Source: Phycisphaerae bacterium (lineage in GTDB: Bacteria; Planctomycetota; Phycisphaerae; SM23-33). Taken from it: DNA of 63,308 bases. Positions within the stretch are counted from its first letter, which is position 1, and each line of letters opens with the position of its first letter. The notes under the pieces are model-generated. The model saw nothing but the letters and a program-made list of their open reading frames with translations, did no database searches and was not told the DNA's origin. Made by a program: the position numbers and the translations under genes. The DNA lies in NCBI GenBank assembly GCA_011050235.1, contig DRGC01000093.1, forward strand, positions 1-63,308, given 5' to 3'. Shown here in pieces: positions 1 through 63,308 of the stretch.

Positions 1-2
1 AA

Positions 3-272
3 TGGTTCGGCCGCGACATTCCCGTCTGGCCCGATCGGCTGGCCGAGGTCGTTGAACGTATCGACCCCAACACCGCCTCGGTCGCGTCGTTGCAGAGGCT
101 CAGGGGAATCGGCCGGGCCAAGGCCGAGGCCATCGTCGCCTATCGCCGGACCCACGGCGGACGACCTTTCGCCCGGGCCGACGACCTGACGGCCGTGCGA
201 GGGATCGGAAACGGCATTATGCGGCGCATCCATACGCATCTGACGCTGCCGCCGAGTGCGAAGCGGCGTTGA
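3..272 (+). CDS. ComEA-like helix-hairpin-helix protein, 5' partial
   Basis: The frame is open from the left edge, so the start lies outside the window; 89 residues are visible. The C-terminal two thirds hold two helix-hairpin-helix units, LRGIGRAKAEAIVAYR and VRGIGNGIMRRI, separated by a segment (FARADDLTAVRGIG) typical of ComEA-type double HhH DNA-binding domains. Such domains bind double-stranded DNA non-specifically in competence or in small secreted proteins. Without the N-terminus I cannot tell whether it has a signal peptide or membrane anchor. The stop codon overlaps the -35 element of the promoter proposed for the next gene. Confidence 0.75.
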   Translation, partial: WFGRDIPVWPDRLAEVVERIDPNTASVASLQRLRGIGRAKAEAIVAYRRTHGGRPFARADDLTAVRGIGNGIMRRIHTHLTLPPSAKRR

Positions 273-296
273 AATTGCCCTACGGGCCGGCATAAT
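269..296 (+). promoter_or_regulatory. Sigma70-type promoter, leaderless for the CPBP protease
   Basis: TTGAAA at 269-274 and CATAAT at 291-296 are separated by 16 bp. The -10 ends only 6 nt before the ATG at 303, so initiation about 7 nt downstream would fall at the start codon itself. No Shine-Dalgarno sequence is present. This is inference from sequence only. Confidence 0.5.
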
Positions 297-302
297 ACCT
301 CC

Positions 303-1031
303 ATGCCGACCAAGCCGCCCCCGGACCTCCACAAGAACCGCTACCTGCACCAGGCGATGCGCCCAGTGCACATGCTGGTGTTCGTCGCGCCATTGCTGGC
401 GATGTTTCACATCCGCCTCATCGGACTCAACACCAGCGAGTTGCTGGCCCACCGGCACATCGGCGAGGTGCTGAACTTCTTCGGGGCCACCGGGTGGTTC
501 CTGCCGGGCCTGGCGGTCGTAGCGGTCCTGCTTGGCCAACAGGTGGTCGGGCGACACCGTTGGCGAATCCGCCCGCTCGTGCCGGTGATGATGGTCGCCG
601 AATCGATCGCGTGGATGTTGCCGTTGGTGGCGTTGGCCCACCTGGCCGGGCGGCTGGTCGCCAGCCAACCCGTTGATGAGAGCATCTTCACCACGCTGTC
701 GCTGTCGATAGGGGCCGGCATCTATGAGGAGTTCCTGTTCCGGCAGGTGCTGATCGGCGTGGCGCTGCTGATCTTCGTCGATGTGTTCGATCTGCCCAAA
801 CAGACCGTCGCCATAGTCGCCATGGGGGTCGCGGCAATAGCCTTCAGCCTCTATCACCCGGACGTCTGGAGCGGCCGAGAGATGTTCTCGGGCCAGTTGC
901 TGTGGACGTCGGCGGTTTTCAAGGCAGTGGCGGGGCTTTATCTCGGGGCGGTGTTTCTGCTGAGAGGCTACGGCATCGTGGTGGGCGCCCACGCGCTGTA
1001 CAACATCTACGTGGCGTTCTGGGGTGCGTGA
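303..1031 (+). CDS. CPBP family intramembrane metalloprotease
   Basis: A 242-residue, strongly hydrophobic protein with several predicted membrane spans. It carries the CPBP (CAAX protease and bacteriocin-processing, ABI) motifs in order: YEEFLFR with paired glutamates at 142-143 and arginine at 147, FSLYH with a histidine at 185, and HALYN with histidine 230 and asparagine 234. These residues form the intramembrane active site in the family. The natural substrate is unknown; relatives act in protein maturation or self-immunity. The ATG at 303 follows a promoter with almost no leader. The next gene, purC, is convergent and ends 4 bp beyond the stop. Confidence 0.85.
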   Translation: MPTKPPPDLHKNRYLHQAMRPVHMLVFVAPLLAMFHIRLIGLNTSELLAHRHIGEVLNFFGATGWFLPGLAVVAVLLGQQVVGRHRWRIRPLVPVMMVAESIAWMLPLVALAHLAGRLVASQPVDESIFTTLSLSIGAGIYEEFLFRQVLIGVALLIFVDVFDLPKQTVAIVAMGVAAIAFSLYHPDVWSGREMFSGQLLWTSAVFKAVAGLYLGAVFLLRGYGIVVGAHALYNIYVAFWGA

Positions 1032-1035
1032 ACGG

Positions 1036-1932
1036 CTAGGCCCAGGGGAACTTCTGCCCGGTCAGGCGGGTGTAGGCCTCGATATAGCGCGCGCGGGTCT
1101 TCTGAACGATCTCGGCCGGTAACGGCGGGGCCGGCGGCTTGCGGTCGAACTTGATCTTGTCCAGATAATCGCGAACGAACTGCTTGTCGAAACTGGGCTG
1201 AGACTTGCCCGGCTTGTAGCCATCCACCGGCCAAAACCGTGACGAGTCCGGCGTCAGGAGCTCGTCGATGAGCATCAGCATCCCGTCGCTGTCCCGGCCG
1301 AACTCGAACTTGGTATCCGCCAGGATAATGCCCTTCTCGGCGGCGAAATCGTGGGCCTTGCTGTATATCGCCAGCGACTTGTCGCGCAGCTCGGTCATCA
1401 CGTCCTTGCCGACAACGTCGCATGCCCCGTCGAAGGTGATGTTCTCATCGTGCTCGCCGTGCTGGGCCTTGGTGGCGGGGGTGAAAATCAGCTCGGGCAG
1501 CTTGGACCCCTGCTTGAGCTTGGCCGGCAGATCGAGGCCGCACACGCGCCCGTTCTGCTTGTATTCGCGCCAGCCCGACCCGGCCAGGTAGCCGCGCACG
1601 ACACACTCGACCGGCACGACCTCGGCTTTCTTGCACAGCATAAACCGCCCGTCCATTTCATCGCTCTGGAACGGCTCGGGCAGATCCTTCATGGCCGTGC
1701 TGAGAACGTGGTTCGGACAGACGTCCTGAAGCATCGCAAACCAGAAACGGCTGATCTGCGTCAGCACGCGGCCCTTGTCGGGGATGCCGTTGGGCATGAC
1801 CACGTCATACGCGCTGATGCGGTCGGTGGCGACGAGCAGCACCCCTTCGGGCAGTTCGTAGATATCGCGCACCTTGCCGCTGCGCTTCGGGAAATTCTCG
1901 ACGGCGGTCGTTAACAAGGCCGTGCTCTTCAT
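1036..1932 (-). CDS. purC: Phosphoribosylaminoimidazole-succinocarboxamide synthase (SAICAR synthetase)
   Basis: A 298-residue SAICAR synthetase, which ligates aspartate to CAIR with ATP in de novo purine synthesis. The N-terminus has the family signature GKVRDIYELPEGVLLVATDR, and VVRGYLAGSGW and DELLTPDSSRFW follow in the right order; the longer eukaryotic/Planctomycete-like form of the enzyme is suggested. I chose the ATG at 1932 because AGAAGGA lies 8 nt upstream and the motif begins directly after it; the frame stays open further upstream into the amidase gene, but that stretch shows no homology. It is the last gene of a minus-strand run starting at metG. Confidence 0.95.
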   Translation of the reverse strand: MKSTALLTTAVENFPKRSGKVRDIYELPEGVLLVATDRISAYDVVMPNGIPDKGRVLTQISRFWFAMLQDVCPNHVLSTAMKDLPEPFQSDEMDGRFMLCKKAEVVPVECVVRGYLAGSGWREYKQNGRVCGLDLPAKLKQGSKLPELIFTPATKAQHGEHDENITFDGACDVVGKDVMTELRDKSLAIYSKAHDFAAEKGIILADTKFEFGRDSDGMLMLIDELLTPDSSRFWPVDGYKPGKSQPSFDKQFVRDYLDKIKFDRKPPAPPLPAEIVQKTRARYIEAYTRLTGQKFPWA

Positions 1933-1942
1933 GCTAGTCCTT

Positions 1943-2980
1943 CTACCGTCCTGCCCTCGCCGCGTCAAGATTGTTTCCGGTCGGGCGGCGCGGCGGTATC
2001 GTCGCCATCGCGCGAACAATACCCTTGGCGACCGCCGCAGCCAGAAGGCGTTGATAGCTGTCGCGCACCAGGAGGGCCGCTTCATGCGAGTTCGACAGGA
2101 ACCCCAGTTCCACCAGCGCCGATGGACACGTTGTCCGCACGAGCACGCGGAAGTTCGCCTCGCGCACGCCGCGGTTGGCCGCGCCGGTAACCGCCATCTC
2201 CTGCAAAATCGCCTCGGCCAGCGCCACCGACGCGGAATCCGGGTTACGGGCGGTAAATACCTCGTAGCCGTTGGCCGAGGAGTTCTCGGCGGAGTTTGAG
2301 TGAATGCTCACGAACAACCTCGCCCGCGCACGGTTGGCGATAGCCGCCCGTTCGTTCAGCCCCAAGGGCGCATCGTCGGACCGTGTCAGGATCACGGGCA
2401 CGTTCCGGCTGCGCAGCAGTCGCGCCACTTCCAGCGCGACCGGCAGGTTGATGTCCTTTTCCAAGACGCCGTTGACACCGCGCGCCCCGACATTCTTGCC
2501 GTCCTGGCCGGCATCGATGACGACTGGGGGAGACGGCTCGGCCGGAGGCAGACGCCTCGGTGGAGAGGGTTTGGGCTGGGTCGCTCGGCGCCGCCGCCGG
2601 GCCGACGCCAGCGCCCGGCGGATGGGGTTCTCTATCTCCAGCGGCACGAACAGCAGTTCCCCGATCGGTGCGATCCCGCCGTCCCGCCAGACGCTCTGGC
2701 CGTTAACGTAGACCTGGCCGTCGGGGTCTGAAGTGAACCGAACAGTATTGGCTCGCCCATCGCGCAAGGCGGCGCGGTCCACGTCGGCCGAGACCACCTC
2801 CATGTCCAGCCGCCACGCCAGTTGGTAGATGCTGACCGATCCATAGGGCGCCAACAACACGTCGTGGTGGGCCGTGTGGTCAGGGGCCCACGGATCCCAT
2901 GCTTCGCACCCGCCGGCCGTCGCCAAGGCCACTGCCGAGACCATTACCCACCTGATGATTTGCCAGCGTGCGATGCGCAT
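1943..2980 (-). CDS. N-acetylmuramoyl-L-alanine amidase family protein (Amidase_3), first zinc His replaced
   Basis: A 345-residue exported protein: a hydrophobic N-terminal segment ends in TAGGC, a plausible but imperfect lipobox (Cys25). Residues about 40-120 hold a small beta-rich region; residues about 152-335 match the AmiC/Amidase_3 peptidoglycan hydrolase fold. Three of four expected active-site positions are intact: Glu174 (LEKDINL), His227 (SIHSNS) and Glu291 (ALVELGFLSN). The fourth is not: the usual DPGHGG motif reads DAGQDG, with Gln159 (CAG at 2504-2506) in place of the zinc-binding histidine. Activity is therefore doubtful; a binding or regulatory role is possible. It lies between the small membrane protein gene and purC, 10 bp from the latter. 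Confidence 0.85.
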   Translation of the reverse strand: MRIARWQIIRWVMVSAVALATAGGCEAWDPWAPDHTAHHDVLLAPYGSVSIYQLAWRLDMEVVSADVDRAALRDGRANTVRFTSDPDGQVYVNGQSVWRDGGIAPIGELLFVPLEIENPIRRALASARRRRRATQPKPSPPRRLPPAEPSPPVVIDAGQDGKNVGARGVNGVLEKDINLPVALEVARLLRSRNVPVILTRSDDAPLGLNERAAIANRARARLFVSIHSNSAENSSANGYEVFTARNPDSASVALAEAILQEMAVTGAANRGVREANFRVLVRTTCPSALVELGFLSNSHEAALLVRDSYQRLLAAAVAKGIVRAMATIPPRRPTGNNLDAARAGR

Positions 2981-2992
2981 AGGACCGTCCAG

Positions 2993-3205
2993 TCAGGAAG
3001 ATGACAGTTGCCCCGTCAGCCAGCAGGTGACCAGGAACGCCAACCAGCCGGCGATCAGGACACCCATCAACAGCCATCTCCACATCGGTCGGCTGGAGGC
3101 GCAGTCGGGGATGCCGTCGACGACATCCACCGGCGGCGGGGGCGGCGGCGCCTGGGGGCAAGCCGGGCGGGCCTTGGAAGGGGGATGTTTGCGTTTGCGG
3201 CTCAT
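2993..3205 (-). CDS. Small proline-rich single-pass membrane protein, hypothetical
   Basis: A 70-residue protein. The N-terminal half is basic and then proline-rich (KHPPSKARP, then PQAPPPPPPVD); residues about 42-65 form one hydrophobic helix (WRWLLMGVLIAGWLAFLVTC). I do not recognise a family. Its start overlaps the stop of the Minf_1886-like gene by 4 bp and the amidase gene starts 12 bp after its stop, so it is co-transcribed in the metG operon. The topology suggests an N-in cytoplasmic tail with a short periplasmic end. The compact overlaps support a real gene. Confidence 0.6.
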   Translation of the reverse strand: MSRKRKHPPSKARPACPQAPPPPPPVDVVDGIPDCASSRPMWRWLLMGVLIAGWLAFLVTCWLTGQLSSS

Positions 3206-3585
3206 GTCTTGAGTTCGAATGCGCCAGTCGCCGCGAACGCCTCGTTGAAGTCGTAGACGTCTCGGAAGTCCTGGATGTTGTCGTCGGGCGTCCGTCCCCA
3301 GACGTCATGATCGATCAGCAGATAGACCATCTGCCCGAAGTCGATCGTCGTGTGGATGTTCCATCGCCGCAGGACGGTCGCGGCCAGTCCCCCCCACCGG
3401 CTGACGGCTATGTCGCGCAGGGCCAGGCAGATTTCCTCGCCGGTGACGTGCTGCGAGCGCCTGGTGAGTTCGCCGTGGCGCTTGCGGGCGGCTCGCCTTA
3501 GGCCATCGTTGAGAAAGGTGTAGGCCGCCAGTGGGTAACGACCGTCCTCCAACAGAACCTTTTCAATATTCACGTCGCTGGGCAT
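3202..3585 (-). CDS. Minf_1886 family conserved protein of unknown function
   Basis: A 127-residue protein with features I associate with the Minf_1886 / Planctomycetes-Verrucomicrobia-restricted family: YPLAAYTFLNDGLR near the N-terminus, HVTGEEICLALRDIA in the middle and DFRDVYDFNEAF near the end. No function is known. The ATG at 3585 comes one nucleotide after the metG stop and has AGGAG 8 nt upstream, inside the metG end; a GTG nine nt further up is too close to that ribosome binding site. The tight junction indicates translational coupling to metG. Confidence 0.8.
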   Translation of the reverse strand: MPSDVNIEKVLLEDGRYPLAAYTFLNDGLRRAARKRHGELTRRSQHVTGEEICLALRDIAVSRWGGLAATVLRRWNIHTTIDFGQMVYLLIDHDVWGRTPDDNIQDFRDVYDFNEAFAATGAFELKT

Positions 3586-3586
3586 C

Positions 3587-5146
3587 TCACACACTCCTGG
3601 GAAACAGTCCCTCGCCTTTGTTCACACCGGCGCCCGCCGGCAACACGCCCCACCGGCCGACCTCGTCCAACGTCCGCCCTTGGCGCTGCCAGCCAAGCTG
3701 GTCCAGCCCGCGGACGGTCGTCTCCGGCATGAAGGGCTCCAGATATACTAACACAATACGGACCGCCTCGCCGCAGGTATACAGGATCATCTCCAGCCGC
3801 TGGCGCTGGGACGGATCCTTGGCCAGCTTGAACGGCTCGGTGGCGTCGATGAACCGGTTGGTCGCATCGACGACCGCCATCACCTTATCCAGATAGGTGT
3901 GGAAGGCGCAGGCCGCCATCGCCGGTCCGGCCGAGCTGACCAGGTCCTCGGCTGCGGCGATCACGCCGGCGGCGTCGGCGTCGGCTTGGCCGGCGCCCGG
4001 CACGGCGCCGTCGAAGTATTTGCCGATCATCTTGACCGTCCGGCTGAGCAGGTTGCCCACGCCGTTGGCCAGTTCAGTATTATACAGACCCTTGAGCCCG
4101 TTGCGGGAGAAGTCACCGTCAGCTCCGAACGCCATGGTCCGCAGCAGCACGTAGCGGTAGACGTCGCGGGAGTACTCGCTGCAAATCTGGCGAATCTGCT
4201 CGGCGGAAACGAAGTTGCCCAGGCTCTTGGACATCTTGCGTCCCTCGGCCGTCCACCACCCATGGGCAAACACGCCCTTGGGCAGCGGGATGTCCAGCGA
4301 CTTGAGGATGCAGGGCCAATAGACCGTGTGGAACCACAGGATGTCCTTGCCGACGAGATGCACGTCGGCGGGCCAGTGCCCCTCGAATGCGCCGTCGTGC
4401 TCGTCGCCGATGGGCGGCATGCCCAGAGCGGTGATATAATTGCTCAGCGCGTCGATCCAGACATAAACCGAATGGGCCGGGTCGTTGGGCATGGGGATGC
4501 CCCAGCCGCCGAGTTTCTCCAGCAGGCGCGAGATCGACAGATCATCGACCCCCTGGCGACACTTGCTGAGCACCTCGTTGCGCCGCGCCACGGGCTGCAC
4601 GAACGTCGGGTTGGCCTCGATGTGTTCGATCAGCCACGGAATCCACTTGCTCAGCCGGAAGAAGTAGCTGGGCTCGCCGTATCGCGTCAGGGGCTCGTCG
4701 TTGACAGGGCTCTTGTAGTCGTTCTCGCGGGCGACGGATTCGGTGACGAACTCCTCCTGGCCCTCGTCGTACCAGCCTTCGTACTCGCCGAGGTAGATCT
4801 CGTCGCGATCGACCAGTTGGGTGATCAGCGTCTGAACGCGTTTCTCGTGGCGGGCCTGGCTGGTGCGGATGAAGTCGTCGTAAGAGATGTTCAGGTCGTC
4901 CCAGAGGTCCTGAAAGTGCACCACGACCTCATCGGCGAGTTGCTGGGGGCTGACGCCCTTTTCGCCGGCGGCCTTGACGATCTTGACACCGTGCTCGTCC
5001 GTGCCGGTCAGGAAACGCACGTCCAGCCCGGCGGCCCGGTGGTACCGCGCCAGCACGTCAGCGGCGATCGTCGTGTATGAGTGCCCAATATGGGGCGCAT
5101 CGTTGACGTAGTAAATCGGTGTTGTCACGTAATACGTCTTTGCCAT
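3587..5146 (-). CDS. metG: Methionyl-tRNA synthetase
   Basis: A 519-residue class I aminoacyl-tRNA synthetase charging tRNA-Met. The HIGH motif is PHIGHSY at residues 18-24 and KMSKS is in EGRKMSKSLGNF near residue 310; the anticodon-binding helical domain follows. The connective peptide has no cysteines (GWYDEGQEEFVTES), so the zinc knuckle found in many bacterial MetRS is absent. The C-terminal EMAP-II-like tRNA-binding domain is also absent. It heads a five-gene minus-strand operon ending in purC and is divergent from the ABC transporter gene at 5260. Confidence 0.97.
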   Translation of the reverse strand: MAKTYYVTTPIYYVNDAPHIGHSYTTIAADVLARYHRAAGLDVRFLTGTDEHGVKIVKAAGEKGVSPQQLADEVVVHFQDLWDDLNISYDDFIRTSQARHEKRVQTLITQLVDRDEIYLGEYEGWYDEGQEEFVTESVARENDYKSPVNDEPLTRYGEPSYFFRLSKWIPWLIEHIEANPTFVQPVARRNEVLSKCRQGVDDLSISRLLEKLGGWGIPMPNDPAHSVYVWIDALSNYITALGMPPIGDEHDGAFEGHWPADVHLVGKDILWFHTVYWPCILKSLDIPLPKGVFAHGWWTAEGRKMSKSLGNFVSAEQIRQICSEYSRDVYRYVLLRTMAFGADGDFSRNGLKGLYNTELANGVGNLLSRTVKMIGKYFDGAVPGAGQADADAAGVIAAAEDLVSSAGPAMAACAFHTYLDKVMAVVDATNRFIDATEPFKLAKDPSQRQRLEMILYTCGEAVRIVLVYLEPFMPETTVRGLDQLGWQRQGRTLDEVGRWGVLPAGAGVNKGEGLFPRSV

Positions 5147-5214
5147 AGTCCCACTAGCATGAGAATTGGGCGGGAAAAATCAAGACTTAAGCGCCCGCTC
5201 CGACCGATGCGTGA

Positions 5215-5220
5215 TATAGT
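5215..5220 (+). promoter_or_regulatory. Candidate -10 element for the ABC exporter
   Basis: TATAGT, five of six matches to the sigma70 -10 consensus, lies 39 nt before the ATG at 5260 in the divergent metG/ABC intergenic space. No convincing -35 is seen 16-18 bp upstream. Confidence 0.3.
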
Positions 5221-5259
5221 CAACAGTTTCCAACACCCGTATTGAGAGGCGCCTCTAGG

Positions 5260-7041
5260 ATGTCCCCGCGCAAGGCCCATCGGCCTCTGGAATATGCTTA
5301 TCACAGTCACCGGCCGGTGGCGACGATCTTCTGGCTGATGGACCGCCCGTGGTGGTACTACGCAGTGGCGATCTGTTTCTTCGCCATCAAGCAGTTGCCT
5401 CTCATATTGGTGCCGGTGGCGATGGGGTACACGATCACCGCCCTCCAGGCCGACCCACCACAATGGGTGTTCACCAATCCGTGGTTCATCATCGGGGTCA
5501 TCGCGTTTCTGGTGCAGAATGTTCCCACGAACTTCCTGTACTTTCGCATGATGATCCCCTGCGTGCGCCGGTTGGCCTACCGCCTGCGAGCGGGCATGGT
5601 CCGGCGACTGCAGCAACTGTCGATGGGCTTCCATGACGAGGCTGAGGCGGGGCGACTCCAGGCCAAGCTGCTGCGCGACGTGGATTCGGTGGAAGGCATG
5701 CTGTGGATGACCTTTGAGTCCATCCTGGGCGCCGCCTTCAGCCTGATCACGCCCATTATCTTCACCCTGACCCACGACTCGATCATGATCACCGTATACG
5801 TGGTCATCGTTCCCATCGCGGTCGTCATGCAGCGCATCTTCCGCAAGCCCATCAGGCGCCGGTTCAAGGAATTGCGATTGGCCACCGAGGCCATGAGCGC
5901 CCGGGCGTCTCAGATGATCGAGATGATTCCGATCACACGGGCCCATGCCGTGGAAAAGGAAGAAATGCAGGTCATGCACGACCATCTGGATCAGGTCTAC
6001 CACCAGGGCGTGCGGGCCGATTACACCAACGCTCTCTTCAACGCTCTGGCGTGGATCTCCATGCAACTCCCGCTGGTGGCGTGTCTGGCGTTGGCGTCGT
6101 ATCTCGTCTACATCGGGAAGATCACCGAAGTCGGCATGGTCGCCACCTACACGATGTTCTTCAGGATGATCACCGGTTCGGTGCAGATGCTGCTGGCCCT
6201 GGTGCCCGGCATGGCCCGCGGCGGCGATGCGATCCGGTCCATCGGCGAAGTGCTCGAATGCCCCGACATCGAAGACAACGAGCAGAAGCAGCGCGTTTCA
6301 AGCGTCCGTGGCCGGTTGACATACGACCATGTGACGTTCAACTACCCCAACAGCGACATCCCGGCTGTGAAGGACTTCTCCATCGATATCATCCCCGGCG
6401 AGTGTGTGGCCTTCGTGGGCGAATCCGGCGGCGGCAAAACCACACTGATGGGCCTGGCCATCGGCTTCCGCCGGCCGACGGATGGGCGACTGATGCTCGA
6501 CGGGCTGGACATGGAGCAACTGGACCTGCGGACGTACCGTCAGTTCCTGGCCGTCGTGCCGCAGCGGACGATCCTGCTGGCCGGCACGATCCGCAACAAC
6601 ATTTTGTACGGCCTGGAAGGCGTCAGCGACGAGAGGCTGCGGAAGGTCGTCGAGGCGGCCAACGTCGCCGAGTTCACCGACAAGCTCCCCGACGGGCTGG
6701 ATTCCATGATCGGCGAGCACGGCGCGAAGCTCTCCGGCGGGCAGCAGCAGCGAATCGCCGTCGCGCGGGCATTGATCCGCGACCCCAGAATCATCATCCT
6801 CGACGAGGCCACCAGCGCCCTGGACGTCATCAGCGAAGCCCTCGTTCAAGAAGCCATCAACCGCCTGGTCGCCAACCGCACCACCCTCATCGTCGCCCAC
6901 CGCCTCTCGACGGTCCGCAAGGCCGACCGCATTGTCGTGATGAAAGACGGCCAGTGCATCGAGTGCGGCCCGCCAAAAGAATTGCTGGCCGCAGGCGGAG
7001 AGTTCTCCAAGCTGCACAATCTACAGCAGATGCTTCTATAA
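5260..7041 (+). CDS. ABC transporter, fused permease/ATPase (exporter type)
   Basis: A 593-residue half-transporter. The N-terminal half holds about six membrane spans of the exporter (ABC_membrane) fold; the C-terminal half is a complete ATPase: Walker A GESGGGKTT, Q-loop VPQRTILLAGTIRNNILYG, signature LSGGQQQR, Walker B IIILDEATSALD and H-loop IVAHRLST. It should work as a homodimer or with a partner encoded elsewhere, exporting lipid, peptide or drug; the substrate cannot be read from sequence. The ATG at 5260 is preferred over an in-frame TTG at 5242 because a GAGG lies between them. The stop codon runs straight into a heptamer inverted repeat. Confidence 0.93.
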   Translation: MSPRKAHRPLEYAYHSHRPVATIFWLMDRPWWYYAVAICFFAIKQLPLILVPVAMGYTITALQADPPQWVFTNPWFIIGVIAFLVQNVPTNFLYFRMMIPCVRRLAYRLRAGMVRRLQQLSMGFHDEAEAGRLQAKLLRDVDSVEGMLWMTFESILGAAFSLITPIIFTLTHDSIMITVYVVIVPIAVVMQRIFRKPIRRRFKELRLATEAMSARASQMIEMIPITRAHAVEKEEMQVMHDHLDQVYHQGVRADYTNALFNALAWISMQLPLVACLALASYLVYIGKITEVGMVATYTMFFRMITGSVQMLLALVPGMARGGDAIRSIGEVLECPDIEDNEQKQRVSSVRGRLTYDHVTFNYPNSDIPAVKDFSIDIIPGECVAFVGESGGGKTTLMGLAIGFRRPTDGRLMLDGLDMEQLDLRTYRQFLAVVPQRTILLAGTIRNNILYGLEGVSDERLRKVVEAANVAEFTDKLPDGLDSMIGEHGAKLSGGQQQRIAVARALIRDPRIIILDEATSALDVISEALVQEAINRLVANRTTLIVAHRLSTVRKADRIVVMKDGQCIECGPPKELLAAGGEFSKLHNLQQMLL

Positions 7042-7138
7042 GAATGACCAATTCCCAATGACCAATGTCCAAGAAGCCCGGCTGGACCTTTCGACCGGTT
7101 CGCCCTTTGGTCATTGGTCATTGGGAATTGGTCATTCT
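7041..7138. repeat. Heptamer-array inverted repeat between convergent genes (locus A)
   Basis: The left arm holds four 7-bp units (AATGACC, AATTCCC, AATGACC, AATGTCC; 7043-7070). The right arm holds four complementary units (GGTCATT, GGTCATT, GGGAATT, GGTCATT; 7109-7136). The two arms pair perfectly over 27 bp (7041-7067 with 7112-7138), and the stem includes the last base of the TAA on the plus strand and of the TGA on the minus strand. It fills the whole gap between the two genes, so it could act as a bidirectional 3'-end structure. Confidence 0.9.
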
Positions 7139-8082
7139 CAAAACAGGTTCTCTCTGTACCAATCGATCGACTTGTCCAGCCCTTGCTCGAAGTACATCTC
7201 TGGCTCGTAGCCGATGGTCTGCTTGGCCAGCGATATGTCGGCCAGCGAGTCCTTGACGTCACCGGGCCGTGGATCGGTGTAGTCGGCTTCGAACTGGACG
7301 CCCAGCAGCGAGCGGATCTTGTCGAGAATCTGGTTGAGGGTCGTAGCATGATGGCAGGCGATATTGATGGGCTGGCCCTTGCAGATCTCGCCCGGGGCGT
7401 TGGCGGCCAGCCAGTTGGCGTCGCAGACGTTGTCGATGTAGCAGAAGTCGCGGCTCTGCTCGCCGTCGCCGTAAACGATGGGCTTGTCGCCCTGAAGCGC
7501 CCGGCTGACGAAGGCGGGGATCACGGCCGCATAGGCCCCCTCGGGATCCTGGTGCGGGCCGAAGACGTTGAAATATCGCAGCGACAGCGTCTCCATCCCA
7601 TAGCAGGCGGCGTAGGCCTGAAGGTAATACTCGCACGCCAGTTTGCTGGATGCGTACGGGCTGATGGGCATGGGGACCATGGTCTCGCGCTTGGGCGATT
7701 CGGCCTGGTCGCCGTAGGCGCTGGACGATGCGGCGAAGATCACCCGCTTCACCCCCGCCGCCCGGGCCGCCTCCAGGACGGTAATCGTGCCATTGACGTT
7801 CACATCGTGGCTGGTGACGGGGTCCTCGACGCTGCGGGGCACCGAGCCGAGGGCGGCCTCGTGAAAAATGGCCGCACTACCGGCGACAGCCTTGTCCACC
7901 GTATCGCGGTCGCGGATGTCGCCCTCGATCAATTCGATCCGGTCGGCGATCTCGGCGAGGTTCTCCTGCTTGCCGGTGGCGAAGTTGTCCAGCACGACGA
8001 CATCGTGACCCTTGCCCACCAGGAATCGCGTCAGGTTACAGCCGATAAAGCCGGCCCCTCCGGTTACCAGATACTTCGCCAT
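7138..8082 (-). CDS. NAD-dependent epimerase/dehydratase (NDP-sugar 4-epimerase-like)
   Basis: A 314-residue extended short-chain dehydrogenase. Residues 5-13 give the NAD-binding glycine motif TGGAGFIG; SSSAYG and YASSK (Tyr/Lys catalytic pair) follow. The pattern SPYASSKLACEYYLQAY and RYFNVFGPHQDPEGAYAAVIP resembles UDP-GlcNAc/UDP-glucose 4-epimerases of the WbpP type; exact substrate is inference. It follows a second SDR gene at 8111-9085 with 28 bp between them, so the two probably form an operon supplying nucleotide sugars for surface glycans. Confidence 0.9.
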   Translation of the reverse strand: MAKYLVTGGAGFIGCNLTRFLVGKGHDVVVLDNFATGKQENLAEIADRIELIEGDIRDRDTVDKAVAGSAAIFHEAALGSVPRSVEDPVTSHDVNVNGTITVLEAARAAGVKRVIFAASSSAYGDQAESPKRETMVPMPISPYASSKLACEYYLQAYAACYGMETLSLRYFNVFGPHQDPEGAYAAVIPAFVSRALQGDKPIVYGDGEQSRDFCYIDNVCDANWLAANAPGEICKGQPINIACHHATTLNQILDKIRSLLGVQFEADYTDPRPGDVKDSLADISLAKQTIGYEPEMYFEQGLDKSIDWYRENLF

Positions 8083-8110
8083 GAGTGTTCCTCAACTCAA
8101 CTGGATGTAT

Positions 8111-9085
8111 CTACATGCGGGCCCGTTCGAAGTCGATCACTTGCCGCAACGTTTCTTCGAGCGTGACGGTCGGCTTGTAGCCGATCAGGCGGTTGACTTT
8201 TTCCAGCGACGGCACGCGCGTGAGCATGTCGTCGAACGGCCGGCCGTAGGCCTCTTCGTAGGATAGCCTGCGCGTGTCGGACTTGGAGCCCGTCATGTCG
8301 ATGATCTTGTTGGCGAGCTCTTCGATCGTCACCGACTCGTCCGTGCCGACGTTGACGACCTTCCCCTCGGCGGCGTCACACGCCATCAGCTTGACGATCG
8401 CGCCGACCACGTCGGAGACGTTGCAGAAACAGCGGCTCTGCTTGCCCGTGCCATAGATCTCGATCGGCTCGCCGCGCAGGGCCCGGCGGACAAACCGCGG
8501 GACCACCATGCCGTACTGGCCGGTCTGGCGCGGGCCCACGGTGTTGAAGAACCGGCAGATCACCGTCGGCAGGCGGTACTGGTCGTGGTAGGCCAGCGCC
8601 AGGAACTCGTCCACCATCTTGCTGCAGGCGTAGCTCCATCGGGTGAAGTGCGTCGGGCCGAGCGTGACATCGTCGTCCTCGACGAACGGCACCTTGGTGT
8701 TCTTGCCGTAGACCTCGCTCGTCGAGGCGACCAGGATCTTCCGGCGAAACTTGTTCGCCAGGTTCAGCATCACCTCCGAGCCGTGAATATTGGTCTCGAT
8801 GGTGTGCACCGGGCGGTCCACGATCAGTTGCACGCCGACCGCAGCCGCCAGGTGGTAGATCATGTCGCAACGGTCGACCAGCGACGTCATGGTCATCTCG
8901 TTGCGAACCGATTCGCGAATGAACTCGACCGAGGGATGCTTCAGCAGGTCCGCGATGTTGTCCAGCGAGCCGGTGGACAGATCGTCCACCAGCACCACGC
9001 CGTGCCCGTCGGCGACCAGGCGATCGGCCAGGTGCGAGCCGATGAACCCCGCCCCGCCGGTGATCAGAATATTGTGTTTATCCAC
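8111..9085 (-). CDS. NAD-dependent epimerase/dehydratase (UDP-glucuronate decarboxylase/GDP-mannose dehydratase-like)
   Basis: A 324-residue extended SDR. It has ITGGAGFIGSHLADRL at the N-terminus, catalytic STSEVYGKN and YACSKMVDEF, and RFFNTVGPRQTGQYGMVVP, a pattern common in nucleotide-sugar decarboxylases and dehydratases. The start is set at the GTG at 9085, which has GGAG just upstream and begins immediately before the Rossmann strand (DKHNILITGGAG); a longer frame exists but adds 13 residues without homology. It is the first gene of a two-gene epimerase operon. Confidence 0.88.
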   Translation of the reverse strand: MDKHNILITGGAGFIGSHLADRLVADGHGVVLVDDLSTGSLDNIADLLKHPSVEFIRESVRNEMTMTSLVDRCDMIYHLAAAVGVQLIVDRPVHTIETNIHGSEVMLNLANKFRRKILVASTSEVYGKNTKVPFVEDDDVTLGPTHFTRWSYACSKMVDEFLALAYHDQYRLPTVICRFFNTVGPRQTGQYGMVVPRFVRRALRGEPIEIYGTGKQSRCFCNVSDVVGAIVKLMACDAAEGKVVNVGTDESVTIEELANKIIDMTGSKSDTRRLSYEEAYGRPFDDMLTRVPSLEKVNRLIGYKPTVTLEETLRQVIDFERARM

Positions 9086-9261
9086 GGTATCTCCGCGCAC
9101 GTATGCAGTCGGGGGACTATACACGCCAGCGCCGACCCGAGCAAGCCGTTACGCACGCGGGATGCCTCCCGGGAAACCCCGGGCGTGACCTTTCCACGAT
9201 CACCGATGGCGAGTAGAATGGATTTGACCGCGACACACAGTAAGCCATAGAAGGGCCCGTC

Positions 9262-9564
9262 ATGTCCCTGCAACTCAATATCGATCGAGACGCCGTCAGC
9301 GCCTTCTGCCGAGAGCACCGCATTCGACGGTTGGCGCTGTTCGGGTCCGTGCTGCGCGACGACTTCCGACCGGGCAGTGACGTGGACGTGCTGGTGGAGT
9401 TCGAGCCCTCGGCGCGCGTCGGCCTATTGACGCTGGCCGGACTGGAACTCGAACTCGGGGAGTTAATCGGGCAGGCGGTAGACCTAAACACGCCAGGCTT
9501 CCTGAACCGGCATTTCCGCGACCAGGTCCTTTCGGAAGCCGAGGTGGTCTATGACGCAGCATGA
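9262..9564 (+). CDS. MntA-type minimal nucleotidyltransferase (antitoxin)
   Basis: A 100-residue protein with the polymerase-beta nucleotidyltransferase motif LFGSVLRDDFRPGSDVDVLV: GS followed by the DxD metal-binding pair, and a third acidic position in VDLNTP. Small proteins of this type pair with HEPN-domain HepT proteins; known MntA antitoxins AMPylate a HepT tyrosine to silence its RNase activity. The HepT-like frame follows directly. The transcription signals upstream are weak (TTGACC at 9224 is a possible -35). Confidence 0.85.
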   Translation: MSLQLNIDRDAVSAFCREHRIRRLALFGSVLRDDFRPGSDVDVLVEFEPSARVGLLTLAGLELELGELIGQAVDLNTPGFLNRHFRDQVLSEAEVVYDAA

Positions 9565-9586
9565 CGATTCCCTGATCGTTCGGTAG

Positions 9587-9892
9587 ATGCTGGCCCACAC
9601 CCGGGAGGCCGTGGCAATGTCGGACCAACGCCGGCGCGAAGACCTCCGGGACAACCGAATGCTGGAACTGGCGCTGACACGTCTGGTCGAGATCGTCGGC
9701 GAAGCAGCCGGCCGGGCCACCGAGGCCTTCTGTAAGAAACACCCCTCCATTCCGTGGCGCCAGGCCGTTGGCATGCGAAACCGCCTGATCCACGGATACG
9801 ACGCGGTGGACCTGGATGTCCTGTGGGACACCGTGCGCGTGGACTTCCCGCCGTTGATCGAGGCGTTGGAGAAGGTGGCGACGGAGCCGTAA
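9587..9892 (+). CDS. HepT-type HEPN RNase (toxin), frame preceded by an in-frame amber codon
   Basis: A HEPN protein (DUF86/HepT) whose active-site motif R-x4-H-x-Y is intact (RNRLIHGY), with helices typical of the family (LELALTRLVEIVGEAAGRAT). The readable frame starts at ATG 9587, giving 101 residues. Upstream in the same frame, ATG 9551 overlaps the mntA end and encodes MTQHDDSLIVR, which matches the family N-terminus, but TAG at 9584-9586 interrupts it where relatives often have Gln or His. Either translation restarts at 9587 (no Shine-Dalgarno seen) or the toxin is truncated. The coupling to mntA suggests a genuine toxin-antitoxin pair in decay or under translational control. Confidence 0.75.
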   Translation: MLAHTREAVAMSDQRRREDLRDNRMLELALTRLVEIVGEAAGRATEAFCKKHPSIPWRQAVGMRNRLIHGYDAVDLDVLWDTVRVDFPPLIEALEKVATEP

Positions 9893-9908
9893 CCAACAAG
9901 GGGACGGA

Positions 9909-10982
9909 CTACATCGTGGTCAGACGGACCTCTTTCCCGGTGGCCGCGGATTTGTAGATCGCATCGAGGATCACCTGCACGTCCAGGCCTTGCTGGGCCG
10001 TGGCGATCGGTTCGCGGCCATCCAGGCAGGCGTTGACAAACTCCTGGAAGCTGCTGAGCGTCGCCTTGGCGGGCTTGGCCAGAGGGGTGTCCCGCGGCCC
10101 GCCGCGCGACTCATCGAAGAGGATCGCTTCCGACCACGGCTCATCCGATAGGTTGCGGTAGACCATCCCGCCCTTGTCGCCGTAAAGATGCGTCGCGATC
10201 TCATCGGCCATCTGAATGTTGGCCGCCCAGGACGCTTCCAGGATCAGCGTCGCGCCGTTGTCGAAGCGAATCAGGGCGCAGCCGAGGTCCTCCACGTCGT
10301 AGGTCTTGCCTTGCTTCTTGGCGATATCGGGCCCGAAGACCGCGAATGTGCTGGCCGAGACCGTCACCGGCTTGGGGTTGCCCATCAGCCACATCGCCAG
10401 GTCCAGCCGATGGACGCCCAGGTCGATGATAGGCCCGCCACCCGACATCGACTTGGTCGTGAACCACTGGCTCCCGATCGGGACGCCGCGCCGGCGATGC
10501 CAGATCGATCGGGCGAAGTAGATATCGCCGATCTTGCCGGCCTCGATGGCCCGTTTGATCGCCCAGGATTCCCACTCGAAGCGGGAGGAGAAATTGATCA
10601 TCAACGTCTTGCGGGCGGCCTTGGCGGCCTCGATCATCCTTCGCGCCCCGGCGGCCGAGGTGGACATCGGCTTTTCGCACAGCACGTGCAGGCCCGCCTT
10701 CATCGCCGCCACCGTCACCGGTGCGTGCAGCTTGTTGGGCAGAGCGATACTGACCGCCTCCAGCCCGGTCCGCTTGGCGTCGGCGAACATCCGCCGATAG
10801 TCGCCATAGCCGCTGTCTGCCGGAAGGCCGTGCTTGTCGCAGGTGATGGTCCGCAGGCGCTCATTCTGATCGCAAACAGCCACCAGCTTGCACCGTCGGG
10901 ACTCATCGAAATTGCTCGCATGCCACCGGCCAATGCCCAGGCCAATGACACCGACGTGTAGGGCACGCTTTTTCTTCGCCAC
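9909..10982 (-). CDS. Gfo/Idh/MocA family oxidoreductase
   Basis: A 357-residue NAD(P)-dependent oxidoreductase. The N-terminal Rossmann motif is GVIGLGIGRWH; CEKPMSTSAAGARRM is the family's conserved EKP lysine segment; GGGPIIDLGVHRLDL supplies the catalytic-site Asp/His of the C-terminal domain. Substrates of this family are sugars, inositols or their derivatives; which one cannot be stated. Such genes are strongly expanded in Planctomycetota. It lies downstream of the GH65/pgmB pair on the same strand, separated by a heptamer repeat, so a role in the same sugar pathway is possible but unproven. Confidence 0.9.
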   Translation of the reverse strand: MAKKKRALHVGVIGLGIGRWHASNFDESRRCKLVAVCDQNERLRTITCDKHGLPADSGYGDYRRMFADAKRTGLEAVSIALPNKLHAPVTVAAMKAGLHVLCEKPMSTSAAGARRMIEAAKAARKTLMINFSSRFEWESWAIKRAIEAGKIGDIYFARSIWHRRRGVPIGSQWFTTKSMSGGGPIIDLGVHRLDLAMWLMGNPKPVTVSASTFAVFGPDIAKKQGKTYDVEDLGCALIRFDNGATLILEASWAANIQMADEIATHLYGDKGGMVYRNLSDEPWSEAILFDESRGGPRDTPLAKPAKATLSSFQEFVNACLDGREPIATAQQGLDVQVILDAIYKSAATGKEVRLTTM

Positions 10983-11039
10983 AGCAGGTCCTCTAGGCTT
11001 CGGCCGGGAACACGAACGGAGAAGCTATGTACAGAACAG

Positions 11040-11123
11040 AATGTCCAATTTCCAATGTCCAATGACCAAAATGCCAGAGTCGATTCGTTGTCTTTGGACA
11101 TTGGTCATTGGGAATTGGACATT
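11040..11123. repeat. Heptamer-array inverted repeat (locus B)
   Basis: The left arm is AATGTCC, AATTTCC, AATGTCC, AATGACC (11040-11067); the right arm is GGACATT, GGTCATT, GGGAATT, GGACATT (11096-11123). The arms pair with three mismatches in about 30 bp. The right arm ends one base before the stop codon of the GH65 gene (11125), exactly as at locus A, and uses the same unit family. The left arm lies 57 nt upstream of the Gfo/Idh start. Confidence 0.88.
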
Positions 11124-11124
11124 C

Positions 11125-13431
11125 TCACCTCAGGCGTCCCCCCAAAGACACCACCACATCCTTCCGTCCGACCCGATAGGGTCTATCGAAAATCCGCACA
11201 GAGAGCGCCTTGCCTTCGACCACGCGGAAGGTGGCGTTTTTCTTGTCGACAGCCACTTCCAGCACCGAACCGCGGTAGAGGATGCGGTAGCTGAACCGCT
11301 TCCACATTCTCGGCATGCTCGGGCGGAAGCTCAGCACCTTGCCGTCGGACCGCAGGCCGCCGAAGCCGTACACCACGTTCATCCACGTCGCCGCCATGGA
11401 GGTCGTGTGCAGGCCGCTGCTGGTGTTGCGGTTGTAGTCGTCCAGGTCCAGCCGCGCCGCGTGCGACCAGTAGTTGGCCGCCAGGTCGCCCTTGCCGACC
11501 TCAGCGGCGAGGATCGAATGGATCGCCGGCGACAGGGACGACTCGTGGATGCATCGCGGCTCGTAGTATTCGAAATTGGCCCGCTTCTCCGCCATCGAGT
11601 AGTCGCCGCTGAACAGGAACAGCGCCAGCAGCGTATCGGGCTGCTTGATCATGTCCCAGCGGAAGATGCGGTAGTAGCACCAGTGCTTGATCAGCGGGAA
11701 GTCCGCCGGATCGATGCTGTCGCAATCGATGTGGGGCATGTCGAAGTAGCCCTCGAAGTGCTCGAACACGCCCGATTTCTCATCCTTCAGAAGGATCATC
11801 TTCTTGGCCATCTTCGCCCAGTCGGTCGCCTCGTCGGAGCGGAGCTTGAGCTTCTTGCAGACGGCCTTGAGCTTGGCGGGGGCCTTCTTGCGCATCTCCG
11901 CCATGACCTCGAGCGTGTAAACGAACATCTTCTTGGCGATGATGTTGGTGTAGTAGTTGTTGTGGACGGCGAAATGGAACTCGTCCGGCCCGACCACACA
12001 CCAGAAGCCGAACTGCCCGTCCGGGCGGAATTGACCCCGAGCCGCCAGAAAGCGGCTGACGTCCAGCAGCATCTCGATGCCTTCGTCGTAAAGGAACTCC
12101 TTGTCCTGCGTCAGCCGCACGTAGTGCCAGATGCCGAAGCTCACAGCCGCCGGCACGTGAATCTCCAAATCGCCGTTCTGCCACGAGCGACTGGACTCCG
12201 TGCCGTCGATGGTGTCCATCGGGTAGCGGGCGCCCTCGAGGTCCATCTCAACCGCCCGCTCACGCGCCTGCGGCAGACGAGCGTGCCGCCACACCAGCAA
12301 ATCCCGCGCGGCCTTTGGATTATTGAAGATGTAGAACGGCAGGCAGTACGTCTCGGTGTCCCACCAGGTGTGGCCTTCGTAGTCCTCGCCGGACAGGCCC
12401 TTGGCCGCGATGTTCAGGTCCGGGTCCACGCCGTGCTTGATCTGGCTGAGGTGGTAGATGGCGAACCGCACAGCCTGCTGGTCGGCCGGACTGCCTTCGA
12501 TGACGATATCGAGCGTTTCCCACTGCTTGCGCCAGTAGTCGCTGTGGCGGGCGAGCGCCTCGTCGTAGCTCGTCTTAGCACTCTTGGCGGCCAGAGCGAA
12601 GCCCCGCTTCCAGAAGGTCGCTGTCTTGACCTTCGTATTCTTCTCGGTGTCGCTGAGAACGATCTTATCGACGCTCACCCGCTCCCCCTGCTTGAGCGAC
12701 AGCGTCAGATCGCAAGCGACAGTCCGGTCGCCCTTGACCAGCTTGCTCGCGGCGCCCCTGGGCGCTTTGAGGTGCATGCCGGCAAAGACACGATGCCCCG
12801 TCCGCTCGGTCTGGCCGACCACGCCAAGGGCCTTGCCGGCCGTTCGCGTCTGAACCGTCGGCCAAAGCTTGCGCTCGTCCCGCGTGTACTGCACGGGGTT
12901 GAAGTCCAGCCCCATCGTCACGCTCGCCTTGCCCGAGAAGTTCAGCGCCTCCAGCGTGATCCGCTGCCCGCCCAAGTTGGGCGTGACCATGCTCGTGAAC
13001 CGCTGGAAGGTGACGTGAACCTTCTTGCCGCCCTTGATGGTCCACACAAAGCTGCGGGTCATCGTCCCGGCGCCCATATCCAGTGTTCGCGTAAACTGGC
13101 TGAACTTGGACTTGGCCAGGTCCAGCCGCTCGCCGGCGATCTTGATCCGCGCGTACAGCCAATCGACCGCGTTAGCCAGGAAGTGACACCGCAGGGCCAT
13201 GCCGATGTGCGGCGCCGGGTGGTCCGTGTCTTCATCCTCGAAGATGCCGTTATAGAAACTGCCCGGCTCGGTCTTGCCCGAGTAGCCTTCCTCGAAGTAT
13301 CCCCGCACACCCATAAACTCGTTGCCCAGGCAGAAGATCGACTCGCTCACCAGCGATCGGCCGGGGTGGAAGCCCTTCTCGACCACCACCCACGGATCCA
13401 TTTCCAGGTATTGTTGTGCAACCTTAGCCAT
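11125..13431 (-). CDS. Glycoside hydrolase family 65 disaccharide phosphorylase
   Basis: A 768-residue GH65 enzyme (maltose, trehalose, kojibiose or nigerose phosphorylase type). These enzymes split an alpha-glucosyl disaccharide with phosphate to glucose plus beta-glucose-1-phosphate. Visible hallmarks: the N-terminal beta-sandwich, GHTWWDTETYCLPF, the general-acid region VVGPDEFHFAVHNNYYTN, and the phosphate-binding HESSLSPAIHS. The ATG at 13431 is chosen because AGAAGGAA precedes it and it lies two nt after the pgmB stop; the open frame extends 66 codons upstream through pgmB without homology. The neighbouring beta-phosphoglucomutase consumes the product, which supports a phosphorylase rather than a hydrolase. 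Confidence 0.92.
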   Translation of the reverse strand: MAKVAQQYLEMDPWVVVEKGFHPGRSLVSESIFCLGNEFMGVRGYFEEGYSGKTEPGSFYNGIFEDEDTDHPAPHIGMALRCHFLANAVDWLYARIKIAGERLDLAKSKFSQFTRTLDMGAGTMTRSFVWTIKGGKKVHVTFQRFTSMVTPNLGGQRITLEALNFSGKASVTMGLDFNPVQYTRDERKLWPTVQTRTAGKALGVVGQTERTGHRVFAGMHLKAPRGAASKLVKGDRTVACDLTLSLKQGERVSVDKIVLSDTEKNTKVKTATFWKRGFALAAKSAKTSYDEALARHSDYWRKQWETLDIVIEGSPADQQAVRFAIYHLSQIKHGVDPDLNIAAKGLSGEDYEGHTWWDTETYCLPFYIFNNPKAARDLLVWRHARLPQARERAVEMDLEGARYPMDTIDGTESSRSWQNGDLEIHVPAAVSFGIWHYVRLTQDKEFLYDEGIEMLLDVSRFLAARGQFRPDGQFGFWCVVGPDEFHFAVHNNYYTNIIAKKMFVYTLEVMAEMRKKAPAKLKAVCKKLKLRSDEATDWAKMAKKMILLKDEKSGVFEHFEGYFDMPHIDCDSIDPADFPLIKHWCYYRIFRWDMIKQPDTLLALFLFSGDYSMAEKRANFEYYEPRCIHESSLSPAIHSILAAEVGKGDLAANYWSHAARLDLDDYNRNTSSGLHTTSMAATWMNVVYGFGGLRSDGKVLSFRPSMPRMWKRFSYRILYRGSVLEVAVDKKNATFRVVEGKALSVRIFDRPYRVGRKDVVVSLGGRLR

Positions 13432-13433
13432 CG

Positions 13434-14132
13434 TTACTGTTCCTTCTGTTGCAGATTGGGTGCGAACTTGGCGTGCATGTCGCGTAGGCTCGCGGCGTCG
13501 ACGTCGCTTAAGTTGTTGATCAAGTAATGCGCGTGGGCCAGCAGTTCCGGATGGCCCATGCCGAGGGCGACGAATCCGCCATCGAGCGCCGCCGTGATGC
13601 CGGCCGCCGCGTCTTCGACCACGATGCACTCATCCGGTTGGACGGAAACCATCTTGGCCCCGGTCCAGAAGACATCCGGGTGGGGCTTGCCGCGCTCATA
13701 CGAATGGCCGTCGGCAATGGCGGCAAACCGCTCGAAGACGCCCACCGCCCGCAGGACGACCTCGGCATTCTTGCTGGCTGAGCACAGGACGATCTTGATG
13801 CCCGCCCGATCGAGATCATCGAACAGCTCGACCACGCCCGGCAGCAGGTCGGCCGGGGTCAGATGCTGGATCATCTCCAGATAGCGGCCGTTCTTGCGGG
13901 CCGCCAGATCCACCAGTTCCTCCTGCGTGTAGCGGGAGACACTCTCTCCGAGAGCGATCTTCAGCGACTCCATGCGGCTGATGCCGCGCACCTGGTCCTT
14001 GATGTCGGCCGGCGGCTCGGCGCCGACGCTTCGGGCGATCTCCGCCCACGCGTCCGAGTGCAACTGTGACGTATCCACCAGCACGCCGTCCAGGTCGAAC
14101 AGCACCGCCTTGAGTTGCGGGTTCTTCGCCAT
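13434..14132 (-). CDS. pgmB: Beta-phosphoglucomutase (HAD superfamily)
   Basis: A 232-residue HAD hydrolase fold converting beta-glucose-1-phosphate to glucose-6-phosphate. It has the nucleophile motif FDLDGVLVDT, the cap-domain start LHSDAW and RGISRMESL, motif II CSASKNA, and KPHPDVFWTGA plus VVEDAAAGI. The ATG at 14132 has GGAGAGG upstream. The stop lies 2 nt before the GH65 start, so the two are co-translated and together make a disaccharide phosphorolysis route. Upstream is a palindrome-rich gap and then divergent ilvC. Confidence 0.93.
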   Translation of the reverse strand: MAKNPQLKAVLFDLDGVLVDTSQLHSDAWAEIARSVGAEPPADIKDQVRGISRMESLKIALGESVSRYTQEELVDLAARKNGRYLEMIQHLTPADLLPGVVELFDDLDRAGIKIVLCSASKNAEVVLRAVGVFERFAAIADGHSYERGKPHPDVFWTGAKMVSVQPDECIVVEDAAAGITAALDGGFVALGMGHPELLAHAHYLINNLSDVDAASLRDMHAKFAPNLQQKEQ

Positions 14133-14209
14133 ATTCAGTGCCTCTCCTTCACATCGAGCAAGAACCGCACACGATATCGCATGCAGATGACGAGTCAAGC
14201 GCCATCGCT

Positions 14210-14382
14210 CAGCCCCAAAGGGGCGAAATGTACCAGCCCAGGGCGCCGCCCGCAGGGCAAGCCCTGGGAACGCGGCCGCAGCGCAATCTGAGCCCTGAAG
14301 GGGCGAAATGACTGGGGGGACGTCATTGCGCCCCTTCAGGGCTTCTTCCTTCTGGCCCCCCTAACCCAGCCCGTTGGGCTGG
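14210..14382. repeat. Palindromic intergenic repeat cluster between pgmB and ilvC
   Basis: The gap 14133-14501 has no gene. It holds AGCCCCAAAGGGGCGAAATG at 14210-14229, a hairpin around CCCAGGG/CCCTGGG (14237-14268), a 21-bp inverted pair with one mismatch starting GCCCTGAAGGGGCG (14292-14312 with 14322-14342), and CCAGCCC/GGGCTGG (14366-14382). The motif GGGGCGAAATG occurs twice. This looks like a compound REP/MITE-like element without a transposase. The ilvC promoter follows. Confidence 0.8.
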
Positions 14383-14428
14383 GCTGATACATGTGAGCCC
14401 TTCAGGCTCCCGGTTTCCGGCGCGGCCC

Positions 14429-14457
14429 TTGACGGTCTCCACTCCCTGACATACAAA
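14429..14457 (+). promoter_or_regulatory. Sigma70-type promoter of ilvC
   Basis: TTGACG at 14429-14434, 17-bp spacer, TACAAA at 14452-14457. A leader of roughly 38 nt would follow, with AGGAG just before the ATG at 14502. No attenuator or leader peptide is visible. Confidence 0.5.
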
Positions 14458-14501
14458 GCCCTCCTGGACAATTCGCAAACCACCTATGACAGGAGACGAT
14501 C

Positions 14502-15518
14502 ATGGCAGACATGAAAGTTCTATACGATAAGGATGGATCCGTCGACGCCCTCCAGGGCAAGACCGTCGCGATTATCGGTTTCGGCAGTCAGGGCCACGCC
14601 CACGCCCAGAACCTCCGCGACAGCGGCGTCAATGTCGTCATCGCCGAGTTGGAAGGGACCAATAACCACGCCCTGGCCGTCGAGCTGGGCTTCACGCCCC
14701 TCTCAGCCGCCGAGGCCACCAAGCAAGGCGACCTGATTGTCATCACGCTGCCCGATGAATTTCAAAAGGCCGTCTACGAGGCCGAGATCGAGCCCAACCT
14801 CGAATCCGGCAAGACGCTGGGCTTCTGCCATGGGTTCAACATCCACTTCAAGCAGATCGTCCCCCCGGGCGGCGTAGACGTGATCATGGTCGCCCCCAAA
14901 GGCCCCGGCCATACGCTGCGAAGCTGCTTCCTGGAAGGCTCGGGCGTGCCCTGTCTGCTGGCGATCGAGCACGACAACCACGGCACGGCCCGCGACCTGG
15001 GCATGGCGTGGGCCATCGGCGTCGGCGGCGGACGGGCCGGCATCATCGAGACGACCTTCAAGGACGAGACCGAGACGGACCTCTTCGGCGAGCAGGTGGT
15101 CCTGTGCGGCGGCCTGACCATGCTGATCAAGACCAGCGCCGAGGTGCTGATCGAGGCCGGCTACTCGCCGGAGATGGCCTACTTCGAGTGCCTCCACGAG
15201 CTGCTGCTGATCATCAAGCTGATCACCGAGGGCGGCCTGAGCTACATGCGCTACAGCATCTCCAACACCGCCGAGTACGGCGACCTGGCCGTCGGCCCAC
15301 GCATCATCGGCCCGCAGGTCAAAGCCAACATGGAAAAGGCCCTCAAAGCCATCCAGGACGGCTCGTTCGCCAAGGAATGGATCGACGAATGCGCCGCCGG
15401 CAAGCCAACCTTCAACAAACTCTACGAAGCCGACAAGAACCACCCCATCGAAGTCGTCGGCAAGAAACTCCGCAAAATGTTCACCTGGATGGAACCCAAA
15501 GAAGTCCCGGGTGAGTAG
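14502..15518 (+). CDS. ilvC: Ketol-acid reductoisomerase (NADP+), class I
   Basis: A 338-residue enzyme of valine, leucine and isoleucine synthesis, isomerising and reducing acetolactate. It shows the Rossmann motif GFGSQGHAHAQNLRDSG, HGFNIHF, VAPKGPGHTLR, and the metal-binding C-terminal knotted domain with DLFGEQVVLCGG, YFECLHELLLI and SISNTAEYGD. Length fits the short class I form. AGGAG stands 7 nt before the ATG. In many bacteria ilvC sits with ilvBN/leuA; here it stands alone behind its own promoter. Confidence 0.97.
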   Translation: MADMKVLYDKDGSVDALQGKTVAIIGFGSQGHAHAQNLRDSGVNVVIAELEGTNNHALAVELGFTPLSAAEATKQGDLIVITLPDEFQKAVYEAEIEPNLESGKTLGFCHGFNIHFKQIVPPGGVDVIMVAPKGPGHTLRSCFLEGSGVPCLLAIEHDNHGTARDLGMAWAIGVGGGRAGIIETTFKDETETDLFGEQVVLCGGLTMLIKTSAEVLIEAGYSPEMAYFECLHELLLIIKLITEGGLSYMRYSISNTAEYGDLAVGPRIIGPQVKANMEKALKAIQDGSFAKEWIDECAAGKPTFNKLYEADKNHPIEVVGKKLRKMFTWMEPKEVPGE

Positions 15519-15620
15519 TTCTTGCCACAGAGGCACAGAGAACGTAGAGAACAGACAGAACAATTGGGTGCCATGCCCACGCTCGTGTAGCTGTCGCGGG
15601 ATACTTACAGGGAGATCGAC

Positions 15621-16100
15621 ATGACTGTTCAGAGACAATGGTTCGTCAGTTTCTGCATGACCATTCTTGCTACCGCTATGCTGGGAACGGGATGCGCCCA
15701 TCGGCAACCCGCGTCGGGTCGGCCGCCGCATCTCCGCGGAAGTACTTTGTTCCGAGATGACCGCCTGGAAGTAACGGTAGGGCCGCAGAGCGATTCTGTT
15801 CGCGCCGACGACCCCAAAGCCTACCAGCCGATCATAGAAAACGTGACCTTCATCGTCGACGGCGCGGACGTTGACCTCCCTACGCAGATCGACGGCGGCT
15901 GGGGCAAGGGAGGCTGGTACCGGTGGGTTAACTTCACGGCACCTGAGGGCGCCCAGAAGATCGAAGCTCAACTGCACGTCCTCTATGACGGCCGCCCCTT
16001 TGAGATGACAACCGTCTTCGAACGCCGCATCAACCCGACCCTCAACCCGCGCATCAAGTGGCATGCCGTACACTCCGACGTCGTGGGGCTCGAAGAATAG
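15621..16100 (+). CDS. Lipoprotein, YcfL/DUF1425-like, unknown function
   Basis: A 159-residue protein with a signal peptide ending in MLGTGC, a lipobox with Cys25. The mature part is mostly beta-strand and resembles DUF1425 (YcfL-type) lipoproteins: FRDDRLEVTV near the start, then YQPIIENVTF and YRWVNFTAPEG. YcfL family members are outer-membrane lipoproteins of unknown function, sometimes near LpoB. A GGGAGAT stretch 6-12 nt upstream serves as ribosome binding site. It stands about 100 bp after ilvC and convergent to nfi. Confidence 0.65.
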   Translation: MTVQRQWFVSFCMTILATAMLGTGCAHRQPASGRPPHLRGSTLFRDDRLEVTVGPQSDSVRADDPKAYQPIIENVTFIVDGADVDLPTQIDGGWGKGGWYRWVNFTAPEGAQKIEAQLHVLYDGRPFEMTTVFERRINPTLNPRIKWHAVHSDVVGLEE

Positions 16101-16110
16101 CCAGACCCAA

Positions 16111-16137
16111 GCGCGGCGTCCCGATGTATATCGGGAC
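16111..16137. repeat. Palindromic gene-end repeat, copy 1
   Basis: GTCCCGATGT followed by ATATCGGGAC (16118-16137) forms a palindrome 11 nt after the lipoprotein stop, preceded by GCGCGGC. The same sequence with one base changed recurs at 19504-19533. It lies between convergent genes and may act as a 3'-end hairpin, though no T-run follows. Confidence 0.75.
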
Positions 16138-16152
16138 TATCCCGCCACACTC

Positions 16153-16833
16153 TTACGCCTGGCATGAATGTTTTAGCTTTGCCACGGCCTGGTGGGCCAG
16201 GCGGGTGGGTTCGGGCAGGCGGAGGCTGCGGGTGGATTTGAGGGTCCATGAGACGGCCTGGTCGAGCGTGATGCGATGGCCGACGGAGATGTAGAGGGGC
16301 TTGACGTTGTCGCGGGTGCGGACGACCGAGCCGATGATGTTGCCGTCGTGGGTCAACCGGACCTTGCTGCCTCGCTTGGGGCCGACGTCGCGATGCTGGC
16401 CGCAGAGGCGGCTCTTGGCGACGCCGATGGCGGGCATGTCCAGCCAGAGGGCGACGTGGCAGGCCAGGCCCAGGCCGCGCGGGTGGGCGAGGCCCTGACC
16501 GTCGCACATCAGCAGGTCGGGTTGGCCGCCCAGCCGGCGGACGGCCTCGATGACGGCTGGGGCCTCACGAAAGCTCAATAGGCCCGGCACATAGGGGAAC
16601 ACGCACGGCAGGACGCAATAGGACTGCTCGATCACCTCCAGCGTCCGGGCGTCGCACAGCACAGCGGCGGCGGCGATCTTTCGGCCGCCCGACAGCAGCG
16701 CACAATCCGTGCCCACGATGGTGCGAGGCGTCTTCCTGAGTGGCTCGATGCGGACGGCCCCGGCGAGGTCCTTCTGGAGCTTGATGGCCTGCGTTGGGGT
16801 CAAGTCCCAATCGTGTCGCAGGCCGGGCCCCAT
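16153..16833 (-). CDS. nfi: Endonuclease V (deoxyinosine 3' endonuclease)
   Basis: A 226-residue endonuclease V, which nicks DNA at the second phosphodiester bond 3' of deoxyinosine. The catalytic Asp motif is VGTDCALLSGG, followed by YVPGLLSFREAP and CDGQGLAHPRGLGLA, all family hallmarks; GVAKSRLCG and KPLYISVGH follow. The start ATG at 16833 is 4 bp after the ltaE stop, so the two are co-translated. E. coli Nfi is 223 residues, in line with this length. Confidence 0.95.
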   Translation of the reverse strand: MGPGLRHDWDLTPTQAIKLQKDLAGAVRIEPLRKTPRTIVGTDCALLSGGRKIAAAAVLCDARTLEVIEQSYCVLPCVFPYVPGLLSFREAPAVIEAVRRLGGQPDLLMCDGQGLAHPRGLGLACHVALWLDMPAIGVAKSRLCGQHRDVGPKRGSKVRLTHDGNIIGSVVRTRDNVKPLYISVGHRITLDQAVSWTLKSTRSLRLPEPTRLAHQAVAKLKHSCQA

Positions 16834-16837
16834 GGCG

Positions 16838-17866
16838 TCAGCCCTTCATGATCTTGGCGACGGCCTTGAGGGTCGTGTCGATGTCATCCCGCGAGGTCAT
16901 CATATTGGGCACGGCCCGCAGCGAACCGTTGCCGCCAAGCAGCGCGATGCCCTCAGCGTCCAGCCCCTCGACCAGGTCGGCCGCCGGTATGGTCGTCACT
17001 CGAAAGTAGACCAGGTTCGTCTCGACGGTGGCCGGGTCGATCTCAATGCCGTCGATCTCGGCCAGGCCCTCAGCCAGCCGCTTGGCGTTGGCGTGGTCGT
17101 CGGCGATGCGGTCGCGGTTGTTCTCCAGTGCGTATATCGCGCCGGCTGCGATGATGCCCGCCTGCCGCATGCCGCCGCCGAACATCTTGCGGAAGCGCCT
17201 GGCCTCGGCGATGAAGTCCGCGTCGCCGGCGATGGCTGAGCCCACCGGCGCGCCGAGTGCTTTGGAAAAGCACACCGCCACCGAATCGAAATACTTGGCA
17301 TGCTCAGCCTCATTGACGCCGCTGGCGGCGGCTGCGTTCCACAGGCGCGCGCCGTCGAGGTGAAGCTTCAATCCCGCTTCGCGAGCGGCTGCGGCGACAT
17401 CGGCGATCTGCTCGATCGGCCAGACACTGCCGCCGCCGCGATTGTGCGTGTCTTCCACGCACACCAGCGTCGTGCGCGCAAAGTGCACGTCCGGGGTGCG
17501 CAGCGCGCCTCGCAGGTCATCGCCGGTGAACAGGCCTCGCTGGCCGGCGATGAGCTGACACATCACGCCCGAAATCGCCGCCGGGGCCCCAGCCTCGTAC
17601 CAGTACATGTGGCACTGGGCCTCCATGATGACCTCGTCGCCCGCGGTGGTCTGGGTCTTGAGGGCGATCTGGTTGGCCATCGAGCCGGACGGCACGAACA
17701 GCGCCGCATCCTTGCCCAGAATCTCCGCCGTCTGCTCTTCGAGCCGCTGAACCGTCGGATCGTGCCCCAGCACGTCATCATCGACCTCGGCGGAGGCCAT
17801 CACGCGCCGCATCTCGTCAGTAGGCTTGGTAACCGTGTCGCTTCGTAGATCAATCATGTCCAGCAT
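16838..17866 (-). CDS. ltaE: Low-specificity L-threonine aldolase
   Basis: A 342-residue PLP enzyme that cleaves L-threonine or L-allo-threonine to glycine and acetaldehyde. Hallmarks are [19 protein letters not shown], the [12 protein letters not shown] motif with the PLP-binding Asp/Arg, and the PLP lysine in [12 protein letters not shown]. The ATG at 17866 or the one at 17857 could be the start; the second begins right at the conserved segment. It follows dapB on the same strand with an inverted heptamer repeat in the gap. The left arm of that repeat begins 9 nt before this start, so it may affect translation. Confidence 0.94.
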
Positions 17867-17875
17867 CCCATTGCA

Positions 17876-17943
17876 GATTGCGGATTTCGGATTGCGGATT
17901 CAACAACAGCTCAGGATTCCGGACCAATCCGCAATCCGCAATC
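17876..17943. repeat. Heptamer-array inverted repeat between dapB and ltaE (locus C)
   Basis: The left arm is GATTGCG, GATTTCG, GATTGCG, then GATT (17876-17900). The right arm is AATCCGC, AATCCGC, AATC (17926-17943), its complement. The right arm overlaps the dapB TGA (17942-17944), and the left arm starts 9 nt upstream of the ltaE ATG. As RNA it would form an intercistronic hairpin covering the ltaE ribosome binding region. The unit differs from loci A and B but has the same length. Confidence 0.88.
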
Positions 17944-18733
17944 AAACCAGTCCCAGCACATCCTGCATCGAGTACAGCCGCGGGGCTTTGCCCGCGATCC
18001 ATTGGGCCGCTCGCAGTGCGCCGCGGACGAAGGTGTCGCGGGTGTGGGCCGAGTGGCCGATCGTGATCGTCTCGCCTAAGTTGCCGAAGTGCACCGTATG
18101 CTCGCCGACCGTATCGCCCACGCGCAGTGCGTGCATACCGATCTCGCCGGCGTTTCGCGGGCACATGCCGCCCCGGCCGAAAACCGCCACCTCGCCATAA
18201 TTCTTGCCCGTCGCCTGGCAGATGCTCTTGGCCAGCGCGACGGCCGTCCCGGACGGGGCGTCCTTCTTGAACCGGTGGTGCGTCTCGGCGATCTCGATGT
18301 CGTAATCGTCGCCCAGCGCGCGGGCCACTTCGGCGACGACTTTCAGCAGCACATTGACGCCGACGGACATGTTGGCGGCCCGGACGATCGGGATGTCGGC
18401 GGCGGTGTCGGCGATCTCGGCGAGGTGGCTCTCGGTCAGACCGGTCGTGCCGATGATCATGGGGATGAGCTTCTGACGACAGATCGGCAGCCACTGCAGC
18501 GTGCCTTCCGGCAGGGAAAAATCGATCAGCACGTCCGGCGTGTCGGCCAGTTCGTTGCTGAGACAGACACCGAACGCCCCGACGCCGGCCAGCTCGCCGA
18601 CGTCCTTGCCCGTATCGGCATGGCCGGGCGATTCCAACGCGGCGACGATATCGAACTGTTCGGATTCAATGGCCAGCGCGGCGATCCGCCGCCCCATCCG
18701 CCCAGCCGCTCCGGTAATGGCAATCTTGGTCAT
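17942..18733 (-). CDS. dapB: 4-hydroxy-tetrahydrodipicolinate reductase
   Basis: A 263-residue enzyme reducing HTPA to tetrahydrodipicolinate in the lysine/diaminopimelate pathway. It has the nucleotide-binding AITGAAGRMGRRI, the IDFSLPEGT segment, and the active-site signature ETHHRFKKDAPSGTA. Meso-diaminopimelate from this pathway would be needed for a peptidoglycan wall, in line with the amidase gene here. It is the first gene of dapB-ltaE-nfi on the minus strand. Confidence 0.96.
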   Translation of the reverse strand: MTKIAITGAAGRMGRRIAALAIESEQFDIVAALESPGHADTGKDVGELAGVGAFGVCLSNELADTPDVLIDFSLPEGTLQWLPICRQKLIPMIIGTTGLTESHLAEIADTAADIPIVRAANMSVGVNVLLKVVAEVARALGDDYDIEIAETHHRFKKDAPSGTAVALAKSICQATGKNYGEVAVFGRGGMCPRNAGEIGMHALRVGDTVGEHTVHFGNLGETITIGHSAHTRDTFVRGALRAAQWIAGKAPRLYSMQDVLGLV

Positions 18734-18832
18734 GGCCGATCCCTTCCTGTCACGGGATCAAGGTGTACCGCATCGGCCGGCGAAACTCAACGCCCGCTTG
18801 GTCGCCGCCGGCTGGTCCGATAGGATATTGAC

Positions 18833-19480
18833 GTGAATGAGTTGCTAACCTTCCTGGCCTCGGCCATTGTGATCTCGCTGTCGGGCGTGTTGGCGCCGGG
18901 CGCGCTGACGGCTGCCACGATCGCCGCCGGCGCGCGCCGCCGCTGGGCCGGGACGATGATAGCGGTGGGCCATGGGATCGTCGAGCTGCCGCTGATCGTG
19001 CTGATCGTAATCGGCATGGACAAGCTGCTGAAGGTCGAAGGGGTCCGAATCGGCATCGGCCTGGCCGGCGGCGTGTTCCTGCTGATGATGGCGTGGGGAA
19101 TGTTTCGAGCACTTCGCCACCCCACAAGCGACGATAACCAGGCGGCCTCGGCCACTCGTCACCCGATCCTGATCGGTATCATCCTGTCGGCGTCCAACCC
19201 CTACTTTCTGCTGTGGTGGGCGACGGTCGGGCTGGCCCTGGCGACCAAGGCCGTCAGCCTGGGCGTCATGGCCTTTGTGCTCTTCGCCCTGATCCACTGG
19301 CTGCTGGACCTGATCTGGCTGACGATTCTGTCCTGGGTGACCTTCGGCGGCGGCAAGCTGATGGGCAACGTCCCGCAACGAGTGATCCTCGGCATCTGCG
19401 CAGCGGCGATGGTATTCTTCGGCGGGACGTTCCTGTGGGAAGCAGGCTGGTCGCTGCACAGCCTTCTCGCCGGTAGCTAG
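18833..19480 (+). CDS. LysE/RhtB family amino-acid exporter
   Basis: A 215-residue protein with about six membrane spans and the LysE-type N-terminus (SLSGVLAPGALTAATIAAG), plus SNPYFLLWWATVG, which resembles the conserved NP-x-FLLWW region of the family. These carriers export amino acids such as lysine, threonine or homoserine by proton antiport. Substrate is not readable. It is divergent from dapB, about 100 bp apart. Confidence 0.82.
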   Translation: MNELLTFLASAIVISLSGVLAPGALTAATIAAGARRRWAGTMIAVGHGIVELPLIVLIVIGMDKLLKVEGVRIGIGLAGGVFLLMMAWGMFRALRHPTSDDNQAASATRHPILIGIILSASNPYFLLWWATVGLALATKAVSLGVMAFVLFALIHWLLDLIWLTILSWVTFGGGKLMGNVPQRVILGICAAAMVFFGGTFLWEAGWSLHSLLAGS

Positions 19481-19503
19481 AGCGGCGGGCACAATTGCGT
19501 ATC

Positions 19504-19651
19504 GCGCGGCGTCCCGATGTACATCGGGACGCCAACCGACGCTATGCGGCGCCACGCTGCCACTTGGCTTCGACGAGATCACTCGAGTCGTGGGAGCGTG
19601 CCTTATCGCATCGGCATCTGCCGCCCGCACGCTTCTGTAAGCAGAAGCGTG
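19504..19651. repeat. Cluster of three palindromes between convergent genes
   Basis: GGCGTCCCGATG followed by TACATCGGGACGCC (19508-19533) is a perfect palindrome and the second copy of the element at 16111. Next is a long imperfect hairpin built on CACGCT and AGCGTG (about 19552-19602). Last is CACGCTTCTG-TAAG-CAGAAGCGTG (19628-19651), a perfect 10-bp stem. The 262-bp gap between the LysE and lyase-like genes has no gene otherwise. Confidence 0.75.
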
Positions 19652-19712
19652 GCACCCGAGACGTTGTCTTTGTGAAGGATAAGCCGAAGATGAAAAGCGT
19701 AGCCCAGCCCCC

Positions 19713-19740
19713 GGTTCCCGGTTCCTGGTTCCCGGCTCCC
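19713..19740. repeat. Heptamer array at the end of the PL22-like gene (locus F)
   Basis: Four direct units, GGTTCCC, GGTTCCT, GGTTCCC, GGCTCCC. The array ends two bases before the TAA of the minus-strand gene at 19743. No inverted partner arm is visible. Confidence 0.8.
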
Positions 19741-19742
19741 AC

Positions 19743-20918
19743 TTACACCTGCACCACCCACACGTCGGTGCGTTTGTCTTTGGCGACGTTGAAGGCGACG
19801 TACTTGCCCGCCTTGTCGGTGGAGGGGTGGGCGTGGGAGGCCTGGCCGGGGATGGAGTTCAGCTCGGTCTTGTGCTCGCAGATGGTTTCGAAGCGCGGCT
19901 CGTCGCTGTCGTAGTACAGCCACACCAGTTTGTCGGGGGTGACATTGCCGTCGAGGATGATGGCCGGTCGGTCCCCGCCGGCAGCGGCGACGTGCCCGTA
20001 GTGTTTGCCCTCCTCGAACGTCCACTCACGATAGATCTCGCCGTCGGGGCCAGCGGCGCCGATGTACCACGGGCACGGGCCGTCGACCAGCACCGCCGGG
20101 CCGTGATAGAGCAGCAGTTCGCCGTCCCAGCTCCACGCGGCGTGGATCTGGAACTTGGCCTCGGCCCGGGGCGTCAGGGCCGTCAACTCGCCGGTCGAAA
20201 TCCGCAGTGTCCAGCACCGCGAGGTCTTGGAGTAATCGCCCCCGGCGTGCCACATCGGCGGGCGGTCGCGGTCGAGGTAGAACAGGTCCCCGTCCACCGG
20301 GTTGTGCTCGACGTGACACATCCGCATCGCCGGGTCCTCAAAGATCACCTCGGTATCGCCTCCGGCCAGCGGAACGCGAACAAGCCGCGACACCATGCCC
20401 TTGCCGCCCGCGAAGACCTCCTTGAAGGGCCTTTGCTGCTCGACCGGCAAGCCCGCGATGGCGTCCGGATGCTCCCGGACCACGGCGGTAATCAGCTCGG
20501 TCTCGGGCGGGTCGATACTGATCATCGCTCCGCGCCATTCGTCGCCGAGGTCCTCGATGATCGTCCGCTCTTCGAGCGTATACAGGTTCACCGCCCGCAT
20601 CCTCTTGCCGTGCCAGAAGGGCATCCAGCCGCTTCGGGGCGCGACCATCGCGGCGGAGATCGTCTTGGCCTCGCCGGAGATCGGATCGATCAGGCAGGTG
20701 ATGTCGCCGGTGGCCACGTGAGCGCGGCACAGAGCGCTGTAGCCGTCGCGCAGCGTCGAGAAAATCATGAACTCCCCGTCGTCGGTGAAGGTCGTCCGCG
20801 TGTGATACGGGGCCTTCTCGTTGATATCACCGACGGTCGTAATCCGCCGCACCATCCGCCCGGTCACGGCGTCGGTGTGAGTCTGCGATTCGTTCCAAGT
20901 CTTGCCCTTGGTGAACAT
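19743..20918 (-). CDS. Oligogalacturonate lyase-like protein (PL22-type beta-propeller)
   Basis: A 391-residue protein resembling family PL22 oligogalacturonide lyases: the N-terminal ESQTHTDAVTGRMVRRIT, YHTRTTFTDDGEFMIFST, repeated blade-like motifs, and HAHPSTDKAGKYVAFN near the end; histidines in MCHVEHNPVD fit the metal site. PL22 enzymes cleave short pectin oligomers in the cytoplasm or periplasm; no signal peptide is seen. Many Planctomycete relatives are of unproven activity. The ATG at 20918 is preferred over a GTG at 20930 because GGAGG lies 6 nt upstream of it. Confidence 0.8.
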   Translation of the reverse strand: MFTKGKTWNESQTHTDAVTGRMVRRITTVGDINEKAPYHTRTTFTDDGEFMIFSTLRDGYSALCRAHVATGDITCLIDPISGEAKTISAAMVAPRSGWMPFWHGKRMRAVNLYTLEERTIIEDLGDEWRGAMISIDPPETELITAVVREHPDAIAGLPVEQQRPFKEVFAGGKGMVSRLVRVPLAGGDTEVIFEDPAMRMCHVEHNPVDGDLFYLDRDRPPMWHAGGDYSKTSRCWTLRISTGELTALTPRAEAKFQIHAAWSWDGELLLYHGPAVLVDGPCPWYIGAAGPDGEIYREWTFEEGKHYGHVAAAGGDRPAIILDGNVTPDKLVWLYYDSDEPRFETICEHKTELNSIPGQASHAHPSTDKAGKYVAFNVAKDKRTDVWVVQV

Positions 20919-20935
20919 CTGCGCCTCCACTGCTG

Positions 20936-21039
20936 GCTAAAAGCTGAAAGCTGAAAGCTGAAAGCTAAAAGCTAAAATGCGTTGTCGCAGTCGATGGCGG
21001 CGGAACATTTAAGCTTTCAGCTTTAAGCTTTCAGTTTTC
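20936..21039. repeat. Heptamer-array inverted repeat between rhomboid and PL22-like genes (locus D)
   Basis: The left arm has six units (GCTAAAA, then GCTGAAA three times, then GCTAAAA twice; 20936-20977). The right arm has four complementary-type units (AGCTTTC, AGCTTTA, AGCTTTC, AGTTTTC; 21012-21039). The right arm ends 4 bases before the rhomboid stop codon and the left arm ends 17 bases before the PL22 start, just upstream of its GGAGG. Confidence 0.85.
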
Positions 21040-21043
21040 CTTC

Positions 21044-21937
21044 CTATTCGTTTCGCTGGCGTTTGGTGGCTGCGGCGAGGGTCTTCTTCTCTTTGCCGCT
21101 GAGGCTGTTGATGCCTTCGTTGTGGATCTTGCGGAGAATCTCGTCGATGGTCTTCTCCTCCTCATCCTCGCGTTTGACCTTGCGATCCCACGCGCCCTGC
21201 TGGACTTGGACCCGCGCCGAAGCCAGCCGCATCCCCAACAGCGGCAAGACCCAGATCCAAAACGCCCCGGCCACCGCGCCGCCCAGATGGGCGACATCCG
21301 ACCAGAACTGCGGCCGAAACTCCCCGGACGAGACCGAAGAGAGGATCACCACGATCATGCCGCCGAAGATGAGCAAGGCCGCCATGCGGATCGGCACAGG
21401 AAACAGGACGAGGATCAACCGAAACTGCGGAAACAGCACCGCACACGCCAGCAGGATCCCGAAGATGCCGCCCGAGGCGCCCACGAGCGGGAAGTTCGGG
21501 TCAAGCCCCACCAGAGCGCCCATGATGGCATAGGCGACGCCGGCCGTCGCCCCGCACGTCAGGTAAAACCACAGGAACCGCCGCGTCCCCCACTGCTTCT
21601 CCAGCGGCGAGCCCAGCATGTACAGCCCCAGCATGTTCAAGCCGATGTGCCAGAAGCCGGCGTGCAGGAACTGGAACGTCACGTATCGCCACACCTGCCA
21701 CCAGCCCCCCCACGTGACGCCGAACGCCGCGCTCAACGGGCCGGGGCCGAACCGCGACGTATCCGCGACAGCTTGAAGGATGAAGACGCCCACATTGATC
21801 AGCAGCATAATCTTGACCGCACGGGCCGGCTTGGGCATGCCAACCATGATGCCCCGGCCGAAGCCCCCGATTCCGCCACGGCCGCCACCGCCGCTCTGGA
21901 AGTCCTCACGCAGGTAGGGTCGGTCGTAGAAGCCCAT
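21044..21937 (-). CDS. Rhomboid family intramembrane serine protease
   Basis: A 297-residue protein with a glycine-rich cytoplasmic N-terminus and about six membrane spans. The active-site serine is in VGASGGIFGILLA and the histidine in SDVAHLGGAVAGAF; FWHIGLNMLGLYMLG is the conserved HxxxN segment. A charged C-terminal tail of about 55 residues follows. It cleaves transmembrane substrates within the bilayer; substrates are unknown. Its stop is followed by heptamer locus D and its start directly abuts the NUDIX stop, so the two are co-translated. Confidence 0.93.
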   Translation of the reverse strand: MGFYDRPYLREDFQSGGGGRGGIGGFGRGIMVGMPKPARAVKIMLLINVGVFILQAVADTSRFGPGPLSAAFGVTWGGWWQVWRYVTFQFLHAGFWHIGLNMLGLYMLGSPLEKQWGTRRFLWFYLTCGATAGVAYAIMGALVGLDPNFPLVGASGGIFGILLACAVLFPQFRLILVLFPVPIRMAALLIFGGMIVVILSSVSSGEFRPQFWSDVAHLGGAVAGAFWIWVLPLLGMRLASARVQVQQGAWDRKVKREDEEEKTIDEILRKIHNEGINSLSGKEKKTLAAATKRQRNE

Positions 21938-22483
21938 CTAACAGGTCCCCTCCCGCAGCCAGTACAGCGTCAGGCCTGCGATGGTCTTGGCGTCGTGGAT
22001 TTCGCCGCTGAGGATCATCTGGCGAATCTCGCGGTCGGTATGCGGCTCGAGCGTGATTTTCTCGTAGGTCTCGAGCTCCTGGCGCCCTTCAGACAGCCCG
22101 GTGGCCAGGTAGACGGGCATGGTCTCGTCGGCGTTGCCGGGGGCGGAGTAGAACTCGCCGAGCTTCTCCAGCCGCCCGGCCACGTAGCCCGTCTCTTCGG
22201 TCAACTCGCGCCCGGCGGCGGCTTCGGCCGATTCGCCGTCGTCGATCCGTCCGGCCGGCAGCTCCAGGAGGTCTTCCTGCACGGCAAAGCGGGTGTTGCG
22301 GATCAGCACGATGCGACCATCGTCGAGGATCGGCACGATCACGGCCGAGCCGGTGTAGTGGAAGTAATCGCGGTCGACGACGCGGCCGTCGTCCATTCGC
22401 AGCTTCACGAAGTACCCTTTGACAGTCTTGCCGTCGAAGGCCAACTCATGGTCGACAAATCGCTGGTCAAAGCTCTTGGCCAT
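21938..22483 (-). CDS. NUDIX hydrolase (ADP-ribose pyrophosphatase-like)
   Basis: A 181-residue NUDIX protein. The box G-x5-E-x7-REUxEExG is complete (GRIDDGESAEAAAGRELTEE plus TG). The flanking LIRNTRFAVQEDLLELPAG resembles the ADP-ribose pyrophosphatase group, whose members hydrolyse ADP-sugars. The start at 22483 is placed by the beginning of homology; there is no Shine-Dalgarno, but a strong promoter ends 7 nt upstream, suggesting a leaderless transcript. It is the first gene of a NUDIX - rhomboid - PL22-like run. Confidence 0.9.
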   Translation of the reverse strand: MAKSFDQRFVDHELAFDGKTVKGYFVKLRMDDGRVVDRDYFHYTGSAVIVPILDDGRIVLIRNTRFAVQEDLLELPAGRIDDGESAEAAAGRELTEETGYVAGRLEKLGEFYSAPGNADETMPVYLATGLSEGRQELETYEKITLEPHTDREIRQMILSGEIHDAKTIAGLTLYWLREGTC

Positions 22484-22490
22484 GGGGCGG

Positions 22491-22519
22491 ATTATAGACC
22501 TCCATCCGCCCGGCGACAA
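22491..22519 (-). promoter_or_regulatory. Sigma70 promoter giving a leaderless NUDIX transcript
   Basis: On the minus strand TTGTCG (22519-22514), a 17-bp spacer and a perfect TATAAT (22496-22491). The -10 is followed by CCGCCCC and then the ATG at 22483, so the start codon coincides with the expected first transcribed base. Confidence 0.6.
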
Positions 22520-22631
22520 CTCCCGCGATCAAGGGCCTTTGGCCTTGTCGGAGCCGCGGGCGGCGCGTATGCTGAGGTCTCGTGACCACCACAGTCGACC
22601 GTTCGGGCACTCCAGACCGGAAGGACCACTC

Positions 22632-23180
22632 ATGCGCCTGACAAATCGAAAATGGATCATCGCCATGTGTACCGTCGTGTTCATCGCCGCCCTGTCCACG
22701 GCTGAGGACGCCGACAAGGCCGCCGAGGGCCAGTACCGCGATGAAACCAACGGGTTCACCATCACGCCGCCGACAGGCTGGACCACCAAGCAGGCCGGCG
22801 TCGGCCAGGTGTTCTTCCACAGTCCGTTGGAGAGCAAGACCGACGGGTTCAGTGAGAACATCAACATCATCGTCGGCCAGGCAGACAAGCTGCCGGATCT
22901 CGAAAGCTTCAAGAAGGCGATGACCGCCGGGATGGAAGCGGTCTTCGAAAACTTCACGTTCATCGAAGCCGCCGTCACCAACGTGAACGGGATGAAGGCC
23001 ATTCGCACAGTGTTCACGTTCACGATGAAGAAGTTCACCATCAAGTCGGTCCAGTACATGATCATCAAGGACGGCAAGAGTTTCACCATCACCGGCACGG
23101 CGCTGGCCGACACCTACGAGACTTACCTGACCGCCTTCGAAGCGACGGTCGGCACGCTGCAGATCGACAAGGCCGAATGA
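22632..23180 (+). CDS. Secreted protein, DcrB/PsbP-like fold, unknown function
   Basis: A 182-residue protein with a signal peptide (residues about 1-24, cleavage after LSTA). The mature part begins YRDETNGFTITPPTGW, as in DcrB/PsbP-like domains, and ends with the typical ALADTYETYLTAFEATVGTL. Members bind to envelope or photosynthetic complexes elsewhere; role here is unknown. GAAGGA precedes the ATG at 22632. Its end overlaps the dxr start by 4 bp (ATGA), so it is translationally coupled to the isoprenoid gene. Confidence 0.75.
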   Translation: MRLTNRKWIIAMCTVVFIAALSTAEDADKAAEGQYRDETNGFTITPPTGWTTKQAGVGQVFFHSPLESKTDGFSENINIIVGQADKLPDLESFKKAMTAGMEAVFENFTFIEAAVTNVNGMKAIRTVFTFTMKKFTIKSVQYMIIKDGKSFTITGTALADTYETYLTAFEATVGTLQIDKAE

Positions 23181-24340
23181 AGAGCAAACGGATCGCCATA
23201 TTGGGTTCGACCGGCAGCATCGGCCGTCAGGGGTTGGAGGTCATCTCCGCCCAGCCTGAGTTGACGGTTTGCGCGCTGGCGGCCGGGAGCAACTGGCGGA
23301 ACCTCGCCAGCCAGGCGCGCGAGTTCGCTCCCGAGCTGGTCGCCATCGCCGACGGCGCCGTTGCCGACGACCTCCGGCGGGACCTGCCCGAGACGATCGG
23401 CGTGCTGTCGGGGCCCGATTCACCGGCCGACCTGGTCCGCCGCACGCGGCCCGACGTGCTGCTGGTGGGCGTGGTGGGCTCGGCCGGGCTCGAGCCGACG
23501 CTGGCTGGCATCGAATGCGGCGCGACGCTGGCGATCGCCAACAAGGAAACGTTCGTGATGGCCGGCGCCATCGTCATGCCCGCCGCCCGGCAGGCGTGTG
23601 TGCCCATCGTGCCCGTCGACAGCGAGCACTCGGCGATTTACCAATGTTTGCTGGCCGGGCAGCGCGAGGAGGTCCGGCGGGTGACGATCACGGCCTCCGG
23701 CGGGGCGCTGCGCGACTGGGACGCCGCCGCAGCCGACCAGGCGACCGTCGAGGACGCCCTGAAGCACCCGACCTGGTCGATGGGCCGGAAGGTCACGATC
23801 GACTCGGCGACGCTGATGAACAAGGCGTTGGAAGTGGTCGAGGCCCACTGGCTGTTCGACCTGTCCGCCGACCAGATCGACGTGGTCATCCACCCTGAAT
23901 CGATCGTCCACGCGATCGTGGAGTTCGTCGACGGGGCGGCGGTCGCACAGTTGGCGGCCCCGGATATGACCACGCCGATCGCCTATGCGTTGAACTTCCC
24001 GCATCGCCCCACGCGAAAGGTGGCGCCGCTGGACCTCGGCGCCATAGGCCAACTGACGTTTCGGCCTCTGGAAGGCCGATTCCAGCGCGCCGTGGCGCTG
24101 GGCTACGAGGCCATCCGCCGCGGCGGGCCGGCCGGCGCCGTGCTCAATAGCGCCAACGAAGCAGCCGTCGAAGCGTTTCTGGCCGGACGGATTCGTTTCG
24201 GTCAAATCGTCCCGTTGGTCGAGGATGTCCTAAAGGACACCCCGCCCGATGACGAGATTACGTTAGAATCGCTTCAGGCAGCGGCTGCGTGGGCGGACCG
24301 GCAGGTTGCCGAACGGCTGGAGGCGCTCAAAGCCATCTGA
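23177..24340 (+). CDS. dxr: 1-deoxy-D-xylulose-5-phosphate reductoisomerase
   Basis: A 387-residue enzyme of the MEP isoprenoid pathway, making MEP from DXP with NADPH. Hallmarks: ILGSTGSIGRQGLEVI, ANKETFVMAG, the metal site VPVDSEHSAIYQCL, TASGGALRDW, HPTWSMGRKVTIDSATLMNK. It is coupled to the upstream secreted-protein gene and followed 73 bp later by rseP; dxr and rseP are adjacent in many bacteria. Confidence 0.97.
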   Translation: MKSKRIAILGSTGSIGRQGLEVISAQPELTVCALAAGSNWRNLASQAREFAPELVAIADGAVADDLRRDLPETIGVLSGPDSPADLVRRTRPDVLLVGVVGSAGLEPTLAGIECGATLAIANKETFVMAGAIVMPAARQACVPIVPVDSEHSAIYQCLLAGQREEVRRVTITASGGALRDWDAAAADQATVEDALKHPTWSMGRKVTIDSATLMNKALEVVEAHWLFDLSADQIDVVIHPESIVHAIVEFVDGAAVAQLAAPDMTTPIAYALNFPHRPTRKVAPLDLGAIGQLTFRPLEGRFQRAVALGYEAIRRGGPAGAVLNSANEAAVEAFLAGRIRFGQIVPLVEDVLKDTPPDDEITLESLQAAAAWADRQVAERLEALKAI

Positions 24341-24413
24341 CCGAACAAGGCCAAAGCAACAATCGCGCGTCGTCGCCGAAGACCGACAACAAGACCAAGG
24401 AACCGACCGAATA

Positions 24414-26570
24414 ATGGAACTAGCTGTGTTGACCATCCAAGGTGTATGGGGCCAATACGTCGGCCCGCTGCTGATGTTTGCGATCGGCTTGGGCGCGGTG
24501 ATCTTCGTGCACGAGTTGGGGCACTTCATTGTGGCCCGGTGGGTGGGCATTCACGTCGAGACGTTCGCGCTGGGGGTGGGGCCGAGGCTGTTCGGCCTGC
24601 GGCGCGGGGGGACCGACTACAGCGTTCGGCTGATTCCGCTGGGCGGCTACGTGAAGATGGCGGGGCAGGAGGACGTCGCCCCGCTCAAGGAGGGCGACAC
24701 GGACCCCGGCTCCTTCGCCAACAAGACGGTGGGTCAGCGATTCGCCGTCATTGCCGCGGGCGTCGTGATGAACGTGATCTTTGCGAGTATCGTGTTCGTG
24801 GTGATCGGCCTGATCGGCATCCAATTCCCGGCGCCGGTGATCGGCGGGGTGGAACCCGGTTTCCCGGCCGCCCAGGCCAAGATCATCTGGCAGGACGACG
24901 GCGACCCAAACACGCCGGACGAAAGCGTCGGCCTCAAGCCCGGCGACAGAATACTGACGCTCAACGGGCGCCGCATCCACCAATTCGGCAAGCTCCAATT
25001 CGCCGCCATTCTCGCTCCACGGGGCAGGATCTTCGAGATGACGATCCGACGCACCGCAGGTGACAAGACGCGAGTGGGAACGGCCACCATGGGGTTGATC
25101 AAGGGCGACCACCCCGGCACCGAGACGAAAGTCTTTCGCTTCGGCATCTCACCCGCCACCGAGCCCATATTCGGCGTTAACGAGGATGTTATCGTGACCG
25201 AGGACGGGTTGAACGAAGGCGAACGGGTGCTGGCCGTCAACGATCAGCCGATCGAGCATGCCTGGGACCTGCGCGACATCGAGGCCGATCTCGACGGCCG
25301 ACCGGTGACCGTCACGGTCCGCCCGACTGACGACAACGAACAGGAAGACCAGGCCCCCGACGCCACACGGACGGTCGTCGTTCGGCCGAAGCTGCTGGCG
25401 GCCAACAAGCCTTACCGTGTCGTGTTTCTGGCCGACGGGTCCACTGTCCGCGCCACATCGGTCAAGAAGGTCGCCGACAAAGACGAGAAGGACGACCCAT
25501 CGGACAAACCTTCGCAGGTCCGGCTGATGCTGGTCGACGGCGGCGAGCGCATCGTCGCCGAGAAGGACATCGTCCATACCGACCGTTCGATAGACGTATT
25601 GGGCATGGCGCCGCGACTGCTGTTTGAAGGCCTCACAAAAGGGCACCCCGCCGCCAAGGCCGGCCTCAAGGGCGGCGACGTGGTGGTCAGCTATGGCGAT
25701 CGCAGCACGCCCACGCTGGCTGAACTGCGCGCGATCAACCGCGAGTTCGTCGATCGAGGCACACAGATCGTCGTCTTTCGCAATGGCCGAACGCAATCGC
25801 CCATCGACATCCGCCCGCGCAAGAAACAGGGAAAGCCGCAAATCGGTGCGCTCGTCATGTCCGACCAGGAGCATCTGGTCGTCGCCCATGTTCGCAAGCG
25901 CTCACCGGCCGATGCAGCCGGCGTGGCCCGAGGCTGCATCATCGAGAAGGTCAACGATCTTCCCGTAGCGACGTGGCCTGAGCTGATCCGGGCCCTGACG
26001 GCGCTGAAGGGCAAGCCCATTACGCTGCATGGCCGAAATGGCTCGCAGCCGTTCAAGGCCGACTTCGGCATCCTGGCGGCCGGGGATTTCCGCCCCCAGG
26101 ACTACAGATACAAGCTGTTTGCGACCCGGCCTTTCCGCATGTTGAAAACGACCATCCGCAACACCAATCCGCTGCAAGCCCTAGCCTGGGGAATCGAAGA
26201 GGTCCGATATAACGTGGTGATGGCCTATGCCAACCTTCGGGCCCTGCTGCAGGGAACGGTCTCGACGAAAGAGCTTCGCGGGCCCATCGGCATCGCCGAC
26301 ATCGCCGTCCAGGTCGCCCGGCAAGGCGCGATACGGTTTGTCTACTTTATGTCGATGATCTCGGTGATGCTGGCGGTCATCAACTTCCTGCCGTTGCCGG
26401 TCCTGGACGGCGGCCATGCCGTGTTCCTTCTGATTGAGAAGATTCGCGGCCGGCCCCTGAGCGTCAAGATCATGAATGCCGTCCAGATCGGCGGCCTGGT
26501 ACTGCTGCTGGGGCTGGTCCTGATCGTCACGTGGCGCGACGTGGAGCGCGTCGTGGAGAGCTTCATGTAA
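24414..26570 (+). CDS. rseP: RIP metalloprotease RseP (site-2 protease) with extended PDZ region
   Basis: A 718-residue site-2 protease, longer than the ~450 residues of E. coli RseP. The zinc motif HELGHF is near residue 30 and the second metal segment NFLPLPVLDGGH near the C-terminus, with membrane spans at both ends. The middle (about residues 130-570) carries at least three PDZ-like modules, judged by repeated GxKPGDRI, AAKAGLKGGDVV and PADAAGVARGC loops. RseP cleaves membrane anti-sigma factors and signal-peptide remnants. The ATG at 24414 is preferred because it starts just before the first membrane span; an upstream frame overlaps dxr. Confidence 0.93.
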   Translation: MELAVLTIQGVWGQYVGPLLMFAIGLGAVIFVHELGHFIVARWVGIHVETFALGVGPRLFGLRRGGTDYSVRLIPLGGYVKMAGQEDVAPLKEGDTDPGSFANKTVGQRFAVIAAGVVMNVIFASIVFVVIGLIGIQFPAPVIGGVEPGFPAAQAKIIWQDDGDPNTPDESVGLKPGDRILTLNGRRIHQFGKLQFAAILAPRGRIFEMTIRRTAGDKTRVGTATMGLIKGDHPGTETKVFRFGISPATEPIFGVNEDVIVTEDGLNEGERVLAVNDQPIEHAWDLRDIEADLDGRPVTVTVRPTDDNEQEDQAPDATRTVVVRPKLLAANKPYRVVFLADGSTVRATSVKKVADKDEKDDPSDKPSQVRLMLVDGGERIVAEKDIVHTDRSIDVLGMAPRLLFEGLTKGHPAAKAGLKGGDVVVSYGDRSTPTLAELRAINREFVDRGTQIVVFRNGRTQSPIDIRPRKKQGKPQIGALVMSDQEHLVVAHVRKRSPADAAGVARGCIIEKVNDLPVATWPELIRALTALKGKPITLHGRNGSQPFKADFGILAAGDFRPQDYRYKLFATRPFRMLKTTIRNTNPLQALAWGIEEVRYNVVMAYANLRALLQGTVSTKELRGPIGIADIAVQVARQGAIRFVYFMSMISVMLAVINFLPLPVLDGGHAVFLLIEKIRGRPLSVKIMNAVQIGGLVLLLGLVLIVTWRDVERVVESFM

Positions 26571-26606
26571 CGGCCGCTGCGGCGAGCCCGAAACAAGGAG
26601 TTTATC

Positions 26607-26768
26607 ATGCAGAAGTACGTCTGTGACGCGTGCGGCTGGGTGTACGATCCGGCCGTGGGCGATCCGGAAGGCAAGATCGAGCCGGGCACCGCCTTTGCGG
26701 ACCTGCCGGACGACTGGGTCTGCCCCGAGTGCGGCGCCGGCAAGGACGAATTCTCGCTGGAAGACTGA
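26607..26768 (+). CDS. Rubredoxin
   Basis: A 53-residue iron protein, [15 protein letters not shown] at the start and [16 protein letters not shown] at the end. The two CxxCG pairs bind one Fe as Fe(Cys)4. Rubredoxins pass single electrons in anaerobic or microaerophilic metabolism and oxygen detoxification. AAGGAG lies 6 nt before the ATG. It sits 36 bp after rseP and before a SpoIIE-type phosphatase; no rubrerythrin or rubredoxin reductase is nearby. Confidence 0.95.
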
Positions 26769-26821
26769 CTCGCCGCCTTGGCTCATGCAAAAAGCGGCTG
26801 TCGCCCCTCCTACCATGGGGT

Positions 26822-27583
26822 ATGCCGGGCATCATGACACCAACCGAACATGAGATGGACCTGGCCCTGGCGGCAGAACTCCAGGCAGCGCTGCTGCCGA
26901 AAGGCTGCCCGGAGACCTGCGAGCACCAGCGCACGGGGATCCGCAACCGCATGTGCCGATCGGTGGGCGGGGATTTCTACGACTTCATCGAGCTGAATCC
27001 CGACCAAATGGCGATCGTCATTGGCGACGTGGTCGGCCACGGCGTGCGCGCCGCGCTGCTGATGGCGCAGATTATGGGGTTCCTCCGCTCCGACACCCAG
27101 GACCGCTCGCGCCCGGCCAACATGGTTGGCGCCCTGAACGAGATGCTCATCGCCCTGGGCGACGAGACGGACACCATCTTGTCCTGCTCGCTGCTTTACA
27201 CCGTGCTGGACCTGCCGACCGGGATGGGGTTCATGATCAACGCCGGGCATCCTCCCCCGATCGTCTGCGAGCGCGATCGCTGCGCCAGTCACGGCCTGGG
27301 CGGGTCCGACCTGGTGTTGGGCGTCGAGCCCTACGAGCCTCACGAGATCTGCCACACCTTCCTTCCCGGCGAACGGCTGGTGCTGTACACCGACGGCCTG
27401 GTCGATGCGACCAACGAGGCCGAGAAGACATTCGGCGACCAAAGGCTGCTGGAGGTGATCAGCGCGTGCAGCGACGCCGACCCCCAGCCTACAGCCGATA
27501 CGGTGATGGACGCGGTGGCGGCCTTTCGCGGCGACGCGCCGCAGAGGGACGATGAAACCATCGTCGTGATCGACCGATGTTGA
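26822..27583 (+). CDS. SpoIIE-type PP2C protein phosphatase
   Basis: A 253-residue protein made almost wholly of a SpoIIE/RsbU phosphatase domain: metal-binding aspartates in SVGGDFYDF and IGDVVGHGVRAALLMA, NAGHPPPIV, and LVLYTDGLVDATN near the end, then RDDETIVVID. Usual partners are anti-sigma-factor antagonists; none is adjacent, and no sensor or response-regulator domain is fused. Start is uncertain: ATG 26822 or 26834, both with weak ribosome binding sites. Confidence 0.85.
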   Translation: MPGIMTPTEHEMDLALAAELQAALLPKGCPETCEHQRTGIRNRMCRSVGGDFYDFIELNPDQMAIVIGDVVGHGVRAALLMAQIMGFLRSDTQDRSRPANMVGALNEMLIALGDETDTILSCSLLYTVLDLPTGMGFMINAGHPPPIVCERDRCASHGLGGSDLVLGVEPYEPHEICHTFLPGERLVLYTDGLVDATNEAEKTFGDQRLLEVISACSDADPQPTADTVMDAVAAFRGDAPQRDDETIVVIDRC

Positions 27584-27610
27584 CGGATTGGGCGAATCGG
27601 GTCCGGCGCG

Positions 27611-28546
27611 ATGACCAGACGCTTTCACATTCAACCGGTTGAGGATGCGCGAAGGTCCCAGGGCCTTCGGGTCCTGCTGGCCGGTGCGGCCGATCGCTCG
27701 GGGGTACCTGCCCACGTCGATGCATTCGATGCCGCCGTGGGTCGCGGGGGGCGGCGGACCCATCTGTGGTGGGCGCTCGATCAAGACACCCCAGTCGCGG
27801 CGGCGATGACCGTCATCAGCCCCGGGCGATCGGCGCTGCTTTACTACAGCCCGCCGGCGGCGCGCGGTGTCCGTCCGGACGCCCTGTCGGCCGTGATCGC
27901 CGCGATATCGCATCACACGCTCGCCTGTGGCGCAGTCTTCGTCCAGGGGATGACGAACAAGCCGCAAGACGGGCGCCTCCTCGTCGAGGCCGGCTATCAC
28001 CCGTTGGCCGAACTGGCCTCGATGCAGTTGGACTTGCCGACCCCGCCGGCGGATGCCCTTCCCTGCCAGCATCGGCTGCGGTGGCGATGCGTCGACCAGC
28101 TCGCGCGGGGCGAACTGCAGCGCATTGTGACGGCCACCTACGAAGGATCGTTGGACTGCCCGGGCCTGATCGGCCTGCGCAGTGCAGATGACGTTGTCGC
28201 CGGCCACCGGGCATCAGGGACGTTCGTCCCGCAGACGTGGTGGGTCGTCGATGACGGGGCCGAGACGGCCGGCTGCTGCCTGTTGAACGACAGCACGCTC
28301 GACGCATCCGCGCGCGTTGTGTACCTGGGCGTCGTGCCGTCCTGTCGCGGCCGGCAGATCGGCCGCGCCATGACTCGCCACGCCGCACACGTCAGCGAAC
28401 GCCGCGGACGCCACGCGCTGACGCTGGCGGTCGACGAGCGAAACACCTATGCCCGGGACGCCTACGTGCGTGAGGGTTTTCGCGTCACGGAGTCTCGAAC
28501 GGCCTACATTCTGGCCGCCGACCGCTCCGAAAAACAGGCAACCTGA
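27611..28546 (+). CDS. GNAT family N-acetyltransferase
   Basis: A 311-residue protein. The C-terminal half has the acetyl-CoA-binding region VVYLGVVPSCRGRQIGRAM and the usual DERNTYARDAYVREGF. The N-terminal half may be a degenerate second GNAT domain (ALLYYSPPAARGVRPD, then GYHPLAELASMQLDL), giving a tandem layout. Substrate unknown. It lies between the phosphatase gene and the dnaA upstream region. Confidence 0.8.
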   Translation: MTRRFHIQPVEDARRSQGLRVLLAGAADRSGVPAHVDAFDAAVGRGGRRTHLWWALDQDTPVAAAMTVISPGRSALLYYSPPAARGVRPDALSAVIAAISHHTLACGAVFVQGMTNKPQDGRLLVEAGYHPLAELASMQLDLPTPPADALPCQHRLRWRCVDQLARGELQRIVTATYEGSLDCPGLIGLRSADDVVAGHRASGTFVPQTWWVVDDGAETAGCCLLNDSTLDASARVVYLGVVPSCRGRQIGRAMTRHAAHVSERRGRHALTLAVDERNTYARDAYVREGFRVTESRTAYILAADRSEKQAT

Positions 28547-28786
28547 AGGAATTGTGGACAACGTGTGCACGAACTTTTTTTTTCTCCGGCAACGGCACGT
28601 TCTCCAACGTGTTGAGTGTTGTGGAAAAGAATCGGGCCGTTTTGTAATTGACCGATTGGTGGAGGCCTTCTAAAGTTCCTATCGACTTGATGAGTTCGTT
28701 GCACCAAATGCGACACGCAAGCAGTAGGTTTTCGATGGGCCGCCCGTACACCAAGTGACGGGCAAAAAGGACTTTCAAGGAAAACC
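28547..28786. other. dnaA upstream region with DnaA-box-like sites; possible origin
   Basis: A 240-bp gene-free stretch. TGTGGACAA (28553-28561) and TGTGGAAAA (28620-28628) match the reverse complement of DnaA boxes of the TTGTCCACA/TTTTCCACA type. A run of T's (28575-28583) lies between them, and the GC content falls well below that of the neighbours. This suits an autoregulatory dnaA promoter or part of oriC; dnaN is not next door, so the origin assignment is uncertain. Confidence 0.5.
28648..28676 (+). promoter_or_regulatory. Sigma70-type promoter of dnaA
   Basis: TTGACC (28648-28653), 17-bp spacer, TAAAGT (28671-28676). A leader of about 104 nt follows, ending with AAGGA before the ATG at 28787. 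The two DnaA-box-like sites lie upstream, as expected for autoregulation. Confidence 0.45.
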
Positions 28787-30199
28787 ATGGATACGGTAAC
28801 GGAACCGGTGCGCGCCGAGGACCCCACCATCCGAGGCTTATTGGACAAGCTTCGCGAGCGAATCGGCCCGCAGAAGTTCAACGCGTGGTTCCGTCACGGC
28901 ACGCACATGCACCTCGACAAGGGCGTGCTCCGCATCGCCGTGCCGAATCCGTTCGTCGCCAATTGGATCGAAACCCACTACCAGGCCGAGATCGCCGCGA
29001 TCCTGGCCGAACAGACTGGCTGCGACAAGTCCATCACCCTCACCGTCGACCCGACGCTCTGCGCCGAGCTTCGCCGAGGCGATCTGGACAGCCAGGCGGA
29101 CCTGGTGACCAAAAGCACCGAGGGCCGCGCCCGACGCCGCCGACCCCCACTCGCCCGGCAGCTGCGACACAAACTGGAGACCTTCGTCGTCGGCGAGACC
29201 AACAAGCTGGCCTACTCGGCGGCGTGCGCCGTCGCCGGGGACAGCAAGGCCCTTTTCACGCCGCTGTTTATCCATGGGCCTTGCGGCGTCGGCAAGACGC
29301 ACCTGCTCCAGGGCATCTGCAACCGTTTCAACGCCCGGGCCGACGGCGCCACCTGCCGCTACGTCACCGGCGAGCAGTTCACCAACGAGTTCATCCAGGC
29401 CGTCCGCAACAAAACCTTTCACCAGTTCCGCAACCGATACCGTCAACTGGACCTGCTGGCGATCGACGACGTGCACTTCCTGGCCGCCAAGAAGGCCACG
29501 CAGGACGAATTCCTCCACACCTTCAACGCCATCGAGTCCGCCGGCAAGCAGATCATCCTGGCCAGCGACACGCACCCGAACCTCGTCGGCAAGCTCAACC
29601 CGCAACTGCTCAGCCGCTTTGTCGCCGGCATGGTGGTCCGCGTTGATTCACCCGACCAGGACACCCGCATCCACATCTTGCAGCGCCGCGCCGATGCGCT
29701 GAAGATGAGGGCCCCGAAGGACGTGCTGACCTATATCGCCACCCACATCCGTGGGTCGGTGCGCGAGCTGGAAGGCGCCCTGGTGAAGCTGGCCGCCGTG
29801 GCCGCGCTGGAAAACACATCGCCCACGCTGGAACTGGTCCGCTCCGCCCTGGCCGACTACCTCGTCCAAACCGGCAGCGCGCTGACGCTGGGCGACATCG
29901 AGAACGTGGTGACGGCGTACTTCGGCATCACGCCGGCGGACCTGCACTCCTCGCGGCGGACGCGGACGGTTTCGCTGGCGCGGCGGACGGCCATGTATCT
30001 CGCTCGCAAGCGCACCACCATGAGCTACCCTGAGGTCGCGCGGGCGATGGGCAAGAACCACTCGTCGGTCGTCCTGACCGTCCAGCGTATGGAATCGTTG
30101 TTGGCCGACGAGGCCACACTGACCTGGCCGACCGCCGCCGGTGTGCGAACGATCCGCGCGACCGAACTGATTCGCCTGTTGGATGAGGAGTTGGCCTAG
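28787..30199 (+). CDS. dnaA: Chromosomal replication initiator protein DnaA
   Basis: A 470-residue initiator. Domain I (residues 12-90) includes FNAWFRHGTHMHLDKG; a short basic linker follows; domain III is an AAA+ ATPase with Walker A GPCGVGKT (164-171) and Walker B LLAIDDVHF (222-230); domain IV ends with the DNA-binding helix-turn-helix. The DnaA signature reads GKNHSSVV where the E. coli protein has GGRDHTTV: the base-contacting Asp is Asn, a change I believe occurs in other planctomycetes. Flanks are a GNAT gene and gdhA, not dnaN/recF. Confidence 0.96.
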   Translation: MDTVTEPVRAEDPTIRGLLDKLRERIGPQKFNAWFRHGTHMHLDKGVLRIAVPNPFVANWIETHYQAEIAAILAEQTGCDKSITLTVDPTLCAELRRGDLDSQADLVTKSTEGRARRRRPPLARQLRHKLETFVVGETNKLAYSAACAVAGDSKALFTPLFIHGPCGVGKTHLLQGICNRFNARADGATCRYVTGEQFTNEFIQAVRNKTFHQFRNRYRQLDLLAIDDVHFLAAKKATQDEFLHTFNAIESAGKQIILASDTHPNLVGKLNPQLLSRFVAGMVVRVDSPDQDTRIHILQRRADALKMRAPKDVLTYIATHIRGSVRELEGALVKLAAVAALENTSPTLELVRSALADYLVQTGSALTLGDIENVVTAYFGITPADLHSSRRTRTVSLARRTAMYLARKRTTMSYPEVARAMGKNHSSVVLTVQRMESLLADEATLTWPTAAGVRTIRATELIRLLDEELA

Positions 30200-30260
30200 G
30201 CCGCTCCGAACATTCTTAGCGCCAGACGGCACTGGTGTTGTGTGATTTCATGGACGATGG

Positions 30261-30289
30261 CCCGGGCACGGACGTCCGGGTTTTTTTTT
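30261..30289 (+). terminator. Rho-independent terminator after dnaA
   Basis: CCCGG (30261-30265) pairs with CCGGG (30276-30280) and nine T's follow (30281-30289). It lies 62 nt after the dnaA stop. It is one of the few classical T-tailed terminators in the window. Confidence 0.7.
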
Positions 30290-30439
30290 GCTGAACGAAT
30301 CCCCAGGCCTGACTGCGGACAACGTCTTGTCGCCGCGGCGGGCAGACACTACCTTTGGCGCACGGCTGGCATGGGCCGGTCTGAATGATGTTCAAGACCT
30401 GGAGACTCTCAGATGGCCAAGCAGTTCGCCGAACACATG

Positions 30440-30460
30440 ATGGACCAGGGCCTGGTGTAG
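30440..30460 (+). repeat. 21-bp direct repeat flanking gdhA, copy 1
   Basis: ATGGACCAGGGCC followed by TGGTGTAG. The copy at 31833-31853 differs by one base (GAT for GAC). Both contain a short open frame MDQGLV-stop; here it is preceded in frame by MAKQFAEHM, which looks like the tail of a protein. Confidence 0.7.
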
Positions 30461-30471
30461 AATCAGACGGA

Positions 30472-31749
30472 TTAGGTCAGGAAGCCTCGCGCAATGCGCG
30501 CCTCGCAGACCGCGCTGACGGCGCGCACCATCGCCGCCTGGCGAAGCGTGAACGTCCGATCCTCCGCCAAGCGCCAGACCCCCTGGAGCTTCTCGGTCAT
30601 GCGTTTCGTCAGGCGAGTCACGACCTCCTGTTCGCTCATCTGCTCCTGCTGGGTCTCTTGCATGTATTCCAGGTAGGAGACAAACACACCCCCGGCATTG
30701 CAGAGAATGTCGGGGAGAACAACGACCTTTCTTTCGCAGAGGATCTCGTCGGCTTGGGGCGTTGTCGGGCTGTTGGCGCCCTCGCCGATGATCTTAGCCT
30801 TGATGCGGAGCGCATTGTCTTCGGTGATCTGATTGGCCGTAGCAGCCGGCACGAGGACGTCACAGTCCATCTCCAACAGGTCCTGACCGTCGACGTCCTG
30901 ACCCCCCGGAAAGTCCTTGACCGTGCAGCGATCGGCCGCATAGGTCACCAGGGCCTTCACGTCCAGGCCCTTGGCGTCGTAGACCGCTCCGCGGATGTCG
31001 CTGACGCCGATGATCTTCAGCCCTCGCCCGGCCAGAGCCAAGGCGCTGTGACTGCCCACGTTTCCGAATCCCTGTACGATGGCCGTGGCGCCATCGGGGT
31101 GTCGCCCGAGCATCCGAAACGCCTCGACGATGCAGATGGCCACGCCACGGCCGGTGGCCTCTTTTCTACCCCGGATGCCGCCGAGGATCACGGGCTTGCC
31201 CGTCACGAAACAGCCCGGGGTCGTCGCCTGGCCGTGCGAATAACAGATGGCGTCCTTGACGTAGCCCATGTCCGCCTCGGTGGTCCCCATGTCGGGGGCG
31301 GGCACATAGATCTGTGGTCCGATGTGGCGATAGCCCATGGTGGCGAACCGCCGCATGATGGTTTCCTTGTCGACGGGGGACAGCCGCTCAGGATCGGCGA
31401 TGATGCCGCTCTTGCCGCCGCCGAACGGCACGCCGATCAGCGCACACTTCCAGGTCATTTCCATGGCCAGGCCCGTCACGTCGTCCAGCGTCACCGTCGG
31501 CGCCATGCGAATCCCGCCCTTGGCCGGGCCTAGCGCGTCGCTGTGGCGAACGATGAACCCCTTGACCACGTGGATCTTCCCGTCGCTCATGACCGGACCG
31601 TAGGTCATCTCGATCCGTTCCATGGGCTGGTAGACCTTCTCCAGCAGGTCGTCCTTGAACCGCCCGCCCAGCAGCCTTGCCGCCTGGTGAAAATTGGCCG
31701 TGGCGTTGGCGAAGATCGTCTTGGCGGCCATTGTTTCAGTCGTATCCAT
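30472..31749 (-). CDS. gdhA: Glu/Leu/Phe/Val dehydrogenase (glutamate dehydrogenase)
   Basis: A 425-residue dehydrogenase interconverting glutamate with 2-oxoglutarate and ammonia. The substrate-binding KGGIRMAP, the catalytic lysine segment GVPFGGGKSGI, and the nucleotide-binding AIVQGFGNVGSHSA are all present. Length and motifs fit the hexameric GdhA type; coenzyme preference is not certain. It stands alone on the minus strand between dnaA and the pseudopilin-like gene, bracketed by a 21-bp direct repeat. Confidence 0.93.
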   Translation of the reverse strand: MDTTETMAAKTIFANATANFHQAARLLGGRFKDDLLEKVYQPMERIEMTYGPVMSDGKIHVVKGFIVRHSDALGPAKGGIRMAPTVTLDDVTGLAMEMTWKCALIGVPFGGGKSGIIADPERLSPVDKETIMRRFATMGYRHIGPQIYVPAPDMGTTEADMGYVKDAICYSHGQATTPGCFVTGKPVILGGIRGRKEATGRGVAICIVEAFRMLGRHPDGATAIVQGFGNVGSHSALALAGRGLKIIGVSDIRGAVYDAKGLDVKALVTYAADRCTVKDFPGGQDVDGQDLLEMDCDVLVPAATANQITEDNALRIKAKIIGEGANSPTTPQADEILCERKVVVLPDILCNAGGVFVSYLEYMQETQQEQMSEQEVVTRLTKRMTEKLQGVWRLAEDRTFTLRQAAMVRAVSAVCEARIARGFLT

Positions 31750-31832
31750 GATGGCTCCGCGTCGCCGGCCGTTATTGCCGGGGACCTGTGCTCAACCCCC
31801 AGCATACCCGCAGCGGCGCCGCCCGGCAACGT

Positions 31833-31853
31833 ATGGATCAGGGCCTGGTGTAG
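31833..31853 (+). repeat. 21-bp direct repeat flanking gdhA, copy 2
   Basis: Twenty of 21 bases equal the copy at 30440-30460, same orientation. It lies 84 bp upstream of the gdhA start. Confidence 0.7.
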
Positions 31854-31899
31854 GGCAGGCGATGGCTGGCGATATCCCCCGATTGAGGCCGAGCGCGGT

Positions 31900-32946
31900 C
31901 TACTCGCCGCCGACCGGCGGGCGCCTCAGGCCGCGCCAGTAGCGCTGGGCGTTCTCGGCAACCGTCGGGTCGATCTCCGCCGGGTCCACGAGGATGACCT
32001 TCCCGCTGGCCAGGACCACGTTGAGCTTGCCGAGGTGCCGCGGCGCGACGGCCTGGTCCCAGGCAGTGGCCTCTCCCGGCGGCGAGACGCCCGCGTAGCA
32101 GACATCGTTCTCGTAATCCAGAGCGAGGACTTTGTCCGTGCCCAGCGCGATCTCGTTGACTCGAAGGCTCAGGGCATAGCTCAGTTGCGCCCGGCCGCGG
32201 AAGCTGTAGACCTCCGCATCGCCCTGGTAGCCGATATCGACGTAGGTCGTGCCATCCGGAGCGACCAGATCGAACTGGTGGAACGTGGCGCCTTTGTAGG
32301 CCCATATGTCCACCCGGTCCCCGCGTTCCTCGACCCGGATGATAATGTCCTCGTAGTCCTTATCGCCGGTGGACCACAGGTCGGCGCCGGCCCGCAGGTC
32401 CTCGAACAACAGCCAGTAGTTGTTGGGGTTCTTGCCCGGAGTGTACTTGGGCAGAGACTGGGTGATGTTATGGCGCTCCGCGATCTCGGGGCGAATCTGG
32501 TCGTAGACCTCGTCGTTGACCTTCCAGATGCCGGGCCCGCCGTTGATCTCGGCGGCGGCGTACTCCAGCCAGTACGGATGGGCCGTGAATACGTCGAGGT
32601 TGTAGGGCCCCTTGGGGCACCAGATCTTCACGTCCGGCAAGACAAGTTTGGGATTGTAATCTTCTGGGCACTTCAGCGCGGCGAGGTTGTTGGCCAGGTA
32701 CGGCTGCAGGGCCGTCACCCATCCAATCGCCGTGAACGGCCGCTCGCCACTGAGGCGATTGTTCGTCTTATGGACCACATACGCCTGACCTAACGCATGT
32801 AGGTTAGCCGAGCACCTTACGCGCCGACTGATCGCGGCGCCGCGGAGGAACGACGGAACAACGATGGACAGCAGCAGCCCCAAGACCATTACAACGATCA
32901 GCATTTCGGTCAGGCTAAAGCCGCGCTTGTATCTGAAATGACCCAT
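31900..32946 (-). CDS. Prepilin-type N-terminal cleavage/methylation domain protein
   Basis: A 348-residue pseudopilin-like protein. The leader is MGHFRYKRG, with cleavage expected at G^FSLTEMLIVV, followed by one hydrophobic helix. The rest is a large periplasmic or surface domain with repeated tryptophan/tyrosine-rich motifs and an ending typical of Planctomycete pseudopilin-like proteins. Very many such genes occur in Planctomycetota, mostly of unknown function; they depend on a prepilin peptidase such as the one at 61394. The ATG at 32946 is preferred because it directly begins the leader. Confidence 0.87.
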   Translation of the reverse strand: MGHFRYKRGFSLTEMLIVVMVLGLLLSIVVPSFLRGAAISRRVRCSANLHALGQAYVVHKTNNRLSGERPFTAIGWVTALQPYLANNLAALKCPEDYNPKLVLPDVKIWCPKGPYNLDVFTAHPYWLEYAAAEINGGPGIWKVNDEVYDQIRPEIAERHNITQSLPKYTPGKNPNNYWLLFEDLRAGADLWSTGDKDYEDIIIRVEERGDRVDIWAYKGATFHQFDLVAPDGTTYVDIGYQGDAEVYSFRGRAQLSYALSLRVNEIALGTDKVLALDYENDVCYAGVSPPGEATAWDQAVAPRHLGKLNVVLASGKVILVDPAEIDPTVAENAQRYWRGLRRPPVGGE

Positions 32947-33060
32947 TGTCCATAGGATAGCGAATGTTGCGGCACAGCACAAGCCTTCGATTCTGCCGGA
33001 TGCGTCACGCCCGGCGCGCCGCGGCCAGGTCGCTGGCGGGGGCTTGATCGCAAGGGTCGG

Positions 33061-33113
33061 TTGACTCGGACCCCGCCAATGTCTATCCTTATTGGGGAGG
33101 TCGAATTGACCTC
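33061..33113 (+). promoter_or_regulatory. Promoter with downstream palindrome for the secreted protein
   Basis: TTGACT (33061-33066), 17-bp spacer, TATCCT (33084-33089). Eight bases downstream of the -10 lies an inverted repeat, GAGGTC-GAATT-GACCTC (33097-33113), which overlaps the expected start site: a possible operator or 5' hairpin. Confidence 0.45.
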
Positions 33114-33206
33114 AATGGATCGCCTTGCCCGAGTCGATAGGAATTCGGGACAGTCGCGGCGGCCGATGCGCGGGCCCGCGGCCCGGGCCCGATTAGGAGT
33201 TGACCG

Positions 33207-33875
33207 ATGAAACGCTCGTATCTACTGATTTCAATGGTTGTGACGGCGTTGGCGGTGGGCTGGGCGATCGCCGGCAGCGCGCCCGCGCCGGCCACCACGC
33301 CGATCACGTGGGAGCTGGATTTTGAACCCCTGGACGTCCTTCGGCCGATTCGGATCGTCCTGCCCGGCCAGACGAAGGCGACCACCTTCTGGTACCTCCG
33401 TTACCGGATATTCAACGACACCGGCGAGGACCGCCAGTTCATCCCCAGCTTCGACCTGTGCACCAACACGGGCCAGTTGTTCAACGCCAAGACGGCCGTC
33501 CCGCGCGTGGTGTTCGATAAGATCAAGGCCCACCACAACCAACCCCTGCTGAAGAACCTCGCCGCCATGACGGGCAAAATTCTCCAGGGCGAGGACAACG
33601 CCAAGGACGGCGTGGCCATCTGGCCGGACTTCGACGCCGGCGCCGGCCGGGCCGTCGTCTTCATCGGCCAGCTCAGCGGCGAACAGCGCGTCCTCAAGCT
33701 GCCCCAACCCGTTGAGGTCACCATGGTCGGCGACGACGGCAAGGAACGGACCATCACCGTCCGCGAAGTCGTCCTCCACAAGACGCGGCAGCTGACCTAC
33801 GAGATCCCCAGCGAGCCGGCCGCCCGGTTCACCACGCCGACCAGACTGGTCGACAAGCGGTGGATCATGCGATAG
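33207..33875 (+). CDS. Secreted protein of unknown function
   Basis: A 222-residue protein with a signal peptide (residues 1-23, cleavage near AIAGSA). The mature part has one cysteine and many beta-strand-like stretches (RIVLPGQTKATTFWYLRYRI). I do not recognise a family, though WYLRYRIFNDTGED recalls Planctomycete proteins of the same type. It is preceded by TAGGAG and its own promoter, and stands divergent from the pseudopilin-like gene. Confidence 0.6.
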   Translation: MKRSYLLISMVVTALAVGWAIAGSAPAPATTPITWELDFEPLDVLRPIRIVLPGQTKATTFWYLRYRIFNDTGEDRQFIPSFDLCTNTGQLFNAKTAVPRVVFDKIKAHHNQPLLKNLAAMTGKILQGEDNAKDGVAIWPDFDAGAGRAVVFIGQLSGEQRVLKLPQPVEVTMVGDDGKERTITVREVVLHKTRQLTYEIPSEPAARFTTPTRLVDKRWIMR

Positions 33876-33906
33876 CACCGGCTGCTCAATTTGCCGACAT
33901 CGCCCG

Positions 33907-33935
33907 TTGACAGGCCGGCCCTCAGTCGCTAGTAT
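33907..33935 (+). promoter_or_regulatory. Sigma70-type promoter of rpmA-obgE
   Basis: A perfect TTGACA (33907-33912), 17-bp spacer and TAGTAT (33930-33935). It gives a leader of about 66 nt before the rpmA ATG at 34008. No L21 gene lies between. Confidence 0.6.
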
Positions 33936-34007
33936 CAGGGATTCTTCGATCGTCGGCGGCGTTCGTGTCGGCGCAGACAGGCCCCACGCCGGGCCGGGAG
34001 CATACTG

Positions 34008-34253
34008 ATGGCACACAAGAAGGGACAAGGCTCGACACGCAACGGGCGCGACAGCAACGCTCAGCGTCGCGGCCTGAAGGCCTATGGCGGCCAGGCGGTC
34101 CAAGCGGGCAGTATCATCGTTCGCCAGTGCGGCACGCCCTTTAAGGCAGGCAAGAACGTCAAGCGCGGCCGCGATGACACCCTGTTCGCCGTCGCCGAGG
34201 GCTTCGTGACGTTTCGCGGGCGGTTCGTCGATGTCCTGCCGGCCACGGGATAA
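34008..34253 (+). CDS. rpmA: 50S ribosomal protein L27
   Basis: An 81-residue L27: [20 protein letters not shown] at the N-terminus, then [20 protein letters not shown] and [14 protein letters not shown]27 reaches into the peptidyl-transferase centre of the 50S subunit. In most bacteria rplU (L21) precedes rpmA; here a promoter and a secreted-protein gene do. obgE follows, as is usual. Confidence 0.97.
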
Positions 34254-34336
34254 ACGCCGGCCCGCCTCCCGCACCCCAGGACCTTTCGAGGGTGGCCGCT
34301 TCGGCGCGCCATCCTCTTTTCTGCGCACAATCGACC

Positions 34337-35356
34337 ATGGCCATTGACCACCGAAACGATCGCAGCGGATTCGTGGACGAGATCGCCATCGCCGTCATCG
34401 CCGGCGACGGCGGCGACGGATGCTCGGCCTTTCGGCGCGAGAAGTACGTCCCGCACGGCGGCCCGGCCGGCGGCGACGGCGGACGCGGGGGCAATGTATT
34501 CATGCTCGCCGATGACTCGCTCAACACGCTGCAGCACCTCGCCGGCCACCACCACTGGCGGGCCGAACACGGTGAGAACGGCATGGGCAAGAACTGTCAC
34601 GGCCGAAGCGGCAAGGACATCGTCGTCCGCGTGCCGGTGGGCACCATCATCCGCGACGCCGATCTCGGACTGGTCCTTAAGGACCTCGCCGAGCCCGGTC
34701 AGAAGGTCCGTGTCGCTACCGGCGGGCGGGGCGGACGCGGCAACTCCCGTTTCGCCACGCCCACCCACCAGGCCCCTCGCGAGTTCGAAACCGGCGACCC
34801 CGGCCAGCAGCGGGAGCTCCTCTTGGAGCTGAAGCTCATCGCCGACGCCGGACTCGTCGGCAAGCCCAATGCCGGCAAGAGCACGCTGTTGTCGCGCCTG
34901 TCGGCGGCCCGGCCGAAAATCGCCGCCTATCCGTTCACCACGCGCACGCCCTACCTCGGCATCACCGAGCTCGCCAACCACCGGCGGTTCGTGATCGCCG
35001 ACATCCCGGGGCTCATCGAGGGCGCCCACACCGGGGCGGGGCTCGGCGACGAGTTCCTCCGCCATATCGAGCGGACCCGCCTGCTGGTGCACATGGTGGA
35101 TATTTGCCCGCCCACCGGCACGGCCGCCGACGACTACCACGCTATCCGGCGCGAGCTGGAGCAGTACTCCCCCGCCCTGGCGGCCAAGGACGAGATCGTC
35201 GTGGCCAACAAGATGGACCTCACCGACAGCGACGCCCACCTGGCCGAGCTGCGGTCGGCCGTCGACTGCGACGTGATCGCCATCAGCGCCGTCACCGGCC
35301 GCGGACTGGAGGCCCTGACCGAAGCCATCTGGCGACGCCTGCACCCCGAGCCCTAG
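34337..35356 (+). CDS. obgE: GTPase ObgE/CgtA
   Basis: A 339-residue Obg GTPase. The glycine-rich Obg domain covers residues about 11-160 (AGDGGDGCSAFRREKYVPHG); the G domain follows with G1 GKPNAGKST, G3 DIPGL and G4 NKMD. Obg GTPases bind the 50S subunit and take part in ribosome assembly and stress control. There is no C-terminal OCT domain. The ATG at 34337 is chosen as the first in-frame start close to the conserved segment. Confidence 0.95.
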   Translation: MAIDHRNDRSGFVDEIAIAVIAGDGGDGCSAFRREKYVPHGGPAGGDGGRGGNVFMLADDSLNTLQHLAGHHHWRAEHGENGMGKNCHGRSGKDIVVRVPVGTIIRDADLGLVLKDLAEPGQKVRVATGGRGGRGNSRFATPTHQAPREFETGDPGQQRELLLELKLIADAGLVGKPNAGKSTLLSRLSAARPKIAAYPFTTRTPYLGITELANHRRFVIADIPGLIEGAHTGAGLGDEFLRHIERTRLLVHMVDICPPTGTAADDYHAIRRELEQYSPALAAKDEIVVANKMDLTDSDAHLAELRSAVDCDVIAISAVTGRGLEALTEAIWRRLHPEP

Positions 35357-35384
35357 AGCGATGCACACGAAATGAGCGAACACC

Positions 35385-36167
35385 ATGAATGACCTAAGCG
35401 AAATCCCCGGCGTCCTGGCCTGCGATATCGGCAACAGCACGATCAAGTTCGCCCACGTCAACGGCGATGAGATCGGCGACGTGACGTCCTGCCGCGTCGG
35501 CGAGCTGACTCGTCTGGGCCGAATTCTAACCACGCTGTGGGAACCCTTGCCCGCCCCCAAGGCCCTGGTGGCCGCCAGTGTCAACCCGGCCGCCTGCAAG
35601 GCGCTCGAAGCCGCCGCCAGCCACTCCCTGCAGGCGGGCATCCTCGTGATCGGCCGCGATCTGCCCCTGCCCATCGACACCGACCTGCCTCACCCCGAGG
35701 CCGTCGGCGCGGATCGCCTGTGTGCGGCCGTCGCCGCCTTCGACCAACTGGGCCAGGCCTGCGTGGTCGCCGATTTCGGCACGGCCATCACCATCGACTG
35801 CGTCAACGAGCAAGGCATTTTCCTCGGCGGGGCCATCCTGCCCGGCCTGGCGATGTCAGCCGACGCCCTGCACGACAAGGCCGCCCAACTGCCCCGCGTC
35901 GATCCCGCCGCCTCGGCCAGCCTTCCCGGCAAGGACACCACCGAGGCCATCCAGATCGGCCTGCTCGCCGCCGCGCGCGGGGCCCTGCGAGAGTGCATCG
36001 AGGCGTTCGCCAAACAACTGGGCCACTGGCCGCTCGTCATCTGCACCGGCGGCGACGCCGACCTGATCGTCGGCGACCCGCAGCACAACGACCTCGTCCA
36101 GGCCATCGTACCCGACCTCGCCCTCCGCGGGGTCGCCATGGCCTACTACCGTTCGCTGGTCAAATGA
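35385..36167 (+). CDS. coaX: Type III pantothenate kinase
   Basis: A 260-residue CoaX, which phosphorylates pantothenate in the first step of CoA synthesis and, unlike CoaA, is not feedback-inhibited by CoA. It has DIGNSTIKFA, the GADR motif in PEAVGADRLC, the phosphate segment DFGTAITID and GGAILPGLAMS. It follows obgE by 28 bp and is part of the same run. Confidence 0.93.
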   Translation: MNDLSEIPGVLACDIGNSTIKFAHVNGDEIGDVTSCRVGELTRLGRILTTLWEPLPAPKALVAASVNPAACKALEAAASHSLQAGILVIGRDLPLPIDTDLPHPEAVGADRLCAAVAAFDQLGQACVVADFGTAITIDCVNEQGIFLGGAILPGLAMSADALHDKAAQLPRVDPAASASLPGKDTTEAIQIGLLAAARGALRECIEAFAKQLGHWPLVICTGGDADLIVGDPQHNDLVQAIVPDLALRGVAMAYYRSLVK

Positions 36168-36208
36168 TCCCCCCCGCCCAGGCAATGGCCGGGCCCGGGT
36201 GTCGGCGC

Positions 36209-36214
36209 TATAAT
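36209..36214 (+). promoter_or_regulatory. Candidate -10 element of the ClpN-fusion gene
   Basis: Perfect TATAAT, 46 nt before the ATG at 36261. The -35 region is not clear. Confidence 0.4.
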
Positions 36215-36260
36215 AGCTGTTGACCCTAACCCGAATTGTCGCTGTCAGGGGAGACTTCCC

Positions 36261-37106
36261 ATGTTCGAACGATTCACCCAGCGCGCCCGCAAAGTGATGG
36301 CCCTGGCCAACCAGGAGGCCCATCGCTTCAACCACGAGTACATTGGCACCGAACATATTCTCCTTGGGCTGATCAAGGAGGGTACCGGTGTCGGCGCCAA
36401 CGTGCTGCGAAATCTGGACGTGGACCTGCACAAGGTCCGTGTGGCCGTCGAACAGCAGACCCCCCCCGGCCCCGAGATGGTGGCGACGGGCAAGCTGCCT
36501 ATGACACCGCGGGCCGAGAAGGTCATCGAATACGCCACCCCCGAAGCCCGCAACCTGAACCACAACTACATCGGCACGGAACATCTTCTGTTGGGGCTTC
36601 TGTGCGAAGGAGAGGGCATCGCCGCTATCGTCCTGACGGAGTTCGATCTGAAGCTCGACCAGATACGGGAGGAAGTCCAGTCGCTGCTGGGCGCCGGTCT
36701 GGATATCGACACGGACGACACCGCTGTGGAAAGCGAAAGGCCCTCTCCCGTGGAGGTCGCCGAACTCGTCAAAACCCCCGAGGCCTCCGAGTTCGTCGGT
36801 CAACTTATCGCCGACCTCGCCAAGCGCGAGGACAAACGCCTTTCCGACATCTACCTCACGTTCGGCCGACGCGTCCGGGTGCAATACCGCATTGGCAACT
36901 ATGTCGATGAATTCGACGCGCCTGCCAAGCAACAGGTCCCGGCCATCATCGCACAACTGAAGCAACTGTTCTTCATGAGCCCCGCCCGCAGCGATATCCC
37001 GCAAGAAGGCCGAATGGAGAATGTCGGCGAGGAAAAGCTGACGTTGCGCGCCACCGTCATTCCGACCGACACGGGCGAGGTCATCGCCATCCACGTGGAG
37101 AGCTAG
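36261..37106 (+). CDS. ClpN-repeat protein fused to a GspE/PilB N2-like domain
   Basis: A 281-residue protein without any ATPase domain. Residues 1-150 carry two Clp N-terminal repeats (RKVMALANQEAHRFNHEYIG, then NLNHNYIGTEHLLLGLL), as in ClpC, where they bind adaptors and substrates. Residues about 180-281 resemble the N2 domain of secretion ATPases GspE/PilB: KRLSDIYLTFGRRVRVQYRI (compare SDIHIEP...RVRYRI), AIIAQLKQLF, IPQEGRM, and TGEVIAIHV. Start is ATG 36261 with AGGGGAG upstream. The next gene starts directly after its stop. Function unknown; a link between proteolysis adaptors and pilus/secretion motors is inference. Confidence 0.72.
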   Translation: MFERFTQRARKVMALANQEAHRFNHEYIGTEHILLGLIKEGTGVGANVLRNLDVDLHKVRVAVEQQTPPGPEMVATGKLPMTPRAEKVIEYATPEARNLNHNYIGTEHLLLGLLCEGEGIAAIVLTEFDLKLDQIREEVQSLLGAGLDIDTDDTAVESERPSPVEVAELVKTPEASEFVGQLIADLAKREDKRLSDIYLTFGRRVRVQYRIGNYVDEFDAPAKQQVPAIIAQLKQLFFMSPARSDIPQEGRMENVGEEKLTLRATVIPTDTGEVIAIHVES

Positions 37107-38234
37107 TTGTCATCCGCCGACAAGACCACCGCCCGCATTCAGACGCCGCCGGGGCGCGGGGGGATTGCGGTGATCGCTCTGGACGGGCCGGACCGGGAGG
37201 CGGTTCTGAACGGGATATTTCGCCCGCTGAAGACGCACGCCGACGGCCCGGCGGATGCGGTGCAATTGGGCCGCGTTCTCGACGAAAGCGGCGACGTTCT
37301 GGATGAGGCCATCGTCGCCCGTAGCGGCCAGGGGGCGATCGAGATCAACATCCACGGCGGCCCGGCGGTCGCGCAGGCTGTGCTGGGGCGGCTGGCCCAA
37401 CTGGGGGCCGACGTCGCCCCCGCCCGGCCGGCAGCGCCGGAAAGCTTTCAGACCGCCCACCCGCAGTGGAGCAACCCCGCTATCGGCCGCGAGATGCTCG
37501 GACTCCTACCCGCCGCCGCCAGTGAGTTGGTCGTCGCGGCGATCTCGCAGCAGTGGTCGGCTGGGCTGTCGGCGCTGGCCAGCGACGACTCGGCCACGGC
37601 CCAACAGCTCCGCGCCGCCGCCGAGCGGCTGGCCGTGATGGACAAGCTGCTGTCACCGGCGGAGGTCGTGCTGGTCGGCCCGCCCAATGCGGGCAAGAGC
37701 ACGCTGGCCAACGCCCTGGTCGGCCGGGCCGTCAGTATCGTCCACGAAACGCCGGGCACGACGCGCGACTGGGTCCGCGAGCAGGCCCTGCTGGGCGGCG
37801 TGCCGATCTGGCTGACCGATACAGCCGGCCTGTTCGAATCGCCCGAGGCCCTCCACGACATCGAGGCCGAAGCCGTCCGCCGCGCCCGCCACCGCGCCGA
37901 ATCGGCCGACCTGGTCCTGCTGATTTCAGCCGGCGAGCCCACACCGACCCCCGACTGGCTTGACGCCAAACTGCTGCTCCGCGTCGCGGCCAAGTGCGAC
38001 CGCCCAAGACCCGTCGGCCCCTTCGATGCCTTCGTCAGCGCCCACACGGGCGAAGGGCTGGCCGAACTGGCCGAGGCGATTCTGAACGCGTTGGGTCTGG
38101 CCGACATCGACCCAACCACCCCGGCGGCCTTCACGCAGCGTCAAACCGATTTGCTCCTGACCGCCGCCGAAGCAATGGATGGCAACAACGCACCCGCAGC
38201 ACGCGAGCAATTGAACACGTTGCTGCTAGGTTGA
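37107..38234 (+). CDS. MnmE/TrmE-like GTPase lacking the C-terminal Cys motif
   Basis: A 375-residue protein related to MnmE, the GTPase that with MnmG modifies wobble uridine 34 of tRNA. N-terminal TPPGRGGIAVIALDGP and INIHGGPAVAQAVL recall the tetrahydrofolate-binding TrmE-N domain. The G domain has G1 GPPNAGKST, K-loop TPGTTRDW and G3 DTAGL; G4 is AKCD rather than NKxD. MnmE ends in FCIGK with a catalytic cysteine, and is ~450 residues; both are missing here. It may be a divergent paralogue. The start is TTG 37107 right after the upstream stop, with GGAG inside that gene. Confidence 0.78.
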   Translation: MSSADKTTARIQTPPGRGGIAVIALDGPDREAVLNGIFRPLKTHADGPADAVQLGRVLDESGDVLDEAIVARSGQGAIEINIHGGPAVAQAVLGRLAQLGADVAPARPAAPESFQTAHPQWSNPAIGREMLGLLPAAASELVVAAISQQWSAGLSALASDDSATAQQLRAAAERLAVMDKLLSPAEVVLVGPPNAGKSTLANALVGRAVSIVHETPGTTRDWVREQALLGGVPIWLTDTAGLFESPEALHDIEAEAVRRARHRAESADLVLLISAGEPTPTPDWLDAKLLLRVAAKCDRPRPVGPFDAFVSAHTGEGLAELAEAILNALGLADIDPTTPAAFTQRQTDLLLTAAEAMDGNNAPAAREQLNTLLLG

Positions 38235-38298
38235 GCACCGGCGCCCTCTGCCCACACGCGTCCGGAACACCACGACGACCCCCCGCACCCCATTTGTT

Positions 38299-38341
38299 TC
38301 TTGTCTCTTGTATCTTGTCTCTTGCTCTCTTGTATCTTGTT
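38299..38341. repeat. Heptamer array between convergent genes (locus E)
   Basis: Units TCTTGTC, TCTTGTA, TCTTGTC, then an 8-mer TCTTGCTC, TCTTGTA and TCTTGTT. The array ends about 14 nt from the uvrD stop at 38356, and TCTTCC follows. No inverted partner is visible. It occupies the convergent gap between the MnmE-like gene and uvrD. Confidence 0.85.
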
Positions 38342-38355
38342 TCTTCCGCTTCCCC

Positions 38356-40662
38356 TCACACCAAGTCCAACTTCGCCATTTTCAGGACGAGGGTTTTCCG
38401 CCCGACTTCGTGGAAGTCGATGACGGCCTTGGTCTTGGGCCAGGCCAGAGACAACTTCGCAACCTTGCCGATCCCGAACGTCGAGTGCTGAACCGTCGAG
38501 CCGACGGTCAGGTGCTCGTACTCCGGCGGGGGCGGGTCGGTTTCGTCGGAGGCGTGGTCGCCGCCGAGGTCCACGCGGTCGGCCGCCGCCTCGATCAGGG
38601 CCCGTTCGTCGACATCCTCATAGAACCCGCCGGCAGCGGCCGTCGCCGAGCGACTTCGGGACTTGGGGGCGGCCTCGACCGGCGTGGTCAGATCCACGAC
38701 CTTTAGGTTCTCAACCCCGATCTCGCGCAAAAACGGCGAGGCCGATTGCGGCATCGACCTTCCGCGGACCATTCGCCGGCGAACGCACGAGAGCGTCAGT
38801 TCGTCCTGGGCCCGCGTCATGCCGACGAACGCCAACCGACGTTCCTCCTCCAGACGGTCGATGTCCCGCGGCGTAAACGGTGAGGCCGGCTCGTCCATTC
38901 GCTCGAACGGCAGGAGCCCCTGCTCGCAGCCGATGATGTAGACCACCCGAAACTCCAACCCCTTGGCCGCGTGCAGCGTCATCAGCGTGACCGCCCCGCC
39001 GCCCTCGAAGTGATCGACATCGCTGACGAGGCTGACCTGCTGGAGATAGTCCGCCAGCGGCGTCCGCGGCGCGTCGGGGTCTTCGGGCCCCTCGTAGGCG
39101 GCGTCGAACTCAGCGGCGGTGGAGATCAGCTCCTCGATGTTGGCCCAAGCGTCGCTGTCGACATCGACGCTGTGGCGATAGAGCTCCTCCAGCCCGCTGC
39201 GAAGCACAACGTCCTCGACGATCTCGCGGACCGGCCGGTCCAGGTCCTCGGCCAATTGGTCCATCAGGGCGGCGAACTCGCCGGCCTTTTTGGCCGCGGC
39301 CTGTTTCAGCCCGGCCGCGGCGGGGGTGCGGCAGGCCGTCCGCAGCGATCCGCCCGTCTCCCCGGCCAGCGCGGTCAGCCGTTCGATGCTGGTAGCGCCG
39401 ATGCCGCGCCGCGGCGTGTTGATGACACGGCGGCAGCTGAGATCGTCGACCGGGTTGACCAGCAGCCTCAGATAGGCCACGACGTCGCGGATCTCCTTGC
39501 GATTGTAGAACGCCACGCCGCGGGCGATTCGGTACGGCACGCCGCCGCGGATCAGGGCTTCTTCCATCACGCGCGACAGGCTGTTGACGCGATAGAACAC
39601 GGCCACGTCGTCGTGGCTGCTGTCGGTGGAGGCCCGCGCCGCGATCCGCTGGACAATCTGAGCGGCCTCGGCGTGCTCGTCGTTGCAGTACATCGCCGTC
39701 ACGTCGAGGCCGGCCCCGCGATGGCTGATGAGACGCTTGTCCTTGCGGTTGGTGTTGTGGGTGATCAGCTTGCCCGCCGCGGCCAGAATCGGCGCGGTCG
39801 AGCGATAGTTTTCTTCGAGGCGGACAACGCGGGCGTTGGGGTAGTCGGCCTCGAACTCCAGGATGTTGCGAATGTCCGCGCCGCGCCAGGCGTAGATGCT
39901 CTGGTCGGGGTCGCCCGTGGCGCAGATATTCTCGTGATCCATCGCGATGCCGTGGGCGATGATGTACTGGGCGCGGTTGGTGTCCTGATATTCGTCGATC
40001 AGGACGTAGCGGAAACGCTCGCCGAGCTGCCGGCGGACGTCGGGCAGATCGCGCAGCAGAAAGGCCACCCGCGTCAGCAGATCGTCGAAATCCAGCGCGT
40101 TGTTGGCCGTCAGGAGCTTCTCGTACTCGGTAAAGACCCCCGCCACGTTCCGCTGGAAAAAGTCGGCGGCGGCGTCGGCGTACTCCTTGGCCGTCTGCAG
40201 GGCGTTCTTGGCCTTGGAGATCACCGACAGAACAGCCGCGGGCGCCAGACGGTCGGTCGACAGTTCGGCGGTCTTCATCGCCTGCTTGACCAGCCGGATC
40301 TGGTCGTCGCGGTCATAGATGCTGAAGCTGCCCGTCAGCCCGGCCGCATCGCCGAAATCTCGAAGCAGCCTCGCACACAGCGCATGAAACGTGCACACCG
40401 TCGCCCCGCGAGGGACCTCCAGTGCGGCGATCCGGTCGCGCATTTCGCCAGCGGCCTTGTTGGTGAAGGTCAGGGCCAGCACCTGCCAGGGCGCGATGCC
40501 CTGACCGATCAGATGGGCCACGCGCCGCGTGATCACGCGGGTCTTGCCCGACCCGGCCGCCGCCAGCACCAGCAGGGGCCCGTCGACGTGCGTCACCGCC
40601 TCGCGCTGGGCGTCGTTGAGATTCGCCAGAATATCCACTCGGTGCTCCTCAAAACGCGACAT
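38356..40662 (-). CDS. UvrD/PcrA-type superfamily 1 DNA helicase
   Basis: A 768-residue 3'-5' helicase. Motifs: Ia/Walker A AAAGSGKTRVITRRVAHLI, motif II DEYQDTN, motif III SIYAWRGADIRN, motif VI LAFVGMTRAQDEL. Length and the C-terminal Tudor-like tail (VGSTVQHSTFGIGKVAKL) fit PcrA/UvrD, used in nucleotide excision and mismatch repair and in transcription-coupled repair. The start at 40662 begins the conserved region; a slightly longer frame adds 9 residues. It ends beside a heptamer array and is divergent from a structured gap. Confidence 0.95.
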   Translation of the reverse strand: MSRFEEHRVDILANLNDAQREAVTHVDGPLLVLAAAGSGKTRVITRRVAHLIGQGIAPWQVLALTFTNKAAGEMRDRIAALEVPRGATVCTFHALCARLLRDFGDAAGLTGSFSIYDRDDQIRLVKQAMKTAELSTDRLAPAAVLSVISKAKNALQTAKEYADAAADFFQRNVAGVFTEYEKLLTANNALDFDDLLTRVAFLLRDLPDVRRQLGERFRYVLIDEYQDTNRAQYIIAHGIAMDHENICATGDPDQSIYAWRGADIRNILEFEADYPNARVVRLEENYRSTAPILAAAGKLITHNTNRKDKRLISHRGAGLDVTAMYCNDEHAEAAQIVQRIAARASTDSSHDDVAVFYRVNSLSRVMEEALIRGGVPYRIARGVAFYNRKEIRDVVAYLRLLVNPVDDLSCRRVINTPRRGIGATSIERLTALAGETGGSLRTACRTPAAAGLKQAAAKKAGEFAALMDQLAEDLDRPVREIVEDVVLRSGLEELYRHSVDVDSDAWANIEELISTAAEFDAAYEGPEDPDAPRTPLADYLQQVSLVSDVDHFEGGGAVTLMTLHAAKGLEFRVVYIIGCEQGLLPFERMDEPASPFTPRDIDRLEEERRLAFVGMTRAQDELTLSCVRRRMVRGRSMPQSASPFLREIGVENLKVVDLTTPVEAAPKSRSRSATAAAGGFYEDVDERALIEAAADRVDLGGDHASDETDPPPPEYEHLTVGSTVQHSTFGIGKVAKLSLAWPKTKAVIDFHEVGRKTLVLKMAKLDLV

Positions 40663-40713
40663 CTTACAGGCCCAGCCCCCCCCGGCCAAGCGCCTGGACG
40701 GGCGGAAAAGTTT

Positions 40714-41000
40714 ACGCCCCGCCCTTAAGACGGCCCTTTGTCTTGTCGATGAAATTTACAGCGTCGCATGCGCCTTTCCATCGGCGCGCATGCGCGGCAG
40801 GGATGCACGCTAGGGCGGGGGATAACGGCCTCTTGGGCCGTCATCACGGCAGGAAGCCCACAGTGAACAACCGAGAATCCTTCGGGCCGCGCTGGAGGGC
40901 GTGCTGGCGGCCCGAGCAACCGCCTGCGGTGCAGCGGACACCCGACTTCGGTCGGGACCCGGTATCGCGGCGGATACCGGTCGGGTGATCCATTTTTAGG
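40714..41000 (+). ncRNA. Candidate structured RNA of unknown family (strand assumed)
   Basis: The 435-bp gap between uvrD and the next gene is unusually foldable. A 9-bp long-range pair CCCCGCCCT/AGGGCGGGG (40717-40725 with 40812-40820) encloses AAGAC/GTCTT (40727-40744) and the 8-bp GCATGCGC/GCGCATGC (40766-40793). Then come ACGGCC/GGCCGT (40825-40841), CGGGCCGC/GCGGCCCG (40883-40914), CCCGAC-TTCG-GTCGGG (40941-40956) and CCGGTATC/GATACCGG (40959-40980), and ATTTTTA at 40992. I find no RNase P, tmRNA, 6S or SRP signature and no protein on either strand that looks real. It may be a novel RNA, a riboswitch leader or a repeat cluster. Confidence 0.35.
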
Positions 41001-41059
41001 GTCGCCCGGCCTTTCTTTTGTCTGCGCCGCCGGCGCTGTTGCCGGCGATGCGGGCGGTG

Positions 41060-41065
41060 TATAAT
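41060..41065 (+). promoter_or_regulatory. -10 element before the frameshifted small gene
   Basis: Perfect TATAAT; weak -35 (TGTTGC, 17 bp upstream). It ends 32 nt before ATG 41098, which has AAGGGC upstream. It may serve the small gene and the DUF2059 gene. Confidence 0.4.
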
Positions 41066-41097
41066 CCCACCGATCCGATAGATACAAGGGCACGACC

Positions 41098-41290
41098 ATG
41101 ACCGATGGTGCCAAAGAGCTTCGCAACGTCATCGCGTTCGCAGCCGCCGATGGGCAACTCAGCAGCCGGCGCGTTGGGCAAGATCACGGGCGACGCGTTC
41201 ACGCCCGACGACGCCGGCGTCGAAGCCGCCCGCACCTGGTGGGCTTCCGGCGGACCGAAACGAGACCCATACGACAAACTGGCCCTGTGA
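41098..41290 (+). pseudogene. Small conserved-looking gene split by a +1 frameshift
   Basis: Reading from ATG 41098 gives MTDGAKELRNVIAFAAADG and then loses sense; the neighbouring frame gives AGALGKITGDAFTPDDAGVE and runs to TGA at 41288-41290. Joined near CAGCAGCC (41158-41165) by dropping one base, the product is a 63-residue protein ending RDPYDKLAL. Both halves have protein-like composition and sit behind a TATAAT box and a ribosome binding site. I do not recognise the family. A sequencing error, a real mutation or programmed frameshifting could explain it. Confidence 0.5.
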
Positions 41291-41338
41291 TCGGCGGCGC
41301 CGAACTGCAGGTCCTAAGCCAAGAAGAAGGAGAAAGCC

Positions 41339-41839
41339 ATGGTGAACAAGAAACTGCTGTTGGTGGTGCTGCTGTGCGGGTCGGTCGCTATTGGCGCGGC
41401 GGCGATATCGGTGGCCGTCGCCCAGGAAGATGCCGGCGACAGCTCGAGCACAATCGACGAGGCGCTGCGGGCGGACATTCTGAAAATGCTGAAACTCACC
41501 GGCTCCGACAAACTTGGCGAGCAGGTCTTCAAGCAGATGATGGCCTCCCTCAAGCCGCTTGCGCCAAATGTGCCTGAGGAATTCTGGACACTACTCGGAC
41601 AGGAGTTCGACATGAGCGGGATGATCGATCTCCTGATCCCCGTGTATGCCAAGCATTTGACCCACGAGGACGTCCAGGCCATCATCGTCTTCTACGAGAC
41701 GCCGGCCGGTAGGAACCTGATCGCTGCCCAGCCGAAAATTGTTGCCGACTCCATGGTCATTGGCCAACGCTGGGGCCAGGAAATCGCCCAAAAGGTTATG
41801 GCCCGCCTCCAGGAGTACCAACAGGCCGAGCAGGAATAG
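41339..41839 (+). CDS. DUF2059 domain-containing exported protein
   Basis: A 166-residue protein with a signal peptide (residues 1-28, ending near SVAVAQ). The mature part has the DUF2059 pattern: LLIPVYAKHLTHEDVQAIIV followed by FYETPAGRNLIAAQPKIV. Function of the family is unknown; it is found in the periplasm of many proteobacteria and planctomycetes. AGAAGGAG stands before the ATG. It follows the frameshifted small gene by 48 bp. Confidence 0.85.
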   Translation: MVNKKLLLVVLLCGSVAIGAAAISVAVAQEDAGDSSSTIDEALRADILKMLKLTGSDKLGEQVFKQMMASLKPLAPNVPEEFWTLLGQEFDMSGMIDLLIPVYAKHLTHEDVQAIIVFYETPAGRNLIAAQPKIVADSMVIGQRWGQEIAQKVMARLQEYQQAEQE

Positions 41840-41896
41840 AACAACCTTTTCCCAACGGGCCCGCCACGGACGCCGCCCGCGAGGCTACCACAGACG

Positions 41897-42607
41897 ATGG
41901 GCAACGGATTGCCGACACCTGCGCCCCATATTGGGACGCTCAACGAAAAGCCGCTCCACGCAGCGTTGAAGGAGGCCTACGCCCAGCCGGGGGACCGGTT
42001 CGAGGTCGAGGTGGACGGGTTCTGCATCGACCTAGTGCGCGGGGATCTGCTGGTGGAGTTTCAGACGGGCAACTTCTCGGCGCTGAAACGCAAACTGTCG
42101 GCCCTGACGGCCGGCCATCACGTCCGGCTGGTCTACCCCATCGCCGCAGCCAAGTGGATCGTCAAGCTCGACCGGCGTCGCGCGCGCGTTGTCTCGCGCA
42201 GAAAATCACCGAAGCGCGGCTGCGTCGACGACATCTTCGAGGAATTGGTCTCCCTGCCGGCCCTGCTGGCTGAGGAAAACTTCTCGCTGGAGGTGCTGAT
42301 GATCCACGAGGAGGAGGTCCGCCGCCAGGATCGCCGTAAACGGCGGCGCGGCGGCTGGCGGACGGCCGAGCGGCGGCTGCTGGAGGTGGTCGACCGCTGG
42401 GTGTTCCAGACCCCCGCCGACCTGGCCGACCTCCTGCCGCCCGACCTGCCCGACCCGTTCACCACCGCCGACATCGCGGCCGCCCTGGCCAAGCCCCGGT
42501 CGCTGGCGCAGAAGATGGCTTACTGCCTCCGCGAGGCGGGCGCGATCGCGACCGACGGCAAGCGCGGGCGCGCCATTCTCTACCGCCGCATCACTGAAGC
42601 GGCTTGA
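41897..42607 (+). CDS. Putative PD-(D/E)XK nuclease-like protein with winged helix
   Basis: A 236-residue protein. N-terminal GTLNEKPLHAALKEAYAQPG and DRFEVEVDGFCIDLVRGDLL, then VEFQTGNFSALKRKL, look like a nuclease core in which D, E and Q take the places of the PD-(D/E)XK metal and catalytic residues. The C-terminal part (residues 160-236) is helical and ends in a winged-helix-like segment, LAQKMAYCLREAGAIATDGK. I recall related conserved hypothetical proteins but no tested function. The end overlaps the convergent DUF1015 gene by 17 bp. Confidence 0.6.
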   Translation: MGNGLPTPAPHIGTLNEKPLHAALKEAYAQPGDRFEVEVDGFCIDLVRGDLLVEFQTGNFSALKRKLSALTAGHHVRLVYPIAAAKWIVKLDRRRARVVSRRKSPKRGCVDDIFEELVSLPALLAEENFSLEVLMIHEEEVRRQDRRKRRRGGWRTAERRLLEVVDRWVFQTPADLADLLPPDLPDPFTTADIAAALAKPRSLAQKMAYCLREAGAIATDGKRGRAILYRRITEAA

Positions 42608-43877
42608 GAACCATGCCGGTGGCGAGCTTGGGGTAAAAGTAGGTGCTCTTGTGGGGCATGACATCGCCGGCCAGGGCGACTTCCTGAACGGCCGAGACGG
42701 GCGTGGACTGTAGCAGCAGGGCCAACTGCGCCTTGCCGTCGGCGACCGCCTGGCGGGCGATCTCGCCGTCCGGCGTGAAGTCGACGAACGTCTCGTCGGT
42801 CTTCCACTCCGCCAACGCCCCATCCATGATCAATGTCTGCAGGATGGCCACGTCGAGCTTGCGCCAGGGCTCGCAGTGGTCGCCGGCGGCGGCGACCATC
42901 GCAGTCGGGTCCTTGAGCATGGCAATCCACATCTTCTCGCCGGCCAGGAAACCCATGGCCGTCGGGCCGAAGGGCTTGAGGAATGCGTCGGCGTCGCGCA
43001 GGTCGGCGGCAGCGGCATCAACCTGCTGGAACTCGAAGGCGTCTGCGGCGGCGATGAGGGCGTCCAGGCTGAACGCCGCGCTCAGCCCGCTGACCAGGCG
43101 GTGCGTGGGCAGCACGAGCAGGCCCGGATCGTCGCCGTCGACGAGGGCGAAGAGCACGAAGTTCGCCTCGTGCTGATCGTCGATCCGGCCGGCGGCGAGC
43201 AGTTCGTCCCGATAGTTCATGGCCGTCGTGTAACGATGGTGGCCGTCAGCGATGAAGGCGGGCGTGGTCCTCAGCGCGGCGGCCAGTTGCGTGACGGCGT
43301 CGAGATCGTCTATCACCCACAACTGCTGCTTGACATCCTCCAGCACGCCGCAGGCGTCGGGCCGGCGCTCGGTCTGCCCCGCCAGCAGCGACGCCACGCG
43401 ACCTTGTGGATCCTGATAGAAGCCGAAGATCGGCGACAGTTGCATGCGGGTGTGCTGGGTGAGCTTCAGCCGGTCGGCCTTGGGGCCGGCGAACGTGTGT
43501 TCGTGGGGGATGACGTCCTGGTCGGCCCCCAGCGGGGTCGCCCGCACGCCCGCCAGCAGGGCCCGGCGTGTGTGGGTTCGCCCGGCCCAGGTGTAGGTCT
43601 GGTCGTACCCGTAAACCGCCGGGGCCGCGTCCTGGACGAGCGTGCCGTCGGCTTGCCACTGGGCCAGTTGCCGGGCGGCTGCGGCGTAGACGCTGTCGGG
43701 CCCGGCCTCTTTGGGCGGAACATGCGGCAGGTCAACGGCCACGATGTTCCGCTGGCAGCCGGCCAGGAGGCGCTGCTTCTGCTCGGCCGACAGCACGTCA
43801 TACGGCGGGGCCACCAGGCCCGTCAGATCGCCGCCGTCGCCGGCAAAACGCCATCCTCGAAACGCTCGAATCTCCAT
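42591..43877 (-). CDS. DUF1015 family protein
   Basis: A 428-residue protein of the DUF1015 (COG4198) family. Hallmarks are the N-terminal VAPPYDVLS, the central FIADGHHRYTTAMNYR and the ending DVMPHKSTYFYPKLATGMV. Function is not established. The ATG at 43877 has AGGAGGCAAG upstream. It is followed by nothing on its strand (its end overlaps the convergent gene at 42607) and lies 14 bp downstream of the CDF transporter gene. Confidence 0.92.
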   Translation of the reverse strand: MEIRAFRGWRFAGDGGDLTGLVAPPYDVLSAEQKQRLLAGCQRNIVAVDLPHVPPKEAGPDSVYAAAARQLAQWQADGTLVQDAAPAVYGYDQTYTWAGRTHTRRALLAGVRATPLGADQDVIPHEHTFAGPKADRLKLTQHTRMQLSPIFGFYQDPQGRVASLLAGQTERRPDACGVLEDVKQQLWVIDDLDAVTQLAAALRTTPAFIADGHHRYTTAMNYRDELLAAGRIDDQHEANFVLFALVDGDDPGLLVLPTHRLVSGLSAAFSLDALIAAADAFEFQQVDAAAADLRDADAFLKPFGPTAMGFLAGEKMWIAMLKDPTAMVAAAGDHCEPWRKLDVAILQTLIMDGALAEWKTDETFVDFTPDGEIARQAVADGKAQLALLLQSTPVSAVQEVALAGDVMPHKSTYFYPKLATGMVLKPLQ

Positions 43878-43891
43878 CTTGCCTCCTGGGG

Positions 43892-44824
43892 CTAGCTTTG
43901 CGAGGTCTCGTCCGCGCCGTTGGGCGCAGCCGGTTCAATATGGACCATCACCTCGACCACATGGTCATCGGCATCCAGCACGCGGTGCTTGACGGCTGCG
44001 GCGACCTCGTGGCCCTGGCGAACGGTCAGCATCGGGTCCACCTGCACATGGACGTCCACGGCCACTCGCCCGCCCACGCGCCGGGCCCGGAAGGCGTGAA
44101 AGCTCCGAACGCCCTGGGCGGCGGTGACGGTGCGGCGGATGGCGGCCTGGGTCGCCTCGCTGGGCGCGCGGTCGACCAGTTCGTCGACGGCCTGGCGGGC
44201 GATCCGCACCGCCACGATCAGCAGGAACGCCGCCAGCACCAAAGCCGTCACATCATCCAGAAACGCCCATCGCGGCCCGCCGAAGACCACCCCCGCCAGG
44301 CCCGCCGTGGCCGCCAACGACGTGAACGCATCGGAGCGGTGATGCCACGCGTTGGCCGTCACCGCCAGATCGCCCGTCCGTCGGCCGACGGCCATGGTCA
44401 GACGGTAGAGGATCTCCTTGACCGGAATCGACGCCGCAGCCAGGATCATGGCCCAGACCCCGACGACCCGATGGGTGTGGCCACCCGCCAGCGCCGTCAG
44501 CGCCCGCCACGCAATCCACACGGCTGCCGCTGCCAGGACCAGGCCGATCGCCAGGGCCGCCATTGTCCCCACCCGCCGATGGCCATAAGGATGGGCGGGA
44601 TCGGGCGGACGCCCCGAGATCCCCAGCGACAGCAGGACAACCGCATCCGTTGTCAGGTCCGACGCGCTGTGCAGGCCGTCGACAAAGAGCGTCTGGCTGC
44701 CCAGCAGCCATCCGCCGGTGATCTTGACGGCCGCCAACAAGGAGTTGACGACTACCCCCAGCCAGGTCACGCCGCGGGCGCTGAAGGCGCCCCCCGCTTC
44801 GCTGTGCGCCTGGTCGGCTGTCAC
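43892..44824 (-). CDS. Cation diffusion facilitator (CDF) family transporter
   Basis: A 310-residue CDF transporter, a proton-antiporter exporting Zn2+, Fe2+, Mn2+ or similar. It has six membrane spans and the metal-site pairs: SDLTTDAVVLLSLG after GLHSAS (His/Asp) and WHHRSDAFTSLAA, and the DUF-like cytoplasmic C-terminal domain with VAVDVHVQVDP and HVVEVMVHIEP. The start is GTG 44824, whose GTGA overlaps the stop of the upstream gene, with AGGAGG 10 nt upstream; this coupling decides the start against a longer open frame. Confidence 0.9.
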   Translation of the reverse strand: MTADQAHSEAGGAFSARGVTWLGVVVNSLLAAVKITGGWLLGSQTLFVDGLHSASDLTTDAVVLLSLGISGRPPDPAHPYGHRRVGTMAALAIGLVLAAAAVWIAWRALTALAGGHTHRVVGVWAMILAAASIPVKEILYRLTMAVGRRTGDLAVTANAWHHRSDAFTSLAATAGLAGVVFGGPRWAFLDDVTALVLAAFLLIVAVRIARQAVDELVDRAPSEATQAAIRRTVTAAQGVRSFHAFRARRVGGRVAVDVHVQVDPMLTVRQGHEVAAAVKHRVLDADDHVVEVMVHIEPAAPNGADETSQS

Positions 44825-46098
44825 GGCCGGGTCGCCTCCTGCAGGGCGATCACGGCGAAGCACGTCACCAGGACGGGCTCGCCCTCGTACCATCGGTCGG
44901 CATTGTTGACCCACGACCCGTCGTCGCTCACCCGCTCGGCCAACGCGTCGATCAGTTCATGTCGCCAGTTGTGCTCGATGCCCTCGGCGTCGGTGATCAC
45001 GGGCTGACCCCACGCGGCCAGCGCCTTGGCCAGGACGTGATAGTAGTAATACAACCCCTGCAGCGACCGGGCGGCGGGCATGTTGGGGTTGCTGTCCATC
45101 CGCCAGTAGCGACGGATCCAGTTAAAGGCGGCCCGGACGCGCGGATCGTCGCCGTCGAGGTCGGCGTAGAGCATGCTCTTGAAGCCCGCATACGTCATCG
45201 ACCCGTAGCTCCGCAGGCCTCGCCCGCCGAGTCCGGGCCCGGCCTTGGACTCGCCCATCGTCGGGTCGCCGGCAAGGGCCGGGGCGTAGATAAAGCCGCC
45301 GTCGTTGCCCCCCTGGCTCGCCCAGACCATCGGGTTGGATTCACTGCGGTTTTGGACGCGTGTGACAAACCGCAGCGCTCGCTGCATGTCCGGATCGTCG
45401 CCGGGGGCGCCGGCGTCGTGGAGGGCCTGCATCCACATGCTCACATTGCTCAGGTCGGGCCGGCCGTGCTTGCTGCCATAGCTGACGCCGCCGACGAACG
45501 GGTGGTCCTCGTCGATGGGCTCGCCGTCGGGCGATTCGTCGCCCGGGACGATCTGTCGCCCTCTGAGGAACCCCACCGCATCGCGCACGATTGGGTGGTA
45601 CTTCTCGGCCCCGGTGACCACCAGGGCCATCACCGCCACGCTCGTGGTGTAACTGGCCATGCCCTGATCGGGATCGTAGATCCCGCCGTCGTCCTGGCGA
45701 TACCGCAGCAGAACGTCCAGCGCGGTGCGGACCTCCGGCGAGGTGTGGGTAAAGCGCGGGTCCTGGACCAGGGCCTTGATCGCCATGGCCGTCAGGGCCG
45801 GCTGAAGCATTCGGCCGTCGCCGACGCTCCATGCCCCATCCGAATCGCGGCGGGCCAGCAGATAGTCCACGCCGCCTTCGATGAGCCTTCGGGCCGTTGC
45901 CTGGTGGGCAGCGTCGATGGCTGCGTGGTAGCCCGCGGCCCCGGGCGCCGCTTGGGTCGGCGGCGGAATCGGTGCGGCCGGCTGAGTGGATTGTTGAGGC
46001 GCTTCGGCGGCGGGCGGGGTCGGGAGCTTTCTCTTGCACCCACCGATCGCGGTCAATCCCACCAGCACCAGCACGCCCAACGTCTTAACGCGCACCAT
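44821..46098 (-). CDS. Lipoprotein with squalene-cyclase/prenyltransferase-type alpha-alpha barrel repeats
   Basis: A 425-residue protein. The signal peptide ends in TAIGGC, a plausible lipobox (Cys21), then a proline-rich linker, then repeated units typical of the terpene cyclase/prenyltransferase-like fold: GVDYLLARRDSDGAWSV, RYRQDDGGIYDPDQG, YAGFKSMLYADLDGDD, ERVSDDGSWVNNADRWYEG. Catalytic DxDD is not seen, so a binding role is likely. Start at ATG 46098 (AAGGA upstream) begins the signal peptide; an upstream ATG at 46167 overlaps the gmhB stop as ATGA and could couple translation. Confidence 0.82.
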   Translation of the reverse strand: MVRVKTLGVLVLVGLTAIGGCKRKLPTPPAAEAPQQSTQPAAPIPPPTQAAPGAAGYHAAIDAAHQATARRLIEGGVDYLLARRDSDGAWSVGDGRMLQPALTAMAIKALVQDPRFTHTSPEVRTALDVLLRYRQDDGGIYDPDQGMASYTTSVAVMALVVTGAEKYHPIVRDAVGFLRGRQIVPGDESPDGEPIDEDHPFVGGVSYGSKHGRPDLSNVSMWMQALHDAGAPGDDPDMQRALRFVTRVQNRSESNPMVWASQGGNDGGFIYAPALAGDPTMGESKAGPGLGGRGLRSYGSMTYAGFKSMLYADLDGDDPRVRAAFNWIRRYWRMDSNPNMPAARSLQGLYYYYHVLAKALAAWGQPVITDAEGIEHNWRHELIDALAERVSDDGSWVNNADRWYEGEPVLVTCFAVIALQEATRP

Positions 46099-46163
46099 CT
46101 TCACATCCTTAGGCAAATGATCTTCGAGAACAACGCATGGTCGGTCTGTTTGCGAAGGAACAT

Positions 46164-47258
46164 TCATCGGCGCCGCTGCATCATCACAAGCGTCAACGCC
46201 ATCGTCTGGAGCGCCACCGTGAGAATACCCCAGACCTGCGCTTTCATCAGTTCCTGAGGTTGTCCCACCAGGTGCTTCACCGTCATCAGCAGCGCCAGGA
46301 AGGTCAGCACCTGCACGATCGTCCCCACGAGCCGCCAGACGGAGAACTCTTCGGCCGCCATCTGGCTGCGGGCCATCTGCCGCAGTTCGCGGAGAATCTC
46401 GTTGCGGACCCGGTTGGCCCCACCCGTGTCTTCTTCGGGCAGTTGTGTGGCCGCCTCGCCGGCGGCGGCGGCGGCGGGGGCGGGGAGCTCGGGCTCAAAG
46501 TCCCCGACGGGCTCGTCTTCGATGGCCTGGGCGGTCGGGAGCGTGGCCACCTCGGCCGCCGCGTAGTGCGGTGTCCTGGGCGTCGGCAGCACGACGCCTG
46601 TCGCCGATTCGGGCGCGCCGGCGGCGCTGTGGTCGATGTTCAGGAGCACGTCTTCGTCCTCGTCGGCGGCATCGACCTGGGCCGATGCGCCGGGACCGCT
46701 TCGCAGGATGACCCTCGCAGCCTCCACAAGGTTGCGAACGGTGTAATCGGCCTGGAACTCTTCGAGATGATTGTCGGTCCGGTCGTCATCGTGCGGCGTG
46801 CGGATGCGAATGGTCCGGCAGCCGGCGCGCTCGCCGGCCTCGATATCCGAGGGGGTGTCGCCGACCATCCAACTGACCGACAGATCGATCCCCATGTCCT
46901 CGGCGGCTTGCAGCAACATGCCGGGCTCGGGCTTTCGCAGGTCGGACTCGATGGCGTACTCGGGAACGCTGCCCTCGGCATGATAGGGGCAGTAATAGAT
47001 CTCGTCGACCAGGGCCCCCTTGCGGGAGAGCAGCTCGACCATCCGCTCGTGGATTTTCTTGAGCGACTCCTCGGTGAGCAGGCCGCGGGCGACGCCGCTT
47101 TGATTGGTCACCACCACCAGGAGATAGCCGGCCTGCGAGAGAGACTTCATCGCCAGTTCCACCCCGGGCAGAAGCCTGACGGCATCCGGATCGGAGATGT
47201 ACCCGGGGTCCTCGATGAGCGTGTTGTCGCGATCCAGGAAAATAGCCTTTTCAGACAT
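46164..47258 (-). CDS. gmhB: D-glycero-D-manno-heptose-1,7-bisphosphate 7-phosphatase (HisB/GmhB type) with membrane-anchored tail
   Basis: A 364-residue protein. Residues 1-190 are a HAD phosphatase of the GmhB/HisB-N type: FLDRDNTLIEDPGYI, TNQSGVARGL, IYYCPYHAEG (zinc site partly), DLRKPEPGMLLQAAEDMGI and WMVGDTPSDIEAG. Residues about 200-290 are acidic and alanine-rich; residues about 300-360 hold two hydrophobic helices, EEFSVWRLVGTIVQVLTFLA and then AQVWGILTVALQTMALTLVM. GmhB enzymes are normally ~190 residues; the membrane tail is unusual. It lies 35 bp after hldE in a heptose operon. Confidence 0.85.
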   Translation of the reverse strand: MSEKAIFLDRDNTLIEDPGYISDPDAVRLLPGVELAMKSLSQAGYLLVVVTNQSGVARGLLTEESLKKIHERMVELLSRKGALVDEIYYCPYHAEGSVPEYAIESDLRKPEPGMLLQAAEDMGIDLSVSWMVGDTPSDIEAGERAGCRTIRIRTPHDDDRTDNHLEEFQADYTVRNLVEAARVILRSGPGASAQVDAADEDEDVLLNIDHSAAGAPESATGVVLPTPRTPHYAAAEVATLPTAQAIEDEPVGDFEPELPAPAAAAAGEAATQLPEEDTGGANRVRNEILRELRQMARSQMAAEEFSVWRLVGTIVQVLTFLALLMTVKHLVGQPQELMKAQVWGILTVALQTMALTLVMMQRRR

Positions 47259-47293
47259 GCGTTCTATCTCCGCCGGGCCGGCGCGAACTCGCG

Positions 47294-48790
47294 TCAGGGG
47301 TCGGTTTTTTCTACGGCGTTCGGATTACCCATCACAATGCGATCGATAATGTCGGTCGTGCTGAGCCCTTCCACCAAATCCAGCGTCACAACGCGCCCGC
47401 CGTAGCCTTCGACGATCTCCCGACCGACGACAACGGACGTCGTGCCGCCCTTGGCGAGCACGTCGGGTTTGAGCAGGTCCAGAAGCGGCTTGGGCGTGTC
47501 TTCGTCGAAGACGGTCACATAGTCCACGCACTCCAGCGCCGCCAGCATCTCGGCGCGTTCGGTTTCGCCGATAACGGGCCGGCCTGGGCCTTTGAGGCGA
47601 GCGACCGATTCATCGCTGTTGATCGCGACGACGAGACACTGGCCCAGTTGGCGGGCCTGTTGCAGGTAGCGAATATGCCCCATGTGCAGCAGGTCGAAAC
47701 ACCCGTTGGTGAAGACGACCTTTTCGCCGCCGCGGCGGCGGTGGCTGATGTGGGCGGCCAGGAAGTCGCGCGACACGACCTTGTCGACCCGCAGGCCGAT
47801 CATCCGCTCGAGTTCGTCGATCACCTCGCCTCGGCTGATGGGCACGAACCCGCGGTGGGCGACCTCCACCCCGGCGGCGACGTTGGCGAAATCGAGCGCC
47901 ACCTCCGGCGAACACCCGTTGGCCAGGGCGACCGCCAGGGCCGCCAGCACCACGTCGCCCGCGCCGGAGACATCGTAGACCGACCGCGGATGGCGATGGG
48001 GGAAACGCCGCCCCGGCCGATCGGGCTGCAGCAGGTAGGCGCCCTCCTTGTCCAGCGTCACCACCAGCATTCCGGCCTGGGTCGTCTCCAAGATCGCCCG
48101 CCCGGCGGCCTCCAGCGAGGCGTCGTCGACGATACGAATGCCGCTGGCCACCTCGGCCTCGTAACGGTTGGGCGTCAGCAGCGTCGCGCCGCGATAATGG
48201 GCATAGTTGTGAATGCAGGCCGGGTCCACCAGCACGGGCACGCCCGCCGAACGCGCCGCATCGATCAGATGCGGGGTGTTGTCGGCGCTGACGACGCCCT
48301 TGTCGTAATCCTCCAGGACCATCACGTCGGCCTGGGGCAGATGCTTGCGAACGGCCTTGAGCAGCGCCATCTGGACGTCCTGCGGCAGCGGCTCGGTCGA
48401 TTCGTCGTCGACCCGGAACATCTGCTGGGCGTGGCGATGCTGGGCCAGACCGACGTAGCGCGTCTTGATCGCCGTCGGGCGATCCGGCGCGGGGACGAAC
48501 TGAAGCTTGGCCGCCGCCCGTTTCAACAGGTCAGCCAGTTCTTTTCCCCCCTCGTCGTCGCCGGCCACGCCGAGACACATCACCTGGGCGCCCAGCGCCG
48601 CCACCGCAGCGGCAACGCGCCCGGCCCCGCCGACGATAGACTCGGCGCCCACCTGGCGCAGCACGGGGACGGGGGCCTCGGGGTTAATCCGCTCGACGTC
48701 GCCGTAGACGTACCGGTCGAGGATGAAGTCCCCCACGACCAACACCTGCGGGTGGCCGAACCGCTCAATCGTCTCAATGAGCGCTTGCAT
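47294..48790 (-). CDS. hldE: Bifunctional heptose kinase/adenylyltransferase HldE
   Basis: A 498-residue fusion. Residues 1-330 are a PfkB-type kinase (VVGDFILDRYVYGD, then the ATP/GxGD-like DVSGAGDVVLAAL) phosphorylating heptose-7-phosphate; residues 350-495 are an ADP-heptose-1-phosphate adenylyltransferase (FTNGCFDLLHMGHIRYL, with the HxGH motif, and GRPVIGETERAEMLAAL). Together with gmhB it makes ADP-heptose for LPS inner core. It stands between lpxK and gmhB, all on the minus strand. Confidence 0.95.
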   Translation of the reverse strand: MQALIETIERFGHPQVLVVGDFILDRYVYGDVERINPEAPVPVLRQVGAESIVGGAGRVAAAVAALGAQVMCLGVAGDDEGGKELADLLKRAAAKLQFVPAPDRPTAIKTRYVGLAQHRHAQQMFRVDDESTEPLPQDVQMALLKAVRKHLPQADVMVLEDYDKGVVSADNTPHLIDAARSAGVPVLVDPACIHNYAHYRGATLLTPNRYEAEVASGIRIVDDASLEAAGRAILETTQAGMLVVTLDKEGAYLLQPDRPGRRFPHRHPRSVYDVSGAGDVVLAALAVALANGCSPEVALDFANVAAGVEVAHRGFVPISRGEVIDELERMIGLRVDKVVSRDFLAAHISHRRRGGEKVVFTNGCFDLLHMGHIRYLQQARQLGQCLVVAINSDESVARLKGPGRPVIGETERAEMLAALECVDYVTVFDEDTPKPLLDLLKPDVLAKGGTTSVVVGREIVEGYGGRVVTLDLVEGLSTTDIIDRIVMGNPNAVEKTDP

Positions 48791-48859
48791 ACCAGGATTC
48801 TAACGCCAACGGCGAGACCACTGCAAGACGACACTGGGCCCAACACGCCACATCGCCGC

Positions 48860-49921
48860 TCACGCCTCGTCGTCCGCCGCAGCCTCCGGCGGCGAGGCGA
48901 CCTCGCCGATGCGTTCCAGCAGCGCCGGTTCGCCGTCGACAATCTCGATCGTCACGACCAACTGCCGCAACGGCCGATCGAACTGTAGGCCCCCCAGCTT
49001 GACGGCGTCCTTCTGGGTCGTCAGGAGAATCTCCGCGTCGTGCTGGTGGGCCTGGGCGTTGATTTTCTGGGCGAGTTCGGGCGTGTACTCGACGTGATCG
49101 TCGAAATCGATTCGGCTGACCACCTTCGCGCCGATCTGCCGCAGCGTGGCGAAGAATGCCTCGGGGTTGCCCAGCCCGCAAAACGCCAGCGCGGGCTGGC
49201 CGGTCAGGGCTGCAAGCTCGACCTCGCCGCCGGTTTCGTCGATGCCGCCGATGGGCCGGTGCACGGCCAGGTGCAGGGACGCCTGGGGGGCAAGCTGCTC
49301 CAGCCGCTGACGCAGATCGGCCAACGGCTCGCACTCGATCAGGTCGCTCCGTGTGATGATGACGGCGTGGGCGTCTTTGAGGGCGCTGAGCGGCTCGCGG
49401 AGCAGCCCGCGCGGCAGCACGTGGTCGTAACCGAACGGGTTCAGTGCGTCGATCAACACGATATCCAGATCTCGCCGCAGGTGGCGATGCTGGAATCCGT
49501 CGTCCAGGATCACCGCGTCGGCCCCGGCCACAATCGCCGTGCGGGCGCCGGCGACGCGGTTGGCGTTGACGACGATGGCGCAATCGCACAGGGCGTCGAG
49601 CATTTCGGCCTCGTCGGACTTGCCCCCCCGCGCCTTGTAGCCGCGTGTCACGATGGCGGGAGTTCGGCCGATCTGCTGCAGTTGCCGGGCGACCCAGGCG
49701 ACCATCGGCGTCTTGCCGGTCCCGCCGGTGGTGATATTGCCCACGCAAATAACGGGCGCGTCGACGGCGTGCGACTTATACAGCCCCTTGTTGTAGTTCC
49801 AGCGGCGGTACCGCAGCACGTCGCTGTAGACCTTTGACCCCAGCCACAGCCACGGGCGGACGAACGCCCCCCAACGCCCCCCCTCGCCAGCCATAATGTC
49901 ACGGATCTCGCTCTCGTTCAC
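48860..49921 (-). CDS. lpxK: Tetraacyldisaccharide 4'-kinase (lipid A)
   Basis: A 353-residue LpxK, which phosphorylates the 4' position of the lipid A precursor at the inner membrane. P-loop is VGNITTGGTGKTPM; VTRGYKARGGKSDEAEML and ILDDGFQHRHLRRDLDI are family hallmarks, and LPRGLLREP follows. The start could be GTG 49921 (no clear Shine-Dalgarno) or ATG 49894, a few codons inside; the conserved part starts later either way. It indicates true lipid A in this organism. Confidence 0.92.
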   Translation of the reverse strand: MNESEIRDIMAGEGGRWGAFVRPWLWLGSKVYSDVLRYRRWNYNKGLYKSHAVDAPVICVGNITTGGTGKTPMVAWVARQLQQIGRTPAIVTRGYKARGGKSDEAEMLDALCDCAIVVNANRVAGARTAIVAGADAVILDDGFQHRHLRRDLDIVLIDALNPFGYDHVLPRGLLREPLSALKDAHAVIITRSDLIECEPLADLRQRLEQLAPQASLHLAVHRPIGGIDETGGEVELAALTGQPALAFCGLGNPEAFFATLRQIGAKVVSRIDFDDHVEYTPELAQKINAQAHQHDAEILLTTQKDAVKLGGLQFDRPLRQLVVTIEIVDGEPALLERIGEVASPPEAAADDEA

Positions 49922-50033
49922 GGGAATGCCATTATGCTACCGCACCCACACCGGTGGCGGAAGCTCTGTCCTGGGCCTCGCCGGCGGCAATGGGCCGGCG
50001 CCGGTCGGCGTCTTTGCGCCGGTGAAAGGGGGT

Positions 50034-51143
50034 TTACATCGCCGCGATGATGGCGTCGGCCATCTCGCTCGTCCCGACGGCGGTCGGGTCGTCGCGATGC
50101 GGCTTCATGTCGTAGGTGACCGCCGCGCCTTCGACGATAACGGCGGCAACGGCCCGTTCGAGCGTCGCGGCGGCATCGGGCTCCTGCAGGTGCCGCAGCA
50201 TCAGCATCCCCGAAAGGATCAGCGCCGTCGGGTTGACCTTGTTGAGGCCCTTGTACTTGGGGGCCGACCCGTGGGTGGCCTCGAAGACCGCCCCGTTCTC
50301 GCCGATATTCGCCCCCGGCGCTACCCCCAGCCCGCCGACCAGACCCGCACACAGGTCGCTGATAATGTCGCCGTAGAGGTTCTCCGTCACCAGCACGTCG
50401 TACAGCTCGGGCTTTTGCACCAACTGCATGCACATGTTGTCGATCAGCCGCTCCTCGAACTCGATGTCGGTGTACTTGGCCGCGACGGACTCGGCGACTT
50501 CCTTAAACAGCCCGTCGGTGTGCTTCATAATATTGGCCTTATGGATGGCGGTGACCTTCCGCCGGCCGTTCGCGCGGGCGTAGTCGAACGCGAACCGAAC
50601 GATCCGCTCGCTGTTCTCGACGCTGATGGGCTTGATCGACAGGCCCGTCGTCTCCGGGCTGGTGCGAATCTGCCTGTCGGTGGCGAGGCGGTTGATCTCG
50701 CCGATCAGCTCGGCGGTGGCCGGTTGGCCTTTGGCGAACTCGACGCCGGCGTAGAGGTCCTCGCAGTTCTCGCGGACGACGACCAGGTCGATGTTCTCGT
50801 AGCGGCTGCGGACGCCGGGGTAGCTCTTGCATGGGCGAAGGCACGCATACAGATCCAGCGTCTGACGGAGCAGAACGTTGACCGACCGAAACCCCTCGCC
50901 GATGGGCGTCGTAATGGGGGCCTTGAGCGTGACGTCGGTATCGCGGACGGACTGAATGGTGGCCTCGGGCATGGGCGTGCCCTGCGCCTCCATCACGTCC
51001 ACGCCCGCCTCGCAGAGGGCCCACTCGATCCGCCCCGCGCCGGGGGTCTTTTCCAAGGCCGCGTCGACGCATCGCCGCCCCGCAGCCGCCAACTCCGGCC
51101 CGACGCCGTCACCCGTAATCAATGTTGCGCTATGTACCGTCAT
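50034..51143 (-). CDS. NAD-dependent isocitrate/isopropylmalate dehydrogenase family protein
   Basis: A 369-residue beta-decarboxylating dehydrogenase. [12 protein letters not shown] opens the fold; [49 protein letters not shown] and [11 protein letters not shown] follow. The EDLYAGVEF stretch and the absence of the isopropylmalate-type loop favour NAD-type isocitrate dehydrogenase, but isopropylmalate or homoisocitrate activity is not excluded. GGAG precedes ATG 51143. No TCA or leucine genes are adjacent. Confidence 0.88.
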
Positions 51144-51261
51144 GACAAAGCTCCAACGCCCGCCCATCCCAGTCGGCAGGCAAAGCGAGGCATGCTATCA
51201 GTCCTCCACCCCGGCGTCAACCGGATGGCAAGGAACGGGAACCGAGGCGCCAACCCCCCCC

Positions 51262-51293
51262 AAAGGCCACGCATAGCCATGCGTGGCTTTCTT
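51262..51293. terminator. Bidirectional terminator-like hairpin
   Basis: AAAGGCCACGCA (51262-51273), loop TAGCCA, TGCGTGGCTTT (51280-51290) with CTT following. The stem is 8 bp perfect, extended by A-T and G-T pairs, with T's on the + side and A's (T's on the - strand) on the other. Its position between two divergent genes is unexpected for a terminator. Confidence 0.55.
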
Positions 51294-51506
51294 CCACACC
51301 GACCATGCCGACCAACCTGAATCAAGTAGGGACGCCCCCTAGGCCACCCGAAACCGCCCAGCCCGGTTACTCCGCCGCATTCCGCAGTTCACGGCTCCCA
51401 TGCGTGGGCCCGTAAGATGCGCCCCTTCATGCACACTCCTCAAGGAATTGCACGCCCCACGAACTTTCCTCGGGAACGTCCGGCAGTTATACGAAGAGGT
51501 GGGGAC

Positions 51507-51535
51507 TTGACATACCTGGCCCGGACAGTGAAGAT
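51507..51535 (+). promoter_or_regulatory. Promoter of the gld-like ABC operon
   Basis: A perfect TTGACA (51507-51512), 17-bp spacer, GAAGAT (51530-51535, 3 of 6). The start codon at 51580 lies 44 nt downstream with GAGGGG just before it. Confidence 0.4.
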
Positions 51536-51579
51536 GGCCGCAACTTCAGGCGGCAGGGAAGCCCGAGGGGACCGGCACG

Positions 51580-52572
51580 ATGCCGCCAACGAATGGGTCA
51601 CCGATGATCGACGTCAAGAATCTCACCAAATGGTACGGCCCGGTGCTCGCGGTGGATGATATATCCTTCCACGTGGACCGCGGCCAGATCGTGGGTTTTC
51701 TCGGGCCCAACGGGGCAGGCAAGAGCACGACACTTCGGATCCTGACGAGCTTTCTGCCCGCCACCGGCGGCAAGGCGACCGTGGCGGGCTTCGATGTCCT
51801 GGCCGAGTCGATGGAGGTCCGCCGCCGCATCGGCTACATGCCCGAATCGGTCCCGCTGTACGGGGAGATGCGGGTGCGCGAATACCTGACCTACCGCGCC
51901 GCCCTGCGGGAGATCCCCCGCCGCGAGCGTCGCGCCGCCGTCGACCGCGTCGCCCAGCGCTGCTGGCTGAGCGAGCCGGAAGACATGATGCGCCGCCGGC
52001 TGGACCAGCTCTCGCGCGGCTACAAGCAGCGCGTGGGCCTGGCCGACGTGCTGCTGCACAACCCCCCGGTGCTGATCCTCGATGAACCCACCATCGGCCT
52101 GGACCCCGCCCAGATCCGGGCCATGCGCGACCTGATCACCGGCCTGGCCGCCGAGCACACCGTTATCCTGTCCAGCCACATTCTCGCCGAGGTCGAGCAG
52201 ACCTGCAGCCACCTGATCATTATCGCCGGCGGGCGGATCGTCGCGGCCGGCACGTCCGGGGAGTTGCGCCAGCGGGTGATCGGTCCCAACCGCATCATCA
52301 CCGAAATGAAAGGCGCCGAGCCGAACGTCCTGGCCGCCGACGTGGGCGGCCTCGACAGCGTTGGCGACGTCCAGGTCCAGCGAGCGGGCAACTGGACGCG
52401 GCTGATGATTGCCGCCAACGACGATTCGGATCCGCGATCGGCCATCTTCCAGTTGGCCGCCAAGAAGGACTACACCATCCGCGAGCTGCGCCGCGAGGTC
52501 GCCTCGCTGGAAGACTTCTTCGTCCAGATCACCTACGAGCAGAACACCCAAACGACCGACCAGTCGGCCTGA
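51580..52572 (+). CDS. ABC transporter ATP-binding protein, GldA-like
   Basis: A 330-residue ATPase: Walker A GFLGPNGAGKSTTLRIL, Q-loop GYMPESVPLYGEM, signature LSRGYKQRV, Walker B VLILDEPTIGLDP, H-loop ILSSHILAEVEQ. The C-terminal ~90 residues form the extra domain of GldA/DrrA-like subunits. Together with the next two genes it resembles the GldAFG set of Bacteroidota gliding bacteria; in Planctomycetota the function is unknown. ATG 51580 has GAGGGG 8 nt upstream; ATG 51604 is an alternative. Confidence 0.88.
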   Translation: MPPTNGSPMIDVKNLTKWYGPVLAVDDISFHVDRGQIVGFLGPNGAGKSTTLRILTSFLPATGGKATVAGFDVLAESMEVRRRIGYMPESVPLYGEMRVREYLTYRAALREIPRRERRAAVDRVAQRCWLSEPEDMMRRRLDQLSRGYKQRVGLADVLLHNPPVLILDEPTIGLDPAQIRAMRDLITGLAAEHTVILSSHILAEVEQTCSHLIIIAGGRIVAAGTSGELRQRVIGPNRIITEMKGAEPNVLAADVGGLDSVGDVQVQRAGNWTRLMIAANDDSDPRSAIFQLAAKKDYTIRELRREVASLEDFFVQITYEQNTQTTDQSA

Positions 52573-52591
52573 CAGACCCCAGGAGCCGCGA

Positions 52592-53308
52592 ATGCGAAAG
52601 ACGCTCATCATCGCCCGTCGCGAACTGGCTGCTTATTTCGTCTCCCCGATGGCCTACGTCATCGGCGGGCTGTTCCTGCTGGCCAGCGCGTTGTGGTTCT
52701 TCCACAGCATTTTCATCCCCGGCCGTCAGGCGTCGCTGCGGCCTTTGTTCGAGGCGATGGCCTACATCCTGACATTCGCGCTGCCCCTGCTGACGATGAG
52801 GCTGGTGGCCGACGAGGTCCACACCGGTACGGTCGAGACGCTCATGACGGCCCCGATTACCGAAGCCCACGTCATCGTGGGCAAGTTCCTGGGCGTGATG
52901 GGATTCTACCTGGCCCTTCTGGCGACGACGCTGGTGCTGCTGGTGCTGATGGCGATCTACGGCCAGCCGGATACGGGCGTGGTGACGATGGGGTATCTGG
53001 GCATGGTGCTGGTCGGCGCGCTGTTCGTGTCGGTGGGGCTGTTCGCCTCGGCGATGACGAGCTACCAGTTGGTGGCCGCCATCGTCGCCGCCGGCATCTG
53101 TGCGGCCATGGTGTTATTGCCGCAGGCCGTCATCGCCACCGGGCTGGCGCCCTGGGACCGGTTGGCCTCCCGGCTGAGTGTGATGATGTACGTCAAGGAC
53201 ACGGCCCGCGGCGTGTTCGACACGCGCGGCGTGATTTTCTTCGTGACGACGTCTGCGGTCTTCCTGTATCTGAGCATCAAGACAATGGAGTCACGACGAT
53301 GGCGATAG
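52592..53308 (+). CDS. ABC-2 type permease, GldF-like
   Basis: A 238-residue membrane protein with about six spans. It begins MRKTLIIARRELAAYFVSP, a typical GldF/ABC-2 start, and has LLTMRLVADEVHTGTVETLM, the DExxxGT motif of this subunit type. AGGAG lies 8 nt before ATG 52592. Its end overlaps the next gene by 10 bp. It should form the membrane channel for the GldA-like ATPase. Confidence 0.88.
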   Translation: MRKTLIIARRELAAYFVSPMAYVIGGLFLLASALWFFHSIFIPGRQASLRPLFEAMAYILTFALPLLTMRLVADEVHTGTVETLMTAPITEAHVIVGKFLGVMGFYLALLATTLVLLVLMAIYGQPDTGVVTMGYLGMVLVGALFVSVGLFASAMTSYQLVAAIVAAGICAAMVLLPQAVIATGLAPWDRLASRLSVMMYVKDTARGVFDTRGVIFFVTTSAVFLYLSIKTMESRRWR

Positions 53309-56300
53309 CGCCTTCCGACTCGGCCTCCCGCGCCCGATCGGGCAGGGAGATGCTCCTCGCCCAGCCGACCCGACTGGCGGCGATGGTGGCTGTCGTCGTC
53401 GGCCTGGCTGGCGCGGCGATCCTGGTGGTTCACATGGCGGGCAACCGCCAGCAGCCCGCCGAGTTGACCGCCTATCAGGCGGTCTGGGCGGCCCTGCTAT
53501 GCGCGACGGCCGTGCTGGCGCTGTTGCTGCTGGCCCGGGAGGTCTGGGCCCAGAAACTGCTGCTGACATGCAGCTCGCTGCTGGCGGTCGCCGCGATCGT
53601 CCACGGGCTGGGGGCGCTGCTGTGGGGCAGCCAGTCGTGGTGGGCGTTGGGCCTGCCCGCCCTGAAGGTCGTCCCGGTGGTCGGGATCGGCTCGGCCGTC
53701 TGCGCCCTGCTGCTGGTTCGGGCTTCGGCGCCGGGGTCGCGACTGCGATACGCCTCGGTGGTGACCCTATCGGCGGCGGTGGCGATCGCCCTGGCCGCGA
53801 CGGTCAACCTGATCGCCCAGAAAGACTATGTCCGCCGCTCGGTGGAAACGCTTGGGCGGTTTGGCCTCAGCGACCGTCTCAAGCGCGTCGTCGAGTCGCT
53901 CGATGAGCCGGTCACGCTGACGTGCGCTTACACATCCACCGACCCGCGGCGCAAGGGCAGCGAGTACGGCCCGCGCGTGCTGGAGTTGCTCAACGACATG
54001 GGCGAGCACAGCCGGCGGCACAACAAACAGATCACCGTGATCAACGCCGCCAACGACGTCGAGCGCGCCAAGGCGATCCGCAACCTCAGCCGCCAACTCA
54101 GCGAGAAGGCGGGCCAGCACCGAACGTTCCTTCAGCGGTTCGCCGATGAGGGCGACCGACTGGCCCCGGCGGCGTTGGCCAGCGCCCAGCAATGGGACGC
54201 CTTGCCCAAGGACGCGTACCTGCGGGCGTGGATGGTCCACGGAACGCTGATCCAGCAGTTGGCCCAAACGGCCGAACGACTGTCAACGCAGGCGAAGATC
54301 GTCCGCAGCAAGCTGCGCATTTCGGCGCTGCCCGACTATGCGACGTTGGCGGACCAGTCGGTCAAGGCGCTGACCGACTCGGCCACCTCGCTGGGGATGT
54401 CGGCCGACCAGTTGCGGAGAATCCGGGCCATACCCGAGACCGTCCGCGCCAATCGCGCCAAGACCCTCAAAGGGCTGACTCGCTGCACCAAGGCCGCCCG
54501 GGCCATTCTCGAGACCGTCGGCCAGGTCGACGACCCCATGCCGTCGCGCCCGGCCGGCGTACTGCGAAAGTTCGTTCGCCAGGCCCGCGAGTTGGCCGCC
54601 GCGTCACAGGCTACCGGGCGCCTGCTGGCCGAGATCGCCGGCAAAGACGACGCCCAATTGCTCAACACGTGCGAGGCCTGGATGCTGTGGCAGACCGTCG
54701 AGCGGCAGCGCGTGCCGCTGATGTCGCCGGCGGAACTGTACCTCTATAACAGCGGCCTGCTGGCCAACCGCGCCGACCGGGTCGAGCAAACGATCACCGC
54801 CGTCAAGGACGAGTTCCTGCCCCCGCTGCTGGAGGAAATGCGCCGCGACGCCGTGACGCTGGTGAGCGGATATGTCGGCTCGGACGAGCTGATCCGAAAG
54901 AAGATCGACTGGCTGGCCCAGCCGAGCGAGGACCTGGACGCCTTCCTGGCCAAGGCCCTGGACGAGACTCTGGTCGTCGGCGTGCTGGCACCGCTGGCGG
55001 ATCTGCTCAGCGCCGGCGAGAAGCTGCCGAAACTCGAGACCAGCGACCTGGCCGACCAGGCGGCCGGAGAGAACATCGTCATCATCGAAGTCGGCGACCG
55101 CCGCGAAATCGTGCCCTTCGAAGCGGTCTGGCCGCTGACGATCGAACGCATGAGCGCCTTCAGCGCCGAGGAGGTCCCCCGCCAGTTCCATGGCGACGTC
55201 GCCATCGGCTCGAAATTGCTGGCCATGACCCAGCCCCCGTTGGCCACAGTGGTGATCACATACTATGAACCCGCGCCGGACCCCCGAGCCCCCGCCAGCA
55301 CCCCCACACCCGCCATCCGGCCCGCCGATCTCTCCGCGCTGCAGCGCCGCCTGCAGGAGGCGAACTTCCGCGTCGAGCAGTGGAACCTCACCGATGCGGC
55401 GCCACGGTCTCTGGCCGCCAAGGCGGACGAACCGCCCGAAGCGGGCGATGAGGAGCTCCCCCGGATCCTGCTGGTTCTGCCGTCGCCGGAGTTCATGCCC
55501 CCCGGCCTGGCCGCCCTGCAACGGTTCAAAGCATCGCCTCTGGTCAAGGTCAAGCAGGCCATCGATACGGGCGTCCCAGCCGTATTTCTGACGAACTACC
55601 AGTGGCCGCGACCGCTACGGAACCAGTGGCCCAGTCTCATCATGGCCCAGGTCCACGACGCGTTCGGCGCTTACCTCAACGGCGAGTGGGGCATCGAGGT
55701 GCTCGGCGATTACCGGATTCTCGAGACGGTCCCCGACAAGGACGTCCCCGGCCGGTTCCGTATCAGCCCCCAGCGATTCTACTATCTGGCGTTGTCGTTG
55801 TTCACCGACCATCCGATCGGGCGCCCGCTGCAGGGCCAGAGAATGTTGTGGCGTGAGCTGTGTCCGCTGCAGTTGGCCAAGAGCCCCCCGCCCGGCGTCC
55901 GGACCGAGGTGCTACTGGCCGTCCCGCCCGCCTGGAGACCCAACGTCTGGGCCACCAGTCGTTTGCTAGAGTTCATCGATCAGGTCCGCGGCCAGGAAGG
56001 CAGCCTGATCGAGCCGAACTACGATGCCGGCGACATCGCCATTCCCGACGACGTCGGCCTGCCGGTCGCCGTCGCCGCCACGCGGGAAGGCCCCGCGCCG
56101 ACTGCGACCGCCCCGTCGGACGCCACCCCGTCGACCCCGCCCGTTCGGATCGTCGTGCTAACCGTCGGCGAGTCGGTCATTAACGACCACCTCGACGGGC
56201 GCGTCTCCGAGATAGACCGCTCCGGCAGTATGATCTTCACCGATCCGCCCCGCGCCAACGCCGACCTGGTGATTAACAGCATCTATTGGGTCATCGGCCG

Positions 56301-56454
56301 AGATCAGGATATCGCCGCCGCCGCTGCAGCGAACCAGCCGATCCAAGCCGTCAGCCGCACCACGCGCGCCCTGCTGTGGGTCGCATGCGTCGTCGTCGCG
56401 CCGCTGGTCATCCTGGCCGCCGGCGGTATTGTTATGCTGGTCCGTCGACGCTAG
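53299..56454 (+). CDS. GldG-like large membrane protein
   Basis: A 1051-residue protein. Residues 1-180 hold about five to six membrane spans; the middle is a soluble domain with coiled-coil-like stretches and a GldG-type region beginning QKDYVRRSVETLGRFGLSD; a last membrane helix sits at the C-terminus (ALLWVACVVVAPLVILAAGG). It is about twice the length of usual GldG proteins. The ATG at 53299 is preferred because GGAG is 8 nt upstream; a frame open to 52693 overlaps the permease gene. Role in export, adhesion or gliding is inference. Confidence 0.72.
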   Translation: MAIAPSDSASRARSGREMLLAQPTRLAAMVAVVVGLAGAAILVVHMAGNRQQPAELTAYQAVWAALLCATAVLALLLLAREVWAQKLLLTCSSLLAVAAIVHGLGALLWGSQSWWALGLPALKVVPVVGIGSAVCALLLVRASAPGSRLRYASVVTLSAAVAIALAATVNLIAQKDYVRRSVETLGRFGLSDRLKRVVESLDEPVTLTCAYTSTDPRRKGSEYGPRVLELLNDMGEHSRRHNKQITVINAANDVERAKAIRNLSRQLSEKAGQHRTFLQRFADEGDRLAPAALASAQQWDALPKDAYLRAWMVHGTLIQQLAQTAERLSTQAKIVRSKLRISALPDYATLADQSVKALTDSATSLGMSADQLRRIRAIPETVRANRAKTLKGLTRCTKAARAILETVGQVDDPMPSRPAGVLRKFVRQARELAAASQATGRLLAEIAGKDDAQLLNTCEAWMLWQTVERQRVPLMSPAELYLYNSGLLANRADRVEQTITAVKDEFLPPLLEEMRRDAVTLVSGYVGSDELIRKKIDWLAQPSEDLDAFLAKALDETLVVGVLAPLADLLSAGEKLPKLETSDLADQAAGENIVIIEVGDRREIVPFEAVWPLTIERMSAFSAEEVPRQFHGDVAIGSKLLAMTQPPLATVVITYYEPAPDPRAPASTPTPAIRPADLSALQRRLQEANFRVEQWNLTDAAPRSLAAKADEPPEAGDEELPRILLVLPSPEFMPPGLAALQRFKASPLVKVKQAIDTGVPAVFLTNYQWPRPLRNQWPSLIMAQVHDAFGAYLNGEWGIEVLGDYRILETVPDKDVPGRFRISPQRFYYLALSLFTDHPIGRPLQGQRMLWRELCPLQLAKSPPPGVRTEVLLAVPPAWRPNVWATSRLLEFIDQVRGQEGSLIEPNYDAGDIAIPDDVGLPVAVAATREGPAPTATAPSDATPSTPPVRIVVLTVGESVINDHLDGRVSEIDRSGSMIFTDPPRANADLVINSIYWVIGRDQDIAAAAAANQPIQAVSRTTRALLWVACVVVAPLVILAAGGIVMLVRRR

Positions 56455-56487
56455 CTGCGCCGGCCGACACCTGGGAGCCAAGAGCCG

Positions 56488-58707
56488 ATGAAGCCGCGAA
56501 CTGGTATCGTGTTGGGGGTGCTTCTGGCCATGTGTGCGGGCTACGTGATCGTGCGGCACACGGACCTCTTCGAGAGCCCATCCGCCAAGAGCGGGCTGGT
56601 CTTCGGCCGCACGCTGAAGGATATCCGCCAGATCCGCATCGTCGACGACACCGGCAGCGCGATGGCGTTCGTTCGACAGGACGGGCGATGGCGCCTGACG
56701 GCCCCACTGGCGGCGCCGGCCGATGACCAAGCCGTCGCTGAGATCGTGGGCGTATTGGCGGACCTCACCAGCGAGCGGGCCCTGCCGCCATCGGACAAGC
56801 CCGAGCAAACGGCCATGACCGGCCTGGGCCGCCCCATGTGGACGATCCAACTCACAGCCCGCGACGGCGCCCACACACTGTTGATCGGCCAACAGGCCCT
56901 GAAGCTCGGCTCGTTGACGACCGAAACGTACGTCCAGGTCGCCGACACGCCGACCCCCCAACCCATCCACGCCGTTGCGACCGATTTCGAGCCCCTGCTG
57001 CGACGCCCGTTGAAGGACTTCCGCGACAAAACGCTTGTGAGCGTCCCGATGGACCGGGCGAAACGCGTGACCGTCGAAGGCAAGCGCCGCTTCAGCCTGC
57101 ATCGTGATGCCGACGGCTGGCGGATCGTGACCGATCGGTTCGATGCCGCCGCCGCTATTGGCGCCGCCCGGGACCTGGTGGCCGCATGCACGGGGGTGAC
57201 CGCCGTCGACTTCGCCGACGAAACGGAAGACCTCGGACGCTACGGACTCGAGCCGGGCAAGCAGCGTCTGTCCGTGACGATCGAGTTGTCGGAGCCGGAC
57301 GAGACGATCACGCTGCTGCTGGGTCGTCCCATCGGCAAGGCCGTATACGCCAAGCGGGCCGACCGGTCCGACGTCGTGCTGGTCGCCAACAGCCTGCTGG
57401 ATGACCTCCAGCCGGATCCGGCCATACTGCGCGACCGGCGGGTGCTGACGCTTGCGCCCGGAGCGGTCTCGCAGATCAAGATCACCGGGGCCAGCGACGG
57501 CCCGATCGACCTGGTCCGCAGTCAAGGGCAGTGGCGTCTGCTGGCCCCGCTGGCGCGCCCGGCCAACGGCCAAGCGGTCGAGGCGCTGCTGGCGCACATC
57601 ACCCGCCTGCAAGCCCGACGCATTCACGACAATGTCATCGCACCTGGCGCCTTTGGGCTGGATGAGCCTGCCGCCGAAGTGACGCTGTACCTGGCCGATT
57701 CAACCCGGCGGCGGATCCTGCGCCTGGGCGGCAAGAACAAGGAGGACCACACCGTCTGCGCTCGCGTCGACGAGGAACCAACCGTGATGGAGATTTCGGC
57801 CGACGACGCTGAGCGGTTGTTGGCCTCAGCGGCGCGGTATTGCGGCACGACGCTGCTGGCGACGCCGCCCGATACCGCCATCACCCGCCTGGTGCTGCAG
57901 CGCGGCAAGGAGATCGTCGTGCTTCAGCGCGACTCGGCCGACGTGTGGTCCATGCTCAAACCCCGCCAGGCCCCCGTCAACGACGATGCCACAAAGCGCA
58001 TCCTTCATCACCTCAACGACCTGCAGGCCGACGAGATCGTCGCCATCGCCCCACAGGCCCCCCGCCGCTTCGTCCGCGCCAAGGAAACCGTCTCCGTCAC
58101 CGTCACGGCCACGGCCGCCAGCGCCGACTCGCCGGTGCAAGAGGGCATCAGCCACGTGCTGCGCGTTGTGCGCCTGACCGGCGAGAAGAACCCCAAGGGC
58201 GTTTTCGCATGGCTGACGGGCAGCGAACCGGCCGTCATCGGGCGAGTGAACCCCCGCCTGTTAGACATCCTGCAGGCCGACCTGCGCAGCACGGTGATCT
58301 GGCAGACGCCACCTGAGACGGTCGACGCCCTGGAGATTCGCGCCGGCGGGGCGCCGCCGTTGGCGCTGGTCCGCCAGGATGATCGCTGGCAGGTTAAAGA
58401 CCAACCCACCAGCCAGGTCAACGGAAAGAACGTCACCGACTACCTCGCCGCCATTGAACAACTGAAGGCGACGCGGTTCGTGCCGGACTCCGCCGGGCGG
58501 CGCAAGGCGTTCGATCTGCACACGCCCTGGCTGACGGTGGTGATTTCGGCCGGCGGGCGGCAGTACCGGCTGGTGGTTTCAGCCCGAGGCCCCGACGAGC
58601 ACGACCATCGGTATGCAGCCGCCGATCACGTGGACCCGGTGTTCGTGCTGTCGGCCGAGACGGTTGCGGCGCTGACGGTATCACCGGACACGTTTCTGCG
58701 AAACTAG
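56488..58707 (+). CDS. DUF4340 domain-containing protein
   Basis: A 739-residue protein with one N-terminal membrane helix (TGIVLGVLLAMCAGYVIV) and a long periplasmic part made of repeated DUF4340-like modules: IRIVDDTGSAMAFVRQDGRW, then IKITGASDGPIDLVRSQGQW, and later LEIRAGGAPPLALVRQDDRW. This tandem domain regularly follows gldA/F/G-like genes in Planctomycetota and other bacteria; no function is known. The start ATG 56488 is 33 bp after the GldG-like stop, with TGGGAG upstream. Confidence 0.82.
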   Translation: MKPRTGIVLGVLLAMCAGYVIVRHTDLFESPSAKSGLVFGRTLKDIRQIRIVDDTGSAMAFVRQDGRWRLTAPLAAPADDQAVAEIVGVLADLTSERALPPSDKPEQTAMTGLGRPMWTIQLTARDGAHTLLIGQQALKLGSLTTETYVQVADTPTPQPIHAVATDFEPLLRRPLKDFRDKTLVSVPMDRAKRVTVEGKRRFSLHRDADGWRIVTDRFDAAAAIGAARDLVAACTGVTAVDFADETEDLGRYGLEPGKQRLSVTIELSEPDETITLLLGRPIGKAVYAKRADRSDVVLVANSLLDDLQPDPAILRDRRVLTLAPGAVSQIKITGASDGPIDLVRSQGQWRLLAPLARPANGQAVEALLAHITRLQARRIHDNVIAPGAFGLDEPAAEVTLYLADSTRRRILRLGGKNKEDHTVCARVDEEPTVMEISADDAERLLASAARYCGTTLLATPPDTAITRLVLQRGKEIVVLQRDSADVWSMLKPRQAPVNDDATKRILHHLNDLQADEIVAIAPQAPRRFVRAKETVSVTVTATAASADSPVQEGISHVLRVVRLTGEKNPKGVFAWLTGSEPAVIGRVNPRLLDILQADLRSTVIWQTPPETVDALEIRAGGAPPLALVRQDDRWQVKDQPTSQVNGKNVTDYLAAIEQLKATRFVPDSAGRRKAFDLHTPWLTVVISAGGRQYRLVVSARGPDEHDHRYAAADHVDPVFVLSAETVAALTVSPDTFLRN

Positions 58708-58786
58708 AGCCGCCGCGGGGGCGTGTTGGTGAAGATGATGGGCAATAGACGATTCGCCCGGCCGTTTTGCTCTACGGCCCGGCCGG

Positions 58787-58792
58787 CATAAT
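58787..58792 (+). promoter_or_regulatory. -10 element of the secreted-protein gene
   Basis: CATAAT, five of six consensus matches, 26 nt before the ATG at 58819, which has GCAGGAG upstream. The -35 is weak. Confidence 0.35.
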
Positions 58793-58818
58793 ATCGGCCG
58801 TCTGCAGGAGACGTTCCC

Positions 58819-59766
58819 ATGACGCGATCGGCGCTGGTGTTATGCGGGGTGCTCGCCGCAATGACCCTGGCGGGCAACGCCTCGGCGGCGGAGGTGAAGG
58901 ATCCGAAGTTCCTGGAGCTGGTTGAGCGTCTCGAACAGGCCGGCGAGCAATGGCTGGCCGGCACGCTCGAGGAGAAAGCCGAACGCACCCTCCAGAAACA
59001 GCTCAAGTCTCTGCGGTATGACAGCGAGTCGTTGGACGATCTGCGCGCAGCGCTGAACCGCCCGATCACCGACGACACCGTGGCGCTATACGTCAGCACG
59101 CGGCTGATCAAGGGGCTGATGATGTCATCGCCGCAGGTCGCCGCCGAGGGGGCGCCGATCGTGGTCCAGGTCCACCAGCGCCTGGGCACGTTCAAGCCAC
59201 TGAAGCAATACGACAAGAAGATGCTGGCCCGACTAGCCGAGCCCGTCCAGGGGCCCGATGAGACCGACGACCCCTTCGCCCTCCGGCGCCAGCTCGTCGA
59301 AGACCGCCGCCAGGAGAAGCTGCAAGAGGATCGGCTGGTCAAGATACACAACAGCCAGGTCACACGCCTGCAGAAGCAGACCATTTACTTGATGCTGCTG
59401 GCTGACCAGAGGGCCTACGATGAGAAGCTGCTCGACTGGATGGCCGTGGCTGAGAAGAAACGCCTGTGGAGCTATGCGATCATCCTCGGGGGGATTCGCT
59501 CGGCGAGCGAGACGATGACGCGTGATCGAGCGGCTTGGTTTTACGGCAAACTCATGAAGATATGGCGTCCTCGCGATACCAAGAAGTACACCTACACGGA
59601 CCCCGGCGAGGTGACGCTCGAGGCCGCCGCCAACAGCGCCTTCGCCACACACGATGACCGCCCGGCCAGGCGCGTGTTGCAGACGATCAACATTCTGGCC
59701 ACCCAGGCCAAACTGCCCGCCGTGAAGGTCCCCGCCCGCCCCAGGCGATCCAGATCGCGCAGGTAG
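58819..59766 (+). CDS. Secreted protein of unknown function
   Basis: A 315-residue protein with a signal peptide (residues 1-24, cleavage after NASAA). The mature part is helical and charged (FLELVERLEQAGEQW, DRLVKIHNSQVTRLQKQTIY), with no recognisable domain. It begins after its own -10 element and ends 67 bp before aroDE. Its low similarity to known families suggests a lineage-specific protein. Confidence 0.6.
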   Translation: MTRSALVLCGVLAAMTLAGNASAAEVKDPKFLELVERLEQAGEQWLAGTLEEKAERTLQKQLKSLRYDSESLDDLRAALNRPITDDTVALYVSTRLIKGLMMSSPQVAAEGAPIVVQVHQRLGTFKPLKQYDKKMLARLAEPVQGPDETDDPFALRRQLVEDRRQEKLQEDRLVKIHNSQVTRLQKQTIYLMLLADQRAYDEKLLDWMAVAEKKRLWSYAIILGGIRSASETMTRDRAAWFYGKLMKIWRPRDTKKYTYTDPGEVTLEAAANSAFATHDDRPARRVLQTINILATQAKLPAVKVPARPRRSRSRR

Positions 59767-59816
59767 CCTCGGTGATGAGGGGCGCGCCGGCCTGTGGCAA
59801 TTGTCAGCCGTGTTGG

Positions 59817-59822
59817 TATGAT
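59817..59822 (+). promoter_or_regulatory. -10 element close to the aroDE start
   Basis: TATGAT (5 of 6), followed by 11 nt and the ATG at 59834. Transcription would start about 4 nt before the start codon: nearly leaderless, and no Shine-Dalgarno is present. Confidence 0.4.
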
Positions 59823-59833
59823 GTCTGCCGATC

Positions 59834-61372
59834 ATGGTCCACCCGCGTCATGCCACACGGCTGATTTGTTCCCTGACGGCCCGGAATATCGAGGGCATGC
59901 GGGCGCAGCTCGCGACCGCCGTCGATGCCGGCGCCGACGCGGTAGAACTCCGCGTTGACTTCCTTTCCGACGAGCCCGCCGACGAACAATTGGCCGGCCT
60001 GATCGCAGAATCGCCGGTCGACGTGCTGGTGACCTATCGCCCGATGCGCCAGGGCGGGCGCTACGACGGAAACGAATCGCAGCGAGTCGCAGTGCTGACG
60101 CGGGCGCTGGCGATGGGGGCGCGATGGATCGATGTCGAACTGGACACGCCCGCCGAGCTGCAGCCCGGCGGGGAGACGATCCTCAGTCACCACGACTTCG
60201 ACGGCTGCCCGGGCGATCTGGACGCTATCGCCGCGACGCTGGACGCCTCGCCGGCTGAGATCAACAAGGTGGCCTTCGCCGCCGCCGGCCCCGAAGACGG
60301 CCTGCGGGCGCTGGATCTGGTGCGTAGCTGCCACAAGCCCACCATCGCCCTGGCCATGAACGAAGCCGGCCTGCTAAGTCGAATCCTTGGGAAAAAGTTC
60401 GGCGCCTTCGGGACGTTCGCCGCCTTGAGCACCGAGACCGTCGCCGCCCCCGGCCAGCCGACGATCGATCAGCTCAAGAATCTCTACCGCTGGGACACCC
60501 TCACCGAGGCAACGGCCTGCTACGGCGTCATCGGCTGTCCGGTGGGCCATTCGATGAGCCCGGCGATCCATAACGCCGCTTTCGCCGCCGCCGACCTGGA
60601 CGCCGTGTACGTGCCGCTGCTGATCCAGCCGGGGCGGGAGAACTTCAATCGTTTTATGGATGCGGTGCTGGCCCGGCCTTGGCTTGATTGGCGCGGGCTG
60701 AGCGTGACGATCCCGCACAAGGAAAACGCCCTGGCCTATGTCGGAGCCGACCATTGCGACGAACTGGCCGTGCAAATCGGCGCGATCAATACGATCACAA
60801 TCGAGGCCGACGGAACGCTCAGGGGTGACAACACCGACTACGCCGCCGCCACCAGCGCGCTATGCGGAGCGATGGGCATCGGCCGAACCGAGCTGGCCGG
60901 GCGCTCGGTGGCCGTGCTCGGCGCCGGCGGAGCGGCGCGGGCGATCGTAGCGGCGCTGGCCCACGACGGGGCCGACCTGACGATCTATAACCGTACCCTC
61001 AGTCGGGCCGAGGCGCTCGCGGCGGATTTCGGCGGCGTCGCCCGCCCTCTGGAGGCGGCGGCCTCGCTGGAGGCCGAGATCGTCATCAACTGTACGCCCA
61101 TCGGCATGCACCCCAACTGCGACGCGACCCCCCTGCCGACGATCCCTAAAAGCGCAACGGTTGTCTTTGACACGATTTACAACCCATTCGAGACAACACT
61201 TCTGGCGGAGGCCAAGCGGGCGGGCTGCCATCTGGTCAGCGGATTGGAGATGTTCGTCAACCAGGCCGTCGCCCAGTTCGAACGATGGACGGGGCAGGCG
61301 GCCCCACAGAATGTGATGCGTCGGACGGTGCTGTCGCAGCTAGGGGTTGGCCCGATGCCGGGGCAAGCCTAG
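59834..61372 (+). CDS. aroDE: Bifunctional 3-dehydroquinate dehydratase/shikimate dehydrogenase
   Basis: A 512-residue fusion covering two steps of the shikimate pathway. Residues 1-220 are a type I dehydroquinase: VELRVDFL, the catalytic histidine pair in LSHHDFD and the Schiff-base lysine in EINKVAF. Residues about 230-505 are shikimate dehydrogenase: YGVIGCPVGHSMSPAIHNAA, SVTIPHKENAL, GDNTDY, and the NADP-binding VLGAGGAARAIVAAL. The fusion is well known from plants, chlamydiae and planctomycetes. No Shine-Dalgarno precedes it, and a -10 lies just upstream. Confidence 0.96.
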   Translation: MVHPRHATRLICSLTARNIEGMRAQLATAVDAGADAVELRVDFLSDEPADEQLAGLIAESPVDVLVTYRPMRQGGRYDGNESQRVAVLTRALAMGARWIDVELDTPAELQPGGETILSHHDFDGCPGDLDAIAATLDASPAEINKVAFAAAGPEDGLRALDLVRSCHKPTIALAMNEAGLLSRILGKKFGAFGTFAALSTETVAAPGQPTIDQLKNLYRWDTLTEATACYGVIGCPVGHSMSPAIHNAAFAAADLDAVYVPLLIQPGRENFNRFMDAVLARPWLDWRGLSVTIPHKENALAYVGADHCDELAVQIGAINTITIEADGTLRGDNTDYAAATSALCGAMGIGRTELAGRSVAVLGAGGAARAIVAALAHDGADLTIYNRTLSRAEALAADFGGVARPLEAAASLEAEIVINCTPIGMHPNCDATPLPTIPKSATVVFDTIYNPFETTLLAEAKRAGCHLVSGLEMFVNQAVAQFERWTGQAAPQNVMRRTVLSQLGVGPMPGQA

Positions 61373-61393
61373 AATACGCCCCGATACTTTGAG

Positions 61394-62596
61394 GTGGACA
61401 TGGACGTCATGTGGCTGGTTTTTTTCGCGCTTCTCGGCGCGTGCGTGGGCAGCTTTCTCAACGTGGTGATCTGGCGCCTGCCGCGCGGCGAGAGCATCGT
61501 CTTCCCGTCGAGTCACTGCCCCGCATGCGGGCGGCCGATCCGATGGTTTGACAACGTTCCCCTGGTCAGTTGGCTGGTGCTGCGCGGGCGCTGCCGAGCG
61601 TGCCACGCGCCGATCTCGCCGCGGTACCTACTCATTGAAGCGGCCACAGCCGCGATGGTGGTCGGGCTGTACGTGGCTTATTACATGCTCGACCTGCGCG
61701 ACGGGCTCGGCGCGTTCAACGAATCGTGGCCGACGTTTCTGGCGCACGCGGCGCTGTGGTGCGGATTGCTGGCCTGTGCGGCGGTGGACGTGGAACACTG
61801 GATCGTGCCGCTGGAGGTCTGCTGGTTTGTTTCGCTGGTGGGCTTGGTCGTCGGGGCGGTCGCCCCACCCGATGCGGCGATCCTCCCGCGCGTCTCGCCC
61901 GTTGTCGGTGCAATGGGCGTCGCCGCGGCGGTCGGGCTTGGCGCAGCGATGCTGCTGACGCGATGGGGACTGTTGCGGCCGAGCTTCATCGACGCCGACG
62001 ACAAGGCCTCCACGGTCACCGAAGAATCCAACAGCCCCGGCAAAAAGGGCCGCCGCATCGTCGCCGTCGCGGCGACCAAGAAGGACGGCATCAATCCGCG
62101 GGTGGAGATTCTGCACGAGGTGCTGTTCCTCGCGCCGGCGGGGGCGTTGGCGGCGGCCGTCGCGCTGCTGGCCGCGCACGTGCCGGCGGCGGGGCAATGG
62201 TTGAACCGCCTTGGGGACGCCGGCCGGACCGGGCCGTTCGCTGCGCACCTGGGCGGGTTCCAGGCGGCGTTGGTGGGGTATCTGGTCGGCGGCCTGTGGA
62301 TCTGGGGCATGCGCATCGGCGGAACGCTGGCATTCGGCAAGGAGGCGATGGGCCTGGGCGACGTGCATCTGTTGGCGGCGGTCGGGGCGGTGACCGGCTG
62401 GATCGTGCCGTCGCTGACCTTCTTCGCAGCGCCCGTGCTGGGGCTGCTGTGGGGGCTGCGGCTGATGCTATCTCGCCGGCAGAGGGAATTGCCCTACGGG
62501 CCATGGTTGGCAGTGGCGGCCGGGGCGGTTATGATATTCCACGATCCGCTTCTAGCCGCGATGCAAGCGGCGTTCCACATTTCGCCGGCCCCTTGA
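61394..62596 (+). CDS. Prepilin peptidase (leader peptidase/N-methyltransferase)
   Basis: A 400-residue multi-spanning enzyme cleaving prepilin leaders. The N-terminal cytoplasmic loop has the two zinc-binding pairs CPACGRPI and CRACHAP; the active-site aspartates are in AAVDVEHWIVP and GLGDVHLLAAVG. It is longer than PilD/GspO (~290 residues), with an insertion in the middle (about residues 195-235) rich in charges. It would process the pseudopilin-like protein of 31900 and others. The ATG at 61394 has TTGAGG upstream. Confidence 0.93.
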   Translation: MDMDVMWLVFFALLGACVGSFLNVVIWRLPRGESIVFPSSHCPACGRPIRWFDNVPLVSWLVLRGRCRACHAPISPRYLLIEAATAAMVVGLYVAYYMLDLRDGLGAFNESWPTFLAHAALWCGLLACAAVDVEHWIVPLEVCWFVSLVGLVVGAVAPPDAAILPRVSPVVGAMGVAAAVGLGAAMLLTRWGLLRPSFIDADDKASTVTEESNSPGKKGRRIVAVAATKKDGINPRVEILHEVLFLAPAGALAAAVALLAAHVPAAGQWLNRLGDAGRTGPFAAHLGGFQAALVGYLVGGLWIWGMRIGGTLAFGKEAMGLGDVHLLAAVGAVTGWIVPSLTFFAAPVLGLLWGLRLMLSRRQRELPYGPWLAVAAGAVMIFHDPLLAAMQAAFHISPAP

Positions 62597-62612
62597 CGAC
62601 AGGGAGACGAGC

Positions 62613-62966
62613 ATGAACATGAAACTGATCGGCGCCTATGTCACCGCGATCCTCAGCGGACTGGTTGCCCTGGCCGCTGCGCTGCTGATCGTGCTGCAAT
62701 GGGGCAACACGGGTGATTTCTCTTTGTTCGGCAAGAACATCAAGCCCGCCACCGTGGTGATTGTGCTGGGCTCAATCGCGTTCGGCGCAGCGCTGCCCTA
62801 CTTGATTCGGCTGCTTTGGCGAAGCTCGCAGACGATCCGCAGGCATCGCCAAGCCGCCGACGTCGTTCGCAAGGCGGCCGAGCAGGCCGTTCGGCAGGCC
62901 AGCCCGGCGAGTGCGACTGAGGTAGGTAATGGCAAAAAAACTGGGGAATCCGCTTTACATGATTGA
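62613..62966 (+). CDS. Small membrane protein, hypothetical
   Basis: A 117-residue protein with two hydrophobic segments (residues 5-28 and 48-70) and a charged, helical C-terminal tail (RRHRQAADVVRKAAEQAVRQ). I do not recognise a family. AGGGAG precedes the ATG. It follows prepilin peptidase by 16 bp, so it is probably co-transcribed with it. Confidence 0.55.
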   Translation: MNMKLIGAYVTAILSGLVALAAALLIVLQWGNTGDFSLFGKNIKPATVVIVLGSIAFGAALPYLIRLLWRSSQTIRRHRQAADVVRKAAEQAVRQASPASATEVGNGKKTGESALHD

Positions 62967-62972
62967 TATAAT
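62967..62972 (+). promoter_or_regulatory. -10 element of the last lipoprotein gene
   Basis: Perfect TATAAT, 42 nt before the ATG at 63015, which has GGAAGGAG upstream. The -35 region is not clear. Confidence 0.35.
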
Positions 62973-63014
62973 CCCCGCAAATTATGGTTGTCTTGACTTG
63001 GAAGGAGACCGTTC

Positions 63015-63308
63015 ATGACGCGACAAGGCCAAGGTGGACTGATTCTGCTTGTGGCAATCTCGGCATTCGGCGCGATCGGCTGCAACCCCAACGCGCGCGA
63101 GATCCAAACGCTGAAGTTGCACAAGCAGGCGTTGCAAAGGGAGAACACCAAGCTCGCCGCCCAGCTCAAGGACGCGCTGGACGAACAGGATACGTTGCTG
63201 CGCGAGCTGGAAGACAAAGACGCAGAACTGGCTCAGGCGGCCGAGCAGTGGCAGGACGCCGAAGATCGAGCCAAAGCCGCCGAAGCGATCGCCGCCGGGA
63301 TCGGCGGG
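63015..63308 (+). CDS. Coiled-coil lipoprotein, 3' partial
   Basis: Ninety-eight residues are visible before the window ends. A signal peptide ends in FGAIGC, a lipobox with Cys24; then a long acidic coiled-coil begins (LHKQALQRENTKLAAQ and so on), continuing past the edge. In planctomycetes such starts often belong to OmpA-family or peptidoglycan-binding lipoproteins; the rest is needed to tell. GGAAGGAG stands 6 nt before the ATG. Confidence 0.75.
   Translation, partial: MTRQGQGGLILLVAISAFGAIGCNPNAREIQTLKLHKQALQRENTKLAAQLKDALDEQDTLLRELEDKDAELAQAAEQWQDAEDRAKAAEAIAAGIGG

Follow-up and report, generated by a model that had tools for sequence, protein, structure and literature searches.

The gap upstream of uvrD on contig DRGC01000093.1 of a Phycisphaerae bacterium (the window, the whole 63,308-nt stretch that was analysed) folds densely and contains no obvious gene. 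This raises the question of whether it encodes an RNA of its own, serves the small gene at 41098 as a leader, or is spacer DNA. The preliminary description of positions 40714–41000 listed specific helices, all of which are present in the sequence: a 9-bp long-range pair CCCCGCCCT/AGGGCGGGG (40717–40725 with 40812–40820), two perfect 8-bp stems, GCATGCGC/GCGCATGC (40766–40773 with 40786–40793) and CCGGTATC/GATACCGG (40959–40966 with 40973–40980), and a UUCG-capped 6-bp stem, CCCGAC-TTCG-GTCGGG (40941–40956). These helices are partly incompatible, and the minimum-energy fold swaps the 8-bp stem at 40959–40980 for a longer hairpin (about 40920–40973) and a terminator.

In this fold, the plus strand begins with a 5′ domain (40717–40820), which is closed by the long-range pair, encloses the GCATGCGC stem and may in part precede the start of the transcript. 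It is followed by a long core hairpin (40832–40916), whose competitor is a local hairpin at 40821–40845, and a second core hairpin (40920–40973), which holds the UUCG-capped stem. The last element is a predicted intrinsic terminator (40979–41020 with its T-tract), and both it and the fold are real as sequence features.

The terminator hairpin (40979–41011) is made up of a 13-bp stem without a mismatch (G-U pairs allowed) and the loop ATTTTTA, with TTTCTTTT immediately 3′ of it; the stretch directly following the hairpin reads TTTCTTTTGT, with the T-tract TTTCTTTTG. It thus combines a stable GC-rich stem with a T-tract directly after it, the sequence hallmark of intrinsic (Rho-independent) terminators. 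The hairpin and T-tract are the longest such combination in the window and its strongest intrinsic terminator. When the whole window was dinucleotide-shuffled 200 times and searched with the same criteria, the longest stem was 10 bp, and stricter criteria leave one other terminator in the real window, a 9-bp stem at 30259–30282 behind a dnaA-like gene. The preliminary description did not notice the terminator, which makes the case for a discrete plus-strand transcript stronger. The folding region that it delimited is real, but it stops at 41000, partway through the 13-bp stem.

On the plus strand, 40714–41000 has a minimum free energy of −139.8 kcal/mol, where shuffled versions average −122.0 (z −3.4, none of 200 as good), a value to be read with the fact that the region was picked by scanning 63 kb; the minus strand has z −1.7. 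The interval that includes the terminator, 40714–41020, reaches z −4.6 on the plus strand versus −2.3 on the minus strand. A fold stabler than that of shuffled sequence, together with such strand asymmetry, is the pattern looked for in structured RNAs. As a background, the genes of the window were called by codon usage and 11 of its larger intergenic gaps were folded. The best of 150 sub-windows from these gaps (200 nt, both strands) is 40842–41041 on the plus strand, with z −6.0, and 90 coding sub-windows that served as controls have a mean z of −0.34 (sd 0.96, minimum −3.0). In a coarse-step scan of the whole window, other windows beat the region and some coding windows fold equally well, so folding alone is not decisive. 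The stablest fold in that scan (8701–8900, minus strand, z −6.4 from few shuffles) lies within the predicted coding sequence of a sugar-nucleotide epimerase-like gene (8111–9124). The gap at 19481–19742 has strong folds on either strand (z about −4), suggestive of an inverted repeat.

In the gap beside uvrD, the terminator supplies a large part of the folding signal, and the z value drops once it is removed. Intervals without it give z of −2.8 (40714–40976), −3.0 (40762–40976), −3.2 (40827–40976) and −3.9 (40833–40976), and 40827–41013, which includes it, gives −4.8. The 5′ domain by itself (40714–40826) has z −2.8. The fold of the region minus its terminator is therefore moderately unusual.

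The ATG frame at 40749–40988 (79 aa) has a codon log-odds score of −0.40, compared with +0.44 ± 0.14 for the real genes of the window and −0.55 ± 0.44 for out-of-frame readings, and no frame of the region has a match in Pfam; the codon scores obtained for uvrD and for '41105b' came from a wrong frame and are left out. Rfam 15, the search that the preliminary description had proposed, contains no family that reaches the gathering score in the region, and the best permissive match (E = 1.3) is at chance level. RNase P (216.9 bits), tmRNA (162 bits) and SRP RNA (54.4 bits) each exceed the cut-off on further contigs of this genome. Also elsewhere in the genome is a 6S match (G000:C48:14610–14766, 38.2 bits, E 5e-6), which is below the Rfam cut-off, probably represents 6S RNA and has a T-run directly behind its closing stem. 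With these RNAs located elsewhere, the region is not a missing housekeeping RNA. The earlier view of the gap as foldable above chance, free of a plausible protein and distinct from RNase P, tmRNA, 6S RNA, SRP RNA and the common riboswitches is thus borne out.

Where a transcript could begin is less clear than where it could end. Promoter candidates were scored by consensus match only and ranked within the window, and for a plus-strand RNA this scoring yields weak candidates, the best of which, TTAAGA-19-TGAAAT (40725–40755, boxes at 40725 and 40750), ranks 72. On the minus strand, the candidate uvrD promoter TGGAAA-16-TAAATT (40753–40780, −10 at 40758–40753) ranks 11 and overlaps the plus-strand candidate, with the two −10-like boxes sharing the AT-rich spot GATGAAATTTACAG. 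This arrangement resembles prokaryotic bidirectional promoters, in which pseudo-symmetrical sequences drive divergent transcription (PMC12825309), but unlike those promoters, both sites here are consensus matches only and the plus-strand box is weak. The RNase P and tmRNA genes of the same genome have clear TATAAT boxes; that no clear one is seen here makes strong expression of such an RNA less likely. With a start near 40760, the 9-bp long-range pair would fall outside the RNA because its 5′ arm (40717–40725) is upstream of that start. The uvrD gene itself may begin at GTG 40638–40636 (minus strand), behind GAGGAG, rather than at ATG 40662–40660, as homology to relatives begins around there.

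The best plus-strand promoter-like site of the region, TTGCCG-15-TATAAT (41039–41065, −10 at 41060, rank 11), is found beyond the terminator and would belong to the downstream gene or genes. Several intact TerB-family relatives have a −10-like box (e.g. TACAAT, TAGAAT) shortly upstream of their start, which supports the site at 41060 as a probable promoter. The small gene at 41098 (41098–41290, plus strand) lies outside the putative RNA and is what remains of a TerB-family gene after an internal deletion, with its reading frame broken. Its first ~24 codons correspond to the beginning, and its last ~44 to the end, of a ~260–320-aa protein found in relatives; about 200 codons are missing and the two remaining parts are in different frames. 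One intact relative belongs to the TerB family (PF05099, E 2.5e-14), and several genomes of the order have intact proteins of this TerB plus HEAT-like type. Since its neighbour is a decayed gene, the gap is in part a scar of gene loss. The next gene, at 41339–41839 (plus strand), encodes an intact DUF2059 protein and has its own Shine-Dalgarno sequence. Among the 38 genomes searched in the order, just one besides this has relatives of this protein, in two copies, and none was found in viral contigs. An RNA that stops at 41011 and an mRNA that begins near 41072 would be distinct transcripts.

No homologue of the element was found in the sets searched. Comparison by blastn with the family (35 genomes) and the class (397 genomes) returned the region itself and short matches of about 16–61 nt, many of which fall on GCGCTGGAGGGCGTGCTGGCGG, a stretch resembling high-GC coding sequence. 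Within the family, the top match (L002) sits inside a 590-aa open reading frame and has an unremarkable fold (z 0.1). In the order (38 genomes) and the class (397 genomes), a covariance model of the core, built from the sequence of the region alone, recovered the region itself and weak matches only. The best other match of the model (27.7 bits, in genome G006) is located at the end of a 251-aa open reading frame, and the next three (L089–L091) were judged by eye to be coding from their sequence. L002 and L088, the two best matches compared with open reading frames, are both in coding sequence. Gene order upstream of uvrD is not conserved among 29 relatives and shows no counterpart of the gap, nor was a counterpart seen upstream of the intact TerB-family gene in eight relatives. 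One viral contig (L172) shares an exact 20-nt stretch with the region, which there is within an open reading frame and has flanks without similarity, a second search with a 22-nt pattern gave no matches, and distant blastn against phages and plasmids gave none either. The nearest UvrD relative in the contig search is about 63% identical, which indicates that the searched set contains no congeneric genome.

The reading that we favour, to which we give about an even chance, is a lineage-specific, plus-strand non-coding transcript of ~180–260 nt that diverges from uvrD and has its own terminator at the end. Transcription would start before the core hairpins, plausibly near 40760 in the AT-rich spot shared with the candidate uvrD promoter. 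The transcript would then pass through the two stable hairpins and end at 40979–41011, and the terminator would separate it from the next promoter, the TATAAT at 41060. This reading is favoured by several computed features: a 13-bp terminator with a T-tract that has no equal in 200 shuffled windows, the best folding score of 11 gaps, on the plus strand, a codon score typical of non-coding sequence with no Pfam match, and a separate −10 box past the terminator able to serve the next gene. The 6S-like RNA of the same genome, which also ends in a T-run after its closing stem, points the same way. The absence of a convincing plus-strand promoter and of a homologue, together with the moderate fold that is left without the terminator, argues against it. 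Transcription, its start and any role of the RNA are inferred from these features; the RNA could be a trans-acting small RNA or a by-product of divergent transcription at uvrD. A bolder version, in which a new structured regulatory RNA of ~250–300 nt diverges from uvrD through a shared promoter region, is perhaps co-regulated with it and is confined to one genus of uncultured Phycisphaerae, seems unlikely to us.

The main rival accepts the terminator as real but treats it as an insulator only, which would halt stray plus-strand transcription, either divergent or read-through, before it reaches the promoter at 41060; the rest of the gap would be GC-rich spacer that folds well by chance. The large share of the folding signal that is due to the terminator, the lack of a good plus-strand promoter, the lack of detected conservation and the decaying neighbourhood, with a deleted TerB-family gene adjoining, are all consistent with it. 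The terminator-free stretch 40833–40976 is harder to reconcile with chance folding, as its z of −3.9 is still past all 90 coding controls, although these differ from it in length. We regard the insulator as possible yet rather doubtful.

The preliminary description had also suggested that the gap could act as leader to the small gene at 41098, and in its broader form this would make it a 5′ leader whose terminator, working like a riboswitch or an attenuator, controls the TerB remnant and the DUF2059 gene. A pairing switch of the required kind is predicted. As in terminator/antiterminator attenuators, a segment, here CACCCGAC (40939–40946), can pair either in its own hairpin, the UUCG-capped one, or with the terminator's 5′ arm, GTCGGGTG (40980–40987), and the alternative pairing has a probability of about 0.5–0.6 while the terminator is incomplete. 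Unlike in attenuators, the terminator is strongly favoured, with the alternative about 17 kcal/mol worse once the terminator is complete. An attenuator also sits in the 5′ UTR of the gene that it regulates, and here a strong −10 box, similar to those of several intact TerB-family relatives, lies behind the terminator and probably gives the next gene a promoter of its own. Given in addition that Rfam has no riboswitch family match here and that the gene at 41098 is a deleted remnant, the leader proposal is improbable and, for that gene, not supported. Least probable by far is an mRNA of a 79-aa protein running from ATG 40749 to a stop at 40988. Its frame does stay open into the terminator stem, but it scores like non-coding sequence, has no Pfam match, lacks a Shine-Dalgarno sequence before the ATG and has no relative that was seen.

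The favoured plus-strand transcript would most resemble intergenic bacterial small RNAs with Rho-independent terminators, which likewise lie between genes in their own orientation, lack a coding signal and consist of compact hairpins followed by a terminator. It differs from them in that no clear promoter or homologue was found and in that it is known from sequence alone. Nothing places the element outside known kinds. If transcribed, it would be another orphan small RNA in a phylum with few mapped small RNAs; a literature search on such transcriptomes listed no study devoted to planctomycetes. It is chiefly of use as a clean candidate for RNA-seq, with a 3′ end that can be predicted.

RNA matches occur elsewhere in the window. 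Rfam assigns 14211–14268 (minus strand) to Acido-Lenti-1 RNA with 42.8 bits, above the gathering score. This match lies in the gap at 13630–14501 upstream of an ilvC-like gene, which also folds strongly on the plus strand (14230–14429, z −4.8). A tRNA-Ser (gga) called by ARAGORN at 42348–42424 (plus strand) is within the predicted coding sequence 41897–42607 and is probably a false positive.
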